Positions 1-64,000 of a stretch of DNA of 64,000 bases are shown here, one piece after another. This DNA comes from Pseudobdellovibrionaceae bacterium. GTDB lineage: Bacteria > Bdellovibrionota > Bdellovibrionia > Bdellovibrionales > UBA1609. The stretch covers positions 1-64,000 of the forward strand of contig JAMLIO010000001.1 in the NCBI GenBank assembly GCA_023954155.1, given 5' to 3'. Each line of letters starts with the position of its first letter. The stretch's first letter is position 1. Made by a program: the position numbers and the translations under genes. Below the pieces are notes generated by a model. The model saw only the letters and a list, made by a program, of their open reading frames with translations. It was not told where the DNA came from and ran no database searches.

Positions 1-311
1 ATATTCCCCCCCCCCTGCTTGTATATCTTAATCTCATCAGAGGGTATGAGTGTCTGTCAATAAGAGGTCTTTACTCACGCAAAAGCTTTTGATTTTAGTG
101 TAAACGCGACTTTAGTCCTCCATATGACTTCTTGGGAAGCGAAGTTAATTTTTTTACTTATACAAAATTCAAAAATCTTTTCTCAAAACTAGTCTTATCT
201 CGTGCCCAAGTTACTTTGATATTTTAGTTTTGTTTTATAACATAAGCTCTATATTATTTATGAATCTATGAATCTGAGCAATTTACCATTTATGAAACAG
301 GGAGATATAAT
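1..311. other. Gene-free leader region with poly-C tract
   Basis: No ORF of merit is seen here. Positions 6-15 are a run of ten C residues, unusual in an A+T-rich intergenic region. The 3' part is very A+T rich and presumably holds the promoter of the lipoprotein gene that follows. A GGGAG ribosome binding site lies at about 300-304. Confidence 0.5.
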
Positions 312-1157
312 ATGAAGAAGTTTTTGATAGCGTTATCCTCATTATTGCTTTTAGGGGGATGCTTTGGTAGCAGCAATGGCAGAAGCAAGGATGGCATCAG
401 TTATAAATACCGTATAAGTTCTCCTGACGCTCATGGGATAGCCACTATCACAAGTAACTTCAGACTCCAGTGGAATGAGGCTGAAGACGGAACGATTTCT
501 GGCGTTTATATCAATGAAGATACAGAAGAAACACTTAATATTACTGGAACATCAGGTCCTTCTGGTCGCGCAATCACTGTGGGGCGCACCGAAGAGATCA
601 GCGGTGTACTCTACTTTGTATTTACTCTTCCAGCTGGCGACTTAAGTGGTGAAATCAGTATCAGCGTTGAAACTTACGATTCTTCAGATCAACTCGTTGA
701 TTCTGATACAGTGGATGTTATTGCTGAGACCGATGGTATAGAAGACGACGGTGGTGATGGCGGAGATGGTGGCGACGACGGGGACCCTAGCGGTACAATA
801 GTATATCAAAGTATCCATAATTGCACTAACGCTGGTACTGGCGGTGGGCCAAGTACTTATTCCGCCAATATTCGAGTTGAAATTACACCTGATGATACTG
901 AGTTTGGTTTTTCAGGAAGCTTGATTTACAGTGATGATAGGCCCAGCAGCTTTACACTAAATTCAATACCTTTTGTTGCACATGACCACTGCTCCCCTCT
1001 TGAGACTTGTTTTAAACACACATCACAACACGACGAGTTTTGGCTTAATATGCTTGGAAACTTTGAAACAGGTGGATTTTATGTGAATTTAAATTATTTT
1101 AATGACGATTACTCAGTCAACATCACATGTTCTACAAAATTGCCTGAGGTTCCATAA
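312..1157 (+). CDS. Two-domain secreted lipoprotein, unknown function
   Basis: The product has 281 residues. The N-terminus is a lipoprotein signal with lipobox LLGGC (Cys about residue 17), so it should be lipid-anchored in the envelope. Residues about 45-140 form a beta-rich domain containing LQWNEAEDGTISGV and LPAGDLSGEISI. A D/G-rich linker (about 143-158) leads to a second, cysteine-containing domain of about 120 residues. The first domain is clearly related to the single-domain lipoprotein on the minus strand at 36039-36485 (LLWNESED...GV, LPAGELSGDLLI), so this gene looks like that domain plus an added C-terminal module. I recognise no named family. A strong terminator follows. Confidence 0.85.
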   Translation: MKKFLIALSSLLLLGGCFGSSNGRSKDGISYKYRISSPDAHGIATITSNFRLQWNEAEDGTISGVYINEDTEETLNITGTSGPSGRAITVGRTEEISGVLYFVFTLPAGDLSGEISISVETYDSSDQLVDSDTVDVIAETDGIEDDGGDGGDGGDDGDPSGTIVYQSIHNCTNAGTGGGPSTYSANIRVEITPDDTEFGFSGSLIYSDDRPSSFTLNSIPFVAHDHCSPLETCFKHTSQHDEFWLNMLGNFETGGFYVNLNYFNDDYSVNITCSTKLPEVP

Positions 1158-1220
1158 GTAGTTCTAGTCCATTGATGGACTTAAGATTTTATAACACAAC
1201 AATAAAGTCTAGCTTTTAAT

Positions 1221-1253
1221 AAAAAACCCAGAATGTCTATTCTGGGTTTTTTT
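1221..1253. terminator. Bidirectional intrinsic terminator
   Basis: Stem AACCCAGAA / TTCTGGGTT, loop TGTCTA, flanked by an A run on the left and a T run on the right. It can therefore terminate both the plus-strand lipoprotein gene and the minus-strand gene pair that converges on it. Confidence 0.85.
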
Positions 1254-1274
1254 ATTTATGCATAATATTTTACT

Positions 1275-1628
1275 TTATTCTTCAACAACGATCACCATGT
1301 CTTCAAGAGTGTATTTTAAAGAATTGGTGTTTCTTATCATTTCTTTTATATTGTTTTCAGAAAACTCAGGGGAAGAATAACTTTGAAGCCAATTTCTATA
1401 GTCTTCAACTTCTTGAGCAGAAACTACAAGCTTAACATCATCCGCTTTCATTTTATGAGCTTCAAGGGTCTTTTTGATTGTTGTTTTAAAATAAGCAAAG
1501 TTATGTAGCTTATAAGCAAATACATGAGGCACAACCTTAAACTCAAATCTTTCGACCATACATGCACCAAAACTTATCTCTGGTGGTGGAACCATGTTTA
1601 TTCCAGTAAGATTAAGAGCTCTCCTCAT
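1275..1628 (-). CDS. Hypothetical protein, 117 aa
   Basis: I do not recognise this protein. It is acidic at the C-terminus (ends VIVVEE), with one cysteine and no evident signal peptide from this start. The start lies 4 bases after the stop of the 85-residue secreted protein upstream (1633-1890), so the two are likely co-transcribed and perhaps translationally coupled. No good ribosome binding site precedes ATG 1628. The internal Met12 or Met24 are alternatives, so the N-terminus is uncertain. The pair ends at the shared terminator near 1221-1253. Confidence 0.6.
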   Translation of the reverse strand: MRRALNLTGINMVPPPEISFGACMVERFEFKVVPHVFAYKLHNFAYFKTTIKKTLEAHKMKADDVKLVVSAQEVEDYRNWLQSYSSPEFSENNIKEMIRNTNSLKYTLEDMVIVVEE

Positions 1629-1632
1629 GGAT

Positions 1633-1890
1633 CTAGCCGCTGTACTGCAGTTGACACACGTAACCGTTTTTCTCTTGCTTTAAAGTATACGTAATCCCAT
1701 CTTGATTATTTGCTGTGTATTCATCACAGTTACTCTTTGTCACCTGGCCACCTTTAATGATGACTTCTGCTGGATGTGAATCCACTTTTTCAAACCTTTC
1801 TGCAGCAACTAGTACCAAATCCTCTGGGCTTTGTGCAAAACAGTTTAAAGCTGAAAACACAGTGATGAATGTTAAAACCATGGCCTTCAT
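1633..1890 (-). CDS. Small secreted hypothetical protein
   Basis: 85 residues. A clear signal peptide (hydrophobic stretch MVLTFITVFSALNC, cleavage near FAQ|SPED) leaves a mature periplasmic or secreted protein of about 65 residues with two cysteines (SNCDEY and YVCQL) that could form a disulphide. A good AAGGAG ribosome binding site precedes the start. No family recognised. First gene of a likely two-gene unit with 1275-1628. Confidence 0.75.
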   Translation of the reverse strand: MKAMVLTFITVFSALNCFAQSPEDLVLVAAERFEKVDSHPAEVIIKGGQVTKSNCDEYTANNQDGITYTLKQEKNGYVCQLQYSG

Positions 1891-2253
1891 AAAGACTCCT
1901 TATTTAAATTTATCTCTCTTAATCCCCCAAAATCTAGGCCGACGAATTAAGAAATAAAATACGACTTATAGGTCCTCTTTAAAGCAACGCCTGTGCCATA
2001 AGGTTGGAAAAACATACGCACCCGCCTCAGGAAAGAGACATATTTTGTCACCAGAGTCCTAATAACAAACAAAAACTGATTCTTCCTTTTTTTTGGTGAA
2101 AAAGAGGGGTGAATCCCAAAAGCGCTCGTGATTCTAAGTTTTCATGTTCTGGAGATGGGCTTTTATTGTTGTTATACTCTCTCTTGCTATAAAAAAACCC
2201 AATGTAGATGCATTGGGCTTATAAGAACACTTAAAGTATTTATTTACTTAGTT
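1891..2253. other. Intergenic region, mostly without recognised content
   Basis: No supported gene. It should hold the promoter of the minus-strand gene at 1633-1890. The right end contains the terminator of the DUF4087 gene (2190-2218). ORFs on the opposite strand here look like chance frames. Confidence 0.4.
2190..2218 (-). terminator. Intrinsic terminator of the DUF4087 gene
   Basis: On the minus strand, stem GCCCAATG / CATTGGGT is followed directly by a run of seven T residues, about 35 bases after the stop of the gene at 2254-2592. Confidence 0.8.
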
Positions 2254-2592
2254 TTAAAGATTGGGGTCTTCCAGACAAACTTTTAAGTTTTTTACTGAAC
2301 TTGAAACAATCTCTTTTACTAGTTGCCTCTTTACATCAAATGATCCCGTAATACATCCACACCAGTACCCATAATTACCGTTTGTTCGTACCATTTGCTC
2401 ATCTGTCGGGTACGCTTCAATATCGCCCTTGGCTTGATATCCACCTTGCACGCTGATAATCCATTGTCCATCAGCATCATCAATCCAGTAGTTTGCAGGC
2501 GTTGGGTTCCAAATCCACCCACAACGAGTTACGTTTTTTGCGAAAACGGGGCTTGCTAAAGTTATGGTTAAAAATGCAATGAGTAATCTCAT
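2254..2592 (-). CDS. DUF4087 family secreted protein
   Basis: 112 residues with an N-terminal signal peptide (MRLLIAFLTITLASPVFAK). The mature protein carries the signature I associate with DUF4087: RCGWIWNPTPANYW, then DGQWIISVQGGYQA, then NGNYGYWCGC. Four conserved cysteines are present, consistent with a disulphide-bonded periplasmic protein. The molecular role of this family is not known. A strong AGGAGG ribosome binding site lies upstream and a terminator downstream, so the gene is probably monocistronic. Confidence 0.85.
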   Translation of the reverse strand: MRLLIAFLTITLASPVFAKNVTRCGWIWNPTPANYWIDDADGQWIISVQGGYQAKGDIEAYPTDEQMVRTNGNYGYWCGCITGSFDVKRQLVKEIVSSSVKNLKVCLEDPNL

Positions 2593-2658
2593 AAAAGCCT
2601 CCTAGTTATAAGCTTTCTATTTACGTTAGGGTTTGTTTATTGCTTGTAGTTGCTGAGG

Positions 2659-3237
2659 TCAAGAACCAGATACGCAAACCCTAAGAGCTTTTGCAGAATT
2701 GTTTAAAATCGCACAGATTTCAGCTCGCCAGCTTAGAGGAAAGTCTAAGCCATGGTTTAAGTTTTCTAGGATTTCTTTGGGATTGTAATCAATAACGACC
2801 TCTTGGCCTGTGCTTTGTCTTTTAAAACGAATCAGACTTGGGGCCAAATCTTTGTGTCCAAAGCTTAGTAGGTCCCTTCTTACAAAATTTCCTCCTAGCC
2901 CAGGAAACCCAAGGTCACCCCATGCCCCCGTAATATAGCTTATGATTTGTGATTTAGGGCCTGCTGCTCTTTCTAGTTCAGAGCCAAATTCAACCACAAC
3001 ATCCCCTCTGTGACATATATGATCTTCTGGGAACAATTCTAGGATCGCAGCCTCTACGGTTAAGAACGCTCCTGTACTGGCATGACAGGCGTGTCCCGCG
3101 AGCCTGTAGCAGTCCAGCAGTGATCTTTCGTACCTGTAAAGAGTTTCATCAGCAGCTAAAAATTCTGCAAAGGGGTCGTAAAGTTGGATCTTTCTTTTTT
3201 CGGCTAGCGCTTCGAGTGTGTCGGTGTTTTTATTCAT
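2659..3237 (-). CDS. FmdE-like metal-binding domain protein (tentative)
   Basis: 192 residues, no signal peptide, so cytoplasmic. The stretch AGHACHASTGAFLTVEAAI (about residues 47-65) resembles the His/Cys-Gly entry motif of the FmdE family (formylmethanofuran dehydrogenase subunit E-like). The later ITGAWGDLGFPGLGGNFV and the STGQEVVIDYNP strand fit the same fold order. FmdE-like proteins outside methanogens are poorly characterised and often bind metal; no methanofuran pathway is implied. The ribosome binding site (AGGGGGGA) is good. The family call rests on pattern memory only. Confidence 0.55.
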   Translation of the reverse strand: MNKNTDTLEALAEKRKIQLYDPFAEFLAADETLYRYERSLLDCYRLAGHACHASTGAFLTVEAAILELFPEDHICHRGDVVVEFGSELERAAGPKSQIISYITGAWGDLGFPGLGGNFVRRDLLSFGHKDLAPSLIRFKRQSTGQEVVIDYNPKEILENLNHGLDFPLSWRAEICAILNNSAKALRVCVSGS

Positions 3238-3385
3238 AGGTCCCCCTATTAAATTACAGGGGCATCATAGACCTGATTTTGGACTTGGCAATAAAAATCT
3301 AAGTTACTTTTGGCAAGAGTTCATTCAAATCGCCAACCCTTTTCTGGCTGGCATCCCTCGTTCAGAAGTTGCTTATTGGTCGGAT

Positions 3386-3734
3386 TGGTGGAGGCGGGGG
3401 GAGTCGAACCCCCGTCCGCAAGCGGTCCACATTAAGGCAAAGCTACATACTTAGTTTGTGGTTTATGACGGCTAGATAACGGGCACAAACACCCTTTATT
3501 TAGCCCTTCTCTGAAAAGTTTAAACCTGTACGTCCAGAGAAGCCGCAAAGGTCGAGGTCTCTAAAGTTGCGCCAAGTTTACACACGAAACCAAAGTGTAA
3601 GTTGACGAGCGGCTTATATTAAGCTGCTAATGCGTAATCGTTGCCAATTACAAAATGCACGTTTTTACGAGGTCCTCATGCGCCCCGGTATGCTCCTTAA
3701 GCTTCAGCACCCACGTCGAAGCCATTACGCCCCC
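3386..3734 (-). ncRNA. ssrA: tmRNA (SsrA)
   Basis: The minus strand begins GGGGGCG and ends CGCCTCCACCA. The seven-base acceptor stem pairs fully with one G-U, and CCA is encoded. The T-arm sequence (GGTTCGACTCC within a C/G-rich stem) and the 5' sequence ATGGCTTCGACGTGGGTGC are typical of one-piece tmRNA; total length is 349 nt. The tag frame lies at 3645-3619: GGC AAC GAT TAC GCA TTA GCA GCT TAA, giving GNDYALAA. tmRNA rescues stalled ribosomes and adds this degradation tag for ClpXP-type proteases. The resume codon GGC (Gly) differs from the usual GCA (Ala). I recall the same octapeptide for Bdellovibrio. Confidence 0.95.
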
Positions 3735-3919
3735 AATTTAAAAAACTAAGGACATTCACCAAATCGCAAAATAACACACCCCTCCCCCAAAAGCTACCAC
3801 AAGCCATCATCCTCAACTTGTGCTAATCTCACCCAAGCACTGCGAAGCTCAGTTTCAGGCTGTTAAATCCACCCCTATAAACATGAATTCGCGTTAAGAC
3901 CCTAAACCCAGGAGGACTC

Positions 3920-4570
3920 ATGTCTGCAAAACTCCAACTTTATTCCCTGGCCACACCCAACGGCCAAAAAGTCTCTATCGCCCTGGAAGAAATGGGCCTT
4001 GACTACGAAGCCCATCGCATTGACATCCTAAAGGGCGACCAATTTAAACCCGATTTTATTGCCATCAACCCGAACTCTAAAATCCCCGCCCTTGTGGATC
4101 CAGAAGGCGACAATGGCAAACCTCTTAATATTTTTGAGTCAGGGGCGATTCTTGTTTACCTCGCCGAAAAGTCAGGAAAGTTTTTACCTAAAGACCCCGC
4201 AGAGCGCTCAAAGACTTTACAATGGCTGTTCTTTCAAATGGGCGGAGCAGGCCCTATGTTTGGCCAATTTGGACACTTCTTTAAGTACGCCAAAGACAAG
4301 TGCGATCACCCCTACCCTTTAGAGCGATACAAAAATGAAAGCCAAAGACTTTTGCAAGTCATTGACACCCAATTAGAAAAAAACAAATTCATTGCTGGCG
4401 ACGAACTCACGATTGCTGACATGGCTCTGGCACCTTGGATTGCTTGTCTTTCCAAGTTTTATAACGCGGATGAAATTTTAGAACTGAGTAAGTTTGAACA
4501 CATCAACGCATGGATGGAAACCCTGTGGAGTCGCCCTGGATTTAAAAAAGGAGCGGAAGTTTGCGCTTAA
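3920..4570 (+). CDS. Glutathione S-transferase, YfcG/Ure2p-like
   Basis: 216 residues, a complete cytosolic GST. The N-terminal thioredoxin-like domain has the nu/Ure2p-type start TPNGQKVSIALEE and the cis-proline region NPNSKIPALVD, followed by ESGAILVYLAEK. The all-helical C-terminal domain contains the conserved N-cap motif (GDELTIADMALAPW). YfcG-type enzymes show disulphide reductase and peroxidase activity with glutathione. A strong AGGAGG site precedes ATG 3920. A stem-loop at 4570-4599 probably ends the transcript. Confidence 0.9.
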   Translation: MSAKLQLYSLATPNGQKVSIALEEMGLDYEAHRIDILKGDQFKPDFIAINPNSKIPALVDPEGDNGKPLNIFESGAILVYLAEKSGKFLPKDPAERSKTLQWLFFQMGGAGPMFGQFGHFFKYAKDKCDHPYPLERYKNESQRLLQVIDTQLEKNKFIAGDELTIADMALAPWIACLSKFYNADEILELSKFEHINAWMETLWSRPGFKKGAEVCA

Positions 4571-4599
4571 TGGATTTCTGTCTGCAACAGTAAATCCAT
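4570..4599 (+). terminator. Stem-loop after the GST gene, possible terminator
   Basis: ATGGATTT pairs with AAATCCAT, and an inner CTGT/ACAG extends the stem. The following tract is T-rich but interrupted (ATTCTTCT), so termination may be partial. Confidence 0.5.
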
Positions 4600-4730
4600 A
4601 TTCTTCTAAAACTTAGTGGTTCACACGACGTAGGGTTGTTCCAAAAACGAGTGAGCCACTTTCATCAGAGGATTTTAGTCTGTATTTTAAACCTTGTTGA
4701 CAAAGTACGCCCCATCTCATTACTGTTAGA

Positions 4731-4866
4731 GACAGTTAGGGAGTAGTCAGTTGCCTCCGCGCAAAGGGTGTATCGACATAATGGGACAATAATCCCCGGT
4801 ACCTCCACAAGAACCCTTCTTGTTGACGAGACTAGCACAGGTAATTTTACATTGCCGTGTAGTCTC
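4731..4866 (+). promoter_or_regulatory. yybP-ykoY (manganese) riboswitch upstream of mntP
   Basis: The leader contains the elements I know from the yybP-ykoY class: GGGAGTAG at 4739-4746, TCGACATAA around 4782-4791 and GACGAGA at 4825-4831. A P1 helix is possible between GTTAG (4735-4739) and CTAGC (4832-4836). A competing hairpin, GAGACTAGCAC (4828-4838) with GTGTAGTCTC (4857-4866), would consume the 3' strand of P1, as expected for an expression platform. Downstream, ACCTCAC (4879-4885) can pair with GTGAG (4903-4907) just before the mntP start. The class binds Mn2+ and switches on Mn2+ export genes, which fits the next gene. No covariance search was run. Confidence 0.75.
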
Positions 4867-4912
4867 GTACCACCACAGACCTCACGGCACATAAAACATG
4901 CAGTGAGAGCAC

Positions 4913-5476
4913 ATGATAGATTTTATTGAAGTTGTCACATTTAGCTTGGTCCTAAGCACAGACTCCTTTTCTGCGGCCTTAGCTATGGGAACTCGTCCCC
5001 ATAAACTCAGTGACACTTTAAAATTCGCTTTTGCTTCTAGTGGAGCTGAAGTTTTAGTTCTACTTTTAGGCGCCCTTGCTGGAGCCAGCATTGTCACGCA
5101 ATTTGATTTTATTGATCACTGGCTGTCCTTTGCCTTACTTGCAGTTGTTGCAGTTCACATGGCTTTTGAGGCGATCAAAGAATTACGCCAGGACAATAGC
5201 GCGAGCAAACCCAAAAAGTTTCATAACTTTTTTAAAATTCTTATCGTGTCTTTTGCAACCAGCTTGGACTCGTTTGTGGTGGGGGTCACTTTAGGGGTGC
5301 AAGAAAAATCCCTAACGCCTTTTATACTGTGTGTGGGAATCTGTGTCTTTGTCCTGACCCTCGTGGGAATGAAAATCTCAAAGACCACATCCGATAGTTT
5401 AGGTCCCATTTTTAGTCTTATTGGTTCGGGAATTTTATTACTCTTAGCATTTAAATTTTTAATTGAAGGTTTGTAA
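4913..5476 (+). CDS. mntP: Manganese efflux pump MntP
   Basis: 187 residues, the normal size for MntP (YebN). It is a six-helix inner-membrane protein with the two internally repeated acidic motifs, STDSFSAALAMG near residue 20 and TSLDSFVVGVTLG near residue 118, which carry the family's conserved Asp residues. It exports Mn2+ when intracellular levels are high. The preceding leader has the features of a Mn2+ riboswitch, so expression is probably induced by Mn2+. The ribosome binding site is weak (GTGAGAG) and lies in a possible hairpin, consistent with translational control. A lipoprotein gene and a cytochrome gene follow closely. Confidence 0.92.
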   Translation: MIDFIEVVTFSLVLSTDSFSAALAMGTRPHKLSDTLKFAFASSGAEVLVLLLGALAGASIVTQFDFIDHWLSFALLAVVAVHMAFEAIKELRQDNSASKPKKFHNFFKILIVSFATSLDSFVVGVTLGVQEKSLTPFILCVGICVFVLTLVGMKISKTTSDSLGPIFSLIGSGILLLLAFKFLIEGL

Positions 5477-5491
5477 ACAAAGGAGTCAAAA

Positions 5492-5770
5492 ATGAAAACA
5501 CAACTGGCCATCTTAGCTATGGTTTTATTCGCAGCCACATCGTGCACCAAAAAACATGGGCACACTCACTGCACAGACGAAGACCAAAGCACTTGGCAAG
5601 ATCAAGAGGCTTTTCAGCAAAACCTCGTAGAGCAAGGTTACAGAATCAATGAATTCAAAGTGACTAAAGGCAACTGCTACGAGATTTATGGTTGGGATAA
5701 AGAGCAAAACAAAGTGGAAATCTATTTTAACCCCATTGATGGCTCTATCGTAAAACAAAAATCTCAGTGA
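5492..5770 (+). CDS. PepSY-domain lipoprotein
   Basis: 92 residues. Lipobox AATSC (Cys about 18) is followed by a His-rich stretch KKHGHTHC that could bind metal. The C-terminal half (GYRINEFKVTKGNCYEIYGW...VEIYFNPIDGSIV) is a single PepSY-type domain of the kind found next to cytochrome b561 genes. It starts 15 bases after mntP and overlaps the cytochrome b561 gene by 4 bases, so the three probably form one operon. Proposed role: a periplasmic accessory of the downstream cytochrome; this is inference from neighbourhood. Confidence 0.8.
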   Translation: MKTQLAILAMVLFAATSCTKKHGHTHCTDEDQSTWQDQEAFQQNLVEQGYRINEFKVTKGNCYEIYGWDKEQNKVEIYFNPIDGSIVKQKSQ

Positions 5771-6192
5771 TGTCAGCGGCAAGATTAGCTCCCCTTTTTC
5801 GAGCTCTACATTGGGGCGTGGCTCTGACCATTTTGCTTAATGCTTATGTGCTTGAGGCGGGCGATCCGCCTCATAAGTATATAGGATACCTGTGCGTGGC
5901 ACTTGTCGTTCTTAGGCTTGCGCTTTCTAAAAAAAGAACCGCAACCCACTACAACCCCAACGCCATTTACATCTATGGTTTGATTTGGCTTGCAATTTTT
6001 GGGTTAGGCCTTACAGGTTTTATGATGGGCCTTGATCGGTTTTGGGGAAACACCACTCTAGAGCAGATCCATGGCACCATCGCCAATGTCATCTTAGTTC
6101 TTGTGCTGATCCATTTAATAGGTGTGTTTTTTGATGCCTACAAACATAAACGCCGCACTTGGATGGTGATGATCACGGGGGACAAAGAGTAG
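5767..6192 (+). CDS. Short cytochrome b561-family membrane protein
   Basis: 141 residues, four predicted transmembrane helices, shorter than the usual 170-190. Candidate haem ligands are His15 in ALHW, His in DPPHKYIGY and the paired His residues in LEQIHGTIAN and LVLIHLIGV. The family moves electrons across or within the inner membrane using b-type haems. The start (ATGATG) overlaps the TGA stop of the PepSY gene, indicating translational coupling. The tandem PepSY plus b561 pair suggests a small ferric reductase or haem-electron module. Confidence 0.8.
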   Translation: MMSAARLAPLFRALHWGVALTILLNAYVLEAGDPPHKYIGYLCVALVVLRLALSKKRTATHYNPNAIYIYGLIWLAIFGLGLTGFMMGLDRFWGNTTLEQIHGTIANVILVLVLIHLIGVFFDAYKHKRRTWMVMITGDKE

Positions 6193-6326
6193 CTATCACT
6201 GGCAACCGATAAACTTTCTATTGTAGAATCCGATTTAACGCAAAAACCCTACCACCTACGTCTAAATGTGGCACGAGGGTAACTACTATTACCTAAAGCA
6301 ACACACCACCCAATCACAGACCTCTT

Positions 6327-6689
6327 TTACTGAGGAGCAGGAATCTCAAACAAGTCTGCTATGGCCTGTTCAAAGCCTTCCTCTTGGATTAAGCCTGTGT
6401 TCATGGCGGGCTCACCCTTTAGGGGAATGAATAAAATACTAGGGATACTGCGAATCTCGAAAATGGCGGCAAGCTCTGGGCTAGCTTCTGTATCTACTTT
6501 GTACACATCCACAAGTCCTTTATATTTTTCTGCCATGTCCTCAAGGATGGGCATTTGCATTCTGCATGGACCACACCAGTCGGCATAAAAATCAATAATC
6601 ACTGGACGCTCGCCTGTGTAGTTCCATTCTTTATTTGTTTCATAATCAAAAATTTTTTCTTTAAATGTAGTCACATGCAAAACTTCCAC
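6327..6689 (-). CDS. Thioredoxin
   Basis: Classical thioredoxin fold with active site WCGPC, the downstream VYKVDTE strand and the cis-proline motif SIPSILF. Catalyses dithiol-disulphide exchange in the cytoplasm. The open frame runs upstream to ATG 6728 (133 aa), but that start has no ribosome binding site and lies only 30 bases from the divergent gene. GTG 6689 has AAGGAG five bases upstream and gives VEVLHVTTFKEK, matching where thioredoxins normally begin, so I prefer a protein of about 120 residues. A segment between residues 19 and 30 (DYETNKEWNYTG) is slightly longer than in TrxA. Confidence 0.88.
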   Translation of the reverse strand: MEVLHVTTFKEKIFDYETNKEWNYTGERPVIIDFYADWCGPCRMQMPILEDMAEKYKGLVDVYKVDTEASPELAAIFEIRSIPSILFIPLKGEPAMNTGLIQEEGFEQAIADLFEIPAPQ

Positions 6690-6758
6690 GTCCACTCCTT
6701 GGTTACTCCACTCATTTAGGTGTTTCATTATAAATGACTTTCGGTTAATCTGAAAGCT

Positions 6759-7328
6759 ATGAGATTTAAATTTTACATCTTTTTTGTTTCTAGCTTTTTA
6801 ATTTTTGTCACTTCTCTAGGCTGTAGCAAAGACAGCGCAAGCACTCACAACCTCACAGCACCTGTGATCGAAAAATTAAGCTCTTTAAATGCCTTAAGAG
6901 AAGGGCTGGCGGCATCTATTGACGCTAATGCGCCCATTACTCCAGACACTTTTAAAACCACATGTATGCCCGTTGGAATGGAATACAAAAGGTGGTCAGA
7001 CTCCCAGGGGTTTACGTCTAAACAGGTCTCCGACAAAAACCGCAATCCTTTACATTCCCCCAATGCCACTGAAGAAAAGATCATCGCCGAATTTCAAAAT
7101 CAGAACACACTTAAACACAAGGTTGTGACCACTACCGAGGGAACTTTTGTTTATCATAGAATCAACGTCACCTCTGCTTGCCTGCACTGTCATGGCTCTA
7201 AAGACATGCGACCTGATTTTATTAAAACCAAGTACCCAAAAGACAAAGCCTATGATTATAAGGAAGGGGATTTTCGTGGCATATACTCTGTTTTTATCCC
7301 TAAAGTCTTACCCAAAACACAAAATTAA
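6759..7328 (+). CDS. DUF3365/Tll0287-like haem-binding lipoprotein
   Basis: 189 residues. Lipoprotein signal with SLGC lipobox, then a sensor-like domain ending in the c-type haem motif CLHCH (about residues 145-149) inside SACLHCHGSKDMRPDFI. This layout is typical of the Tll0287-like family (DUF3365), extracytoplasmic haem proteins with a possible sensing or redox role. Divergent from the thioredoxin gene and followed 21 bases later by a TlpA-like thioredoxin, so the three neighbours suggest a periplasmic redox theme, including cytochrome c handling. Confidence 0.85.
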   Translation: MRFKFYIFFVSSFLIFVTSLGCSKDSASTHNLTAPVIEKLSSLNALREGLAASIDANAPITPDTFKTTCMPVGMEYKRWSDSQGFTSKQVSDKNRNPLHSPNATEEKIIAEFQNQNTLKHKVVTTTEGTFVYHRINVTSACLHCHGSKDMRPDFIKTKYPKDKAYDYKEGDFRGIYSVFIPKVLPKTQN

Positions 7329-7349
7329 CCCACAATAGTTTTAAACATT

Positions 7350-7859
7350 ATGAACTTTAAAAACAAAAAAATCTTCAGTATTGACAACCTACTTTTTGTT
7401 ATCGCCCTTCTGGTGATCGTTTTTATCATCATTCCTCGTGCATGGAAGAATTTCTTACTGCAAGGTCAAGAGGCTGCAAAGATTGTAAATCTCGTAAGCA
7501 TTCACAACGAACCCTTAGAGATAACTCCTCCCTACGCACTCGTATTTTGGGCCACGTGGTGTAAACCCTGTGATATCGAACTGGGGCGCATTCAATCTAT
7601 GATTGAAGAAAATAAAATTCCACAAAATAAAGTTATCGCGGTGGCTGTGGATGACCACCTCAAACCCATTTTAGAGGCCCAAGCAAAAAGAAATTACAGT
7701 TTCCCCATAGTATGGGATGAAGATCAGAGCTTAAGCTCAATGTACCAAGTCCAAGGCACACCCACCATTTTAGTCATTCAAAAGGACAACACCATAAAGT
7801 GGGCTACAACGGGACTGAGTCCACTTTTAAAATTAAGACTGCAAAGTTATCTGAATTAA
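7350..7859 (+). CDS. TlpA/ResA-like membrane-anchored thioredoxin
   Basis: 169 residues. A single N-terminal transmembrane helix (LLFVIALLVIVFIIIP) anchors a periplasmic thioredoxin domain with active site WCKPC preceded by VFWAT, the strand PQNKVIAVAVDD and cis-proline segment VQGTPTILV. Such proteins reduce disulphides outside the inner membrane, for example in apocytochrome c maturation. It follows the haem lipoprotein gene by 21 bases and is probably in the same operon; a CxxCH protein next to a TlpA-type reductase is a sensible pairing. No clear ribosome binding site. Confidence 0.87.
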   Translation: MNFKNKKIFSIDNLLFVIALLVIVFIIIPRAWKNFLLQGQEAAKIVNLVSIHNEPLEITPPYALVFWATWCKPCDIELGRIQSMIEENKIPQNKVIAVAVDDHLKPILEAQAKRNYSFPIVWDEDQSLSSMYQVQGTPTILVIQKDNTIKWATTGLSPLLKLRLQSYLN

Positions 7860-7880
7860 AAACCTTACCCTTACAAAATA

Positions 7881-7908
7881 AAAAAAGGCGGCCCCTTTAA
7901 AGCCGCCA
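7881..7908 (-). terminator. Intrinsic terminator of the small minus-strand unit
   Basis: On the minus strand GGCGGC pairs with GCCGCC (positions 7887-7907) and is followed by six T residues and then ATTTT. The T run is on the minus side, so it ends a minus-strand transcript, not the TlpA-like gene. Confidence 0.85.
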
Positions 7909-7913
7909 GTGTG

Positions 7914-7967
7914 TTAATTGCACCCTTCCGTTCCTAGAAGGGTGCCACGTTTATCATATATTAACAT
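7914..7967 (-). CDS. 17-residue micro-ORF in a compact structured transcript
   Basis: The ORF encodes MLIYDKRGTLLGTEGCN. ATG 7967 is preceded by the near-perfect ribosome binding site AGGAGGTGG (7973-7981). A -10 box TATACT lies at 8011-8006, which places the start of transcription near 7999, exactly at a small hairpin (GACTT/AAGTC). The second half of the ORF forms a perfect 9-bp stem, GCACCCTTC with GAAGGGTGC (7945-7937 and 7928-7920), and the terminator follows within 10 bases of the stop. The whole unit is about 118 nt with no gene after it. It may be a peptide gene, a small RNA, or both; no family is known to me. Confidence 0.6.
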   Translation of the reverse strand: MLIYDKRGTLLGTEGCN

Positions 7968-8005
7968 GGGCACCACCTCCTCTCTGACTTGAGAAAGTCA
8001 AACAC

Positions 8006-8011
8006 AGTATA
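8006..8011 (-). promoter_or_regulatory. -10 box of the 118-nt minus-strand unit
   Basis: TATACT on the minus strand, six bases before a G at 7999 that would be a normal +1. No good -35 hexamer at 17 bp spacing was seen; upstream sequence is A/T-rich. Confidence 0.5.
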
Positions 8012-8309
8012 GGAGATATCGTTATTTTTTAAAAATCGTATTTTTTTGTTCTAGGATTAAGATTTTCTTATAGACAAATTCTGTCCCTATATCTCACAGA
8101 TAAAATACTAATATCCCTTATAGATTTAAATTTAACTCTGGTTCGTGAAATAGAGGCTGTAAATAATATATCAAAAAATAATCTAATTTTTAGATAGGTC
8201 CTTTTATTTCAGTCCGCAGCAGAGCATCACCAAGAACTCTCTATTCATCAAACCTTTTGTCTACTATAATTAAATCTATTGTTTAAAAAAAAAATTTAAA
8301 GGAGACGTT
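8012..8309. other. A+T-rich intergenic region
   Basis: No supported gene. It separates the minus-strand 118-nt unit from the GFA gene and should carry promoters for both directions. Very A+T rich with many A and T runs. Confidence 0.4.
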
Positions 8310-8726
8310 ATGACAAAAGAAGCTACAGGCACATGCCTATGTGGAAAGATCACTCTTAAAGCCAAACAAATGAACACCTCTCTGGGAGCGTGCCATTGTG
8401 CTACATGCAGAAAATGGACTGGTGGTCCTTTTTTAGCCGTGGACTGCGGTTCTAGCGTCAATGTGCAAGGTGAAGAGTTCTTAAGTGTTTACAATTCCTC
8501 AGACTGGGGTGAACGCGCTTTTTGCAAAAGCTGTGGAACAATTTTGTTTTTTAGATTGAAAGACCACAGCTTTTATTCTGTTTCTGCTGAACTGTTTAAC
8601 GAACCCGAACTCAAGTTTGAAACACAAATCTTTATTGATAGCAAACCTGACTATTATGAATTTGCAAACCCTACTAAGAATATGACAGGCGAAGAGGTGT
8701 TTGCGGCTTTTGCACCTAAAAGCTAA
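8310..8726 (+). CDS. GFA (CENP-V/GFA domain) family protein
   Basis: 138 residues, complete GFA domain. Zinc-ligand cysteines are visible: CLCG near residue 8, the ACHCATCRKWTG motif near 30-41 and CKSCGT near 75-80. The family includes bacterial glutathione-dependent formaldehyde-activating enzymes, but most members have no proven reaction. Cytoplasmic. A good AAGGAG site precedes the ATG. The next gene is convergent. Confidence 0.9.
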   Translation: MTKEATGTCLCGKITLKAKQMNTSLGACHCATCRKWTGGPFLAVDCGSSVNVQGEEFLSVYNSSDWGERAFCKSCGTILFFRLKDHSFYSVSAELFNEPELKFETQIFIDSKPDYYEFANPTKNMTGEEVFAAFAPKS

Positions 8727-8744
8727 CAGCCCTTTAATCTATCC

Positions 8745-9716
8745 CTACGCTTCAACCGTGTAGTGGCAAGACTCACATACAAACTTGTAACCTATATTTT
8801 GGTAAATCTTATTGGAGGTGGGGTTAGAAAGATCAGTGTAAAGACAGACTTGCTTTTTCCCTTCAGCAAGCACAAGTTCCGTCAACCGAGCTGTCACTAT
8901 AGAACCATACCCTTGGCCTCTGAAGGCCTTGGGAGTAAAAACCAAATTTACACTGCATGAGGTTTCAATGTCTCGGCCTTTAGATGCCATTGAAACAAGC
9001 TCTTGACCCTTTTCTAAAACATAAATCATGCCTTTAGAAATTCTAGCTTGAGCCACTTCATGTCCATCAATAGGCGGATCATGAGGAACTACCTCCTGAT
9101 GGAAGTCCTCAATCCATGTCGCAAGAATAGGGATGTCTTTTTCTGTAGCCACACGAAATTGAGTCTGCTGCCAAACACCTAGCGTATGCGGTGACGGTGA
9201 CGGTGACGGTGACGGTGACGGTGACGGTGACGGTGACGGTGACGGTGACGGTGACGGTGACGGTGACGGTGACGGTGACGGTGACGGTGACGGTGTGAAA
9301 CCTACAGGCACTTCGACTTTACTGCAAGAATAAATTCCCTGTTTCATACTGCACTTAAATTTTACGCCTTGGGTTTCAAACATAAGGCGATAAACATCTG
9401 CCGTTTTTCGCTCTGCTACAATTCCGCTGATGCGAATTCCGCTTTTGCAAAATTCATCAAATAAAGTCTGTGCTACCTTCAAATCAGATACGGACGAAGG
9501 GAGGAAATTATAATTTGTAAGATATTGGCTTACGACCAACGTTCCCACACACTCTTGTCCCACAATCATTGCACTTTGATATACACAGTTTGTAGGGTCA
9601 TCTTTAAAATGATATGAAAGCCCTACGCTCAGACTGTTCTCCGCTTCGCACCGCTTTAGAAAAGAACTGGCCTCGTCCCAAAACTCAAAAGCATTCTGAT
9701 AAACTTTGTGGTGCAT
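8745..9716 (-). CDS. Tandem GNAT-type acetyltransferase with (Ser-Pro)n linker
   Basis: 323 residues in three parts. Residues about 1-145 look like a degenerate acetyltransferase domain (FLKRCEAENSLSVGL is typical of the start of tandem GNAT proteins). A pure Ser-Pro repeat of about 17 units follows. Residues about 185-323 are a canonical GNAT domain with the acetyl-CoA loop FRGQGYGSIV and NKIYQNIGYKFV. It should transfer an acetyl group from acetyl-CoA to an unknown acceptor in the cytoplasm. The linker is encoded by a near-perfect 6-bp tandem repeat whose copy number can change without frameshift. It lies 5 bases downstream of the small secreted protein gene. Confidence 0.88.
   Translation of the reverse strand: MHHKVYQNAFEFWDEASSFLKRCEAENSLSVGLSYHFKDDPTNCVYQSAMIVGQECVGTLVVSQYLTNYNFLPSSVSDLKVAQTLFDEFCKSGIRISGIVAERKTADVYRLMFETQGVKFKCSMKQGIYSCSKVEVPVGFTPSPSPSPSPSPSPSPSPSPSPSPSPSPSPSPSPSPHTLGVWQQTQFRVATEKDIPILATWIEDFHQEVVPHDPPIDGHEVAQARISKGMIYVLEKGQELVSMASKGRDIETSCSVNLVFTPKAFRGQGYGSIVTARLTELVLAEGKKQVCLYTDLSNPTSNKIYQNIGYKFVCESCHYTVEA
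9190..9294. repeat. Hexanucleotide tandem repeat (GGTGAC)n
   Basis: About 17.5 uninterrupted copies of GGTGAC on the plus strand, coding for Ser-Pro dipeptides on the minus strand. No point substitution is visible in the array, which argues for recent expansion or ongoing slippage. Confidence 0.97.
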
Positions 9717-9721
9717 GGATT

Positions 9722-10012
9722 TTATTCTAATTCCAGATCAATATCGCAGCTATACTTTTCTAACTGCCTAGCGGTATCAAATAGATATTTACCCAATAAG
9801 TCTAGAAGTTCGACTTTACGATTTAAATCTTCCAACGACCAATGAGGACCGCTTTGAATTTCTTGAGCCAATTCTTGGTGTTTTTTAAAAGTCTCTACGT
9901 AATATGTAGACAAAACTTCACAGATCTCATCTGTCGTAGCGGCACTGTTTTTTGCCAAAGATGGCACAGAGGAAAATATTAAAAAGACACAAATCCAAAG
10001 TTTTTGTACCAT
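9722..10012 (-). CDS. Small secreted hypothetical protein
   Basis: 96 residues with a signal peptide (cleavage near SLA|KNSA). The mature part is acidic and mostly helical (EVLSTYYVETFKKHQELAQ...LLDLLGKYLF), with two cysteines. No family recognised. AGGAGTAGGAT upstream is a reasonable ribosome binding site. The acetyltransferase gene follows by 5 bases, so the two likely share a transcript. Confidence 0.7.
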   Translation of the reverse strand: MVQKLWICVFLIFSSVPSLAKNSAATTDEICEVLSTYYVETFKKHQELAQEIQSGPHWSLEDLNRKVELLDLLGKYLFDTARQLEKYSCDIDLELE

Positions 10013-10120
10013 CCAAGTATCCTACTCCTGATGAGATACACTATCAAAGCACGGTGTTTAAAGAGCGAAAGGAAAGGGTTTACCCCGCCAAACCAAGGCT
10101 ACACCTCATTCAGTGACGTT

Positions 10121-10156
10121 AAAAATAACCACCTTTCAAAAATCGTGGTTATTTTT
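10121..10156 (-). terminator. Terminator of the GDYXXLXY/DUF2157 operon
   Basis: AAAAATAACCAC pairs with GTGGTTATTTTT across a 12-base loop. With A run and T run on both sides it can act in either direction; it lies 30 bases after the stop of the minus-strand gene at 10187. Confidence 0.8.
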
Positions 10157-10186
10157 GATGTTTCCAAAAAAATACTGACTTTGCAC

Positions 10187-10723
10187 TTACTCTTGATCTT
10201 GAGGAGCGGACTCTTTATGGTCTCGTTTCTTGCGAACCCATTCTTTAAAAGGAAGGTCTTCAATAAGCAGGTCTGTCACCATGCCTGTTCCATTTTTTTG
10301 TATGGTGACATTGATCTTTCCCTGGCCATCGCGGACAGCCATATCTAGGTCTTTGGCTAAATTTTCTGGAATATAAAACCTTTCTATACCCGCTTCAAAT
10401 CTTCCATGTTTACAAATCCCTTTAAGATACAGATCACAGCCCTTGAGTTCCTTGGAGTTAGTTGTGAATTTTCTGTTTCCAGAAAGACATATAAATGCAC
10501 TCTCATTCGTATTCCACATACGACAAATATGAGCAGGATCAATTTCATAGTCCACACGATAAGTAATATAATGTCCCGATAGAAGATCCCGAGGATCATA
10601 TCCCAAAATTTTCAACGTGACCTTACCACCGCTTTCAATATTCAAATGATGTTTAATCACCATCCCTAATAAAACTAGAATTGGAAAAAGGATTCCCACA
10701 ATTAAATATTTTGAATTATTCAT
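10187..10723 (-). CDS. GDYXXLXY-domain protein
   Basis: 178 residues. One N-terminal membrane helix (YLIVGILFPILVLLGMVI) and an extracytoplasmic domain opening with GYDPRDLLSGHYITYRVDYEI, which fits the GDYXXLXY family signature. Three or four cysteines are present (IC, FIC, GC, GIC). The start overlaps the end of the DUF2157 gene by 8 bases; DUF2157/DUF4401 membrane proteins and GDYXXLXY proteins are usual operon partners. The biochemical role of the pair is unknown. Confidence 0.87.
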   Translation of the reverse strand: MNNSKYLIVGILFPILVLLGMVIKHHLNIESGGKVTLKILGYDPRDLLSGHYITYRVDYEIDPAHICRMWNTNESAFICLSGNRKFTTNSKELKGCDLYLKGICKHGRFEAGIERFYIPENLAKDLDMAVRDGQGKINVTIQKNGTGMVTDLLIEDLPFKEWVRKKRDHKESAPQDQE

Positions 10724-11879
10724 TTAAAAGCCATCCTTGAACGCGTGTTGTAAATTTTGAACTTTGTTTGGTCCATAAATAAGCCAGTAAGAGAACCACA
10801 ATCCCTGATGAGATCAATCCCAAGCCCGTAGTTGCCAAACCCCCTAATGCCTGAACGTAAAGGATAAAGATTCTGATGCCTATCAAGGCGACCACACAAT
10901 TAAACGCTCTGGTGTATTTCAAAGAAATAAAATATAAGCCAAGCAGAACAAGCATCAACAAGGTAAAAAGGGCCGTCACCATAGACACCCAAGTAGCTAC
11001 GGGCTCCAACGTGTACGCTGTGACATCTTTGGCAAGAACTACTGAATTAGACATATGAAACAAAAACATTAAAAGGTAAGTGAGTAAAAGAAAATATTTG
11101 AGTCGCTTTTGAATCAAGCCGTTATAAGTCGACTTATAAATGAGACCATACAACGCCAAAGCCGCGACTAATAATAGTGGCCAATGATCATTACTATGTA
11201 GACGGTAAGAGCCATAAGACTCAAGCGAAAACACACTAAGAAGAGATGAAAACATCAAACCCGCAGTATGAGCTTTTGCCCACACGGGAAGCTTGAGATA
11301 CTTTGCCCCTTCGACCAGTGAAACAAAAATTAAAGTGATGGTCACAAACGTAAATGTATAGTCTAACCCCCAACCTTTGGCGTTTGTGAAAAGATCTATA
11401 AGTGTAACCAAAAGTCCAAGGGACCAAACCACTGGCAAAAAAATGGTTCTTGCATATCTCACCGTCGGGATGGTGATCAGAGTCCATAAGCCTAGTCCTT
11501 GAAATATCTCTCCTTTTAAATGATAAATTTGAGACGTCAGACCAATGGTCGCTAAACAGTGAATGGCAAAGATAAACAAGGCCGATTCAAAATAAGCAGG
11601 TTTATCTTTGGTGTAGAAGAAGTACACGCCATACCCAAAAGCACTTAAAAGCAAGAAGTTAAATACCAACTTTACTGTATCAGGGATCTCTGCCCAATTG
11701 GCCGCAATAACAGAAATGATCCCAAGTCCGATACAAAGAGCACCTAAGACAAGCACAGAAGTGAGAACCCACGACGCTTTCGGTTTCCCGTCTTCATAGT
11801 TCTTAATACCTAAGAGCTGATCCTCACTGATCAGACCCTTTTCCTTCCACTCTTGAAGTTGTTTGAATAGTTTGGACAT
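10716..11879 (-). CDS. DUF2157 multi-pass membrane protein
   Basis: 387 residues. A short cytoplasmic N-terminus (QLQEWKEKGLISEDQ) is followed by about ten hydrophobic segments. The N-terminal helix plus VLTSVLVLGALCIGLGIISVIAANW is characteristic of DUF2157. Inner-membrane protein of unknown activity; family members always seem to sit beside GDYXXLXY proteins, as here. AAGGAA ribosome binding site seven bases upstream. Confidence 0.87.
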   Translation of the reverse strand: MSKLFKQLQEWKEKGLISEDQLLGIKNYEDGKPKASWVLTSVLVLGALCIGLGIISVIAANWAEIPDTVKLVFNFLLLSAFGYGVYFFYTKDKPAYFESALFIFAIHCLATIGLTSQIYHLKGEIFQGLGLWTLITIPTVRYARTIFLPVVWSLGLLVTLIDLFTNAKGWGLDYTFTFVTITLIFVSLVEGAKYLKLPVWAKAHTAGLMFSSLLSVFSLESYGSYRLHSNDHWPLLLVAALALYGLIYKSTYNGLIQKRLKYFLLLTYLLMFLFHMSNSVVLAKDVTAYTLEPVATWVSMVTALFTLLMLVLLGLYFISLKYTRAFNCVVALIGIRIFILYVQALGGLATTGLGLISSGIVVLLLAYLWTKQSSKFTTRVQGWLLNE

Positions 11880-12009
11880 GGATGTTCCTTAATTTGCTAA
11901 TCTATTGGATCTCTTTACTATACAAAAAGCATATCCAAGTAAATCTACAGATTCCACTATTCCATCATCTTAACTCATCGCAACCACGAAAAACGGACCG
12001 TTAGTTTTC

Positions 12010-12357
12010 TTACAACAGTTCTTTGATCTTTTCGAGGGGGCGGCCGATGATGGCTTTGTTGTGGTGGATGACTATGGGACGCTCTAGAAGGTTTGGATGC
12101 TTGGCTAAGTTTTTGGCGATAACTGAGGCGTTTGAAAGATCAAACTTGAGTTCTTTGTATTTGTCCTCTTTTAGACGAACTAGGTCTTTGGGTTCGTCTT
12201 GCTGAAGTTGATCCATTAGGGTCAGCAATTCTTTTTCGGTTAAAGGCGTCTTTAAATACTCTACGACTTCAAACTTCACTTGAGCCTCTTCTAGCATTTT
12301 TAAAGCTTCACGGCTTTTACTACATTTAGGATTATGTAAAATTTTATAATTGCTCAT
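12010..12357 (-). CDS. ArsC/Spx-family arsenate reductase-like protein
   Basis: 115 residues from ATG 12357. The thioredoxin-like fold begins YKILHNPKCSKSREAL with the single catalytic cysteine of glutaredoxin-dependent arsenate reductases. LVRLKE and the C-terminal NLLERPIVI...AIIGRP segment supply the conserved arginines. Likely reduces arsenate using glutathione/glutaredoxin, though YfgD-type homologues may have other roles. The frame is open 10 codons further upstream, but GAGGAG lies six bases before ATG 12357, which decides the start. No other ars genes are nearby. Confidence 0.88.
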   Translation of the reverse strand: MSNYKILHNPKCSKSREALKMLEEAQVKFEVVEYLKTPLTEKELLTLMDQLQQDEPKDLVRLKEDKYKELKFDLSNASVIAKNLAKHPNLLERPIVIHHNKAIIGRPLEKIKELL

Positions 12358-12461
12358 GGTTTTCTCCTCTTTAGCTCCTGCTGTCACAAAACTTCCCGTA
12401 TCTTAAAAATTTAGGTTAGACTTTAAGAGCAGTCTACTCTAAGATTTAGCATTGAGTAGTT

Positions 12462-13892
12462 ATGAAGTATCTATTTTTTGCCCTTTTTATTTTTTCTATA
12501 ATACCAAATGGATCCTACGCCTTTAGTCCAGCTCCAGCCGACTTTTACTACGCCAAGAATGGCAAAGTCTTTTTTGAAAATACAGAAACCACTGCTCACC
12601 TTGCAAGCTTTAGTGTTTTGCATCCCAGCGAATACTTTGCAAAAGATCAAGAGCATATTTATTTCAAAGGAAAAAGCATTCCCGATGTTTCTGCTGAAAA
12701 CTTTAAGGCCACCTATGATCTAGTCGGAACTGATGGAAAAACTGTCATCCTGTTAGATCACACCAACCCATTGGGATATTCCGTTCAAACATTTCAAGAC
12801 TTTAAAATACTCTCAGATCATTACTACGTCGGTGATGGTCAAATGTATTTTTTAAAGGTCAGAGAGCCTTATAATGGTTCTTTAAAGCGGGCCGAGCTTG
12901 TAGCCGTACCAAAAGTCACTCCTGAAAATTTTCTTCTGGTTTATAAAAAAACAGGGCAAGACATTTCTGATGTCTTTAATGTGATTGCCACTACAGATTC
13001 ACACTTTATGGTCTGTGAACACTCTCATCCATTAAAAAAATCTCTGGGCCCCGTTCAAATTCTAAGCTCAGAAAAAGAAATTGGAACTTATTTTAGTGCC
13101 AACAAGCAGGTGTATTATGTGCATGGTTGCAAACTGACTTTGGTCAAAGATGCCACGCCTCAAAACTTTAAGATTCTTACTCCACTGATCGCCACCGATG
13201 GGAAACGTTTTCTTAAATACGGAGAACCCCTTGAGTTCACTTACAAAGGACAAGCTATCAAACCCAATGTGAAAGAGTTTCTCGTGATTGAAAAAGTATG
13301 GGGAAAATATCAAGATTCACTGTACTATATTTTTGAGGGACAGTTTCAAGAGTATAAGAATGTAGATTTTAAGACTTTTGAAATTTTAAGAAACTACTGC
13401 AAAGAGGGCATAGGCTGTATCCACTTGGCACAAGATTCACGACACTATTTTTATAGAAGCGGCCAAAGCCTGATCGACTCTGATGATGCCAATATCACCT
13501 ATGTCATGCAAAAGTACCCCAATCATAGAAAAGCGGTGTACTTATATGGACTGCTCTTAGATAAGGTGGACCCTGATACTTATCGCTCTTTAGATTCTTC
13601 ACGTTATGGAGTCGACGCAAACTCTTTGTATTACAATAATGTTCCCGTACAAGGAGCCGACATTAAAAGTCTTACGGTTTTAGATCATGGTTATGCTAAA
13701 GATCAATTCAGCGTGTACTTACATGGACGTAAGATCATCAGTGCTGACGCTTTTTCTTTCAAAAGACGTTTTGGAAAGTTCAGTGACCGCTCCACTTCAA
13801 CCAAACAAAAGATCTGGGAAGACAAACGGTACTACTTTAATCAAGATGGCAAGATTGTGAGCAAGAAAACCCCACCTTCAGAACAGTCTTAA
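12462..13892 (+). CDS. DKNYY-family exported protein
   Basis: 476 residues with a signal peptide (cleavage near SYA|FSP). The mature protein is a string of DKNYY-like units, each a short beta hairpin of the type AKNGKVFFE, AKDQEHIYFKGK, ATDGKRFLKYGE, QDSRHYFYRSGQ, DANSLYYNNVPV, KDQFSVYLHGRK and EDKRYYFNQDGK. Such repeats are thought to form an extended beta-sheet scaffold on the cell surface or in the periplasm; no enzyme function is known. Its stop codon shares bases with the stop of the convergent arfB gene. Confidence 0.88.
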   Translation: MKYLFFALFIFSIIPNGSYAFSPAPADFYYAKNGKVFFENTETTAHLASFSVLHPSEYFAKDQEHIYFKGKSIPDVSAENFKATYDLVGTDGKTVILLDHTNPLGYSVQTFQDFKILSDHYYVGDGQMYFLKVREPYNGSLKRAELVAVPKVTPENFLLVYKKTGQDISDVFNVIATTDSHFMVCEHSHPLKKSLGPVQILSSEKEIGTYFSANKQVYYVHGCKLTLVKDATPQNFKILTPLIATDGKRFLKYGEPLEFTYKGQAIKPNVKEFLVIEKVWGKYQDSLYYIFEGQFQEYKNVDFKTFEILRNYCKEGIGCIHLAQDSRHYFYRSGQSLIDSDDANITYVMQKYPNHRKAVYLYGLLLDKVDPDTYRSLDSSRYGVDANSLYYNNVPVQGADIKSLTVLDHGYAKDQFSVYLHGRKIISADAFSFKRRFGKFSDRSTSTKQKIWEDKRYYFNQDGKIVSKKTPPSEQS

Positions 13893-14293
13893 AGTTTGAC
13901 CTTCTGCCTTGCCTTCTTAATTTCACCTCTTTGTTTTTTACTCTCTACCCGTTTGATCTGACTCGATTTAGTCGGTTTTGTTTTTTTGCGGGCCTTGGGT
14001 TTATGCAAAGCTTTTGCAATCAAAAATTGCAACTTCTCTAAACAGCGTGATTTGTTTCTCTCAAGGTCTCGAAATTCATCGCTCCTTAAGTACAACTCTC
14101 CTTTTTGATTGATATAAGAGTCTAGCTTTTCAAGAATTCTTATCTTTTGTTCTTCAGTGAAAGACTCGGAGCTTTCCACATGCCATGTCAGTTGCGCCGC
14201 AGAGCTGACCTTGTTCACATTTTGACCACCAGGGCCTCGACTTCTGGTTGCGACAAATTTGATCTCTTTAAGTTGTGGCAGTTGTGACACCAT
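13889..14293 (-). CDS. arfB: Peptidyl-tRNA hydrolase ArfB (YaeJ)
   Basis: 134 residues. The class I release-factor-like domain carries the catalytic GGQ at residues 22-24 (SRGPGGQNVNKVSSA). A basic, lysine-rich C-terminal tail (KARKKTKPTKSSQIKRVESK) is the part that enters the empty mRNA channel. It hydrolyses peptidyl-tRNA on ribosomes stalled without a stop codon, a backup to tmRNA, which is also encoded in this window. Length is normal for the family. AGAGGGA serves as ribosome binding site. Confidence 0.93.
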   Translation of the reverse strand: MVSQLPQLKEIKFVATRSRGPGGQNVNKVSSAAQLTWHVESSESFTEEQKIRILEKLDSYINQKGELYLRSDEFRDLERNKSRCLEKLQFLIAKALHKPKARKKTKPTKSSQIKRVESKKQRGEIKKARQKVKL

Positions 14294-14483
14294 CTCTGTT
14301 CCCTCTAAGTCTACATTCTATCTCTTTTTTGTATCTGAACACATACGCACCCGAACTAGACTCTACTAAAGCTCAGTCATCGTCACGTTGACCAAACAAA
14401 AGTCGAGGGTTTACAATACGTTAAAGACTTCCGATAAAGGGTATTGAATGTAAACCCACACTTATCGAGTCAGGGAGGGACAT

Positions 14484-14957
14484 ATGAAATTTTTGATTCC
14501 TGTTTTGATGCTTGCGACATTATTCTCTCAACACAGTTTCGCCCAAGTGGTTGTAGAAGATGGTTTTAAATTTGGTACGCCCAGAGAAGGTGAAGAATTC
14601 GATGCTCCCGCCCAAAAGGCCACAGAATCTATTGACTGGCCTATTGATGACAATGAACTGCGAGTGACTGAAGTTAAATTTACAAAGAAAGCTAAAACCA
14701 AATGGCACCGCAATAAAGGACCTAAATACTTAATCACAACTGACGGTACTGGAGAGATTGAGTGGTACAACTCAGGTGGACAATTGCTATCTAAAAAAAT
14801 TGGCAAATCAGGACGTGTTTACATCCCCGCCCACGTCTGTCATCGTCATGGATCAGATGGAAAGGTCCTCTCACAAATCGTAGTCACTACTGCCGAAACC
14901 AAATGGGATGAGTGCCATGAAGAATTCATTCCCCAAGGCGGCGGAGCGGGTAAATAA
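14484..14957 (+). CDS. Secreted cupin-like protein
   Basis: 157 residues with a signal peptide (cleavage near SFA|QVV). The mature domain shows the cupin pattern: motif 1 TKWHRNKGPKYLITTDGTG and motif 2 GRVYIPAHVCHRHG, which supply possible metal-binding histidines and a cysteine. Periplasmic or secreted; substrate unknown. Two more cysteines (ECHEE, VCHR) could bond. A strong GGGAGG site precedes the start. Apparently monocistronic. Confidence 0.78.
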   Translation: MKFLIPVLMLATLFSQHSFAQVVVEDGFKFGTPREGEEFDAPAQKATESIDWPIDDNELRVTEVKFTKKAKTKWHRNKGPKYLITTDGTGEIEWYNSGGQLLSKKIGKSGRVYIPAHVCHRHGSDGKVLSQIVVTTAETKWDECHEEFIPQGGGAGK

Positions 14958-15137
14958 CTCAAACTCACAGACAAATTTTGTCATTCCTAGCTTAAACCAA
15001 AGGCCGCAAAACGCTCAAAGGTGGCCTTGAGAACCTCTGTAAACCCCTGATTATTCCTCTCTTTTCGAATATGCTGCCCACTGACCACAGCTACAGGTGG
15101 GCACCCTTCTTGCTTTTAATCTCTTCAGAGCAAAATT

Positions 15138-17114
15138 ATGGTAAGTAAGCGTATTCTAAATATATATAAATTATTTGTCCTTATCTGGGCTACACAGTTT
15201 GTAGCTATAGGGCCAAGCTACGCTTCTCGACAATGCTTGAAATACCTTGTTGATAATAAGAGCGGCATTAACATCACAGGTAACATCTCTATCTCTAGAA
15301 CAGAGTCTCGATCTGAAGAGGCCTCTTTTACGGGTTTCGTAGATAAGTTTCATATTAAACCTGATCTCAGCCAGAGACTTCTAAGTCAATTGAGCCTTTT
15401 AAACGAACGTGGGTCTCGCGATAATTTAACAGAGTTCCGTGTAGAAGAAAAAGCCATCATTACAAATAAGAATGCAGCTACTTTTTTAAATGAAACAGGT
15501 AAAGACTTATCACTGACTTGGCAACTGCGTGATGTACCTCCTCCAGGAAAACAGTTTTTAACAGTGACTGCGTATGGTAAGACCTTTCAATTTGCCAACG
15601 AAGGTTTACAACCTATTGTAGGTAAACTTCGTATCCGCAAATACTACTCACATGATCCAAATGGACAAAATCTACAGTCCGTATTTCCCAATATTTCTGC
15701 TCTAGAACTTAAGCTATCCAACATTGGTCGATTTGATAATACAGGAAAAGCTATTGTTGTTGAAAACGGCGTGTTTAAACCACGGATTTATATTTCAGAC
15801 TCCCAACTTGTTCAATTACTACAACTTGCCAGAGGTAAATTTGAAAGCCCCGAAGCCTTGCAAAAGCTGATCTCAGACATTGGGGAACTTAAAAATCCAG
15901 CCACACAACAAAACTTTAATAAACCTGAGCATGTCAAATATATGCTTGAAGCCTTAGAACTTTTGCAATCACAAGCTCCCAGATTATTAGAGACAGATAA
16001 AGTCATTGCTTACAACAGAAAGTCCTATTCGGCACTGGATAAAGAAGGCAACGAATACCAATTCACTTTAGATGAAAAGGTTCGCGTCTTTGCAGGCAAT
16101 CCTAAAATTTTATGTTGTAATTTAGAGAAGTATCTCAGCGAAAAGCCTTTGGAAATCTTACCTAGAGACTATGTGTTTGCAGAACTTAAATCTCCGATTT
16201 CTGAGAAACTCCAATATAGCAAAACTTACACGGCACTTTACTCCACACTTATTCGCGAACACTTTGGCACATTAAACCAAGGAAAATACTCTTTGAGTGC
16301 CAAAAAAATCTCTACTATTTTTGAAGAGAACTCAAACAGCATCATCGAAGAACGTGGTGCGCTTCTATGGTTGATTCGTGGAGCCAGTTTTTTCCCTGAA
16401 CCTCAGAACAGAAAAGGCATTGTGGAGCACGGGCAAGTTAAGATCGCCATCCCCTTTGAATATCAAACTCAAACTTATCGTATGGTGGTGGAATATAAGA
16501 CTGTAGTCACTACTAATGCCAAACGCGAAGCCTATGCTGACAAAATTCAAATCGTCGACCACGCAGGTCGCAAAGTCGATCTTAAGGACAGTGATATTAA
16601 AGATGTCTTACGATCCTTCAGAGACTTTTCAGATAAAGAGCTTGCTGGCCTTATGATTGAGGGTGTTCCTATCACTATCAAACCTAAAATCACAGCCGAT
16701 GAACTTAAGGCATATATTGACTTCTTTAATGACTTTTTCGTGAACTTTTCAAAGTCACCTAAAAACCCACGTGATCCAGAAATACTTCAACGCATTCACA
16801 CATCTAAACAGCTCAGCTGGTATATCAAAAAAATGAAGCTCCAAAATTTTCTAGCCTACACTTGGTCAAGAATACACAGAATCACTATGGGAGCTGCTAT
16901 TGGTGCCGCTGTGATTTGGTACTCTCCTTTTGCTGTCGAGAAGGCACCACCGCCACCACAACAGCAACCCATTGTTGAACAGTATATCATTGAGGTCAAA
17001 GAAGCCAATGGGGTGATCCGTTACTACGACACTCAAAAACAAGCGTTTGTCGAAAACGGCTCTTGGCCTTCACACTTCCAAGCCGTTCCTCTATCTGAAG
17101 TTCTTTTAGATTAA
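15138..17114 (+). CDS. Large exported hypothetical protein
   Basis: 658 residues, not recognised. A signal peptide or N-terminal anchor (IYKLFVLIWATQFVAIG, possible cleavage SYA|SRQ) leads into a long soluble region of mixed alpha/beta character. A hydrophobic segment near residue 590 (MGAAIGAAVIWYSPFAV) is followed by a proline/glutamine-rich stretch (APPPPQQQPIVEQ) and a small C-terminal part. It is therefore probably envelope-associated with a C-terminal membrane helix. Paired cysteines are few (LCCNL). The start at 15138 lacks a good ribosome binding site. A terminator follows at 17173. Confidence 0.75.
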   Translation: MVSKRILNIYKLFVLIWATQFVAIGPSYASRQCLKYLVDNKSGINITGNISISRTESRSEEASFTGFVDKFHIKPDLSQRLLSQLSLLNERGSRDNLTEFRVEEKAIITNKNAATFLNETGKDLSLTWQLRDVPPPGKQFLTVTAYGKTFQFANEGLQPIVGKLRIRKYYSHDPNGQNLQSVFPNISALELKLSNIGRFDNTGKAIVVENGVFKPRIYISDSQLVQLLQLARGKFESPEALQKLISDIGELKNPATQQNFNKPEHVKYMLEALELLQSQAPRLLETDKVIAYNRKSYSALDKEGNEYQFTLDEKVRVFAGNPKILCCNLEKYLSEKPLEILPRDYVFAELKSPISEKLQYSKTYTALYSTLIREHFGTLNQGKYSLSAKKISTIFEENSNSIIEERGALLWLIRGASFFPEPQNRKGIVEHGQVKIAIPFEYQTQTYRMVVEYKTVVTTNAKREAYADKIQIVDHAGRKVDLKDSDIKDVLRSFRDFSDKELAGLMIEGVPITIKPKITADELKAYIDFFNDFFVNFSKSPKNPRDPEILQRIHTSKQLSWYIKKMKLQNFLAYTWSRIHRITMGAAIGAAVIWYSPFAVEKAPPPPQQQPIVEQYIIEVKEANGVIRYYDTQKQAFVENGSWPSHFQAVPLSEVLLD

Positions 17115-17172
17115 ACACGGGTTTCCGCTCATGGAAACCGCAATACCTTTTTATTCAATAACGCAAAAAAAT

Positions 17173-17205
17173 AAAGGCACCCTTTTAGGAGTGCCTTTTG
17201 TTTTT
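17173..17205 (+). terminator. Intrinsic terminator after the 658-aa gene
   Basis: AAAGGCAC pairs with GTGCCTTT, followed by TTGTTTTT. Confidence 0.85.
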
Positions 17206-17207
17206 AA

Positions 17208-17238
17208 AACCAACATGAGTCTAAAAATCATGCTGGTT
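17208..17238 (-). terminator. Terminator of the dikinase operon
   Basis: On the minus strand AACCAGCATGA pairs with TCATGTTGGTT (one G-T pair), followed by TTAAAAACAAAA. It lies 17 bases past the stop of the dikinase gene; the downstream U tract is weak, so termination may rely on the adjacent opposite-strand hairpin too. Confidence 0.6.
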
Positions 17239-17254
17239 TGTTAAATACAATTTC

Positions 17255-18820
17255 TTATTTAATGATGTAAGGACGAGCTTGTTTAAATAAAACCACGTAC
17301 TCATCATTATCATTCTTATCTACTTTAAACTCGATATCTAAAGCAAATAAGTCATTATCTTTACCCAACAAAGGTTTAAAGTAGGTTTCTGCTTTTAAGC
17401 TTAAGTTGTAGATGTCCATGATGTGAGCGTCTGTAAGAACAGGAATATCGCTTTCTTGTGAAAGGATGGTGATTGTATCTACATCTACTGTAGAGTTCCC
17501 CATTCTCACGATTTCAGGTTGACCTGCTTTATTTGGAACTACGGCTCTTCTTTCTGGAAGCACACCTTCTGCTGGGTTTTCAACACTGTGTTCGTCGCCT
17601 CTTTGGGCTTCGATATACACACCTGCTAAGTCCCCTTTTTCATCAGCAATGTTTTTTGTAACCACAACACCACTTGCTAACTCATCATTAAAAGAAGGGT
17701 TGACCTGAATGCCCATATACACTTCGGAATGATCAATACCATAAAGCTGTCTTTCATCATAAGCTCTTCTGTTCCAGATAGAAGCCCAGACGGTTTTGAT
17801 CGCTTCTTCAAGTTCAACTAACTTATCTTCTTTGCTTCTTTCTTTGCCTTTTTTATTGTAAGGCTTGTAACTTTTTGAAGTGTAAAGACCTGCACCACTG
17901 AAATTTGGAAGATCTTCGGCGTTGGTAGAGCTTCTAAACTTTAAGTTTCTTAAATTCCCTTTTGTATTACGAAAGGTTTCAGCTTTAGCCAAAATCAATT
18001 CTAAAGATTTAACATCCATTGGAAACTCAGGTGACATGATCATAGCTTGTAGCTCTTCTAATTTTTCATTTCTATAAAGAGCTTCTTCTGCCGTGTTTAA
18101 TCTCTTGTCTGTTAAGATCGCACTGATAGCATCTTTGATTTTAGGATTTTGATCTAAAAATTGATTGTAGTAATAAAAAGGAATAGCAAAACCAGGACGA
18201 ACCACATCGCTACCCATAGCTTTTAAAAGTTCAGCATAGTTGGCGGCTTTTGATCCTACTTTATCGTGATCTTTCCAGCCAATGTCAGCATGATCAACAA
18301 TCTTGTTAAATGACAAGTCTGCCACGATCTCTACTTTTTCTAAAGCGGCCACTTCAGCAGAACATCTTGCATCGCTAGGAGTAGTTTTCTCAAGAACAAG
18401 CTCACGGCTCTCTCTTAACACTTTAATAAAAACAAAATCTCCGTTTTGAATAGTGGGGAAACACACTTCTAAAGCGGCTTCAAGATCACCACCACTGTTT
18501 GCAACACAGTCTGCGCCAGAAATATCGGCATTAGGAATGCCCCAATCCTTGGCTTTAATAGCAATATGAGAACTTCTAGGCTGTTTCACCAATGTGATCA
18601 CACCAGAAACTGTAGAAAGTTCTGCTGGGAAGAAGGTGAACACAGGCACAGAGCTAAGGTTAAGAGCCTTAAACTCATTAGAAGATTCTGAAGTGACAAG
18701 AGTCAAATAACCACAACGCTCGCCTTCATTAAAGATGTCGCGCTTTCCACCGCTTATGACTTCTGCATAGGCAGAGCCCGTAAAGCTTAAAACTAATAGT
18801 GCTACAAACAATTTTTTCAT
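17255..18820 (-). CDS. Exported phosphohistidine/ATP-grasp dikinase (PPDK_N, GWD-like order)
   Basis: 521 residues with a signal peptide (cleavage near AYA|EVI). Residues about 70-100 hold a PEP-utiliser-type swivelling motif, QPRSSHIAIKAKDWGIPNA, with candidate phosphohistidine His85. From residue 188 on is a PEP/pyruvate-binding ATP-grasp domain: VGSKAANYAEL (188-198), FRSSTNAEDLPNFSGAGLYT (from 295), VWASIWNRRAY, ASGVVVTKN and the final DIEFKV...KQARPYIIK. No C-terminal PEP-binding barrel is present, and the His domain precedes the ATP-grasp. That is the order in alpha-glucan water dikinases, not PEP synthase. It may phosphorylate a glycan or protein outside the cytoplasm; acceptor unknown. 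Last gene of a three-gene operon, AAGGAG site upstream. Confidence 0.85.
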   Translation of the reverse strand: MKKLFVALLVLSFTGSAYAEVISGGKRDIFNEGERCGYLTLVTSESSNEFKALNLSSVPVFTFFPAELSTVSGVITLVKQPRSSHIAIKAKDWGIPNADISGADCVANSGGDLEAALEVCFPTIQNGDFVFIKVLRESRELVLEKTTPSDARCSAEVAALEKVEIVADLSFNKIVDHADIGWKDHDKVGSKAANYAELLKAMGSDVVRPGFAIPFYYYNQFLDQNPKIKDAISAILTDKRLNTAEEALYRNEKLEELQAMIMSPEFPMDVKSLELILAKAETFRNTKGNLRNLKFRSSTNAEDLPNFSGAGLYTSKSYKPYNKKGKERSKEDKLVELEEAIKTVWASIWNRRAYDERQLYGIDHSEVYMGIQVNPSFNDELASGVVVTKNIADEKGDLAGVYIEAQRGDEHSVENPAEGVLPERRAVVPNKAGQPEIVRMGNSTVDVDTITILSQESDIPVLTDAHIMDIYNLSLKAETYFKPLLGKDNDLFALDIEFKVDKNDNDEYVVLFKQARPYIIK

Positions 18821-18848
18821 TTTTTTTCTCTCCTTAGAAAATATAATT

Positions 18849-20249
18849 TTAATCCATTTTATCTAAAATATGATTGAACAAACTGATGGCTGAAGATCTG
18901 AGTGTGTCGTCTAACATGCCATCCATGTGTGAATCGACTTGTTTCCATTTCTCTACGTAAGGGTCATAGGCTGCTTTAATGTTGCCCATGATTTCAGATA
19001 ACATGTCGTCATATAAAACTTCATAGTCATCAAAGTCAGAAGGAACCTCTGAAGCGGATACAATGGATGAGCTTGCTAACATTCCTTCCATATAAAGAAT
19101 ATTTTGAATAAGAACCGTAAGGTCACCAATGTTTGTGCTGTTAATCGCGTTTTGATCAATATAGGCTCTTACTTTTTGAAATAAGAATGCAGAGGCGGTC
19201 AGTGTATATGCGTAGCCTAAATACTTCTCACCCAATTTCACAGCATCCGTAGGTAAAGCATTTCTTACAGTAAGTAGTTCTTGTGAATACGCCACCAAAT
19301 CCTCTAAAGCAGGGCTCTTCTTATCAATACGTGCTAGGGCCACAGGTGTGATCTTGGCTTTTTTAGCCACATAGTTGATGTCCGCAACTCCACGCGAGAA
19401 GTAACTTAGAATCAAATTTTTGATCTCTACAAGTTCTGGATTGGATTTTTGTTTTAAGTAGTTATCAATCAAACCTACGATTTCAGGAGTCAATTGATTA
19501 TGAATACTGTCTCTGATGAATTTGATTTGTTTGACTTGTTGTGAACTCACGGTGTGACTCTTTGAACCACCAGGACCATAAGTCTCATATAGAGAAGTGG
19601 CCTTGTCGCGAATTCTTGTGAAGTTGTTAGACTCTACTAATGAGCTGGAGTTTACCAGTCTTGCTAAAAGCAAAAAATCTATTTCTGATGGTGCTACTGA
19701 AATAAAAAAGTCTACAAACTCTTGGGCATATTGAATTTCAAATTCTGCACCCGCAACACCTCTTAAAGCAAAACTTCTTGCAAGTTTTGAAGATGGGTTT
19801 TTAGCAATATAAAGCTTTTCTAGGTTCCAGTTCTGAACCATTTGTTTGGCTCTGGCAAAAACCTGTGGATTCCCTTGGGCGACAGAAACCAACGCCTCTA
19901 CCCCTTGATCTGAACTTAAGTTGGCAGCGTTCGCATCACCAAGCAAGGCTTCTGCTCTTAACTCATAGTAATTTGTTGCAAACAGGTTTCCAGTATAAAT
20001 CCCATGCTCACGAAGTAAGTCTTGCGCCACTTTATTTCTGAAAGCCGATTGAAAAATAAATCCACCACCTGAACTGGCCCATTGGTTATATGAGATTCTT
20101 TTTGATCTCATTTGCATCATGTTTGGGCCAAAAGGACCTTTAGATTCTTTTTCAAGAGCTTGAAAGTAAGAGGCGATATCGGCGGCGTACGTGGGAACAC
20201 TGAACGCCGACAAACATAAGACCATAAATAAACTATTTAATGCTCTCAT
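18849..20249 (-). CDS. Exported helical protein, partner of the dikinase
   Basis: 466 residues with a signal peptide (cleavage near TYA|ADI). The rest appears almost entirely alpha-helical. A segment GPGGSKSHTVSSQQVKQIK followed by RDSIHNQLTPEIVGLIDNYL stands out as likely conserved and polar. I do not recognise a named domain. The ATG follows the stop of the L,D-transpeptidase by one base, so translation is coupled, and the dikinase starts 28 bases after its end. It may be the helical region that in larger dikinases is fused to the catalytic parts; that is inference. Confidence 0.75.
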   Translation of the reverse strand: MRALNSLFMVLCLSAFSVPTYAADIASYFQALEKESKGPFGPNMMQMRSKRISYNQWASSGGGFIFQSAFRNKVAQDLLREHGIYTGNLFATNYYELRAEALLGDANAANLSSDQGVEALVSVAQGNPQVFARAKQMVQNWNLEKLYIAKNPSSKLARSFALRGVAGAEFEIQYAQEFVDFFISVAPSEIDFLLLARLVNSSSLVESNNFTRIRDKATSLYETYGPGGSKSHTVSSQQVKQIKFIRDSIHNQLTPEIVGLIDNYLKQKSNPELVEIKNLILSYFSRGVADINYVAKKAKITPVALARIDKKSPALEDLVAYSQELLTVRNALPTDAVKLGEKYLGYAYTLTASAFLFQKVRAYIDQNAINSTNIGDLTVLIQNILYMEGMLASSSIVSASEVPSDFDDYEVLYDDMLSEIMGNIKAAYDPYVEKWKQVDSHMDGMLDDTLRSSAISLFNHILDKMD

Positions 20250-20250
20250 C

Positions 20251-22062
20251 TTATCTGATCTCCGCTAAAATTTGTTGCTTTTCGCTTTCAAAAGCTTTTC
20301 CACCGCAGGCTTCTTGATTTGAAAATGGAGCACAACCTTTTGTTCTGCCAATCAGTCTTACAAATCTTTTGCTTAAGGATCTAGAGCCTCCACCATTTAA
20401 GCCAGAGTTGAACCCTTTGATTTTGTTAGATGTAAACATCTGAATCTTATCTTTTTCGTAGTTCTGTTCGTACAGTGGAAAACTGCCTTCAACAGTGTAG
20501 CTTGTTTTCACGCGTCCACGAGATCTTTCTGTAAAATAATCCTCTACAGTTTGAATTGAAATGGAAGGATTGATGATACGCAAACCACTCTTATCAAAAA
20601 CATTTTTACCAAATAGTTTGGAGTAATAATCAATAAGATCCACACTGGCCTCTAAACCTTGTCCTTCTCTTTTGTCTAATCCTGAAGAGCCTTTAAGAGA
20701 GTAAGTGATGTAATAAGTTACACCCACAGCCACTGGGTTTCCTTCACCCGTAAGATCATAAATGTCGAAATCCGCAGAACTGTTACCAAACCAAAAGACT
20801 TTTTTCATCTTATCGTTTTCAACAGGCATACTTTGACGAAGTTCCCAAACATGTCCAATAGGAAGTCTTAAGCAACCATGGGATACTCCACCTCTTTTAA
20901 CAGACCAGAAAGCAGCATGTGAACCAGGTATATTTAAAGCTTTCTTTTGTGATGAGTTAGGCCATAAACGCACTGCTGGGTTATGGAAACCGTTACCAAC
21001 TCCTTCGTAATCCATTTTAGGTGCAAAACCATAATAGGGTTCGCTACGAATGTTATCTACTGCACTTCTAGAACCACCATCTGTGAAGTTGGCCAAACCT
21101 GCCGTCGCAAATTGATTGATTTTATGCTTGTACTTATCAGAAGTTGTCCCCTCAAGAGAACCTGTAGGGTAAATGGTAGTCACCTCAACATACGATAATG
21201 AACAGTCATTTAAACTGTTACAACTCTTAGCATCGACAAGTTGACCATTGTCAGCAAGAGTACGGATGTCATATTTACCATCTGTTACAGATTCAAAAAG
21301 TGCGTAGGTGGCTTTTACAAAACCTTCATCGCTAAGCACAGTAGCCTGATCAATAAGATTAGAAAGTTGAGACAATTCGGCATTGTTTAATTTTCTAGTA
21401 AGATTGATTCTTCCCATTAACATCTTATTCACTAAAACCATTGCTTCTTGAGTGCTAGATTTAGCAATACCAGAGTTCACAGTAGAAACGTTTTCGTCTC
21501 TCCATTTTAAGAACTCACGAGCAAGATCGATACGTACATCAAACGTACGTGCGGAGTTAAGTTGCTTTAAAGCTTTTAAACTCTCAGCATATAACTGTTC
21601 TTTTGTGATTTTTCTGGCATCAAAGTCTTCGACTGCATTTAAAACACCAGAGTTTAACACGGCATTAAAATTTTCTAAGTGAGGAAAGACCACCGCTTTA
21701 CTGGGGCTAACATCAATATACTTGTCAGCGACAAGTTTATTGTAAAAGTCTTTACGAGTTTTAAGATCATAAAGATAATCATAAACGGTCTGCTCATCTA
21801 AAATCAGACTCACACGTGTTTGGTTTCCTCTTGAAACACGAATGTGTATGCGGTTGGGCTCTTGCACTCTGGGGATAAAACCCGTGTAAAAACTAGGATA
21901 ATACCCATTCAGGGCTCCGTTTCCACCCGTCCAACTCACACCCCACACGGGTAACTGCTCGTTGTATTCTTCTACACTCATAGCCTGAGCCACATTGACT
22001 CCGCCTACGAGTATTGCGCTCGCACACATAAACACATACACCTTCTTGGCATAGCTCTTCAT
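20251..22062 (-). CDS. L,D-transpeptidase (YkuD domain) protein
   Basis: 603 residues with a signal peptide (cleavage near AQA|MSV). The catalytic YkuD motif is at residues 382-400: SHAAFWSVKRGGVSHGCLRL, with nucleophile Cys397 and His395. The family cuts and rejoins peptidoglycan stem peptides, forming 3-3 cross-links or attaching proteins. A long N-terminal helical region (about 90-260) and a C-terminal region with four further cysteines (CNSLNDC, GCAPFSNQEACGG) are unusual additions. First gene of the operon with the helical protein and dikinase; AGGAG site nine bases upstream. In a predator it may act on self or prey wall. Confidence 0.88.
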   Translation of the reverse strand: MKSYAKKVYVFMCASAILVGGVNVAQAMSVEEYNEQLPVWGVSWTGGNGALNGYYPSFYTGFIPRVQEPNRIHIRVSRGNQTRVSLILDEQTVYDYLYDLKTRKDFYNKLVADKYIDVSPSKAVVFPHLENFNAVLNSGVLNAVEDFDARKITKEQLYAESLKALKQLNSARTFDVRIDLAREFLKWRDENVSTVNSGIAKSSTQEAMVLVNKMLMGRINLTRKLNNAELSQLSNLIDQATVLSDEGFVKATYALFESVTDGKYDIRTLADNGQLVDAKSCNSLNDCSLSYVEVTTIYPTGSLEGTTSDKYKHKINQFATAGLANFTDGGSRSAVDNIRSEPYYGFAPKMDYEGVGNGFHNPAVRLWPNSSQKKALNIPGSHAAFWSVKRGGVSHGCLRLPIGHVWELRQSMPVENDKMKKVFWFGNSSADFDIYDLTGEGNPVAVGVTYYITYSLKGSSGLDKREGQGLEASVDLIDYYSKLFGKNVFDKSGLRIINPSISIQTVEDYFTERSRGRVKTSYTVEGSFPLYEQNYEKDKIQMFTSNKIKGFNSGLNGGGSRSLSKRFVRLIGRTKGCAPFSNQEACGGKAFESEKQQILAEIR

Positions 22063-22553
22063 ACTTTGATCTCCTGTTAATTTGGTCTTTTGAATGGGCC
22101 ATTGTTATCCAAATGTGCGTAAAAAATCAGCAATAATCAGGGGGCGTAAAAATATTATAAAAGGAGTTTTACAGGATTTTCTTAAAAGCAAATAAACGGG
22201 TATATAGCCATAAGTTTTTGAAAAGAAGTAAAAACAAAACGGCTTAACTCTTGCAGAAAAAACTTGGCATGATGTCTCGGCCCCTTTAATTCCCATACAA
22301 AGGTCCGAAATTGTCTCCGTACAAAATTACACTAAAGTGGCCTTATTTCTTTGCCATGATCACCTCAAATGACCTTTAGAGGGTTGCGTCCTAGCAGGTC
22401 AGTACGCCAGTGGTATCTAAAGTTTTATCTTCTTTAAAATACACATCCTAATTTGTGTTTTTCTCTAAACACCACACCATAGTCTAGCCGTTTACGCTTA
22501 AGCGACCACCCAGACTCTTACGATAAGTCCCTATCACATCTAGGGGATTTACT
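22063..22553. other. Divergent intergenic region, 490 bp
   Basis: No supported gene. It separates the minus-strand LDT operon from the plus-strand SxxK lipoprotein and must contain both promoters. I see no convincing -35/-10 pair, repeat or structured RNA. Confidence 0.4.
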
Positions 22554-23639
22554 ATGTTGCGCTCAAAGCTTTTCTCTTCACTATGTATGGCTCTATTTTT
22601 AACTACACCTTTAATATTTGTAGGCTGCGGTGACAATCTCACACCTCAAGGCAGTCAAATAGAACAAGAGACTGGTTCAGACATCCCTGAAGATTCTGAT
22701 GGCGACAACACTGGCTCTGATCGTGAAGAGCCCACAACCCCGACTGTAACTCTGGGCAGCCCAGAATCTGATCCCAACTTTGGTACTTTACCGAATGGCA
22801 CCAAATTGACCTCCATCAAAGTCAGTGGCGTCGCTTTAAAGTTAATCACAGGTACAGGAAACACACTCACAAGTGCAAAATATCAAGAGTATCAGAAACT
22901 CAGATCCGCTTCAGAAACACAAGCTAACCATTTAGTGCAATGGACTTTTGCGAATTTAGAGACAGGTCAAATTTTAGCTCGCAGCGCTTCAGCTCATAAA
23001 AAATACTTTGGGGCTTCAAGTTCTAAGATTTTTGTGGGTGCCGCGCAACTGGATAAACATAAAGGTTCCATTACTGCAAAGCAGTTACAACAAATGGCGG
23101 ACATGATTGTGGTGTCTTCTAATACGGCTTGGACTAATATGCAAAAAGACATCGGTGATGGAGATGCCAATAAAGGTCGTGAGCGCATTCATCAGTTCAC
23201 CCAAAGAATGGGTTACACATTGACCCGTGGCTTTCAAGGTTATTGGGGAAGTGTACATGGCAATGAGCTTGTGCCAGACGAAACAGCCGAAATGCTTTTT
23301 GATACCTACCACAATCAATACCCAGGGGCCGAGACTTTATGGAAGATGATGTACACGTGCCGTACTGGTGCAAATCGTGGACTTAAATATATTCCAAAAA
23401 ATATTTATGTAGGCGGAAAAACAGGAACTTACAGTGGACCGACCGAAAACCCTGAAACAGGTCGCAGTCACAACGTAAACATGAAAAATCATGTTCTGAC
23501 CTTTAATATTCACGGCACCCAATATGGTCTTGTGATCTTTGCTAATAATGGATCTGATGAGTCTGTCGCCCTTTTAGCTGGCGGTTTAGTACAAGACACT
23601 TTGCTAAGTTCAAAAACCATGGCCTCACACATGTGGTGA
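22554..23639 (+). CDS. Serine beta-lactamase/transpeptidase-fold lipoprotein
   Basis: 361 residues. Lipobox FVGC, then a Ser/Asp/Glu/Thr-rich linker (about 25-75) and a penicillin-interacting domain. The three active-site motifs are in order: SSSK (SxxK, near residue 155), SSNTAW (SxN) and GGKTGT (KTG). The class A beta-lactamase-like fold suggests a beta-lactamase, D,D-peptidase or endopeptidase anchored in the envelope. The long linker and lipid anchor would let it reach the wall. It is divergent from the L,D-transpeptidase operon, so this is a wall-enzyme neighbourhood. AGGGGA ribosome binding site. Confidence 0.85.
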   Translation: MLRSKLFSSLCMALFLTTPLIFVGCGDNLTPQGSQIEQETGSDIPEDSDGDNTGSDREEPTTPTVTLGSPESDPNFGTLPNGTKLTSIKVSGVALKLITGTGNTLTSAKYQEYQKLRSASETQANHLVQWTFANLETGQILARSASAHKKYFGASSSKIFVGAAQLDKHKGSITAKQLQQMADMIVVSSNTAWTNMQKDIGDGDANKGRERIHQFTQRMGYTLTRGFQGYWGSVHGNELVPDETAEMLFDTYHNQYPGAETLWKMMYTCRTGANRGLKYIPKNIYVGGKTGTYSGPTENPETGRSHNVNMKNHVLTFNIHGTQYGLVIFANNGSDESVALLAGGLVQDTLLSSKTMASHMW

Positions 23640-23837
23640 TCCCAGATGAACTGTTAAAGTCCTTGGATTATTATATGTGCACAGAACTAAAATCTGTTGC
23701 ACGACATACACACCTTAACACGTTCAGTGTCTCTTAACGCTGTTTGCTGAGCCCATTTTTTTGTGCCTCTCGGAACCATCTTAAGTTATATCTGAGCGCA
23801 GATTTCTATTCTGTTTAAACTCTTGAAGGAGCGCTCT

Positions 23838-24755
23838 GTGATAACTACCAAAAGATTCATGCTTTTTATTTTGTTTTTTTCTTACACAAGCATAAACCAT
23901 TTATCTATGGCCTTAGCCCAAGACACTCGTTCAGAACTTTTTTATCAAACCTATCAAGGTGAGCAGTTTATAGATGCGATCGTCAATTACAATCAATACA
24001 AACATGATGCTAGCCGTAGCAGCTCCTTGCCTGATTTTAATTACTCCGACATCTCTTTAAAGTTAGCCTATGAATATGGATTGCTAGATATGATTTCCGT
24101 GTACGGAAGCTTAAACCTTGGAAAAGAAAAGATAGATGACCTCTTTCAATTCAACGGATTAAGTTCTCTGAACCTGGGAGCCAAATATAGATTTAAATTT
24201 CAATCCAGTTCGTTCTTTTCAAGAATGAATTTGGGATTAGGAATCTGGGATAAGTTAGACTGTTCCGCAGGAGGTCCGACTACACCTGTAAAATGTAATC
24301 GTATCGATCAGAGCATCAATCTCAGTTTACTTGCTGGGTACATGTTTCAATTTGAAGAGGCCTATCTTGGTTTTTCTATCGAATCAGGGATTTTTTCTAC
24401 AAAAGGAAAAACAGACCTTGCTGGTGGTAGTGAATTTAAAAAATCTCCTTCATCCATTGCTACTATTTTCTATGAGAAAATTCTTGGAGATTCCATCTGG
24501 GGTGGTTCTCTACAATATATCCGCTCTTCTTTTGGTGGGCACGAAGGAGACTCTTTGGCTTCAGGACTCTTCTTTAATAAGGATAGCGAATATGTGCAGT
24601 TCGCTAGAGTGAAAACCTACGCTCGCATCCCCATCCTCCCTGAGTTACACCTCTTAGGTGAGGTTCATTACAACTATATCCTCAAGCAAGACTCCTCAGA
24701 TTTCGATGGAGGTTATGGCTTAGGTGCGAAAGCAGGGGTACGCTACTCCTTCTAG
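23838..24755 (+). CDS. Outer-membrane beta-barrel protein
   Basis: About 305 residues. After a signal peptide (cleavage near ALA|QDT) the protein shows alternating strands (SLKLAYEYGLLDMISVYGSLNLG, SLNLGAKYRFKF) and ends KAGVRYSF with a terminal Phe, the signature of a BAM-assembled barrel. Probably 12 or so strands; no known substrate. The frame is open from TTG 23823, but AAGGAG (23826-23831) is seven bases before GTG 23838, so I place the start there. No obvious operon partners. Confidence 0.82.
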   Translation: MITTKRFMLFILFFSYTSINHLSMALAQDTRSELFYQTYQGEQFIDAIVNYNQYKHDASRSSSLPDFNYSDISLKLAYEYGLLDMISVYGSLNLGKEKIDDLFQFNGLSSLNLGAKYRFKFQSSSFFSRMNLGLGIWDKLDCSAGGPTTPVKCNRIDQSINLSLLAGYMFQFEEAYLGFSIESGIFSTKGKTDLAGGSEFKKSPSSIATIFYEKILGDSIWGGSLQYIRSSFGGHEGDSLASGLFFNKDSEYVQFARVKTYARIPILPELHLLGEVHYNYILKQDSSDFDGGYGLGAKAGVRYSF

Positions 24756-24785
24756 TCAGTAAGCATTGATCATTGCCACAATAGG

Positions 24786-24823
24786 GCTAAAATAGCTTTA
24801 AAGTTTTTCCTCTTTATTAGGTC
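24786..24823. repeat. 38-bp direct repeat, copy 1
   Basis: Starts GCTAAAATAGC and ends CTCTTTATTAGGTC. It matches the second copy (24856-24893) at 32 of 38 positions with no gap; the copies are 70 bp apart. Confidence 0.85.
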
Positions 24824-24855
24824 GGGAATGTCAAAACGGCTTTTGCAACGGCTAA

Positions 24856-24893
24856 GCTAAAACATCTGTAAAGCTTCTCTTCTTTATTAGGTC
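24856..24893. repeat. 38-bp direct repeat, copy 2
   Basis: Starts GCTAAAACATC and ends TTCTTTATTAGGTC; the last 12 bases are identical to copy 1. The 32 bases between copies (24824-24855) are not repeated. Confidence 0.85.
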
Positions 24894-25060
24894 TCACCAC
24901 TTGGTGATTCACACTGCATCTTGTAGTTTCAAATTGAGACTGCAAAAGATTTTTTTATATCCACAATAATTTTGTCAAATATGATTTTTTCAGTTTTATG
25001 AAGGCTTCAACATATTGTTGTAGTTTTATTCACAGCCCACCTTTCGACTTTTTTTCTTGG

Positions 25061-25066
25061 TATAAT
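25061..25066 (+). promoter_or_regulatory. Consensus -10 box
   Basis: A perfect TATAAT 112 bases upstream of the 81-aa gene. The -35 is unclear. Transcription would begin near 25073, at the foot of the stem-loop that follows. Confidence 0.55.
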
Positions 25067-25076
25067 CATATATGCG

Positions 25077-25150
25077 TGCACGTATACTGCGCTTCCTGCT
25101 CTCCCCCTCTACTTCTTGCAGAACTGATTTTTCCTCGCAGTAGACGTGCA
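25077..25150 (+). promoter_or_regulatory. Long 5'-UTR stem-loop
   Basis: TGCACGTATACTGCG (25077-25091) pairs with CGCAGTAGACGTGCA (25136-25150): 14 of 15 pairs with one A-G mismatch, closing a 44-base pyrimidine-rich loop. It would sit at the very 5' end of the transcript of the 81-aa gene, where it could stabilise the RNA or bind a regulator. Confidence 0.6.
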
Positions 25151-25177
25151 TAAAAAAACTCTAGCATTGGAGGAGTT

Positions 25178-25423
25178 ATGGAAAAACAAAATTTAATCAC
25201 ATCCCCATCAGTCAACTTTAACTGTGTGGAGGAACTACTGCTTTGTGATAAACTCAATACAGAAGAAAAAATCGTTGCTCTTGAAAATTGGAAAGCCACT
25301 TGGCTTCTAGAGCTTTCCTCTAGTGACGAAGGTATGACAGAGTGCGACCATAGTCTGTATGAATGTGGAGCAAGCGTAGAAGACATTTCTGATGCTCTTC
25401 GATGCCTGAAGTCTGCGTCATGA
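25178..25423 (+). CDS. Small conserved-type hypothetical protein, 81 aa
   Basis: Begins with a segment, VEELLLCDKLNTEEKIVALENW followed by LLELSSSDEGM, that has the pattern of a small bacterial family I know as pEVL-D-LS-EEKi-iL-W-D-L-EGM proteins. The usual role of that family is unknown. The C-terminal part (DISDALRCLK) is a short helix. Strong GGAGGAG ribosome binding site. Its leader contains a large stem-loop. Confidence 0.72.
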   Translation: MEKQNLITSPSVNFNCVEELLLCDKLNTEEKIVALENWKATWLLELSSSDEGMTECDHSLYECGASVEDISDALRCLKSAS

Positions 25424-25582
25424 CGAATACACTCTTTGTTCAGCATAATAATATCAAGAGCGCGTATTCCGCTCACAAGCTCCATCCACTCAGACTTGAC
25501 GTGGTGAAATTAGGATACAAATTTAAACACCCTATAAAAATTCAAAAGGGTATAACATCAATACTATTGAAAGGAGGCATCT

Positions 25583-25963
25583 ATGAAACTCTATGGTTAT
25601 AACATTACTTTCATTAACTGCTCCCCCGATGACAAGGTTCGAGCCGCACTTAGAGAAATGGCGGGCAGATTAAAATTTAAAGCACCTAGTAACTCTAGAA
25701 TCAGAATTACTCTAGAGAAGAATCAAAATCTTTACTCTGGACACTGCCGTGTCGGTTCTATGGCTGGGATTTTTGTATCTCGCGCTGAACATCCCAACCC
25801 TTTAACCTGCATCAAAATGATGGAGCAAGATGCAAATGAAAAATTGCATGCTTGGGATTTGCAGCGTCAAACTTATTTAAAAACTTTTTGCAACAACTTC
25901 CCTAAAGTAGCGCAAGATTTTTTAAACACTCAAAACGACACACCTGCATCTGATGCCTCTTGA
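25583..25963 (+). CDS. Hypothetical protein, 126 aa
   Basis: No signal peptide. The layout of a short alpha/beta segment (IRITLEKNQNLYSGHCRVG) followed by a helix with NPLTCIKMMEQDANEKLHAWDLQRQ loosely recalls the HPF/RaiA ribosome-hibernation fold (strand, then dAI..m..kl helix), but the match is weak and I do not assert it. Strong AAAGGAGG site eight bases upstream. A terminator follows at 26008. Confidence 0.65.
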   Translation: MKLYGYNITFINCSPDDKVRAALREMAGRLKFKAPSNSRIRITLEKNQNLYSGHCRVGSMAGIFVSRAEHPNPLTCIKMMEQDANEKLHAWDLQRQTYLKTFCNNFPKVAQDFLNTQNDTPASDAS

Positions 25964-26007
25964 TACCGAGAGGCTCTGTGTCTTTTCTCAAAACGAACCT
26001 ACAGACT

Positions 26008-26037
26008 AAAGGGCCTCTTGGATAAGAGGCCTTTTTT
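26008..26037 (+). terminator. Intrinsic terminator
   Basis: GGCCTCTT pairs with AAGAGGCC around loop GGAT, followed by six T residues. Confidence 0.92.
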
Positions 26038-26162
26038 AATTTTAACACAGTTCAGAATGATTCTTTGTAAAAAACTAAAAGAAAACTTCAAACACTCTAG
26101 GTTATTTCACCACCACGTTCCTCTATAATAAAAACATAAGCCGATCTAAAAGAGGAGGTTTT

Positions 26163-26330
26163 ATGAACTACCAAGACGTGATTGCTAAATTCAAATTAGA
26201 AGACGAAGAGCTTTCATCGGCCTTTAAAAAAGCTGAAGGCACTACATCTAATGAGTCCATCTGCTCTTTTAACCCCGTCATTAAAAAGTATTTTTCTAAG
26301 CCTAGATTTTACAAACCATTGTCAATATAG
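26163..26330 (+). CDS. Small hypothetical protein, 55 aa
   Basis: Reads MNYQDVIAKFKLEDEELSSA and ends KPLSI. It is preceded by a near-perfect ribosome binding site (AGAGGAGG, six bases from the ATG), the main evidence that it is real. Soluble, one cysteine, no known family. A second small gene starts 14 bases later with its own AAAGGAG site; the two probably share a transcript. Confidence 0.65.
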   Translation: MNYQDVIAKFKLEDEELSSAFKKAEGTTSNESICSFNPVIKKYFSKPRFYKPLSI

Positions 26331-26344
26331 AAAGGAGCACTATT

Positions 26345-26482
26345 ATGACAAACACAAAGAAGCAACCCAACCAAAAGAAACAACCCGTTGAAGAGCGCAA
26401 CATGCCACAACAAGAAGAAGAAACACGGCGCGCTGGCCGCGAAAGCGGTGAGCCCTCTCAGAACAGAAAACAACAACGCTAG
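26345..26482 (+). CDS. Small, highly charged disordered protein, 45 aa
   Basis: Rich in Gln, Lys, Glu and Arg with no hydrophobic core, so intrinsically disordered: starts MTNTKKQPNQKKQPVEE and ends SQNRKQQR. AAAGGAGC lies seven bases before the ATG. The composition resembles small stress- or DNA-associated proteins, but no family is recognised. Downstream is a terminator at 26554-26612. Confidence 0.6.
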   Translation: MTNTKKQPNQKKQPVEERNMPQQEEETRRAGRESGEPSQNRKQQR

Positions 26483-26553
26483 TTTTGTTTTCTAAAAAGA
26501 TAAAATCTCAATCCTCGTTGAGAATATAAATACACAGGCATCAAGCTACTCAT

Positions 26554-26612
26554 CCCCCTTGTCGCACCCCTCCCTTAGGTCCAAAAGAAGAGGTCGCAAG
26601 GGGGCCTTTTTT
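26554..26612 (+). terminator. Intrinsic terminator of the small-protein pair
   Basis: CCCCCTTG (26554-26561) pairs with CAAGGGGG (26597-26604) around a long loop, followed by CC and six T residues. Confidence 0.75.
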
Positions 26613-26816
26613 ATACTCGAAAGGATAGCTTCAAACTAAGAAAAATTGGGCGCCCCCCCCTTCCTGAAAAGTTATAGGCAGACATTTTCGCTGAAAAGTT
26701 ACAATGGAAGCCGCCCTTCCATTTGATGTCTAGTCTTTAAACACCCCTATTAGGCCTATACAACCTTCTCGTCTCTATTAAGCCTGATCAGGCATGCTTT
26801 TTGATATTTTCTTGGT
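26613..26816. other. Intergenic region with C8 tract
   Basis: No gene. Eight C residues at 26653-26660 follow a GGGCG. Upstream region of the lipoprotein gene. Confidence 0.4.
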
Positions 26817-27551
26817 ATGAATATCAAGATCTTAAACTCGTTTTTTATTTTGGCATGTGTTTTATTTGGGTTCCAAAACTGCGGTAATTTTTCTGCTCAG
26901 AACGCAAATTTATACGCAGGTTTATCTTCAGAAGATACAGACGGCAATGATGTCAGAGATATGGAAAAACGCACCGACATAGATCAACTTTATTATTATT
27001 TTGGCTTAAGTAAAAATAAAGAGGCTGCCCAAGCCCAGTACTTTGATGCCTTGTTTGATCTTACAAATAAAAAGGTCAATCTGACCCTTAAGCTCAAAGA
27101 TAATATTTCTGAAATCAAAAAGACCCTTTCACTCAGTGATGCCGATGTCGCAAAGATTAAAGAGGCGACTCAGCAGCTGCAACTGGACAGTAAGCCGCAC
27201 ATTGATAGCTTAAAGGGCGATGCAGAAGAGTATATCATTTCGTATTTCTCAGATCAGTCCTCTTACATCGCACATCTTGAAACCTTAAAAGACCAGATCG
27301 AGGGACTTTCGATTAAAGATGGAAAGGCTCTGCTCACACAGACTCTTACAGAAATCTTAGCAAAAAAATTAGACCTGTCTTGGTTGCAAAAATTCACTTC
27401 TCTTCTTGAAAAGAAAGCCGAACTCAAATCTCTTGTCGCACGCATCAAAGAATTTTTAAAAAGTATTAAAATCACCATTGTAAGCTCAGGTACTTTAACC
27501 ATAAAAATTAACTCTGGTGTATTCCAAAGCGAGATCATTAAAGAGATATAA
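26817..27551 (+). CDS. Helical lipoprotein, unknown function
   Basis: 244 residues. Lipobox FGFQNC (Cys about 22), then a mostly alpha-helical body with long amphipathic helices (LTLKLKDNISEIKKTLSLSD, TLTEILAKKLDLSWLQKFTS), probably coiled-coil, and a short beta-like C-terminus (IKITIVSSGTLTIKIN). No family recognised. Weak ribosome binding site. It precedes the TolC-MacAB operon by 229 bp, a region holding a 12-bp direct repeat (GATTTAAGAATT at 27653 and 27698), so co-regulation is not evident. Confidence 0.75.
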   Translation: MNIKILNSFFILACVLFGFQNCGNFSAQNANLYAGLSSEDTDGNDVRDMEKRTDIDQLYYYFGLSKNKEAAQAQYFDALFDLTNKKVNLTLKLKDNISEIKKTLSLSDADVAKIKEATQQLQLDSKPHIDSLKGDAEEYIISYFSDQSSYIAHLETLKDQIEGLSIKDGKALLTQTLTEILAKKLDLSWLQKFTSLLEKKAELKSLVARIKEFLKSIKITIVSSGTLTIKINSGVFQSEIIKEI

Positions 27552-27780
27552 GAACAAAATCCGAATAAGACTCTACAAATCCAAGTCGCAGTGACTCGAC
27601 AGGGCTATACAAATTCATTTGAGAACTCTGGGTGACAACGGTCTTGCAAGGAGATTTAAGAATTTAAGCGCAGAGTGAGCTGCTACCTCTCGCAGAAGAT
27701 TTAAGAATTCCATAAGGGCTCGTGCGTAAATATCTGAAATAATTTGAATATGAAGTGCATTTATAGCTATTGTAATAGGT

Positions 27781-29097
27781 ATGATGCCTCGTTTTCATTA
27801 CAAGCTTTTGTTGGTCGTCTCTGTCCTCAGCGTGAATGTCGCACGGATAGCCTGGGGGCAGGATGCACTGAGATTATCTTGGTCTGAATCTTTAAAGATG
27901 GCTACAGAGAACAACCCTGAACTTTTAGCCGCTAAAGAAACCCTACGCGCTGTAGAGCTACAGGAGAACGCGGCCCTTAGTGGCTTCCTCCCACAGATCA
28001 GTGCCAGCTTAAGCCATAGTAAAACCAACTCTTCCTTTGTGGGTGGGGGCGGTGGTATCCCGCTTGGCGGAGCCTCTGACACCCGCGAAGTCACCATGGC
28101 CCAACTGAACGGCACGTGGAATCTCTTTTCTGGGTTTCAAGATATGGGACGTTATGAACAGGCTAAGGCCAACACCAGAGCCCAGCTCGCCCAACTGCAA
28201 AACACAAAAGCGCGCATCAGTGCTGATTTAAAAATCGCTTACCAAGGTTTGCTATATGCCCAATCTTTTGTGACTCTCACCAATGAAATTGTAAAACGCC
28301 GACAAGAAAACTTACGTCTTGTCGAGCTTCGCTATGAAAGCGGTCTTGAAAACCGAGGGTCCGTGTTACTATCACAAGCCAATTACGAACAGGCAAAGTA
28401 CGACAATATCGTGGCTGAAAATGCAGTCAGAGTGTCCTCCTCTCAATTAGCCAGAGTTCTTGGTGTGGATGAAGCACATAAACTTGAAATCTACGATCCC
28501 GTGCCGATTCACGATCAAAACCTGAATGCCAAACCTGATTTTCAGAAAGCAGTTTTGCTCAACCCTGAAGTGCTTCTGGCTGAGGCTCAAGAGGTTTTGG
28601 CCAAACAGTCTTTGCGTGTATCACGTTCTACATTTATGCCTTCGTTAAATCTGACAGGAAGCACAGGCCGTATGCGTGTAGTGGATGACCCTAACGATCG
28701 CACAACATGGTCTATTGGACTCAATCTCAGTTTTCCGCTCTTTAATGGCGGGCAAGATTACTATGGGATCAAAGCCTCTTCGGCTCAGCTTTCTGCCGCA
28801 TCTAGCACCTTAGAAAATATGCGCCGATCTGTCTTAGCCCAAATCGAACGCGCCTATGCAGCATACGTGGAGTCCATTGCTAAACTGCGAGTCGACAAAT
28901 CCTTTCGAGACGCCACAACCATTCGTTCTGAAATTTCTAAAAAAAGATACAACAATGGTCTCATCACCTTTGATGACTGGAACATCATTGAGGATGATTT
29001 AATTTTAAGACAAAAATCTTATTTACAAAGCGTAAGAGAACGCGTGGTCGCTGAAGCCACCTATGAGCAGACGTTAGGACAAGGAGCCATTCAATGA
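27781..29097 (+). CDS. TolC-family outer membrane efflux protein (Mac operon)
   Basis: 438 residues with a signal peptide (cleavage near AWG|QDA). It shows the two internally similar OEP halves: the SLKMATENNPELLAAKETL segment and later KAVLLNPEVLLAEAQEVL, each starting a long coiled-coil barrel repeat, and the strand SIGLNLSFPLFNGG. It forms the outer-membrane/periplasmic channel for the MacA-MacB pump encoded next. The macA start overlaps its stop by 4 bases (ATGA). Start has no clear ribosome binding site. Confidence 0.92.
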   Translation: MMPRFHYKLLLVVSVLSVNVARIAWGQDALRLSWSESLKMATENNPELLAAKETLRAVELQENAALSGFLPQISASLSHSKTNSSFVGGGGGIPLGGASDTREVTMAQLNGTWNLFSGFQDMGRYEQAKANTRAQLAQLQNTKARISADLKIAYQGLLYAQSFVTLTNEIVKRRQENLRLVELRYESGLENRGSVLLSQANYEQAKYDNIVAENAVRVSSSQLARVLGVDEAHKLEIYDPVPIHDQNLNAKPDFQKAVLLNPEVLLAEAQEVLAKQSLRVSRSTFMPSLNLTGSTGRMRVVDDPNDRTTWSIGLNLSFPLFNGGQDYYGIKASSAQLSAASSTLENMRRSVLAQIERAYAAYVESIAKLRVDKSFRDATTIRSEISKKRYNNGLITFDDWNIIEDDLILRQKSYLQSVRERVVAEATYEQTLGQGAIQ

Positions 29098-30056
29098 GAG
29101 GCGGAAAAAAATTATGGATTGTTGCTGGGTTGATCCTCCTACTTGTGATGGGAGTCTGGATCTTTAAATCCAAATCTAGTACACCCACCACCTACGAAGA
29201 ATATCCTGTCTTTAGAGGCAATTTACAGATCACCGCTATGGCCACAGGAACTGTGAAACCAGAAAACCGTCTTGAAATTAAACCTCCCATAGCAGGACGC
29301 ATTGATCAGGTGTTGATCAAAGAAGGACAAGAGGTCAGCAAAGGCCAAATCCTTGCCATGATGAGCTCAACAGAACGCGCAGCCTTATTAGATGCCGCTA
29401 GGTCTCAAGACAAATCTGAAGTCAAAAAATGGGAAACACTTTACCGCCCTACTCCTATTTTAGCTCCCTTAGATGGCACTATCATTCTACGAAGTATTGA
29501 GGCTGGGCAAACCGTCACCAATGCCGATGCTGTTCTTGTGATGTCAGATCGTTTGATCGTCAAAGCACAAGTGGATGAAACAGATATGGGACTGATTGAG
29601 CTGGGACAAAAAGCAGAGATCATTTTGGATGCTTACTCTAAAGAAAAGATCACCGCCAAAGTGGATCACATCGCTTTTGAATCCACCACCACAAATAATG
29701 TGACCACTTATGACATTGATATTCTACCTGAGGACACACCCAAGTTCATGCGCTCAGGGATGACGGCCAACGTGACCTTTTATGTGAACACCAAAGAGAA
29801 TGCGCTTTTGCTTCCCACAGAAGTGATCATCTACGAAAATGGTCGTCCTACTGTTTTAGTCAAAGACGCTCACGAATCTCGTCGTCTGTCTTTTACCAAA
29901 AAGAACATCAAGCTTGGTCTGAGTGACGGTAAAAACAGCGAGGTGCTTGAAGGCCTTAGTGATGGCGACATTATTCTAAGCACTAAAATCATCATCGGTG
30001 ACCGCGAAGAAAGCTCCAACCCCTTCCAACCTAACTTTAGACGAAGAAACAAATAA
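29094..30056 (+). CDS. macA: MacA-like periplasmic adaptor (HlyD/RND-MFP family)
   Basis: 320 residues, shorter than the usual ~370 of MacA. One N-terminal membrane helix (LWIVAGLILLLVMGVWIF), then the lipoyl half-motifs PPIAGRIDQVLIKEGQEVSK and PILAPLDGTIILRSIEAGQT, and beta-barrel and membrane-proximal domains. The alpha-hairpin between the lipoyl halves is only about 30 residues instead of 100 or more, so it may not reach far towards TolC. Bridges MacB and TolC. Its stop is followed after one base by macB. Confidence 0.88.
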   Translation: MRGGKKLWIVAGLILLLVMGVWIFKSKSSTPTTYEEYPVFRGNLQITAMATGTVKPENRLEIKPPIAGRIDQVLIKEGQEVSKGQILAMMSSTERAALLDAARSQDKSEVKKWETLYRPTPILAPLDGTIILRSIEAGQTVTNADAVLVMSDRLIVKAQVDETDMGLIELGQKAEIILDAYSKEKITAKVDHIAFESTTTNNVTTYDIDILPEDTPKFMRSGMTANVTFYVNTKENALLLPTEVIIYENGRPTVLVKDAHESRRLSFTKKNIKLGLSDGKNSEVLEGLSDGDIILSTKIIIGDREESSNPFQPNFRRRNK

Positions 30057-30057
30057 G

Positions 30058-32076
30058 ATGATCGAAGTTAAAGATATCAAAAAAACCTATACCATGGGGA
30101 GCACCCAGGTTCACGCATTACGAGGCGTGAATCTCACCATTGAAGATGGTGACTTTGTGGCCATCATGGGGCCCTCTGGAAGTGGTAAATCTACACTGGC
30201 GCATATTCTTGGTTTACTTGATGTACCTAGTTCTGGGTCTTATAAACTGAATGGGCAAGAAGTGGCCAAAATGTCAGAAGACTCCTTAGCTATTCTTCGT
30301 CGTAATGAAATTGGGTTTATATTTCAACAGTTCAATCTTCTGCCTCGTCTCAATGCCTATGAGAATGTTCTTCTTCCTATCTTCTATTCTAAGAAACCTT
30401 CAGGCTCACAGAACGCCCACGAATTATTAAAACTTGTTGGTCTTGATCAACGCGAAGATCACCGCCCTAATGAGCTCTCTGGAGGACAACAGCAGCGCGT
30501 GGCTATTGCCCGTTCACTTGTCAATCGACCTCGTATGATCTTAGCAGACGAACCCACAGGAAACTTAGATTCCGTAAGCGAAAAAGAGATCATGAGAGCC
30601 CTTAAAGAACTTAACGATCAAGGCATCACTGTCGTCATGGTCACACACGAAGATGAGATCGGGGCACAGGCCAAGCGCCTGATTCGTATGCGTGACGGCG
30701 CCGTACAGTCCGATGAACGTTTAAGACCTATTGGTGCAAAGAATTTAAGTGCCCAAGGGGATGCACCTACAGATTCACAAAAAAATACACCTTCTCCTCT
30801 AGCCTTGTCTCCACTTAAGAGCACTTCACCAGACGCTCCCTCTTCTAGTTTTGGCCTTAAAGAATTAGGGGGGCATTTTCAACAAGGGTTTAAAAGTTTA
30901 GCGGGAAATAAAATCCGAACCGCACTCTCCATGTTGGGAATCCTAATTGGGGTTGCCGCCGTCATCGCTATGTTAGCCTTAGGAACTGGCGCACAAAGGG
31001 CTATTGAGAAACAACTCTCTTCTTTAGGATCAAATTTATTAGTCTTACGTACAGGAGGAATGAGACGAGGTGGTGTGGCACAACAAGCAGGCGAAGGCAC
31101 CCGTCTGACTCGTGATGATGCCAATGCCATAAAAAATCAGGTTCCTTTTATTCATAACGTGGGTCCCTATGTGAACGGTCGTGGGCAAGTGGGTTATCTG
31201 AATAAAAACTGGAATACAGAACTTTTGGGAGCCACACCCAATTATACAGAGATTCGTGCCGCCATACCCAACATTGGGCGCTTCTTTACAGAAGAAGAGA
31301 ACATGCAGCGCGCACGAGTGGCCGTGGTGGGAACCACTATTGTCAGAGAACTTTTCAACGGTCAAAATCCTGTAGGCTCTATTCTTAAGATCAACAAAAT
31401 AAGTTTCCAAGTGATTGGAGTTTTACCCGAAAAGGGAGCTGGTGGATGGCGAGACCAAGATGATCTGATTGTCGTTCCTCTGGCCACGGCCATGTATCGC
31501 CTGTTGGGCAAAAACTACGTGGATTCCATGGACATTCAAGTCACTGAAGCCAGTATGATGGATCAGGTGCAGAGCCAAACCTTACAGTTTCTTTATACAC
31601 GCAAACGCGTGGCTTTATCACAAAGAGATGATGCGTTTACCATTCATAATATGGCTGACATTCAAAAAGCTCTGTCACAGACCAACAAAACGATGACTAC
31701 ACTCCTTGCCTCGATTGCCGCCATCTCATTACTTGTTGGTGGAATTGGAATTATGAACATTATGCTGGTCTCTGTCACAGAACGAACCAAAGAGATCGGC
31801 TTAAGAAAAGCCATTGGAGCCAAGAAGTCTGACATCCTTATGCAGTTCTTAGTAGAATCCGTGGCGGTGAGTGTGCTAGGAGGTGTGGCAGGCATCTTTA
31901 TTGGCTGGGGCGTGTGTGTGGCCATTGCCAGTGCGACAGAATGGACCACAAGCATTTCACTGCATTCGATTTTGATCTCTTTTGGTTTTTCAGCATTGAT
32001 CGGAATTATTTTTGGAATCTATCCAGCCAAAAAAGCTTCAGCCCTTCATCCTATAGATGCCTTGAGATACGAATAA
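30058..32076 (+). CDS. macB: MacB-like ABC transporter (fused ATPase-permease)
   Basis: 672 residues from ATG 30058. The N-terminal ABC ATPase has Walker [10 protein letters not shown], signature [14 protein letters not shown] and Walker [13 protein letters not shown] Ser/Pro-rich link leads to the permease: TM1 near residue 300 ([18 protein letters not shown]), a large MacB_PCD periplasmic domain, then three TM helices with [16 protein letters not shown] in the FtsX-like loop. It expels macrolides, lipoproteins or peptides by a mechanotransmission cycle. The frame extends back to GTG 29998, but that lies inside macA. A terminator follows. Confidence 0.93.
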
Positions 32077-32080
32077 AAAA

Positions 32081-32103
32081 GCCCCAATCATAACGATTGA
32101 GGC
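32081..32103 (+). terminator. Terminator of the TolC-MacAB operon
   Basis: GCCCCAATC pairs with GATTGAGGC (one C-A mismatch) with an A run before it and ATTTCATTTT after. Confidence 0.7.
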
Positions 32104-32214
32104 ATTTCATTTTCTTCACTTAGAACATAAGCAACTTAACAGGAACAACCCGTATACGGCGGAATCAACAACTTTGTCAGAGTCTCTACCCGCCTCTATA
32201 TATATGCCTACCTT

Positions 32215-33528
32215 CTAAAAGCTAGGCAGCAGCAAGAAGCAACAGATACTCACTATTGTGGGAAGTAATGCTGCTAAAAGTAACTTTAAAGGACTGATCA
32301 AACCCCCTTCAAATCTATCCTTAAGCATTCCATAACCCGCAGGGTTAGGAGCGTTAGCAATCACAGTAAGACCACCCCCAGTGACCGCACCCGCAACCAA
32401 ATAATATTTAGCGGCTTCAGATAGATCCACTAAAGAACCCAGATAGGTTAAAGCGGCGTTATCAGTAATCGCCGTTAAAGCTGTAGCTCCAAAATAAAGT
32501 GGGAGATCGCCCAACATCACTAGCACATCTTGCAACCACCACTTTTGAATGGAACCCAAGACCACAAGACCACCCAAGAAGAATCCCACAAGCAGTGATT
32601 CTCTGAGTTTTAATTTGTCTTGATACTCTTCTGTCACCTTTACAAAGCCGATAAAGAATAAAAATAGTCCCGCAAAAAATACCAAATGGTGAGACGTGTA
32701 CACAGTAAGCCCAATAAATAGAATGTGCGCCAGATACATCCACCAAGTCGGATTCATGCGAGCCTCATGCTCATCGCCTGACTCAAGATTACCCGTTAAT
32801 TCTTTACGGAAGATATAAGTGTAAATGGCTGTACTCGTGACAATAGCTATTACCGCCTTCCAACCAAAGTGCAAGAACATATACTCCATACCCCAACCAT
32901 ACTTAGAGGCCACCATCAAAACAGGAGGAGCCGCAAAGTGAGTCAGAGTTCCACCAATAGAAATGTTCACAAAAAGTAAACCAATGGTGGCATACTTAAA
33001 GCGCGTACTCATTTTATGAGAATAAAAATATTCCACTAAAATCAACGACGTCACTGTCATGGCCGCAGGCTCAGTAATAAAGGAACCCAGAATAGGTCCT
33101 ACAACTAATGCTGAAATGTAAAACGACATCTTTGACGAGAAAGGTAAAACTCTTGAAGCCGTGCGGATGATATTGCCCGCAAGCAAGATGATGGGTCTTG
33201 TCGCAGCCATACACATGATCACAAATACAAAGCCAGGCTCTGTAAAGTTTTGAGACTCAAGGTAGTGTAACCCACCCGCAATCACATGGTGAGCGTCATC
33301 GTAAACCGCAAATCCCATGGTTAATGAATAAAGCCCTACAAATATCCCTGCCCATAAACCAAAAACCACTTCTACTTCACCCAGAAAGTGACATAGGTTT
33401 TCGCCGATACTGCCCTCTTTGTATTTATGGGCCATTTTTTGAAAAAAACCGACAGAGAATGTATGCAGCACAGCCAGCGCGAAGCATACCGTTCCAATGA
33501 TCTCAATTAAAGATGGAGTGCTACTCAT
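32215..33528 (-). CDS. Putative Na+/H+ antiporter (Na_H_antiport_3 type)
   Basis: 437 residues, about 11-12 transmembrane helices. It has polar in-membrane motifs typical of the ion-transporter superfamily: GSFITEPAAMTVTSL, GGTLTHFAAPPVLM, ITDNAALTYLG and a C-terminal GGGLTVIANAPNPAG. These match the 'putative Na+/H+ antiporter' family PF07399. Ion specificity is not established. AAGGAA ribosome binding site. It is convergent with the MacB operon and divergent from the dehydrogenase gene. Confidence 0.83.
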   Translation of the reverse strand: MSSTPSLIEIIGTVCFALAVLHTFSVGFFQKMAHKYKEGSIGENLCHFLGEVEVVFGLWAGIFVGLYSLTMGFAVYDDAHHVIAGGLHYLESQNFTEPGFVFVIMCMAATRPIILLAGNIIRTASRVLPFSSKMSFYISALVVGPILGSFITEPAAMTVTSLILVEYFYSHKMSTRFKYATIGLLFVNISIGGTLTHFAAPPVLMVASKYGWGMEYMFLHFGWKAVIAIVTSTAIYTYIFRKELTGNLESGDEHEARMNPTWWMYLAHILFIGLTVYTSHHLVFFAGLFLFFIGFVKVTEEYQDKLKLRESLLVGFFLGGLVVLGSIQKWWLQDVLVMLGDLPLYFGATALTAITDNAALTYLGSLVDLSEAAKYYLVAGAVTGGGLTVIANAPNPAGYGMLKDRFEGGLISPLKLLLAALLPTIVSICCFLLLPSF

Positions 33529-33757
33529 ACCGTATTCCTTTATAGTTGAATTATTGTTTTAATTTTAAGGCAGATTATACCAAGGGTCTCTTTTGCACAA
33601 TGAGGTTTTTTGACCATAGACAGACTGTGTCTGCCGCTTTTGTCAGCACTATCATATTATATAAAGCCTGCCCTCATGAATTTAAGATAACATTATGATG
33701 AAGACACCAAGACATTGCCCCACCCTACGCTTACAAGACCCGCAAAAGGACTAACCT
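33529..33757. other. Divergent promoter region
   Basis: 229 bases between the antiporter and the dehydrogenase. No repeats or RNA features seen. Confidence 0.35.
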
Positions 33758-34726
33758 ATGAAACCTAAAGTACTTATTTATAAAAAGAGCTTTCCCCAAG
33801 AGGTGATTGATAAAGTGTTAGCTCCCCATTTTGATGTCTTTGTGCTTGGGATCGGAACCCCCGAATTCAAAGAGCACCTTAAAGATACGGTAGGCATTAT
33901 CGGCTGGGGCGGGCGCATTGATCGCCAGTTTTTAGAACAAGCCCCCAAATTGAAAGCCTTTTCCACAATATCTGTGGGATATGATCATTGTGACCTAGCG
34001 GCCATGAATGAACTTGGCATCCGACTGATGCACACTCCCGACGTTCTGACTGAAGCCGTTGCCGATAGCGCCCTTGCGCTGATGCTAGCTACGACCAGAA
34101 GAGTGGTTGAGTTAGATCGTCATATTCGCCAAGGTCAGTGGGTGAAGTCCGTTTCTCCTGAATGGTATGGACAGAATATGTATAAAAAAACTTTAGGGAT
34201 CGTGGGAATGGGGCGCATTGGAAAAGCCATCGCTAGACGCGCCCACTTTGGATTCGACATGAATATACTTTACCATTCACGAACCGCTCATCATGATGCC
34301 GAACAAGAAACCCACGCCCAATTTATAGGACTAGATGAGCTTTTACAGTCCTCTGATTTTGTGTGCTGCGTTTTACCCAAAACCCCACAAACTTTACATT
34401 ATTTTAAACAAGAGCACTTTGAAATGATGAAGTCCACAGCCATATTTATAAATGTAGGACGCGGCCAAGTGGTCAAAGAAAATGATCTCGCCCATGCCCT
34501 TGTCCATAAAACCATCTATGCCGCGGGCCTTGATGTCTTTGAAGTGGAGCCTTTGCCCTTAGACTCTCCCCTGCTCAGCCTTGATAATGTGGTTTTATTT
34601 CCTCACGCCTCGTCAGCCACGGTAGAAACCCGTTTCGCCATGGACGAAGACGCCGCCCAAAACCTTGTAAATATCTTAACAAAACCCAACACAATAAAAA
34701 ATTGCGTTAATCCTAACTTATGCTAA
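33758..34726 (+). CDS. D-2-hydroxyacid dehydrogenase (glyoxylate/hydroxypyruvate reductase type)
   Basis: 322 residues. NAD(P)-binding Rossmann motif GIVGMGRIGKAIARRA (about 147-162), catalytic Arg in NVGRGQVV, Glu in FEVEPLP and His in LFPHASSATVETR. SVGYDHCDLAAM and the TEAVADSALALMLA helix are typical of the GRHPR/GhrB subgroup. It reduces 2-oxo acids such as glyoxylate or hydroxypyruvate in the cytoplasm. AAAGGA ribosome binding site. The porin gene follows by 12 bases, so they are co-transcribed. Confidence 0.92.
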   Translation: MKPKVLIYKKSFPQEVIDKVLAPHFDVFVLGIGTPEFKEHLKDTVGIIGWGGRIDRQFLEQAPKLKAFSTISVGYDHCDLAAMNELGIRLMHTPDVLTEAVADSALALMLATTRRVVELDRHIRQGQWVKSVSPEWYGQNMYKKTLGIVGMGRIGKAIARRAHFGFDMNILYHSRTAHHDAEQETHAQFIGLDELLQSSDFVCCVLPKTPQTLHYFKQEHFEMMKSTAIFINVGRGQVVKENDLAHALVHKTIYAAGLDVFEVEPLPLDSPLLSLDNVVLFPHASSATVETRFAMDEDAAQNLVNILTKPNTIKNCVNPNLC

Positions 34727-34738
34727 GGTGCGCTCACT

Positions 34739-35956
34739 ATGAAGTTGGTGTGCTTTTTTATATCTATTCTGCTTGTCTGTACTGGTGTGACTCATGCAAA
34801 TACCAGCAAGCCCAAAAAACCAATCTCTTCGGCAGAACTGGGGGATGGCTCGCCCTTTACGCCTATTACTTTTGGCAATGGCATTGAGTTTTACGAACCC
34901 GATAGCGAATTCAGAATGAACTTAAGATTTCGAGTGCAAAATCGCGCTGATTTTATCTATTCAGAAAACTCAAGCGAAGACATGAATTACAGCTGGGCTG
35001 TAAGACGTGCTCGTTTAAGAATGAATGGTACGGTCTTTTCACCAAAGCTACGTTACTTACTGCAATTGTCATTTAGCAAAGGCGATCAAGATTGGAACAA
35101 TTCCAAATTTTCAAACGTGGTTCGTGATGCCATTTTTACTTACGAAATCACACAACGCTGGCAAGTGGCCTTTGGACAAGGAAAGCTACCTGGAAACCGA
35201 CAACGCGTTGTCAGTTCTAGCGATCAACAGTTTGGGGATCGCTCTATTGTCAACGGGGCCTTTAACTTGGATCGCGATTTTGGGTTTCAGACCCAATATG
35301 AAATTCCCATCAGCACCGCCCTTGTACGCCTGAAAGGTGCCATCAGTTCTGGAGAAGGGCGTAACCAATCCGTTCCCTCTGATGACAAACTGTTTTACAC
35401 CACACGCGTTGAATTTTTACCCTTTGGACGCTTTAAACAAAATGGCGATTACTTTGAAAGTGATTTAGCTTATGAAGACAGTTTAAAGGCCAGCTTCGGT
35501 TATACGTTTGCATACCTAGATGGAGCCGCTCGAGCCAATGGTGGAGTCGGGGAAATCTTCACCACAACAGGTGATGCTGGTGACCCTGTGGAACGTCGTA
35601 CTCATACTGTTCACTATGCGGATGCTCTTTTTAAATATCTTGGGCACTCTTTATACTTAGAATTTGTGAATAAAACAGCTAAAGACCCCATCATCAACCC
35701 CGCACAAGCTGTCTTAGTGGGTCATGCCTTTAACGTTCAAGTCGGCAAGATGCTCCATCCAAAACTAGAAGTTGCCGCAAGATACTCTGCTATTTTTCCT
35801 GAATCTGGTGTCTCAGCATACCATGACGAGATTAAAGAATGGACCTTGGGTGTGAACTACTTTCTAAGTGGTCATAAAGTTAAATTGCAAGCTAACGCGG
35901 GATACACCGAAGACGTAGGCGCACTTGGGCGTTTGCAAATGGAGCTTGGGATATAA
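34739..35956 (+). CDS. Phosphate-selective porin (OprP/OprO) family protein
   Basis: 405 residues with signal peptide (cleavage near THA|NTS). The barrel domain shows YSWAVRRARLRMNGTVFSPK, TQRWQVAFGQGKLPGNRQRV and FNLDRDFGFQTQYEI, the pattern of the Porin_O_P family, with about 16 strands. A trimeric outer-membrane porin for anions such as phosphate is expected from the family; selectivity is not readable here. The C-terminus ends LQMELGI, not the usual aromatic. Probably transcribed with the dehydrogenase gene. Confidence 0.85.
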   Translation: MKLVCFFISILLVCTGVTHANTSKPKKPISSAELGDGSPFTPITFGNGIEFYEPDSEFRMNLRFRVQNRADFIYSENSSEDMNYSWAVRRARLRMNGTVFSPKLRYLLQLSFSKGDQDWNNSKFSNVVRDAIFTYEITQRWQVAFGQGKLPGNRQRVVSSSDQQFGDRSIVNGAFNLDRDFGFQTQYEIPISTALVRLKGAISSGEGRNQSVPSDDKLFYTTRVEFLPFGRFKQNGDYFESDLAYEDSLKASFGYTFAYLDGAARANGGVGEIFTTTGDAGDPVERRTHTVHYADALFKYLGHSLYLEFVNKTAKDPIINPAQAVLVGHAFNVQVGKMLHPKLEVAARYSAIFPESGVSAYHDEIKEWTLGVNYFLSGHKVKLQANAGYTEDVGALGRLQMELGI

Positions 35957-36038
35957 ATTCAGAGCCCACGAGTTCGGAGCGCTGGGCTCGGAGTTCAGTA
36001 TGTGGGTGCCACTTATGGCAGTGTCTTTTTTAGTATAA

Positions 36039-36485
36039 TTATTTTGAATTTACCGTTGCTGTGAGTTGAGCGTTGTAAAAGTGGGTGTCGTTTACAAAAG
36101 CATCAGCGGTGATAAGAAGGTCTCCCGAAAGTTCTCCCGCAGGAAGTACAAAGTACACAAGATTGATCCCATTCGGGCCATAACTTTTGGAGCTGCTTGC
36201 AAAAGAGATCACTCGTTCAGAGTCCACTCTTCCAATCATATTGATTACTCCCCACTTGCCCACTAAGACACCTTCAATATCTGAATCTTCAGACTCATTC
36301 CATAATAATTTCCACGTTGTCGGAGTGTTTGAATTATCTAACTCTAAAGCAAAGTCAGAACTGATCACAAATTCATAAGCCGTTTCATCGACACTAGATT
36401 GATCTTCAGTAGAGTTTTCAACATCACCTAGGCAACCAGAGACAAACACCACTGTCATTGCACTTAAAAGAAGTTTTTTGATCAT
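36039..36485 (-). CDS. Single-domain lipoprotein, paralogue of the 312-1157 protein
   Basis: 148 residues. Lipobox VSGC (Cys about 18), acidic linker, then a beta-rich domain. The motifs WKLLWNESEDSDIEGV and YFVLPAGELSGDLLI line up with LQWNEAEDGTISGV and FTLPAGDLSGEISI of the larger lipoprotein at 312-1157. Function unknown; the shared domain defines a small envelope-lipoprotein family in this genome. GAGGTG ribosome binding site. Convergent with the porin gene. Confidence 0.83.
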   Translation of the reverse strand: MIKKLLLSAMTVVFVSGCLGDVENSTEDQSSVDETAYEFVISSDFALELDNSNTPTTWKLLWNESEDSDIEGVLVGKWGVINMIGRVDSERVISFASSSKSYGPNGINLVYFVLPAGELSGDLLITADAFVNDTHFYNAQLTATVNSK

Positions 36486-36587
36486 TTTACACCTCGACTA
36501 AAGTTCTTGCTGTTCTTTCTTCACCTTATACTGTTCGGTTGATTCGTGACGAACTCAAGCCATTCTCGCCTTTGGTCCCACAGAAAA

Positions 36588-37814
36588 TCATCTTAATTTT
36601 TGGCAAGTCTTATCGCTTGCGATCTCTTTTTGACCCAAACAACGACAGTACTTTTTATCACTATGCTCTGGCATATTACAGATTTCACTGATTTGGAATT
36701 CCGCCAGCTTTATGTCCATCTCTGTGGCCTCTTCATTTAAAATGATATTAAAGCAACTATACGGATCTCGATGCGAACACGATTTTTTGGCCAAAGACAG
36801 TGCATCCACTTGGTCACCTTCAAGCACTCGCAAATAAGATAAAAGGCGACAGGCATAATTTAGATTTTGGTCACATTCTGTCTTCCATTCCGTCTCAAAC
36901 ATTTTTTTAGAAGGATTATCAAATAACCAAAAGGCGTTCTGCACATCTTTATAAAAAATATGATGCTTGTCATTTGTACGCTCAATCTTTAACACAGAAA
37001 TCTGACTTGAAACAAATATGGGAGCTGCAAGAATAAATAAACCCAATAAAGCCGAAAACACAACAAAGGCCACCGAGAGTCGACGTCTGGGAATAGATTT
37101 TAATCTCTGCAACTCAGCCTTGGCACTGACATCATGAGCGATTTTTCTTTTATGCTCTAGCCAATTTATGATTTTGATTCCAGAGGTGTGTCTTTTGGTT
37201 TGATCTGCGGATTCAAATTGCGGCAGGTTAGAAAACCATTGGTGTTGAGATTTTGGAATGACAAATCTCTTCCCCAATTTGAATTTGATTTTTACAGCTC
37301 CAGTCCATCCTAACTTGAGCGCTTTGGCTTCGCTTAAATCATAGACCTTATCCCATCCCAAACCTAAAAAGTTTTTTCGCACTACAATTAACCGCTGTCC
37401 GATAATGATCTGCGCAGGATAAGAGGCTATACGTACTAGATGGATGAACAACATCACACCACATGTAACTACAGCCAAGTTAAAATCAAAACCTTTATAA
37501 TTAAGCTTTAAGATGTACATCAGAGACATAAACATAAAAAGCCCAAAAGTATTCAAATACAACGGCAAGAACGACTGGTTTAAAACCAAGTCTTGGTCTG
37601 AAGAAAGCTGTTCCGTAGAAGATTTTTTGTCTGTGGTCTCTTTGGAAAAAAAGATGGCCATAAAACAACCAAAAGGAATCCCAAAAAGTAAAGCTTTTGT
37701 GGGTTCAAAACAGCCAGCAGAACACAGCATCCCCATAGAAACACCCATAAGCATCGAATATACTATAAATATTTTAACTTTAAAATATCTGAGTGGTTTC
37801 ATCATGCTGTACAT
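36588..37814 (-). CDS. Membrane protein with Cys-rich Sel1-like C-terminus
   Basis: 408 residues. Three to four N-terminal hydrophobic segments, a cytoplasmic region (RLIVVRKNFLGLGWDKVYD) resembling a PH/bPH-type fold, another membrane helix near 255-270 (VAFVVFSALLGLFILAAPIF) and a cysteine-rich C-terminal part. The last contains spaced units CDQNLNYACRLLSYLRVLEG and SCSHRDPYSC that fit Sel1-like (Hcp-type) repeats in which paired Cys stabilise helix pairs. Envelope location; function unknown. Internal ATGs at codons 4 and 5 are alternative starts. Confidence 0.68.
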   Translation of the reverse strand: MYSMMKPLRYFKVKIFIVYSMLMGVSMGMLCSAGCFEPTKALLFGIPFGCFMAIFFSKETTDKKSSTEQLSSDQDLVLNQSFLPLYLNTFGLFMFMSLMYILKLNYKGFDFNLAVVTCGVMLFIHLVRIASYPAQIIIGQRLIVVRKNFLGLGWDKVYDLSEAKALKLGWTGAVKIKFKLGKRFVIPKSQHQWFSNLPQFESADQTKRHTSGIKIINWLEHKRKIAHDVSAKAELQRLKSIPRRRLSVAFVVFSALLGLFILAAPIFVSSQISVLKIERTNDKHHIFYKDVQNAFWLFDNPSKKMFETEWKTECDQNLNYACRLLSYLRVLEGDQVDALSLAKKSCSHRDPYSCFNIILNEEATEMDIKLAEFQISEICNMPEHSDKKYCRCLGQKEIASDKTCQKLR

Positions 37815-38197
37815 GAATTTACTATCGGAAAAAGCCCTACTTCTCTAAAAGTGATCTCAGGATAAAAAGCACGACCTTTATCTAAACTCCAAGATTTTTA
37901 CAAATGTCCATGCCCCTCACCCAAGCGCATGAAAACCCCTTACCCATACCCTAGTTTTCTGAATCCCACTCTGGGTATTTCTCTTCCTTCCTCAAGGGCC
38001 AGAAGAAGCCTTGATCCATATCTCATAAAAGCCTTCTCAACTCCTATTCATAGCGCAATTTTAAGTTTACTTTGACAAGCTTTTACCTATAACATACAGA
38101 GTGCAAGATGGATTTTTGCCCATAAAATAGACTGCCAAAGTGCCCCTTTAGCATCTGTGAGTCGTGGCCCATCTCAGTTTAGTAAGGATGAAAATTT
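37815..38197. other. Gene-free divergent region
   Basis: 383 bases with no supported gene or clear structured element; it should contain promoters of the flanking divergent genes. A weak GATAAA/TTTATC inverted repeat lies near 37860. Confidence 0.4.
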
Positions 38198-39178
38198 ATG
38201 GATATTTTGATACTCATGTTTGTTCTTTTCATGTTTGCCGTCGGAGCCATGACCTATGTCTACGCCTTTAGAGGTCAAGCACGCTTTGAAAGTCTCACGG
38301 AATACTTACGTAAAGGCTGGCCTATTTTTGCTCCCTTAAACTGTACGCTATATATGGTCACTCAAAAGCGTGCCAGCAAACCCATCATGGACGTCAAAGA
38401 CTTTCCTGAACTGCAAATCCTTCAAGACAATTGGCAAGTCATTCGCGACGAAGTGCTAGAGCTTTATAAATCAAAAGCGCTAGATGCCACTGGAGACTCT
38501 GCCAACACATCCTACTACGATATTGGATTTAGGACCTTCTATAAATATGGCTGGAGAAAGTTTTATCTCAACTGGTATGGTTACACTCACACCTCAGCCC
38601 AAAAAAGTTGTCCAAAAACAGTAGAGCTATTAAGCCGCGTGCCTTCAGTCAATGGTGCTATGATTTCTGTGCTTCCGCCCCAATCTAAATTGACGCGACA
38701 TCTTGATCCTGTGGCCTGCTCCTTACGATATCATCTGGGTCTAGCTACTCCTGAAGATGACAATTGCTATATCAATGTGGATCAAACTTCTTACTCTTGG
38801 CGCGATGGTGACGCATTTCTATTTGACGAAACTTACCTGCACTATGTTTTTAACAATACAGATAAAACTCGATTGATCTTAATGTGTGACGTAAACAGAC
38901 CCACAAATTTTATCGGTAAAATCATCAATGGAACTTATAAAATTCTAATGAAGATCACTGTTGTTCCCAACACAAATGAAGACAAGAGAGGTCTAGTAAA
39001 TGTGGTTTTCTCTAGCCTTGCTCCTATCTTGGCAAAAAGTAAATCCCTAAAACAAACCAACAGAAAAGCTTACTTGGCCTTAAAGTACTCGGTGAATACG
39101 GCACTGATCGCCCTACTTTTATTGTTAGTCGCAGGTTTTATTGATCTTGTAGACGACTTGATTGACTACGTACTTTAA
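38198..39178 (+). CDS. lpxO: Lipid A 2-hydroxylase LpxO-like (Asp/Asn beta-hydroxylase fold)
   Basis: 326 residues. An N-terminal membrane helix (LILMFVLFMFAVGAMTYVYA) precedes the Fe(II)/2-oxoglutarate dioxygenase domain: SKLTRHLDPVACSLRYHLGL with the first iron-ligand His and Asp, then DGDAFLFDETYLHYVFN with the second His, and an Arg (KTRLIL) for 2-oxoglutarate. A C-terminal membrane helix (ALIALLLLLVAGFI) is present. LpxO adds a 2-hydroxyl group to secondary acyl chains of lipid A. AAGGA ribosome binding site. Probably monocistronic. Confidence 0.88.
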   Translation: MDILILMFVLFMFAVGAMTYVYAFRGQARFESLTEYLRKGWPIFAPLNCTLYMVTQKRASKPIMDVKDFPELQILQDNWQVIRDEVLELYKSKALDATGDSANTSYYDIGFRTFYKYGWRKFYLNWYGYTHTSAQKSCPKTVELLSRVPSVNGAMISVLPPQSKLTRHLDPVACSLRYHLGLATPEDDNCYINVDQTSYSWRDGDAFLFDETYLHYVFNNTDKTRLILMCDVNRPTNFIGKIINGTYKILMKITVVPNTNEDKRGLVNVVFSSLAPILAKSKSLKQTNRKAYLALKYSVNTALIALLLLLVAGFIDLVDDLIDYVL

Positions 39179-39196
39179 ACACAGATTTTGAGCATC

Positions 39197-39230
39197 ACTG
39201 GGCAAAGCACCGATCGTCTGTTTACCCAGT
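39197..39230. terminator. Probable terminator between convergent genes
   Basis: ACTGGGCAAA pairs with TTTACCCAGT with one mismatch. It lies between the stops of lpxO and the M23 peptidase gene; the flanking T tracts are modest. Confidence 0.5.
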
Positions 39231-39288
39231 TAAAACCTTTGCGCTTTTGTAAATATTTATTCTTCATCCTTTTAGTTTTACTAAACCA

Positions 39289-40653
39289 TTATTCTTCTAA
39301 CGTAGGACCACGATAAAAAGAAGTGGTTCTTAGGTGGGGTGGCATCCAGTCATGAGCCCAACCTCTTACGGGTTCTGCAACTTGAATTTCTCCGTCCCAA
39401 CCAGGCAAAGAGGCCATCAATATTTTTTGTTGTAGCTTAAACTCTTCCATATCTTCAGAAGCCACGGGATCAGCTGAAGGAAACTTTTGTCTGAGCGGAT
39501 CTACGTACCTACCATTGACATAGAATTCGTAATGCAGATGAGGGCCTGTCGATAAACCTGTATTTCCTGTATAAGCCACAATCTGTCCTTGTCGCACTTT
39601 GGCTCCTCGACGAACACCTTTAGCAAAACCACTTAGATGTTTATAGGCTGTTTGATAAGTGGAGTTGTGACGGATTTTTAAAACGTTCCCTCCGCCACCA
39701 CTGTACTGAGACATTACTACCGGGCCATTCGCGACACTTCTTACAGGGGTACCGATGGGGGCACCATAATCTACACCATTATGAGGACGCACTACTTTTA
39801 ATTTAGGATGAAATCTTCGGCGATTGAACCGAGAGGTGACTCGAGCAAACTTCAGTGGGCTCTTTAAGAACATCTTTCTTAAGCTCTCCCCCTCTGCATT
39901 GTAATACCCTTTATCTTTGCCCTCGACTCTTAATAAAAAAGCCTGATAGGGCTTACCCACATTTTCATACTCAGCCACAAGAATTGAACCCCAGCCCACA
40001 GGAGTTCCCTTTACTAATTTCTTTTCAACTACTAAACGCCAACGGTCACCCACTTGCACTTCACGAGCAAAGTCGACCTCCCAACCAAAAATTTCTGCTA
40101 ATTCCGCAATGAGTGTCGGGTCCATTTTGGCGTTGAGAGCGGACTCCCACAATGTGCTTTGCACTTCACCCACAAAAGAGACCAGTTCGATATCTACTTT
40201 TTCTTCAATGTGCTGAGCTTCCCAGGTGCTGGTTTCTAAGTTTTTGCGAACTTGTAGCCTTTCTAGCGCAGAAAACCAAAACTCAATAGCCAATAGGTTT
40301 TTAGCCTCATCTTGTTCAATACGAAATCGCGTTCTAGGGTGCATGCGAGAGAGGTTTCGGATCGGTTTTGCAGCATTCACCATCTCTATAATATCAATAG
40401 ATGAAACCTCTTGCTGGCGCAGGTATTCATACAGAGTATTTTTGCGACCAATCATGTGAGGGAACTGCTTTTCTATGGGCAGAGGGGGTGCAGGTTTCCT
40501 TTTCACCTCTTCTTGGGCGGAGATTTGAGATTTGGCTTTAGAATTGGTCTTCTTTTTTTGCGTGTCTTCGTTGATTTTAAGCCCTGTCACAATAGCAAAG
40601 CTTGCTACTGCCAAAACAAGGGGCACAATCACATTCTTCAGTCTTATCTTCAT
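39289..40653 (-). CDS. M23 family (LytM/MepM-like) metalloendopeptidase
   Basis: 454 residues. An N-terminal membrane anchor (VIVPLVLAVASFAIVTGL), then an OapA/LysM-like segment (LYEYLRQQEVSSIDIIEMV) and the C-terminal M23 domain: HNGVDYGAPIGTPV with zinc ligands His and Asp, and HLHYE with the third ligand and catalytic His. RYVDPLR is also typical. It cleaves peptidoglycan cross-bridges in the periplasm, for wall growth or predation. Length and order match MepM-type enzymes. Confidence 0.92.
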   Translation of the reverse strand: MKIRLKNVIVPLVLAVASFAIVTGLKINEDTQKKKTNSKAKSQISAQEEVKRKPAPPLPIEKQFPHMIGRKNTLYEYLRQQEVSSIDIIEMVNAAKPIRNLSRMHPRTRFRIEQDEAKNLLAIEFWFSALERLQVRKNLETSTWEAQHIEEKVDIELVSFVGEVQSTLWESALNAKMDPTLIAELAEIFGWEVDFAREVQVGDRWRLVVEKKLVKGTPVGWGSILVAEYENVGKPYQAFLLRVEGKDKGYYNAEGESLRKMFLKSPLKFARVTSRFNRRRFHPKLKVVRPHNGVDYGAPIGTPVRSVANGPVVMSQYSGGGGNVLKIRHNSTYQTAYKHLSGFAKGVRRGAKVRQGQIVAYTGNTGLSTGPHLHYEFYVNGRYVDPLRQKFPSADPVASEDMEEFKLQQKILMASLPGWDGEIQVAEPVRGWAHDWMPPHLRTTSFYRGPTLEE

Positions 40654-40839
40654 ACCCTAGAAAGAGTACACAGGGTGCCCTTTATTGTCACTATCGCTCG
40701 CCAAGAGTTGTCCGCAAATTTTGCCCCACGGACTCAACTTAAATGTATGCCTTTTGAGCCCCTTTTCCTGCCTTATTTTTAGGTTCAGGGTTGGTATTTA
40801 TTTTGCCCTATATCAAGGCGGAGAAGGAAGGTAGATGTT

Positions 40840-41349
40840 ATGAAAATTAAAAAAACACTTATTAAAATACTGGTGCTAAGCTTTACTGCTGTTGCCATTA
40901 CAGCATGTAGCAGTGGAAGCGATTCTAGCTCAAACAAAAACGATTATGTTTGGGAAAACGGCGTTTGTAAGTCCAGAAAAGATAAATGGATTGTTGAAAA
41001 CTCTCGCTGTCAAAACGGAACTTCTGGAGGCTACTATATTGGTTCAAATGGCCAATGTTATAACTCTTCAAACACAGTTGTTGCCTCAACATATTGTGGA
41101 ATCACAACTGGTGGAACAACCACTGTATCTGCGGCTTACTATGATAGCTATGGCAGATGTATCTATAATAACCAAGTTGTAGATTACTGGTACTGTGGTG
41201 GCCAACAACAAGTAGGATACTATCCTGGATATGGAAGCTACTACGGTGGCGGCTATAGTTACGGCGGTTATATGCAAGCAGGCGTACAGTTAGATGGAAC
41301 AGCTGCCTTATTAGGACTTGGTGTTCTTGGATTGATCTCTCTGTTCTAA
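40840..41349 (+). CDS. Tyr/Gly-rich lipoprotein
   Basis: 169 residues. Lipobox ITAC, then a Ser/Asn-rich region with six or so cysteines in pairs (VCKS, RCQN, QCYN, YCGI, RCIY, YCGG) and a low-complexity Tyr-Gly stretch (YYPGYGSYYGGGYSYGGY). The C-terminus is a hydrophobic helix (ALLGLGVLGLISLF). The lipid anchor plus hydrophobic tail suggests a surface-exposed or membrane-associated structural lipoprotein. No family recognised. Strong ribosome binding site and a clear terminator: monocistronic. Confidence 0.78.
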   Translation: MKIKKTLIKILVLSFTAVAITACSSGSDSSSNKNDYVWENGVCKSRKDKWIVENSRCQNGTSGGYYIGSNGQCYNSSNTVVASTYCGITTGGTTTVSAAYYDSYGRCIYNNQVVDYWYCGGQQQVGYYPGYGSYYGGGYSYGGYMQAGVQLDGTAALLGLGVLGLISLF

Positions 41350-41385
41350 GTTTGTGACCTGATTACACATCTACTGGTTTAAACA

Positions 41386-41416
41386 AAAGCCAACAACGTC
41401 AGTTGTTGGCTTTTTA
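41386..41416 (+). terminator. Intrinsic terminator
   Basis: AGCCAACAAC pairs with GTTGTTGGCT around GTCA, followed by TTTTATTTT. Confidence 0.92.
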
Positions 41417-41517
41417 TTTTTAGGGCTTAGACCTGAGCTTTGGCTTTTATATCTTCTAAATATTAAACCTTGAACTCTAATATTGATCCTTTGAATTCAG
41501 TCATTATTTTGTGAAAG

Positions 41518-42117
41518 CTATTTTTTCTTAGGTTGCTCAAGGGCCGCTTGAATTCTTAAATCAATGCTCACTTGATCTCCGACAACTGGACCTGCTTCAA
41601 CCACATTATTCCAAGTTAAACCAAAGTCTTTACGATTCAATTTTGTTTTTGCAGAGAACGCCGCTTTCTCGTTTCCAAAACCGTCTTTCACTGTACCCAA
41701 ATATTGAGCATCAAGAGTAACGGGCTTAGTCACACCTTTCATGGTCAATTTTCCTTGTACCGTGAATTTATCAGGCGTGCCTGTAATACCTGTACTGACG
41801 AATTTGATATCAGAATTTTTTTCTACATCAAAAAAATCTGCCGATCTTAAATGATCATCTCGTTTTGAATTGGCTGTATCAATAGACTTTGCGCTGATAA
41901 CCACATCAATTTTAGATTTATTAAATTTTTTATCTAATTGGACAGTACCGCTAAAGTCTGTAAATTTCCCTTCCACAGTAGAGATCACAAGATGAGGAAT
42001 TTCAAATCCGACTTTAGAGTGAGCGGTATCTACTTGATATTTTCCAGGTTTATAATCTTTTGCAAACGCAGAAAAAGACAACAATAGGGACGTCATCACT
42101 ACACACATTAACTTCAT
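41518..42117 (-). CDS. YceI-family periplasmic protein
   Basis: 199 residues with signal peptide (cleavage near AFA|KDY). The lipocalin-like YceI fold is shown by YQVDTAHSKVGFEIPHLV, the variable strand FSGTVQLD, and LRSADFFDVEKNSDIKF. Members bind isoprenoid or other amphipathic ligands; exact ligand unknown. AAGGAG ribosome binding site. The promoter region is shared with the divergent flavin reductase gene. Confidence 0.93.
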   Translation of the reverse strand: MKLMCVVMTSLLLSFSAFAKDYKPGKYQVDTAHSKVGFEIPHLVISTVEGKFTDFSGTVQLDKKFNKSKIDVVISAKSIDTANSKRDDHLRSADFFDVEKNSDIKFVSTGITGTPDKFTVQGKLTMKGVTKPVTLDAQYLGTVKDGFGNEKAAFSAKTKLNRKDFGLTWNNVVEAGPVVGDQVSIDLRIQAALEQPKKK

Positions 42118-42298
42118 ATATATCTCCTTACTTTGAGTATTAAAAAAATCTCAAAACAACCGTAACCATGTTTTGAGTTTCTGTTCTGCATAAATCTAAC
42201 ATCACTTCATCTAAAGCATAAGTGTTAAAAAACTTTAACATGATGGCCCAACTCATGTCTTGTGTGTTTTTTTTCACAAAAGAATATATAATGAAAAT

Positions 42299-42850
42299 AT
42301 GAAGATACTTTTATTTGCTGGCAGCCTAAGAAAAGACTCATTGAATAAAAAACTACTCGCTTGTGTTGCGCGCTCGCTTCATTCTCAACATCAAACCAAA
42401 GTTCTTGATCTGCAAGTCTTAAATATACCCGTTTATGATGGGGACATTGAAACTGAACATGGAATTCCCCAAGGTGTTTTACGTGTGGCTGAAGCACTTT
42501 CTGAGGCCCATGCTGTGATCATTGCCACTCCTGAATATAACGGCAGTATCTCTTCACCTTTAAAAAATATTTTAGATTGGACATCTCGAATTCGCCCGAC
42601 TCACCCCTGGGGAAAGAAGCCCGTTTTGTTACTGGGCGCATCAACTGGAGTGTTCAGCGCGATGCGCGGCCTCACTCATTCGCGCACACCTATTTTAAAT
42701 TTAGGAGCTTATCTTTACCCCAATGTGTTTGGATTAGGTCAAGCCGACAAGGCCTTTGACAGCCAAGACCAACTTATAGATGAAAACACTGAGAGCCGTT
42801 TGCAAAATCTGATCAATGAGTTTGTGTCTTACGCGCAAAGACTGACTTAA
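42299..42850 (+). CDS. NADPH-dependent FMN reductase
   Basis: 183 residues from ATG 42299. Flavodoxin-like fold with FMN-phosphate loop FAGSLRKDSLNKKLL and the PEYNGSISSPLKNILDW motif of the NADPH:FMN/quinone reductase family (ChrR/ArsH-like group). It reduces FMN, quinones or similar acceptors in the cytoplasm. The frame is open to 42260, but the flavodoxin start begins at Met 42299. An out-of-frame ATG AAA ATA TGA at 42291 overlaps the start codon and may be a mini-ORF. No clear ribosome binding site. Confidence 0.9.
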   Translation: MKILLFAGSLRKDSLNKKLLACVARSLHSQHQTKVLDLQVLNIPVYDGDIETEHGIPQGVLRVAEALSEAHAVIIATPEYNGSISSPLKNILDWTSRIRPTHPWGKKPVLLLGASTGVFSAMRGLTHSRTPILNLGAYLYPNVFGLGQADKAFDSQDQLIDENTESRLQNLINEFVSYAQRLT

Positions 42851-43075
42851 CTTTTTAGAACGCTTTTCTCATTTAATATCCTAGGTTTGTTTTAAAACCC
42901 ATTATGGCACCAGTTATATTTTTAATTTTTTTAGGACACTAGACTGAATGTTAAATCTTTAAATGACACTTTTTTAAATCGTCCTTTATACAAAAATAAG
43001 TTAAGATTATTCTTTGTGTTATAAGCTCAAAAAAACCATTTTTAGTGGAATGTATCATCAGGGGTTGAGTAACGT
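42851..43075. other. Upstream region of the TolC-RND-MATE genes
   Basis: 225 bases without a gene, A/T-rich. No operator-like palindrome was recognised. Confidence 0.35.
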
Positions 43076-44461
43076 ATGTTTAAAATTCAATTTTTACTTC
43101 TGCCATTGTTTTTTTCTATTCAAACTGTAGCCCAGACGCAAAATAACGTTGAGCAGTTCAAGACCCACTCCCCTTTTTGGCAAGCTCTCGAAGTAGAAAA
43201 GCAAGCTTTAGAAAAACAATACCAAGCTATGGATCTGGAAGTGGCCACACAGTTTAATTTGGAGCTTATACATTTTACCGATGATCGAAAGGCCCTGTTA
43301 GTTTTGCCCGTCAAGCAGGAAGAACTCTTCTTGTCTGCGAATATTTCCAAATACTTCTCTACAGGAACACGCTTAGAGTTCTTAACCAACACTACAAGCA
43401 CTGAATACAGAACTTTGCCAGGCACAAACCACTTAGGCAGCTTCCAATTGTCACTGAGTCAAAACCTTTGGAGAGACTTCTTTGGTCAAGGCGATGACAT
43501 CCGCCGCAAAAGAAACCTTAAGGACTACGAGCTTAAACTTTTACAAGTCAAAATGAATCAAGCTCAATTGTTATTACGCTTTGAACAGATCCTTTGGGAT
43601 TATATCGCAGCCAACGTGGAACTGCGCTTGCGCCAAGAGAGTCTACGACGCTGGACCGAGATCGAAACTTGGATGCGAGGTCGATACAAACGTCTTGTGG
43701 CTGAACTTGTCGACGTGAAACAAATTTCGGCCACTAAAATTTTAAGAGACATTCAAGTTCAAACTATCAAACAAAGATTAGAGAATTTAAAAAACGAACT
43801 GGATCAACTCGGAGGTGATGGATTTTCTAATAAAATCGTGATGACTGAGGACTTGTTACAAGTTTCACAAAATGAAATTTCAAAAGCCAGTGATGCTTTT
43901 TCAATCGAAACTCAAATCCTTGATAAAACAGCCGAAGTCGCCGAGCAAGATATGTTACGAACCGCAGAGAACATTAAACCCGATCTTAAACTTTCTTTTG
44001 CAGTAGGAAGACGAGGAATTGATAACTCTGCTACTTCTGCCTGGATTGACGCTTATGATAGCGATCATTTTTTTACACAAGCTGCGCTTACATTCTCTAC
44101 TCCCTTAGATTTTTCATTACTGAAAAAATCTTCTGACAGTGCCAAGCTTATGTATGAAGCGGCAAATATTAGAAAGACCCAATCTCTACGTTCCGCAAGA
44201 TTAGAATGGACTAACCTTCAAGGACAAATCCAAGAGCACTTCCGCCGTATTAAACTCTTAAGAACTCTCACCAAAGAACAACAGGATCGTAACGAAGCTG
44301 AACGTAAACGTTTTTTAAATGGTCGTTCCACCAGCTTGCAAGTGGTCACTGCAGAACAAGAAACACTGGATGCCGAGTTGACTCTTAGAAACACCCAAGC
44401 GGCATTAAAAAAACTCATCGCCCAATATCGTTTATTTGAAATGATCCATACAGGAGATTAA
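43076..44461 (+). CDS. TolC-family outer membrane protein (RND operon 1)
   Basis: 461 residues with signal peptide (cleavage near TVA|QTQ). OEP-family layout with long amphipathic helices in two halves, including LRFEQILWDYIAANVELRLRQ and KEQQDRNEAERKRFLNGRST near the end. It forms the outer-membrane exit duct. The stop lies 4 bases before the RND gene, which starts behind AGGAG within this gene. No adaptor gene stands between or around them. Confidence 0.85.
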   Translation: MFKIQFLLLPLFFSIQTVAQTQNNVEQFKTHSPFWQALEVEKQALEKQYQAMDLEVATQFNLELIHFTDDRKALLVLPVKQEELFLSANISKYFSTGTRLEFLTNTTSTEYRTLPGTNHLGSFQLSLSQNLWRDFFGQGDDIRRKRNLKDYELKLLQVKMNQAQLLLRFEQILWDYIAANVELRLRQESLRRWTEIETWMRGRYKRLVAELVDVKQISATKILRDIQVQTIKQRLENLKNELDQLGGDGFSNKIVMTEDLLQVSQNEISKASDAFSIETQILDKTAEVAEQDMLRTAENIKPDLKLSFAVGRRGIDNSATSAWIDAYDSDHFFTQAALTFSTPLDFSLLKKSSDSAKLMYEAANIRKTQSLRSARLEWTNLQGQIQEHFRRIKLLRTLTKEQQDRNEAERKRFLNGRSTSLQVVTAEQETLDAELTLRNTQAALKKLIAQYRLFEMIHTGD

Positions 44462-44465
44462 CAGC

Positions 44466-47400
44466 ATGAACTTCATTGCCCTTTCAATTCGCAGACCCGT
44501 TTTTGCTTGGATATTGATGTCAGCCTTTATTATTTTTGGTTCAATCTCACTGTCACAGCTCGGGATCAGTCAACTTCCAGATGTGGACTTCCCTGTCGTC
44601 AACGTATCGGTGACCTTTGATGGAGCCTCACCCGAGGTGATTGAAGCCGAACTGTTAGACCCTATTGAACAACGTCTGTTAAATATTGAAAATATTGTTT
44701 CTGTAAATTCTAATGCCCAAGAGGGTAATGGTCGTGTCACCATTGACTTTGATATTAACAAGAACGTAGATATTGCCCTACAAGAAGTGCAGTCCGCATT
44801 AAGCCAACTGCGTCTTCCTCCTGGAGTAGACTTTCCTGTCATCCGTAAAGTGAACCCCGAAGAACAGCCTATTATGTTTTTGGGTATGTGGTCTAACGGA
44901 TCCATTTATGACACCATTAAATACGCAGACCTCATCTTCTTAGATAAGCTCAGACAGATTCCTGGTATCGGTGAAGTTTCCATCGGTGGGTTTAGTGAGA
45001 GAAACATTCGTGTTTGGCCCGACATGAAAAAACTAAAAGCCCGTGACCTGTCCTTGCTTGATCTAGCTCAAGCCCTTAACACTCAACACGTTGAAACCTC
45101 AGCTGGAAGATTTGAAAATCCTAAAACAGAATACCGCTTGCGATGGATGGGGGAAGCCTCAACCGTTGAAGAGGTTAAAAAGATTAAAGTCTTAAGTCGT
45201 GGATCACAAGTGATTCAAGATCGCGTGTTCACTATTGGTGACGTCGCACGCGTGGAAGACAGTCTTTCTGATATCAGAAGAAAATCACGCATCGAAGGCC
45301 AAGAGGCCATTTCTATTATGATTCGAAAGCAACGTGGAGGAAACGAAGTCGCTTTATCCGATGCCGTCAAAAAAAAGATTGATGAGCTTCGTCCAACACT
45401 TCCTGAAGGATATCAAATCCGTACTAATATTGACTTTACTCGTCCCACGGAAGCTGTAGTTAAAACCACTTTTGAAAAGCTCTTCACCGCAGCCCTTGTT
45501 ACCATCTTGATCTGTTTCTTATTTTTAGGAAGCATTCAGTCTTCTGTGAACATTTTATTTTCTATCCCTACATCTATCTTTGGATCTTTTATCATCATTT
45601 ATCTATGTGGTTTCACTCTTAACCTCTTCACACTCTTAGCACTCATCCTTGCGATCTCTATTGTGGTCGACGATGCCATCATGCTACTAGAGAACATTGT
45701 TCGCCATCATCGCATGGGAAAAACTGGGGCTCAAGCTGCCTATGATGGAGCTATGGAGATTCTACCTGCGGCCAGTGCTGCCACTTTTGCGGTGGTGGCT
45801 GTATTTTTGCCTGTTATTTTTATGACTGGAATCACAGGAAAATTTTTCTTTCAATTTGGGATTGCGCTTTCAGGTGCCGTACTGCTGTCGCTGATTGAGG
45901 CCGTAACCATTACTCCCATGCGATCTGCTGCTCTTTTAGATCTTTCCCAAAAAACAAGTCGATTCGAGCAATTTTTAGATGATAAATTCCATGCTCTTGG
46001 GAACTTTTATAAAAAAATCATTCACTATGCCATCAAGTTCCCTTTCCTCACGGTTCTTGCGTCCACAATTCTTTTTGTGGCCTCATTAAGTTTAAGTGGG
46101 CTCATCCATAAAGAATTCGTACCTGCCCAAGACCAAGATTTTATTATGATCAATATTGAAACCCCACCAGGGTCATCACTGGATCTGACTGAGAAAAAAA
46201 GTTTTGAAGTCGAAGAAGTTATTAAGAACAATCCTTTTGTGGAATCTTACGTGTTTATGGTTGGTGCTAACTGGAGCAGCAGTAATGTCAACACCATGAC
46301 CGTTCCTCTATTCTTGATTTCCAGAAAAGAACGAAGCGTGGGGCACTTGCAGATCATGAACGATCTGAGAAAAGAGTTTAGTAAAATCGAAGGCATTCGA
46401 TTCACGCTCAGAGATAATTCTTCTAGAAACATGACCACAGGAAGACAATTCCCTGTGTCCTTTAACCTGTCAGGTCCTGATTTAAATGTACTCAATGAAA
46501 AGGCCGCAGAAATCATCGCTGAGCTGGAAAAAAGAGGTGTAGCCCAAAGCTTAAACACAGATTTTAAAATGGGATTACCTGAAGTTAAGATTCTTCCTGA
46601 TCGTGTCAAGATGATCTCGATGGGTGTGAGCGTGCAAAACGTGGCTCAAACTTTAAGTATTGCCCTTGCTGGTGTCAGGCAAAATCGTTTCACAGCTGAT
46701 GGAAGACGAATTGATATCCGAATTAAAATTCCAGAAAATGAAATGGTCAGCAAAGAGAACATCGAAAACATTCAAGTTCGAAACGTATTTGGTAACCTTG
46801 TACCCATTAAGAGTTTTGTTGAACTGATTGACGAACCTTCTTATCAAAGTATTATTCGTGTGAACCGCCAAAGAGCCATTGGGGTTTTTGGTGGACTCGC
46901 TTCTGACGTGTCACAGGCCGATGCTCTTTCCACGACAGAGACTGTAGCCAAAGAGCTTTTACCTGATGGCTACGGCATTGCCCTTGAAGGGGCTTCTGCT
47001 GGACTTGCTGAGGCTTTTAAAAGTTTAACCTCTGCTTTAATCATTGGTATTCTTGTGGCCTATATGATTTTAGCTATTCAGTTTAACAGCTTCCTACATC
47101 CTATCAGTGTCTTGGTCGCTTTACCTTTCAGTTTAACTGGTGCCTTTATTGCCCTATGGATGTTCAACACATCTTTAAATCTGTTTAGCTTTATTGGAAT
47201 CATCGTCTTAATGGGTATCGCCAAAAAGAACTCCATTCTTCTGGTCGAGTTTACTAACCAATTACGAGAGCAAGGAATGGAAATTCGCCAAGCTCTTATG
47301 GACGCAGGGGCCACACGGCTTCGACCGATCTTGATGACGTCCTTTGCCACTGTATTTGCCGCTCTACCATTAGTCTTCGGGAATACCATGGGACAAGAAA

Positions 47401-47537
47401 CACGGACTCCGATGGGGCTTGTGATTATTGGCGGAACAGTGGTTTCAACTGTCTTTACTTTAGTAGTTGTACCTTGTCTGTATTTACTGTTAAGTAAACT
47501 TGAGCGTTCACACAAAAAGGTGACCATCAACACTTAG
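44466..47537 (+). CDS. RND efflux pump, HAE1/AcrB-like
   Basis: 1023 residues, the full RND size with twelve membrane helices and two periplasmic loops. The TM4 proton-relay pair is intact (VVDDAIMLLEN, Asp402-Asp403), as is TM10 Lys921 in GIAKKNSIL. It uses the proton gradient to drive drug or lipid efflux through a TolC channel. The gene directly upstream encodes the channel, but no membrane-fusion protein is encoded nearby, so the adaptor must come from elsewhere. The MATE gene follows after a GC-rich hairpin. Confidence 0.94.
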   Translation: MNFIALSIRRPVFAWILMSAFIIFGSISLSQLGISQLPDVDFPVVNVSVTFDGASPEVIEAELLDPIEQRLLNIENIVSVNSNAQEGNGRVTIDFDINKNVDIALQEVQSALSQLRLPPGVDFPVIRKVNPEEQPIMFLGMWSNGSIYDTIKYADLIFLDKLRQIPGIGEVSIGGFSERNIRVWPDMKKLKARDLSLLDLAQALNTQHVETSAGRFENPKTEYRLRWMGEASTVEEVKKIKVLSRGSQVIQDRVFTIGDVARVEDSLSDIRRKSRIEGQEAISIMIRKQRGGNEVALSDAVKKKIDELRPTLPEGYQIRTNIDFTRPTEAVVKTTFEKLFTAALVTILICFLFLGSIQSSVNILFSIPTSIFGSFIIIYLCGFTLNLFTLLALILAISIVVDDAIMLLENIVRHHRMGKTGAQAAYDGAMEILPAASAATFAVVAVFLPVIFMTGITGKFFFQFGIALSGAVLLSLIEAVTITPMRSAALLDLSQKTSRFEQFLDDKFHALGNFYKKIIHYAIKFPFLTVLASTILFVASLSLSGLIHKEFVPAQDQDFIMINIETPPGSSLDLTEKKSFEVEEVIKNNPFVESYVFMVGANWSSSNVNTMTVPLFLISRKERSVGHLQIMNDLRKEFSKIEGIRFTLRDNSSRNMTTGRQFPVSFNLSGPDLNVLNEKAAEIIAELEKRGVAQSLNTDFKMGLPEVKILPDRVKMISMGVSVQNVAQTLSIALAGVRQNRFTADGRRIDIRIKIPENEMVSKENIENIQVRNVFGNLVPIKSFVELIDEPSYQSIIRVNRQRAIGVFGGLASDVSQADALSTTETVAKELLPDGYGIALEGASAGLAEAFKSLTSALIIGILVAYMILAIQFNSFLHPISVLVALPFSLTGAFIALWMFNTSLNLFSFIGIIVLMGIAKKNSILLVEFTNQLREQGMEIRQALMDAGATRLRPILMTSFATVFAALPLVFGNTMGQETRTPMGLVIIGGTVVSTVFTLVVVPCLYLLLSKLERSHKKVTINT

Positions 47538-47568
47538 ACCTGCACTTCACTTTGGAGTAAACTTGTAA

Positions 47569-47585
47569 AGGCCCCACTGGGGCCT
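47569..47585 (+). promoter_or_regulatory. GC-rich hairpin upstream of the MATE start
   Basis: AGGCCCC pairs with GGGGCCT around ACT, ending 10 bases before the MATE ATG. With only CATTTG after it, it is a weak terminator or a site that could limit ribosome access. Confidence 0.45.
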
Positions 47586-47595
47586 CATTTGATAT

Positions 47596-48978
47596 ATGAC
47601 ACATACTTTAAAATTGTTTTTTAAAAATCAGACTCACAATTGGAAAGAAGTGCTCACACTGGCTTGGCCCCTGATCATTGCCAATGGGTTTTGGATCATT
47701 CAAACCACTGTAGATCGTGTCTTTCTTGCGCAATACTCCACAAATTCCCTTGCTGCTGCGACTGCGGTGAATGGTATTTTTTGGGCACCTATGGCCTTGG
47801 TTCAACATACTGCGGCCTACTCTATGACTTTCACTGCCCAATATTTTGGTGCACGACAGTTTGAAAAGATTGGATCTTCTATTTGGCAAGCCTTTTATAT
47901 CAGTCTTGTTGGCGGAACACTGTTCTTACTTCTTATTCCAGCAGCTCCTTTTATCTTTGGACTGATGGGACATTCTGAAGAACTTCTTGTACTTGAAAAA
48001 AGTTACTTTATGGCTCTGTGTTTATCCGCAGCCCCATTTTCCATTTTAGGGTCCATGAGCGGCTTTTTTGCAGGTATCGGGAAAAGTAAATATATCATTC
48101 CACTAAATGTGATAGGTGTGATCGCCAATGCCCTGTTCAATTATCTTCTTATTTTTGGGAATTGGGGAGCCCCAGAATACGGTATCGCTGGGGCTGGTTA
48201 TGCCACAGCCCTCTCAACCCTAGCCTCTTGCTTATTAGGCTTTGGACTGTTGTTTAATCGTAAAAACGAAGCCCTTTACCGAATCATCTCCACATGGAAG
48301 CCCCATTGGGATTTACTTAAACGTTATGTACGTTTTGGTATTCCAAGTGCTTTGCAATATGCGCTGGAAGGTTTTGCGTTTTCTATCTTTCTGATTCTTA
48401 TTGGACGTCTACATAATGGAAACGTGGCTCTAGCCAGTAGCGGAGTGACTCTCACTATTTTTATGTTAGCCGTAATGCCTGTAGTGGGTGTGGCTCAAGC
48501 CGCATCGGTTTTAGTTGGACAATATATTGGTAGAGATCTACCCGAACGAGCGGCATCTTTAACTCACAGCTCTTATCAAATTGGTTTGCTTTACACTGTA
48601 ATCATTGGAGCCAGTTTTGTATTACTTCCTGATTTTTATTTAAGTTGGTTTTCCAGTTCTGATGCCTCTGAGACATGGGACGAAGTGGTACGCATCACGC
48701 CCTTACTTTTAATTTTCACCGCTGCCTTTATCCCTTTTGACTGCATGAACATTGTTTATGCCTTTGCCTTAAAGGGTGCTGGTGACACTAAATTTGTGGG
48801 ACTTGCGGCCCTTATCCTTCCCTGGCCTACAATGGTGATTCCTACGTATTTTATTTTAAATCACTCACACGCCGTATATTGGGCATGGGGATTTGCTTCG
48901 TTTTTTATTATTGTGCAAGGTCTATGTTTTTTATTACGGTTCCAAGGCGGGAAATGGAAAAAGATGAAGGTCATATAA
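47596..48978 (+). CDS. MATE-family multidrug efflux protein
   Basis: 460 residues with twelve predicted membrane helices in two similar bundles. The start of the first (LAWPLIIANGFWIIQTTVDRVFL) and of the second (YVRFGIPSALQYALEGFAF) are typical MatE repeats. It exports drugs or metabolites with Na+ or H+ as counter-ion. Lies 58 bases downstream of the RND gene, so it may be in the same transcript; the hairpin between may reduce its expression. No ribosome binding site of note. Confidence 0.92.
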   Translation: MTHTLKLFFKNQTHNWKEVLTLAWPLIIANGFWIIQTTVDRVFLAQYSTNSLAAATAVNGIFWAPMALVQHTAAYSMTFTAQYFGARQFEKIGSSIWQAFYISLVGGTLFLLLIPAAPFIFGLMGHSEELLVLEKSYFMALCLSAAPFSILGSMSGFFAGIGKSKYIIPLNVIGVIANALFNYLLIFGNWGAPEYGIAGAGYATALSTLASCLLGFGLLFNRKNEALYRIISTWKPHWDLLKRYVRFGIPSALQYALEGFAFSIFLILIGRLHNGNVALASSGVTLTIFMLAVMPVVGVAQAASVLVGQYIGRDLPERAASLTHSSYQIGLLYTVIIGASFVLLPDFYLSWFSSSDASETWDEVVRITPLLLIFTAAFIPFDCMNIVYAFALKGAGDTKFVGLAALILPWPTMVIPTYFILNHSHAVYWAWGFASFFIIVQGLCFLLRFQGGKWKKMKVI

Positions 48979-49058
48979 TCTGACCATAATAATCCAGATC
49001 ATGGTATCCCTTAACACATATCCCCCCCCCTCAGGAAAAATGGGGAAGCATAAAAATT

Positions 49059-50060
49059 TTAAATTTTGCGTAAACATTCCTCTAAGGCCCTGAGCTCTTC
49101 TACCCAATAATTATAATCCAAATACTGAGGAAACAGATTTTTAAAACTTGGATCCTCCCATCTTTTGGCAATCCATCCCGCATAGTATATGATTCTTAAA
49201 CCCTGTAGCGCAGGGATCAAGCTCAGCTCCTCTTCGTTAAAAGTTCTTAAGGTTTCATACCCTTTTAAGAGGTGATCTAGTTCTGGGTTGTTCCCTAAAT
49301 TTGTATCGGTCAAAAGCATCCAGAAGTCCTGAACCACGGGCCCATGACAAATGTCATCGAAATCTACAAAGAAATACTCCTTCATGCCGCCAACGGGGTC
49401 GGTCTGTAAGATGTTGCCCTTATGACAATCCCCATGAATAGTAAGATTTTGTGCTCGCCCCAACTTCAAATCCAAATGGTCCAAGAGCTGTTCGGCGGCT
49501 TGATAGTAGTCTTTTGCAAGCTCGGGGTAGATGTAGTTTTGAATTTGCTCTAAGCTTTGTTCCCCATAGTGTTGAGTGTCTAAAGTGGGTCGGTGCTGGG
49601 GTTTAAATCTTGCTCCCACATTATGCAGGCGTGCTAGTTGCTTTCCCACATCTTCTAATTCTGGCAAAAGCAGCTCTTGGGGCATTCGACCCAAAGCCTT
49701 TGGGAATAAACAGTAAGACATCTCCCCCAAAGGAAATAAAGTTGCACCCGCAATCTTAAGTGGAGCCACCGCTGGGATTCCTTCTTCGGTCAACGCATAT
49801 AAGAACTGGTGCTCCTCTTGGATGGCGGCACGGCTCCAACGATGCGGCCTGTAAACCTTAGTCACTAACCGATAGGTGCTTTCAGAGGTGGGCATAACAG
49901 GCATGGGGGATTCAAATGCGGGTGGCGTTCCCTCACACTCAAGTTCAAAGACCCGATTCTCATAGGAGTTGAGCTGCACATAACGTCCTGTGGGGTTAAA
50001 ACCCATCGACTCGATGGCATCTAAAATAAGGCCTGGATGGAGATTATAAAAAGAACTGAT
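49059..50060 (-). CDS. srkA: SrkA-like stress-response kinase, probable non-AUG start
   Basis: Aminoglycoside-phosphotransferase-fold Ser/Thr kinase. NSYENRVFELE marks the N-lobe, TIHGDCHKGNIL is the catalytic loop and FVDFDDICHGP the Mg-binding motif, as in E. coli SrkA (YihE). The first ATG (50006) would cut the conserved N-terminus. The frame upstream reads ISSFYNLHPGLILDAIES, matching the usual FxxLHPxxIxDALxxxG start. No ATG, GTG or TTG lies there, but AAAGGA is seven bases before an in-frame ATC at 50060, so initiation at ATC is likely. SrkA counters stress-induced cell death in E. coli. Confidence 0.85.
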   Translation of the reverse strand: MSSFYNLHPGLILDAIESMGFNPTGRYVQLNSYENRVFELECEGTPPAFESPMPVMPTSESTYRLVTKVYRPHRWSRAAIQEEHQFLYALTEEGIPAVAPLKIAGATLFPLGEMSYCLFPKALGRMPQELLLPELEDVGKQLARLHNVGARFKPQHRPTLDTQHYGEQSLEQIQNYIYPELAKDYYQAAEQLLDHLDLKLGRAQNLTIHGDCHKGNILQTDPVGGMKEYFFVDFDDICHGPVVQDFWMLLTDTNLGNNPELDHLLKGYETLRTFNEEELSLIPALQGLRIIYYAGWIAKRWEDPSFKNLFPQYLDYNYWVEELRALEECLRKI

Positions 50061-50127
50061 TGCGTTGTCCTTTGTTGTTAGTTTAGAACTTAAAGCGTAA
50101 ACTACACCTGTGGGGGTAAGTCAAATC

Positions 50128-51150
50128 ATGGGCTTTTCAGATCTTTATATTGACCTAGGAACAGCAAATACGCTGATTTATGGCAAAGGCAAAGGGTTTC
50201 TTTTAAACGAACCTTCTGTTTTTGCCATTAAAAATGGTCGGTTTGAAAACTCTGTGTATGGATATGGGCATCTTGCCAAATCCATGATTGGTCGCACGCC
50301 ACATAATGTGTCTGTTCATCGTCCTCTACGTGAAGGTGTAATCGCAGATTTTGACACTACACTTCAGATGTTAAAAAGTTTTTTAGCACAAATTAAGTTT
50401 AGCAGCAGTTGGTCACGCCCGCGCATGATCATCTCTTTACCCTGTCGTGTGACAGAGCACGAACGACAAGCTGTGATAGATGTGGGAATGCGCATGGGTG
50501 CAAGACAAGTCCAACTGATTGATGAACCTATGGCTGCCGCTATTGGTTGTGGACTTGATATTTTATCACATCAAGCTCACATGGTGATTGATATCGGTGG
50601 AGGCACAACTGAAATCGCTGTTATCGCCAGTGGTGGAATTGTTTCAGCTAAAGCAGTCCGTCTTGGTGGTGATGACATCACTGAACGTATCATCCATGAC
50701 CTGAGACAAGACTTTAATTTTGTTGTGGGTCATCAAACTGCTGAACATATCAAACACAATGTAGGACTGATCTCTCCGACAGCTTCACTGGTTAAAGTGG
50801 TGCAAATTGGTGGCTTTGATTTAGAACGAGGTCTACCAAAAAGATTTGACGTCAGTAATTTAATGATTCAAAAGGCCGTCGAATCCGTTGTAGAGCGTAT
50901 TGTATTTACCGTCAAAGAAACTCTTGCTGAGCTTGAGCCCGAAGTAGTTGTAGACCTTATCGAAAGAGGCATTGTGCTTGCTGGTGGTGGGGCTCTGATC
51001 TCTGGACTAGATCGCCATCTTACCCAACAACTTGGTATTCGGACTTATGTTTGCAAAGAACCTCTACTGGCTGTGGCACTTGGTGGCGCGCGAACTTTAG
51101 AGGACCAAGAACTTTTAAGCTCTATCCAATTACAAGCGCACAGTGGATAA
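50128..51150 (+). CDS. mreB: Rod-shape actin homologue MreB
   Basis: 340 residues from ATG 50128 (an upstream in-frame GTG at 50110 would add only VGVSQI). Phosphate 1 motif DLGTANT, phosphate 2 IDIGGGTTEI and adenosine motif VLAGGGALISG are all present. It polymerises under the inner membrane and directs wall synthesis. GGGGGTAAG is a usable ribosome binding site. No mreC/mreD follow; the next gene is a helicase that overlaps it by 8 bases. It may be a second MreB paralogue, as reported for Bdellovibrio. Confidence 0.93.
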   Translation: MGFSDLYIDLGTANTLIYGKGKGFLLNEPSVFAIKNGRFENSVYGYGHLAKSMIGRTPHNVSVHRPLREGVIADFDTTLQMLKSFLAQIKFSSSWSRPRMIISLPCRVTEHERQAVIDVGMRMGARQVQLIDEPMAAAIGCGLDILSHQAHMVIDIGGGTTEIAVIASGGIVSAKAVRLGGDDITERIIHDLRQDFNFVVGHQTAEHIKHNVGLISPTASLVKVVQIGGFDLERGLPKRFDVSNLMIQKAVESVVERIVFTVKETLAELEPEVVVDLIERGIVLAGGGALISGLDRHLTQQLGIRTYVCKEPLLAVALGGARTLEDQELLSSIQLQAHSG

Positions 51151-52426
51151 AGCTCAATCTTTAAGCCTTAATGCCGAACAGTCTGATGCTTTATATCACT
51201 TAAGCTCACATCAAAATGTATTTGTCACAGGAGCTGCGGGTTCTGGTAAATCTTTTTTGATTAAATACTTTCAAAAACAACTGACAAAACCACTTCCTAT
51301 TGTCGCAAGCACAGGGGCCGCGGCTGTCATCGTTGGAGGCTGTACCTTTCATAGTTTTTTCTCGTTAGGGATTATGAAAGGAGGTCTTGAAAAGACCATT
51401 GAAAGAGCCCTTAAAGACAAAAGACTTCTTAAACGACTTAAAAAAACTTCTGCCATTATCATTGATGAAATTTCTATGATTGACCCCGAGGCTTTTTATG
51501 CTGCCGAACAGATTTGTCGTTATGCGCTTGATCCTGACTTACCCTTTGGGGGATTAAAAATCATTGCTGTTGGGGATTTCTTTCAGTTGCCCCCTGTTCA
51601 AAAAGCAGGACACCGCTTTTGGTTATTTCAAACTACTGTATGGAAACAAATGGATTTTAAAGTGATCCATCTTCAAGAGATCATGCGTACACAGGACACA
51701 GATTTTATTCAGGCTCTCAACTATATCCGCTTTGGAATATGTAATGAATATGTGCACGATTTTTTTTCGTCTAAAGGGCTTACAAATACCAAAGACTTTG
51801 AAGGCACCGTTTTATTTGGCCATAGATATAAAGTTGATGAGTTCAATCAACACAAATTAGCTCAAATACCTGGTTCGATTTTCACTTATAATACAGAAGT
51901 GAGCATAAAAAAGAAGTCTACTCTGACCGAAGAACGGGTCATGCAAATGAGCCCCTTGCCTCCAAGCATCCAGCTTAAAAAGGGCGCCTTGGTTATGATA
52001 CGCAAAAATCATCCCGACGGACTTTACGTCAACGGCACCCTAGGACATGTGAAAGATTTAACTTCTGAAGACGTCACAGTGAAAACCTTAGAAGACCAAG
52101 TTTTTATTTTTTCAAAAGATGAGTTTGAGATTTTAAATGCGGACAACGAAGTCAGCGCGACCATCACCAATTTACCACTGACACTGGCATGGGCTAGCAC
52201 TATACATAAAGCCCAAGGAGCCTCTATAGACCGTGTCTGCGTGGACCTGTCGGGATTTTGGGAAAAAGGTCAAGCCTATGTGGCTTTATCGCGCGCTAAA
52301 TCATCTGAGGGGCTTTTTGTGAACAACTGGGACCCTAAGTATATTCGCGCCGATTCACGCGTTTCACAATATTACGAAACTCTTGATCGTAAAAATACAA
52401 GTGAGGTAGTATCAGACCATATTTAA
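51143..52426 (+). CDS. PIF1-like helicase
   Basis: 427 residues, start GTG 51143 overlapping mreB. Superfamily 1B helicase motifs: Walker A GAAGSGKS, motif Ia ASTGAAA, Walker B IIIDEISMID, motif III VGDFFQLPPV, and C-terminal TIHKAQGASIDRV and YVALSRAKSSEGLFV. It unwinds DNA 5' to 3', including G-quadruplexes and R-loops in eukaryotic relatives. Bacterial PIF1 proteins are common but seldom studied. Overlap with mreB and a 10-base gap to tex suggest one transcript. Confidence 0.9.
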   Translation: MDKAQSLSLNAEQSDALYHLSSHQNVFVTGAAGSGKSFLIKYFQKQLTKPLPIVASTGAAAVIVGGCTFHSFFSLGIMKGGLEKTIERALKDKRLLKRLKKTSAIIIDEISMIDPEAFYAAEQICRYALDPDLPFGGLKIIAVGDFFQLPPVQKAGHRFWLFQTTVWKQMDFKVIHLQEIMRTQDTDFIQALNYIRFGICNEYVHDFFSSKGLTNTKDFEGTVLFGHRYKVDEFNQHKLAQIPGSIFTYNTEVSIKKKSTLTEERVMQMSPLPPSIQLKKGALVMIRKNHPDGLYVNGTLGHVKDLTSEDVTVKTLEDQVFIFSKDEFEILNADNEVSATITNLPLTLAWASTIHKAQGASIDRVCVDLSGFWEKGQAYVALSRAKSSEGLFVNNWDPKYIRADSRVSQYYETLDRKNTSEVVSDHI

Positions 52427-52436
52427 GGAGCACCTT

Positions 52437-54818
52437 ATGAGTCTTGATCTGCTGGCCACACAGAAAATCGCAAAACAACTCTCACTGACACCCCCACGAG
52501 TGGAAACCGTACTTAAACTTTTACTTGATGAAAAATGTACTATCCCTTTCATTTCCAGATACCGCAAAGAGGTCACGGGTGGACTTGATGAAGTGCAGAT
52601 CGCAACCATTCAAGACGAGTACAATAACTATTTAGATGTTGAAAAACGACGTGCTTTTATTTTAGAAGCCATTAAAAAACAAGAAGCACTTACTCCTGCC
52701 CTTGAGAAAAAGATTGCGGCTTCGACTACCTTGAATCAACTTGAAGACATCTATGCTCCATTTAAAACCAAAGTTAAAACCAAAGGACAAAAAGCCAAAG
52801 ATGCAGGGCTTGAACCTCTTGCGACTTTACTAAAAACCAGCAGAGAATCCTTGTTACAAATTGAAAAGGCTTTTGCGGATAAATTTTTAAACCCTAAGCA
52901 CAAGATCGACACGTTCGCACAGGCTATTGAAGGGGCGATGAACATCATCATCGAAGAGATCACTCATAATGTTGAAATTAAAGAGCGTTTACGTTTAGAT
53001 TACTGGAATGACGCCACTATTCTTTCCGCCAAAAGAAAAGATGCCGAAAAAGAAAAAGACTTTGATAAATTCAAAGATTACTTTGAGTTTGAACAAAAAA
53101 TTAGTGATTTAAAAAATCCTAAAAATAGTCATCGTTTCTTGGCCGTGCGCCGTGGGCTTCTTCTTAACATTCTTAAAGTCGACGTGAATTATAATGAAGA
53201 TCAAGCTCTTGCCACTATTAAAAGCAAGTTGATTGAAAACAGCTTTATAGATCCACAAGCAGGCTGTGGTAACGAACTTGAAACGTGCATTAAGAAGGCC
53301 TATAAGTATGGTATACATACAAGCTTAGACTTAGAAATCAAAAGTGAACTCAAAGCCCTCTCTGATGATTCCGCTATTGATGTGTTCAGTGTAAATTTAA
53401 AAAATCTTCTGCTCCAACCTTACCTAGGTCAAAAGTCCGTTCTTGGAATTGACCCTGGCGTAAGAACGGGTTGTAAAGTGGCTGTGATTGATAAAAACGG
53501 TAACTTTCTTGTAGACACTGTGATTTATCCGCATGCCCCTCATAATGACGTTGCGGGTGCCAAAAACGCGATCGAGATGTGTTTAGATAAACTCAATATC
53601 AAACACATTGCTGTGGGTAACGGAACTTTTGGCAGAGAGACTTTGCAATTTCTTAAGGACCACGTATCACAAGTTAAAAAAGGCACTGTACAAACCATGC
53701 TAGTCAACGAGGACGGTGCCAGCATTTATTCTGCCAGTGAAATTGCCAGAAAGGAATTTCCTGACAAAGACGTCACAGTTCGAGGGGCCATCAGTATTGC
53801 TCGACGGTTTCAAGACCCCTTAGCCGAATTAGTAAAGATTGATCCTAAGTCTATTGGCGTAGGACAGTATCAACATGATGTCAGCCAGACCAAACTCAAA
53901 AAATCTCTCACTCAAGTTGTGGAAAACTGTGTGAACTTTGTGGGCGTAGACATCAACACTGCTAGCGCACCTTTATTGTCTTATATCTCTGGCATAGGGC
54001 CTACGCTTGCAGAAAATATCGTGAAGTTAAGAGAAAAAACTGGAGGCTTTAAAGAACGCTCTGAACTACTGAAAGTCTCTCGTTTTTCTGAAAAGATTTT
54101 TGAACAGTCCGCAGGATTTTTAAGAATTTATGACGGTGCAAATCCACTTGATGCCACTTTCATTCACCCTGAAAAATACCCCATCTTGCTTGCATGGTGT
54201 AAAGCTAAAAAAGTTTCTACCCATGACCTTGTAAAAAACAAAGACCTCATCCAAGCGCTTAAAAGCGACAAAGACCTCAAAACGCAACTAGGTGAATTCA
54301 CCCACGCTGACATCGTCAAATCTCTAGAAGCTCCCAGTCAAGACCCCAGAACTGAGTTTGTATCTTTTGAGTTTAGAAATGACATTTCCGCCATCTCTGA
54401 TCTGAAGGTGGGACAGTATTACCCAGGAGTTGTGACCAACATCACCCAATTTGGCGCATTCGTAGATATTGGCATCAAAGAAAACGGTTTGATTCATGTC
54501 AGCCAGATGTCAGACCGTTTTGTAGAAAACGCTTTGGATGTTCTTAAAGTAGGCCAAGAGGTCAACGCCCGCGTGCTTGAAGTGGATTTAGATCGCAAAC
54601 GCATTGCCCTGTCTTTAAAATCTGAACAGCAAACAGCGGTGTCCAGTGCGAGTGGCACTTGGAGTAGTTCTTCTGCACGAGGTGGCCATCCTTCTCAGCC
54701 CTCACGCCCTAACCAAACTGGGAGTTCAAAGAACCACGGAAGCCCTGGCGGCAAAACCAATGACTCCTTGGCCAATAACCCCTTTGCCATTTTAAAGGAT
54801 CTCAAAACGAAACGTTAA
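52437..54818 (+). CDS. tex: Transcription accessory protein Tex
   Basis: 793 residues, near the family norm of about 770-790. An N-terminal Tex region, the YqgF/RNase H-like domain (VLGIDPGVRTGCKVAV), helix-hairpin-helix units (YISGIGPTLAENIV) and a C-terminal S1 RNA-binding domain (FGAFVDIGIKENGLIHVSQM) appear in order. A Ser/Gly-rich disordered tail (WSSSSARGGHPSQPSRP) follows. It acts on RNA polymerase or nucleic acid in the cytoplasm. AAGGAG ribosome binding site. Confidence 0.95.
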   Translation: MSLDLLATQKIAKQLSLTPPRVETVLKLLLDEKCTIPFISRYRKEVTGGLDEVQIATIQDEYNNYLDVEKRRAFILEAIKKQEALTPALEKKIAASTTLNQLEDIYAPFKTKVKTKGQKAKDAGLEPLATLLKTSRESLLQIEKAFADKFLNPKHKIDTFAQAIEGAMNIIIEEITHNVEIKERLRLDYWNDATILSAKRKDAEKEKDFDKFKDYFEFEQKISDLKNPKNSHRFLAVRRGLLLNILKVDVNYNEDQALATIKSKLIENSFIDPQAGCGNELETCIKKAYKYGIHTSLDLEIKSELKALSDDSAIDVFSVNLKNLLLQPYLGQKSVLGIDPGVRTGCKVAVIDKNGNFLVDTVIYPHAPHNDVAGAKNAIEMCLDKLNIKHIAVGNGTFGRETLQFLKDHVSQVKKGTVQTMLVNEDGASIYSASEIARKEFPDKDVTVRGAISIARRFQDPLAELVKIDPKSIGVGQYQHDVSQTKLKKSLTQVVENCVNFVGVDINTASAPLLSYISGIGPTLAENIVKLREKTGGFKERSELLKVSRFSEKIFEQSAGFLRIYDGANPLDATFIHPEKYPILLAWCKAKKVSTHDLVKNKDLIQALKSDKDLKTQLGEFTHADIVKSLEAPSQDPRTEFVSFEFRNDISAISDLKVGQYYPGVVTNITQFGAFVDIGIKENGLIHVSQMSDRFVENALDVLKVGQEVNARVLEVDLDRKRIALSLKSEQQTAVSSASGTWSSSSARGGHPSQPSRPNQTGSSKNHGSPGGKTNDSLANNPFAILKDLKTKR

Positions 54819-54961
54819 GCTTAATAAAAATTCAATGAAATTGTAATGAAAGCTTTTGGTTATTTTTGAGTCCTTTTAAGGCTTTAGGTTTTTCATCGAC
54901 CTCGACTTATGTTAGATCAGTACAGTTTTGAAACAGGCAAAACAAAAAGAAGTTGCGCGTC

Positions 54962-54999
54962 AAACAACTGTTGATTATATTAAAACAATTGTTTAAATA
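54962..54999 (+). promoter_or_regulatory. Two tandem operators overlapping the TetR promoter
   Basis: AAACAACTGTTGA (54962-54974) and AAACAATTGTTTA (54983-54995) share a palindromic core, AAACAATTGTTT being perfect, and are offset by 21 bp, two helical turns. They overlap a candidate promoter, TTGATT (54971-54976) with 17-bp spacing to TAAATA (54994-54999). The location is as expected for repression by the TetR product. Confidence 0.65.
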
Positions 55000-55028
55000 T
55001 GCGAAATGACCGTTTGAATGGAGAAAAC

Positions 55029-55646
55029 GTGACATTTGATTCCAAACAACAACAGATTTTAGATGCAGCCAAAACTCTTTTTGGCGAGAAGGGCTACGAG
55101 GCCACTTCTGTCAGAGACGTCGCGGAGCTGGCTGAAAGCAATGTGGCCTCCATCAATTATTACTTTGGTTCCAAAGAAGAACTTTTCAAAACCATTTGCG
55201 ACACATGCTTAAAAAGCACACATAAAATCATTAGCGTTCTTAAAGAAGAGCCTGAAAGTATAGAAGGCTTAAAGATGATCTTAAGAAACTTCTTTAAACT
55301 TTTTTTACAACTTCGGCACAAAGAATTAGGTACTCATGATTTCTTACATAGGAACATTGATCTGTTTATTGAACTCAGTCCAGAAACCTTTAAGAGAGAC
55401 ATTTGGGTAGTTGTAGAGTCTCTGACTAGTCTATTAAAAAAAGCAAAAAAAAGAAAGTTACTCAAAAAAGAGATTGATCCAGAAATTTTTGCTACGGTGC
55501 TATTCTCAGGACTGGGATACCTCTTCAGAGATGGAAAAGTCCATTGTACTTTTTGGACACACCAACCCTTCGACGATGAATTTAAAAATCAATATATTAA
55601 CCAAGTGATCAATGGCTTTATTGACGGTGCCAAGGAGAACTCATGA
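55029..55646 (+). CDS. TetR-family transcriptional repressor
   Basis: 205 residues from GTG 55029. TetR_N helix-turn-helix: QILDAAKTLFGEKGYEATSVRDVAELAESNVASINYYFGSKEEL in shorter pieces is textbook (for example YEATSVRDVAELAES, INYYFGSKEELF). The C-terminal ligand domain (KELGTHDFLHRNIDLFIEL) resembles the AcrR/CecR (DUF1956-like) type. An ATG at 54999 also opens the frame but overlaps the -10 box; GGAG before GTG 55029 fits better. It presumably represses its own operon, whose TolC gene overlaps it by 4 bases. Confidence 0.9.
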   Translation: MTFDSKQQQILDAAKTLFGEKGYEATSVRDVAELAESNVASINYYFGSKEELFKTICDTCLKSTHKIISVLKEEPESIEGLKMILRNFFKLFLQLRHKELGTHDFLHRNIDLFIELSPETFKRDIWVVVESLTSLLKKAKKRKLLKKEIDPEIFATVLFSGLGYLFRDGKVHCTFWTHQPFDDEFKNQYINQVINGFIDGAKENS

Positions 55647-56941
55647 AAAGATTTATAGTTGTATTAACCCTCACGCTGTGTGCACTTCCTGCTCAAGCGC
55701 AAGATTCATTAAGACTTGAAGACGTGATTGAAAAGGTCAGAGCCTACAATCCCGATCTTAAATCCAAAATGATTGAGAAAAAAATTGCCAAATATACAAA
55801 GCGAGAAGCTCTTGGACAGGCTCTTCCTCAGATTTCTGCAAAGGTCACACACATGCAGAACTTCAACGTGCCTAAGTTTGATATCCCTGGTATGGGAACC
55901 TTTCAAATGCAAGGGGACTATGCCATGGAATATGGAGCCACGGTCACCCAAGCTATTTATACTTTTGGTGCCGTTTCAGCCGCAGTCCGTGCTGCAGACA
56001 AACTGTTCACCATGGTGGAAGTCGATGTGGAGGCAGCCAGAAACAATGTCGATTATCAAGCCAAGATGGCTTTCTATCAAGTGCTCTTAGCACAAAGACT
56101 CTTAGAGATTAACCAGGCTATGCTGAAAAATGCACAAGACAATCTGTCCATCTTAAGAAATAATTTCCGTGGTGGACGCCCACCTCAACAAGATCTTCTC
56201 ATGTTGCAAACCGATGCTGAAAGTAAAAAACCTGCGGTTGAAAATGCGAAAGCAGAACTTAAAGCGGCAAAGATTGCTTTGAATATCCTTATGGGCGAAG
56301 ATCCCAATAAAGAGTTTAGCGTTGTCGGTAAACTGCGCTCTAATTATCCCACTTACTCTGCCCCACACCTTCAAACCGTTTTAGTTAAAGAATCTCCTAC
56401 TCTTAAATATTTAGAACAATCTTCTGAATACCAACTTGAAGTGGCTAACGTTAGGAAATCTTTATTCATGCCCAAACTTGGTCTGTTTTATAACTTTAAC
56501 CGCTTAGACCAAAGTTACAATGATCGTTTTGACAGAGACCAAACTCTTACAACTTCTGCTTTAGGAATTGGACTCAACTGGAACATTTGGGACGGGGGAA
56601 TCAGCCACACTGCATACCAAAAGGCCAAAGCCAGTGCTGAGCAATCACAACTGACTTTACAAAAGACCCAAGATCAAATGAGTCAGCAGATTTTTGCATC
56701 ACTGGAGCAGTTCAACACTTATAAGAAAAACATCAGCACATTAGAAAACGCATCTGATTTAGCACAACGAAGCTTTCAATTGAGCCAAAAAAAATTACGC
56801 TCAGGACAAACTTCAATCACTGAACTTAACGGCACGCAATCTGCCCTTCTGATGGCTCAAATGCAGCAAGCCACTAATTTATTTCAACTTAATATCACTC
56901 ACGCTTTGATTGAAAGCCTTATCGGAAAGGATCTAAAGTAA
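55643..56941 (+). CDS. TolC-family outer membrane protein (RND operon 2)
   Basis: 432 residues with signal peptide (cleavage near AQA|QDS). OEP repeats are visible (SLRLEDVIEKVRAYNPDLKS, later ALGIGLNWNIWDGG). It is the exit duct of the pump encoded downstream. The ATG overlaps the TGA of tetR, and its TAA stop overlaps the next ATG by one base, so the operon is tightly coupled. Confidence 0.92.
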   Translation: MKRFIVVLTLTLCALPAQAQDSLRLEDVIEKVRAYNPDLKSKMIEKKIAKYTKREALGQALPQISAKVTHMQNFNVPKFDIPGMGTFQMQGDYAMEYGATVTQAIYTFGAVSAAVRAADKLFTMVEVDVEAARNNVDYQAKMAFYQVLLAQRLLEINQAMLKNAQDNLSILRNNFRGGRPPQQDLLMLQTDAESKKPAVENAKAELKAAKIALNILMGEDPNKEFSVVGKLRSNYPTYSAPHLQTVLVKESPTLKYLEQSSEYQLEVANVRKSLFMPKLGLFYNFNRLDQSYNDRFDRDQTLTTSALGIGLNWNIWDGGISHTAYQKAKASAEQSQLTLQKTQDQMSQQIFASLEQFNTYKKNISTLENASDLAQRSFQLSQKKLRSGQTSITELNGTQSALLMAQMQQATNLFQLNITHALIESLIGKDLK

Positions 56942-57627
56942 TGACTAAAATAATCAGACTTGTAATTTATATATCGACATTTGTAATCTTGCTTATTGCT
57001 GTATCCATTCATAAGAAGAGCATCATCGCCAGCAAAGAAGCTATACCCCCTTCTATATTAGGGACTCTAATAGAAAAAGGTGCCCCAGTGGTGACTTATG
57101 AGGTCAAGCACAATGACATTCAAAATAGCATCCGCGTTTCTCTAGAAAAATGTGGCAACAACAACTACTGTTTTTTTACTACGGCTGCAAATAGTCGCGC
57201 CCTCAAGTCCAATGCTCCTATCTATGACGCTAATTTTAAGCAAGTTGTAGGAAAAGTTAATTCGATCTCTGGGCTTGATCCATTAAGTGGACTCAGCAGA
57301 GTCAATGTTGCGCTTACAATCAGTGATAGTGAATTTAAAAAAAGTAAATTTAATATTGTGAGTGTAAGAACAGAGCTTCTTAAAAATGTATTGTCAGTCC
57401 CCACATCTAGTGTCTCTTATGATAATGAATCCAGTTTTGTCTGGCTTTTTAATAATGGGGCGCCCAAAAAACAACCTGTCAAAATCGGAACACAGAATAA
57501 TATTTTTACTGAGATTAAATCTGGATTAAAAAGCGGCGATGTCGTTGTTGCGGAAGGCGCAGGACTTCTTTCGCATTATGAAAAAGCACGCTCCTTGTCT
57601 ACATTTGAACCCAATAAACTGAACTAA
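56941..57627 (+). CDS. Hairpin-less RND adaptor-like protein
   Basis: 228 residues, far shorter than the 350-400 typical of RND membrane-fusion proteins. One N-terminal membrane helix (LVIYISTFVILLIAVSI). The rest looks like beta-barrel and membrane-proximal parts: VLSVPTSSVSYDNESSFVWL, PKKQPVKIGTQNN, IKSGLKSGDVVVAEGAGLL are typical of the C-terminal half of MFPs. The lipoyl domain is reduced (GAPVVTYEV, VVGKVNSISGL) and there is no coiled-coil hairpin that could reach TolC. A CGNNNYC pair could form a disulphide. It lies between TolC and RND genes, so it is likely their adaptor in minimal form. Confidence 0.75.
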   Translation: MTKIIRLVIYISTFVILLIAVSIHKKSIIASKEAIPPSILGTLIEKGAPVVTYEVKHNDIQNSIRVSLEKCGNNNYCFFTTAANSRALKSNAPIYDANFKQVVGKVNSISGLDPLSGLSRVNVALTISDSEFKKSKFNIVSVRTELLKNVLSVPTSSVSYDNESSFVWLFNNGAPKKQPVKIGTQNNIFTEIKSGLKSGDVVVAEGAGLLSHYEKARSLSTFEPNKLN

Positions 57628-57664
57628 ATTGCTTTAAAATTAAAGAACACACATAGGATTTTTT

Positions 57665-60600
57665 ATGATCAATAGTTTTGTAACACGACCCGCAACTACC
57701 GTAATGTTTGTCCTCTTTTTTGCGCTGCTTGGCTTTGTGGCCATGTTTAATATTAACGTTGAAAGGCAGCCGAGAATTGATTTTCCTTTAGTCAGTATCA
57801 GCGTGGTTTACCCAGGCGCTGACCCCGAAGAAATTGAAGGGCAAGTTCTAAAAGAAATCGAAGACGTCGTCGCAACCATTTCTGAAATTAAAAAAATGGA
57901 AAGTCGTGCTTTAGACAGCATGGGATACATCATTGTTGAGTTTAATCTTGGTGTAGACGTTAATGACAAATCTGCTGAAATTAAAGAAAAGATTGATGGA
58001 ATTCTTATCAATCTTCCTACTAATATAGAAAAACCCGTTGTAGCAAAAGTCGACCCCTTTGCTACACCTGTTGTTTGGCTATCTTTATCTAGCGACAATC
58101 ACAGCATGGTTGAGCTTTATGAATTTGCCGACAAAAAACTCTCTGACCAATTTACAAAAATTACAGGTGTAGGAGAGGTAAATATTTTTGGCGGACAAGA
58201 AAGACAGGTAAGAGTTGAACTGTCACCTGATTTAATGAGAAAAAAATATATCTCTGTTGACGGTGTTATTGGTCAGCTGCGTGCACGGAATTTAGATGTC
58301 CCAGCTGGAGACATTAAGAAACCAGACAACACTATCGCAGTTAGATTTGAAGGGAAATTTAATAGTATCGAGAGTATCGCCAATCTAAGGCTTACCAGCC
58401 CTGATGGAAACCAATTTACTTTAAAAGAAGTCGCCAACGTCTACGATGGAGCTGCCGACCCAGAATATGCTGCTGCTTTTAATGGGCAAGATACTGTTGT
58501 ACTCGGTATTGTTAAAATTTCAGACGGTAATGATGTTAAAGTAAGTGAGGGCGTAAAACAAACTCTTAAAAAGATTGATCATCTTCTTGAAGATGGGATG
58601 AATCTTAAGGTGGTTAACGATACCTCTACATTTATTGTTGATGAAACCAATCGAACTATAGAAGGAATCATCATTGGTATCTTGCTGACCGTTCTAGTTC
58701 TTTTATTCTTTACTGGTGACTGGCGCATTACGCTGATCTCAGCCATTGTCATTCCAAGTTCTATTATTTCGTCCTTATTTTTAGTTGAAGCCAGTGGCTT
58801 TTCGATTAACTTTATGACTCTACTAGCTTTTGCAACGGCACTCGGAACCTTGGTGGCCAACGCGATTGTGGTAATTGAAAGTATTGATGCCCTACTTAAA
58901 AAAGGCGTCCCTGTCGTTGAAGCCGCAATCACTGGAACGAAGGCTGTGACCATACCCGTATTGGCAGCTTGTGGAACCAACATTGTGGTGTTTGCACCCC
59001 TATCTTTTATGGATGGTATCGTGGGGCAGTTTATGGTGCAGTTTGGGATGACTGTAATTTATGCCACAATCTTCTCTCTTATGGCTTCCTTTACTTTAAC
59101 TCCCATGCTTTGTGCAGTGATGCTAAAACCCACTAAAGCAAATCAAAAAGAAAACTTTTTAGTCAGAACTTCTAACTCATTTACTAATTTTATAAAGTAT
59201 GAGTACAAGGTAATTTTTGACCTTATGTTCAAAGCTCCTATTTTATCAGGCATTCTTGCCATAGGCCTGTTTATTTTTGGTGTCTCGGTTGCCCCTTACG
59301 TTGGTGGAGAATTTATTCCCACATCTGACGAAGATAAAGTTCAAGTGATGTTTAAATACCCTCTAGGAACACGTGTGGATAAAACTATGGATGCGGTAAA
59401 AGCTGCCGAGTCCAAACTTCGCGAGCTTCCTGGAATCAAATCTTCACTGATTGTGGCAGGGAATAACGGGCAAGAAAACGCCAATATTATTCTTCTTCTT
59501 GAACCTTCTGCTCAACGTAAGCACAGTGACGTTAAACTAATTGAAATGATGACACCTTTATTAGCCGACGTTCCAGACGCTGAGATTGAAATTGTCCGAG
59601 GTGATGGAAGTGGAGGCGACGGAACGGGTGATATCTCAATTAACGTGTCAGGCGTAGATTATGACAAGACCGTTGAGCTCTCCAATCAAATGTTAAAAAT
59701 CATGATGGACTCAGGTTACTTTCGATCTTTAACCTCAAGCCATAGAACGCCTAAAACTCAGATTTCATTTACTCCCGACGCTCAAAAGATCGAACGTTTC
59801 GGTTTAAATAATGCCAGACTCGGTGAGGTTATTAGATCTTCCATTTACGGTGATGATTCTAATATTTATCGTGAGAAAGGCGAGCAATATAAAATTTTTA
59901 TTGAGTCTGCTAAACCTTATAAAGATTCGCTAACTTCGTTAAATGATCTGTTTATTGTATCTAACTTCGGTCTCACGCCATTAACTGAGTTAGGAGCAGT
60001 GGAAGTCAAACCTTCAACGCCTACAATTTTTAGAAGAGACCGCTCAAGAGTGATTCAACTTAACGCCTATATTTCCAAATCAAATGCCTCGGATATTATG
60101 GCCGACCTCACTGCAAAATTTAATGCCCTTAATATTGATGATGGTTACAGTTACGCCTTTGTGGGATCTGCAGAGTACCAAGCCGAATCTGGACGTGAAT
60201 TAGGTAAGGCCTTCTTACTGGCTGTCATCTTCACTTACATGGTGATGGCTGCAATCATGAACTCTTTTGCCCACCCATTTACGATCTCTACATCTATTGT
60301 TACCAGTTTTGCAGGGGTATTTTTATTCTTGTTCTTTATGAGCTCAACAATGAATATCGCCTCTATGTTAGGCATGGTGATGCTAGTAGGACTTGCTGTG
60401 AACAACGCCATCTTGATGCTGGAAGAAGTGGAGTTGATCAAGGTGCGAAAACCTGATCAACATTTGCGAGACACCATCTGGGAAGGTATTGACAACAGGT
60501 TTCGCGCAATTTTGATGAGTTCATTGACCATTGTATTTGGTGCTTTACCTCAGCTTTGGTCTATTGACTTGGCTAAAGTATCCATGGGTGCAGTGATCGT

Positions 60601-60715
60601 GGGAGGTATTTTGGCCTCTATCCTGTTCACCTTCATTTTAACGCCACAAGCGTACTATATTATTGAAAAATCAGTTTCTTTTGTGAAACGCAAATTGCGT
60701 CCTGCTGAAATATAG
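57665..60715 (+). CDS. RND transporter with substituted proton-relay residues
   Basis: 1016 residues, full RND architecture with twelve helices and conserved VSIVYPGADPEEIE at the start of the first loop. In TM4 the relay pair reads LVANAIVVIES (Ala398-Asn399) where AcrB has two Asp and the common VDN subfamily keeps one. In TM10 the Lys is replaced by Asn (LAVNNAILM, Asn913). These changes argue against a normal proton relay. Cargo unknown. Last gene of the TetR-controlled operon; an 11-bp stem terminator follows. Confidence 0.92.
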   Translation: MINSFVTRPATTVMFVLFFALLGFVAMFNINVERQPRIDFPLVSISVVYPGADPEEIEGQVLKEIEDVVATISEIKKMESRALDSMGYIIVEFNLGVDVNDKSAEIKEKIDGILINLPTNIEKPVVAKVDPFATPVVWLSLSSDNHSMVELYEFADKKLSDQFTKITGVGEVNIFGGQERQVRVELSPDLMRKKYISVDGVIGQLRARNLDVPAGDIKKPDNTIAVRFEGKFNSIESIANLRLTSPDGNQFTLKEVANVYDGAADPEYAAAFNGQDTVVLGIVKISDGNDVKVSEGVKQTLKKIDHLLEDGMNLKVVNDTSTFIVDETNRTIEGIIIGILLTVLVLLFFTGDWRITLISAIVIPSSIISSLFLVEASGFSINFMTLLAFATALGTLVANAIVVIESIDALLKKGVPVVEAAITGTKAVTIPVLAACGTNIVVFAPLSFMDGIVGQFMVQFGMTVIYATIFSLMASFTLTPMLCAVMLKPTKANQKENFLVRTSNSFTNFIKYEYKVIFDLMFKAPILSGILAIGLFIFGVSVAPYVGGEFIPTSDEDKVQVMFKYPLGTRVDKTMDAVKAAESKLRELPGIKSSLIVAGNNGQENANIILLLEPSAQRKHSDVKLIEMMTPLLADVPDAEIEIVRGDGSGGDGTGDISINVSGVDYDKTVELSNQMLKIMMDSGYFRSLTSSHRTPKTQISFTPDAQKIERFGLNNARLGEVIRSSIYGDDSNIYREKGEQYKIFIESAKPYKDSLTSLNDLFIVSNFGLTPLTELGAVEVKPSTPTIFRRDRSRVIQLNAYISKSNASDIMADLTAKFNALNIDDGYSYAFVGSAEYQAESGRELGKAFLLAVIFTYMVMAAIMNSFAHPFTISTSIVTSFAGVFLFLFFMSSTMNIASMLGMVMLVGLAVNNAILMLEEVELIKVRKPDQHLRDTIWEGIDNRFRAILMSSLTIVFGALPQLWSIDLAKVSMGAVIVGGILASILFTFILTPQAYYIIEKSVSFVKRKLRPAEI

Positions 60716-60744
60716 ACTAATAAATATATTTATCTTATTATTTT

Positions 60745-60776
60745 TTCAGGGCTCTAGATAGAGCCCTGAACTTTTA
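60745..60776 (+). terminator. Terminator of RND operon 2
   Basis: TTCAGGGCTCT pairs perfectly with AGAGCCCTGAA around AGAT, followed by CTTTTA. Confidence 0.85.
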
Positions 60777-60790
60777 TAGGGCTTTCTTCT

Positions 60791-61267
60791 ATGAGCAAAA
60801 CAAAGAACTACATCACCAGAAAAGGGTTTGAAAAGCTCAAAGAAGAAGCGCGCCTGCTTTTCCATGAAGAGCGACCAAAAATTGTAGAAACCGTCGCCTG
60901 GGCCGCTTCCAATGGGGACCGCAGTGAAAATGCCGATTACCAATACGGAAAACGACGACTCAGAGAGATTGATCGACGCTTAGAATTTTTAGCTAAAAGA
61001 ATGGATATTGCGGAAATCGTGGACCCTGCCACAATCACATCTTCCACCATTGTTTTCGGAGCCACTGTCTCTATCGAAGATGAAGAGGGTGTGCAAAAAA
61101 CCTATCAAATTGTAGGCGAAGACGAAGTGGACACCGTAGGCAATAAGATCAGCTGGAAGAGTCCCATCGCTAAAGCCTTACTTGGCAAAACTCTAGATCA
61201 AGAGGTCTTGATCAAACGCCCCAAAGGCGATCATTGGGTTGTGATCACAGATATTAAATATATTTGA
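60791..61267 (+). CDS. greB: Transcription elongation factor GreB
   Basis: 158 residues. N-terminal coiled coil with YITRKGFEKLKEEARLL and the tip acidic motif GDRSENADYQYGKRRLREID, then the C-terminal FKBP-like domain (VFGATVSIEDEEG, ISWKSPIAKALLGK). GreB rescues backtracked RNA polymerase by stimulating transcript cleavage. Length and motif spacing match GreB more than GreA. It is separated from the RND operon by the terminator; ribosome binding site is poor. Confidence 0.93.
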   Translation: MSKTKNYITRKGFEKLKEEARLLFHEERPKIVETVAWAASNGDRSENADYQYGKRRLREIDRRLEFLAKRMDIAEIVDPATITSSTIVFGATVSIEDEEGVQKTYQIVGEDEVDTVGNKISWKSPIAKALLGKTLDQEVLIKRPKGDHWVVITDIKYI

Positions 61268-61354
61268 ATAAAAAGTTAGATATTTTAAATTATAAAGTTT
61301 TTTCGTTCTGAGCTTTTTAAATTTTTTCTAAAACCTGCTTTGCATTAAAATGAC

Positions 61355-63160
61355 TCAAAGCTTTAATAACCTGGCCTTTTCCTCAAGAACTTGCCAAAGT
61401 TCGTAAAGCTCATCCACTTTATTTTGCTTTTCAGTAACTAGTGCTGTGGCCTCAAAAAGGCGGTCTTTGTCTTGGAAGACTTGCGGGTCTTCTAACTGGG
61501 TTGTGGCTTTTAATAACTCTTCCTCAGCAAGTGCAATATCCTGTTCTATAGTTTGAAGCTGCTGCTTTTCTTTATAGGACATTTTGACTTTCACTTCCGT
61601 ATTTTGAAGTTGTTGTTTTTCCTTGTAGGATATTTGCTGAGGCTTTTTATTTTTAAGCCATTGATCTATAGACGCATACGTGGCCCACTCACCCGCTCCT
61701 CTTAAACCTAAAAACTTCTGACAGAGCTTAGACATAAACGCCCTGTCATGGGACACAAGCAAAACTAGCCCTTCAAATTGGGATAAGGTATCTTCTAAAA
61801 CTTCTATGGTTTCAATATCTAAATCATTTGTCGGTTCATCTAAAATAAGAACATCCGCAGGGCTTAATAAGAGCTGAGCAATTAAAAGCCTAGCCTGCTC
61901 TCCACCTGATAGTTGGGAAATCTTAAGTTGCATCTTTTCGGAAGTGAATAAAAATCGACTGGCGTAGGCAGCGACATGCACGGATTGTCCCTTAAAGATC
62001 ACATAGTCTGATCCATCTCCGAGAAACTGCATCAAGTTGATGTCTTGAGGAAGCTTTTCTCTTTTCTGATCAAAGTACACAATTCGAATATCTTCAGCCC
62101 TAAATAGATTTCCTGCTAAAATATGCTGATCTTGAGCGATGGCCTTAAGCAGTGTGGTCTTACCGCTTCCGTTGTCACCCAATAGCCCTAAACACTGTTT
62201 AGGTCCTAATATCAAATTGATGTTTTGTACAAGAGGCAAATGCACATCATAACCCACACTCACTGATTTTAATTCTATCAATTTTTTAGTCTTTCTTTCT
62301 GTAGCATCAATCTCTAAGCGGGTCTTTGCTTGTGTAGATCTGTTGCGATCCTTGACTGTTTCAAGTTGCTCTAAGAGTTGATGAGCCTCTTGGATACGAC
62401 TTTGGCTTTTTGTAGTTCTGGCCTTTACTCCTGCGCGCAGCCATTCCACTTCTCGGCGCGCTTTGTTTGACAGCGACTCTTGTAAAGTCATCTGGGCTTG
62501 AATGTACTTGTCTTTCTCTTCTAAAAACTTACTGTAACTGCAATTATAAGACAAATAGCCATTGGCATAAAGTGGGTTGATTTCAATGGTTCGATTAGTG
62601 ACTTGATTTAAAAACTCTCTATCATGGCTGACTAAAATAAAACTGCCCTTATAAGACTTTAACCACGACTCTAACCACAGCAACCCATCCCAATCCATGT
62701 GGTTCGTGGGTTCATCCAAGATAAGAAGCTCAGGCTCATGAGCTAAAGCTCTGGCAATAGCTAAGCGTTTTTTCCATCCACCAGAAAGTGATGAAACACT
62801 CACATTGGGGTCTGAAAAACCAGTCATACTTAAGAAGGTGGTGGCTTGCACTTCTGCATACAAAGAATCTTGTTGTTTTTGCATCAAAGTTTTAATGATG
62901 AAATCTTTGGCAGAAATGTCTTCTTGAAAATGTGTGTCCTGTGCGACCAGAGCAATTTCTAAACTTTTTCTTGGACTGACCTCACCCATATCTGGTGTGT
63001 CGTAACCTGCCATGATTTTTAATAGCGTACTCTTGCCCGATCCATTAGGCCCAATAAGACCGATCTTTTCGTGAGCAAAAATCCCTAGGCTCAAATTTTC
63101 AAATAAAAGCTTTGAACCCAGAGTCTTTTGAATTTTGTTGATAGATAACAATAATGACAC
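61355..63160 (-). CDS. ABC-F family ATPase (Uup-like)
   Basis: 601 residues, two ABC ATPase cassettes with no membrane domain. Cassette 1: GPNGSGKSTLLK, signature SLSGGWKKRLAIARAL and LILDEPTNHMDWDG. Cassette 2: GDNGSGKTTLLK, QLSGGEQARLLIAQL and LILDEPTNDLD. The second signature and the linker (EVEWLRAGVKARTTKSQSR) are typical of Uup/EttA-type translation factors. A C-terminal coiled coil is present. Start is GTG 63160, three bases after the stop of the peptidase gene, so they share a transcript. An inner repeat (MSYKEKQQLQ and a near copy ISYKEKQQLQ) lies before the coiled coil. Confidence 0.92.
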   Translation of the reverse strand: MSLLLSINKIQKTLGSKLLFENLSLGIFAHEKIGLIGPNGSGKSTLLKIMAGYDTPDMGEVSPRKSLEIALVAQDTHFQEDISAKDFIIKTLMQKQQDSLYAEVQATTFLSMTGFSDPNVSVSSLSGGWKKRLAIARALAHEPELLILDEPTNHMDWDGLLWLESWLKSYKGSFILVSHDREFLNQVTNRTIEINPLYANGYLSYNCSYSKFLEEKDKYIQAQMTLQESLSNKARREVEWLRAGVKARTTKSQSRIQEAHQLLEQLETVKDRNRSTQAKTRLEIDATERKTKKLIELKSVSVGYDVHLPLVQNINLILGPKQCLGLLGDNGSGKTTLLKAIAQDQHILAGNLFRAEDIRIVYFDQKREKLPQDINLMQFLGDGSDYVIFKGQSVHVAAYASRFLFTSEKMQLKISQLSGGEQARLLIAQLLLSPADVLILDEPTNDLDIETIEVLEDTLSQFEGLVLLVSHDRAFMSKLCQKFLGLRGAGEWATYASIDQWLKNKKPQQISYKEKQQLQNTEVKVKMSYKEKQQLQTIEQDIALAEEELLKATTQLEDPQVFQDKDRLFEATALVTEKQNKVDELYELWQVLEEKARLLKL

Positions 63161-63163
63161 AGC

Positions 63164-64000
63164 CTAGTTTAAACCCTCTTGAAGAAATGCAAAGATCAAC
63201 GCCCATTGGTGAGCGGCCTCTTTTAAATCCGAGCTACCCCCATGACCACCTTCTGTATTTTCATAAAGGTAGACATCCGCAATATCAAGCTCTTTCATTT
63301 TTGCCACCATTTTACGAGCATGAGCAGGGTGGACACGGTCATCTTTAGTTGAGGTATAAAATAAAAAATGCGGATACTTCGTGTCTTTTGAAACATTATG
63401 GTAAGGCGAGTATTTTTTAATAAATTGCCAGTCTTGGGCCTTATCAGGATTGCCATACTCAGACATCCAACTCGCACCCGCTAAAAGCTTGTGGTAACGG
63501 CTCATATCTAACAGGGGAACCAGACTCACTACTGCACCATATAGATCAGGTCTTTGCATAGATACCGCTCCCACAAGAAGCCCGCCATTGCTTCCGCCCA
63601 TAATTGCGATTTTAGATGGAGAGCTTATTTTTTGATGAACAACATCTTCGGTGACCGCCGTGAAGTCTTCATAGGACTTTTGTTTATTTTGTAAAATAGC
63701 GGCCTGATGCCACCCAGGACCATACTCGCCGCCACCTCTGATGTTTGCTAATACGTAAACATTGTTTTTATTCAGCCAATGTTTTCCCAAAATAGGTGAA
63801 TAGGTCAGTTTACGAGGAATATTAAAACCTCCATACCCAGATATAAGCACTTTATTTTGCGAATTGAGTTTTAATTTCCCATCATACACCAGAAAATAGG
63901 GAACCTTCGTTCCATCTTTACTGGTTGCAAATCTCTTTTCAATTTTAATGTTTTTATCTTTATAAAAACGTTTAGAGGCTTGAACTTGAGATTTTTTATG
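63164..64000 (-). CDS. Prolyl oligopeptidase family serine peptidase (5' end outside window)
   Basis: The frame is open to the right edge of the window, so the N-terminal part is missing; 278 C-terminal codons plus stop are seen. S9A motifs: LISGYGGFN, ANIRGGGEYGPGWHQA, nucleophile Ser in GGSNGGLL, catalytic Asp in STKDDRVHPAHA and His in TEGGHGG. The visible segment upstream of Met 63889 (FATSKDGTKVPYFLVYDG) is also typical of the family. It cleaves short peptides after proline. The ABC-F gene follows immediately. Confidence 0.93.
   Translation of the reverse strand, partial: HKKSQVQASKRFYKDKNIKIEKRFATSKDGTKVPYFLVYDGKLKLNSQNKVLISGYGGFNIPRKLTYSPILGKHWLNKNNVYVLANIRGGGEYGPGWHQAAILQNKQKSYEDFTAVTEDVVHQKISSPSKIAIMGGSNGGLLVGAVSMQRPDLYGAVVSLVPLLDMSRYHKLLAGASWMSEYGNPDKAQDWQFIKKYSPYHNVSKDTKYPHFLFYTSTKDDRVHPAHARKMVAKMKELDIADVYLYENTEGGHGGSSDLKEAAHQWALIFAFLQEGLN

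Follow-up and report, generated by a model that had tools for sequence, protein, structure and literature searches.

Members of the dikinase superfamily, i.e., PPDK, PEP synthase, rifampin phosphotransferase (RPH), and α-glucan water dikinase (GWD), have a PPDK_N domain with ATP-binding residues and a swivel domain with a conserved His, which is autophosphorylated with ATP while AMP is released; GWD phosphorylates glucans at C6 or C3. To our knowledge, the dikinases characterized so far are all cytoplasmic, in cells, or in organelles or plastids. RPH is disabled by mutation of Lys22, Arg117, or Thr136 (PMC4844700), and HpeHI, a two-component dikinase, acts on small aromatics (PMC12167813). The window analyzed in this study is a stretch of 64,000 nucleotides from a Pseudobdellovibrionaceae bacterium. 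It encodes two proteins, termed DIK and HEL, that probably constitute an exported, ATP-dependent dikinase in two parts, with the domain order of GWD, an extracytoplasmic acceptor, and HEL as the acceptor-binding half.

The genes lie in a tight operon on the minus strand and are transcribed in the order LDT-like (positions 20251 to 22062, 603 amino acids), HEL (18849 to 20249, 466 amino acids), and DIK (17255 to 18820, 521 amino acids), with gaps of 1 base between the first two and 28 bases between HEL and DIK, as the original prediction had placed them. A purine-rich, Shine-Dalgarno-like site can be read from the sequence ahead of each ATG, and a hairpin resembling an intrinsic terminator (17173 to 17198, minus strand), with a stem of 10 pairs and a run of T residues after it, is located downstream of DIK. 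The same gene order is found in eight other loci of the split type, in which HEL and DIK are separate genes, with gaps of -113 to +23 bases, where the value of -113 is an artefact of the longest-ORF start call in G022; thus, the arrangement is no accident of the window genome. A search of the window's own genome found no second DIK.

The 521 residues of DIK are fully covered by a signal peptide, a phosphohistidine domain (residues ~27 to 160), and a PPDK_N ATP-grasp domain (residues ~174 to 517). Pfam PPDK_N matches residues 186 to 517 (E = 2.4e-29, 103.1 bits against a cutoff of 27), and the SSHIAIKAKDWGIPNA motif with His85 is N-terminal to this ATP-grasp, which is the GWD-like order that had been proposed. 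No PEP/pyruvate-binding barrel was detected in DIK by Pfam or NCBIfam. His85, the predicted phosphohistidine (codon at 18566 to 18568, minus strand), is invariant in all 42 aligned relatives, which come from seven phyla, as are Lys191, Arg296, Glu302, Asp303, Ser315, Glu497, Gln514, and Arg516. By alignment position and motif spacing, Lys191, Arg296, and Ser315 appear to correspond to Lys22, Arg117, and Thr136 of RPH, respectively. The profile of the DIK family matched the ATP-grasp domains of PEP synthase and RPH in the PDB, and a second, weak match below the threshold placed the His motif on the mobile domain of PEP synthase. The description of DIK as a phosphohistidine motif joined to a complete PPDK_N ATP-grasp, with no PEP barrel, is therefore confirmed by Pfam and by the family invariants.

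A natural HEL-DIK fusion of 948 amino acids (L103), which is a relative approximately 37% identical over DIK and not the window protein itself, was modeled with AlphaFold (mean pLDDT = 91.4, pTM = 0.66), and its domains were compared with known folds by VIA-align. The ATP-grasp domain of L103 closely resembles that of RPH (PDB accession number 5hv1) (Z-score = 30.2, RMSD = 2.3 Å, number of aligned residues = 289) and that of PEP synthase (2ols) (Z-score = 28.9), and residues 485 to 597 superpose on the RPH swivel domain (5fbu, residues 755 to 867) (Z-score = 10.9, RMSD = 2.7 Å, number of aligned residues = 101). At a pTM of 0.66, the placement of HEL against DIK in this model is uncertain. The original prediction had been staked on the conservation of His85 and the ATP-grasp residues and on a swiveling domain around His85; the invariant residues among the 42 relatives and the swivel fold of L103, a relative, bear it out on both counts. 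As judged from its sequence and from the model of its relative, DIK is an intact dikinase.

HEL belongs to no Pfam or NCBIfam family, and its profile detected no relative in the PDB and no RPH chain, only weak, unrelated coiled or helical matches. The HEL region of the fused L103 model is helical, and an alignment of 17 sequences, which are 21 to 30% identical to the window HEL, contains 20 invariant positions, among them four Arg (Arg71, Arg163, Arg214, and Arg246), two Glu (Glu144 and Glu171), one His (His250), and two Asn (Asn88 and Asn251). Since RPH has a separate acceptor module and HpeHI is a two-component enzyme, these positions may, by analogy, form the acceptor site.

In about ten other genomes, HEL is fused to the N terminus of DIK in one protein. 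Such single open reading frames occur in G071 (L030/L103), G126 (L085/L115), and two more Bdellovibrionota genomes (L100 and L101), in metagenome-assembled genomes (MAGs) of Gammaproteobacteria (L093/L216, L096, and L215), and in Lysobacterales MAGs (L102 and L104), and G122 carries a divergent form of the fusion. In the DIK tree, the HEL-linked DIKs form one clade (support 97/100), within which a clade supported at 99/100 takes in every split form together with the fusions from Gammaproteobacteria. Because most of the fused lineages branch outside this latter clade, and deeper, HEL and DIK were most likely once a single polypeptide that was split in the Bdellovibrio-type lineages, and re-fusion in the Gammaproteobacteria is possible. 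The earlier suggestion that the helical partner is a split-off subunit is thus well supported, and the search for fused homologues that it called for was productive.

These features suggest how the two proteins would work together. DIK would use its ATP-grasp domain to transfer the ATP β-phosphate to His85, a residue of the mobile domain, yielding AMP and Pi; the mobile domain would then swing to the helical HEL, which would hold the acceptor, and the phosphate would move onto it. Both proteins would act outside the cytoplasm, beside the LDT-like protein and a PBP-like enzyme.

The PBP-like protein, which the original prediction did not include, is a lipoprotein of 361 amino acids encoded at 22554 to 23639 on the plus strand, and we regard it as the fourth member of the module. 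It has a lipobox and the SxxK, SxN, and KTG motifs of serine β-lactamases and PBPs, in the form of SSSK (residue 155), SSN (residue 188), and KTG (residue 289), all of which are conserved in five aligned orthologues; its match to Pfam Beta-lactamase2 (E = 2.7e-4, 20.8 bits) is just below the cutoff of 22. The gene adjoins the module in 11 of the 12 split-type loci, and it was not found beside the fused HEL-DIK loci examined. It is divergently oriented in the window, as in L214, and is downstream of DIK in most relatives.

The LDT-like protein had been described as an L,D-transpeptidase, an assignment that is probable but unproven and that is based on the H-(N)...S-x-G-C-x-R motif (His360...Ser394-His-Gly-Cys397-x-Arg). 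His360 is invariant in the 14 aligned rows that cover it, and Ser394, Gly396, Cys397, and Arg399 are invariant in 15 of 15, whereas His395 is replaced in 4 of 15. This motif conservation sustains the candidate assignment, but the YkuD profile, the orthologues, and the predicted structure give no confirmation: Pfam YkuD matched the window protein with an E value of 0.11 (13.5 bits against a cutoff of 23.4), none of six orthologues gave an E value below 0.1, and hhalign aligned 10 columns. The motif-bearing half of the predicted model, which was built from a nine-sequence alignment, has a pLDDT below 50, and a fold search with this model, unreliable in that half, gave no match. The YkuD L,D-transpeptidases have a catalytic His and a [S/T]HGC[x]R cysteine motif. 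The protein shares with them an invariant His, Ser, and Cys arranged as H...S-x-G-C-x-R, whereas it lacks a significant profile match, has approximately 20 residues inserted between the His and the Cys and approximately 330 extra N-terminal residues, and has Ser or Arg in place of the His of SHGC in some members. It is therefore best described as a candidate for a divergent YkuD-type enzyme.

Within the order, the LDT-like family is present in 10 of 141 genomes. HEL is found in these 10 and, as a weak match, in one more, and a close DIK is found in the 10 and in one further genome that is 61% complete and in which the contig ends inside DIK. The 10 module genomes are spread over three families and nine genera, so that common ancestry alone would not readily account for this joint occurrence. 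On the other hand, the Lysobacterales MAGs G146 and G147 have the fused HEL-DIK with no LDT homologue detected, which indicates that the link to the wall enzyme is not obligatory. Since DIK and HEL would work next to the LDT-like and PBP-like enzymes, the best candidate for their acceptor is a glycan of the envelope or some other polymer outside the cytoplasm. Of the original prediction, the idea of peptidoglycan as the acceptor is weak, being based on a transpeptidase call at the level of a motif and on the newly found PBP-like neighbor.

The LDT-like protein, HEL, and DIK each start with a basic and hydrophobic signal-like stretch, which in DIK ends in AYA at residue 19, in agreement with the signal peptides predicted for all three products. 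A home-made, permissive test for signals and lipoboxes was passed by 65 of 75 family members, 30 of which have a lipobox, and by 344 of 753 neighboring open reading frames, a background of 46% (Fisher p = 3e-12); this heuristic supports export. It is very improbable that the proteins are instead cytoplasmic and that their hydrophobic N-terminal stretches are not real signal peptides, as might be thought from the cytoplasmic or organellar location of the known dikinases and from two relatives (L036 and L038) with no obvious signal. The orthologues of LDT-like, HEL, and DIK all have signal-like N termini, the lipoboxes recur among relatives, the LDT-like protein has a conserved Cys pair (Cys577/Cys586), and the four Cys residues of the window DIK are all in the half that contains the His domain.

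The relatives of DIK appear to form a large and mostly exported dikinase family that the original prediction had overlooked. A scan of genome contigs with an alignment as the query gave at least 556 DIK-family loci, and a single-sequence query of the same contigs gave no matches. The best 80 of these loci are from seven phyla, i.e., Bdellovibrionota, Pseudomonadota, Myxococcota, Bacteroidota, Fibrobacterota, Planctomycetota, and Verrucomicrobiota, and among the matches listed, members of the exported family are frequent in Myxococcota, Bacteroidota, Fibrobacter, Planctomycetes, and Verrucomicrobia. Relatives beyond the HEL branch mostly have other N-terminal extensions of approximately 170 to 750 residues. 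No paper on an exported dikinase was found in open-access full text, and the whole exported family appears to be uncharacterized.

This distribution bears on the suggestion that the dikinase is a predation effector, which would act on the prey envelope or inside prey with prey ATP. The window comes from the order that includes the Bdellovibrio-type genomes, and all the module products appear to be exported; however, the wider family is common in phyla that are not known as intraperiplasmic predators, and the HEL module is patchy, being found in 16 of 369 Bdellovibrionota genomes, in a single genome of g38, which is the best-sampled genus, and also in gammaproteobacterial MAGs (4 of the 210 genomes in one order). 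Nothing was found that ties the module to predation, so this part of the original prediction is not supported and predation is an improbable role.

The acceptor could also be a protein, such as the LDT-like, PBP-like, or a surface protein, in which case DIK and HEL would be an extracytoplasmic protein kinase and would not phosphorylate a glycan. The joint export of all the partner proteins is compatible with this idea, and the DIK relatives L155, L160, and L163 are near CotH-type kinase genes (a CotH Pfam match in L163 and homologues in L155 and L160); however, this association is absent from the window, and the nearest domain order is that of the glucan dikinases. We know of no protein-directed enzyme in which a His domain precedes an ATP-grasp, and a protein acceptor seems unlikely. 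The neighbors of other relatives, i.e., a PAP2 phosphatase that adjoins DIK in Fibrobacter and VTC/DUF4956 cassettes beside several DIK relatives, raise the idea that the system is chiefly a phosphohydrolase or scavenges phosphate from extracellular nucleotides or phosphopolymers rather than modifying a polymer. Such a role is quite improbable, since the strictly conserved phosphohistidine domain and the conserved helical partner suggest transfer to an acceptor, and the window genome lacks both VTC and DUF4956. A general polyphosphate reading, with VTC/DUF4956 as the donor system, was likewise rejected, given that the window genome has neither family and that most g38 genomes have the cassette with no close DIK. 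CotH, polyphosphate polymerase, and DUF4956 genes are known accessories of the Pel exopolysaccharide (PMC7112168), and a link to Pel was set aside after no Pel-like gene was recognized beside the cassette in G093 and G098 in their open reading frame lists and N-terminal sequences.

For the reading that we favor, an exported dikinase that phosphorylates an extracytoplasmic acceptor, the supply of ATP had been seen as a puzzle. A review gives periplasmic ATP in E. coli as approximately 24 μM (a value given per 10^10 bacteria and obtained with added ATP; PMC7432876), and the Km for ATP of RPH, a dikinase of the same fold, is 8.4 μM (PMC4844700). Although both values are from other organisms, they suggest that an exported dikinase need not starve, and the scarcity of ATP is a softer objection than originally stated. 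Tentatively, and with somewhat less confidence than for the two-part dikinase itself, we propose that a large and so far unrecognized family of exported or surface-lipoprotein dikinases in at least seven phyla phosphorylates polymers outside the cytoplasm with ATP, and that its Bdellovibrio-type branch is split, with HEL binding the acceptor alongside wall-type enzymes. A conserved, exported, and catalytically intact family would mean that ATP-driven extracytoplasmic phosphorylation takes place in many bacteria, which implies that ATP or an equivalent donor can somehow be provided there and raises the questions of what the phosphate donor outside the cytoplasm is and which envelope or matrix polymer receives the phosphate. 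The split of HEL from DIK and their natural fusions offer an easy handle for biochemistry.

Among the known systems, GWD and PWD share with DIK a phosphohistidine domain followed by a C-terminal ATP-grasp, a His motif of the SHV(N/S) type, and the lack of a PEP barrel, whereas DIK is bacterial and exported and has a helical partner; Pfam detected no starch- or glucan-binding module (e.g., CBM45) in either DIK or HEL. Pfam GWD1_pHisD gave weak matches (E values up to 1, the best being 0.0015) in 8 of 42 family members, and in L107 and L161 the conserved His is inside such a match, with bits below the cutoff of 27; the window DIK itself gave none. DIK is arranged like GWD and appears to work like a dikinase, but these results do not allow it to be classified as a GWD. 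PEP synthase and PPDK have the same PPDK_N ATP-grasp, and the former the weakly aligned mobile domain, whereas DIK is exported, has the opposite domain order, and is devoid of their PEP/pyruvate barrel. RPH has the same ATP-grasp and swivel folds and a separate acceptor-binding module, but its order is ATP-grasp, rifampin-binding acceptor domain, and C-terminal His domain, in contrast to HEL, His domain, and ATP-grasp in this system; moreover, RPH inactivates an antibiotic, and HEL has no sequence match to the rifampin-binding domain. HpeHI (PMC12167813) is a dikinase of the same superfamily that is also divided over two polypeptides, although the division is different: HpeHI has the ATP-grasp on one polypeptide and the swivel and acceptor parts on the other, whereas here the swivel and ATP-grasp domains share a polypeptide and the partner is separate.

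A cassette of DUF4956 (PF16316) and a VTC-type polyphosphate polymerase is a frequent neighbour of the relatives of DIK, the predicted exported dikinase of the window (17255-18820, minus strand). Such neighbourhoods are those of L163 (10051-14915), L144 (4775-6228), L091 (4774-9200), L155, L160, L026, L084, and L028. At least three distinct arrangements are observed near the dikinase relatives, and a CotH-type kinase gene additionally accompanies the cassette in L155, L160, and L163. The window genome has neither DUF4956 nor VTC.

In Fibrobacter genomes, the gene immediately downstream of the dikinase encodes a PAP2-type phosphatase, which was assigned by a Pfam match in L126 (9514-10305) and by homology in L131 (9285-10076) and L138 (2190-2951). 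In Fibrobacter and Myxococcota, dikinases of the long form are adjoined by members of a cluster of 27 similarity-linked ORFs (L107 6728-7396 and 26 neighbouring ORFs), the products of which are mainly 220 to 350 amino acids long; the L107 product, the sole member checked against Pfam, gave no match. In the window, the gene convergent with DIK (15138-17114) encodes a 658-residue protein without a family match, which has a signal-like stretch at the N-terminus and probably a membrane segment at the C-terminus.

Two genomes carry additional copies of the L,D-transpeptidase candidate away from the module (L083 5542-7311 in G117 and L090 259-2082 in G093). In both copies, the SHGC motif is replaced by SRGC, and a nearby gene encodes a product beginning with a signal and a APRGHGVGNGGD stretch. 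A highly divergent protein resembling a fusion of the all-helical partner HEL with DIK is encoded in G122 (L088 2-7878), and upstream of its gene lie two large genes, the products of which look exported, together with a fragment that may resemble the C-terminus of RodA/FtsW.
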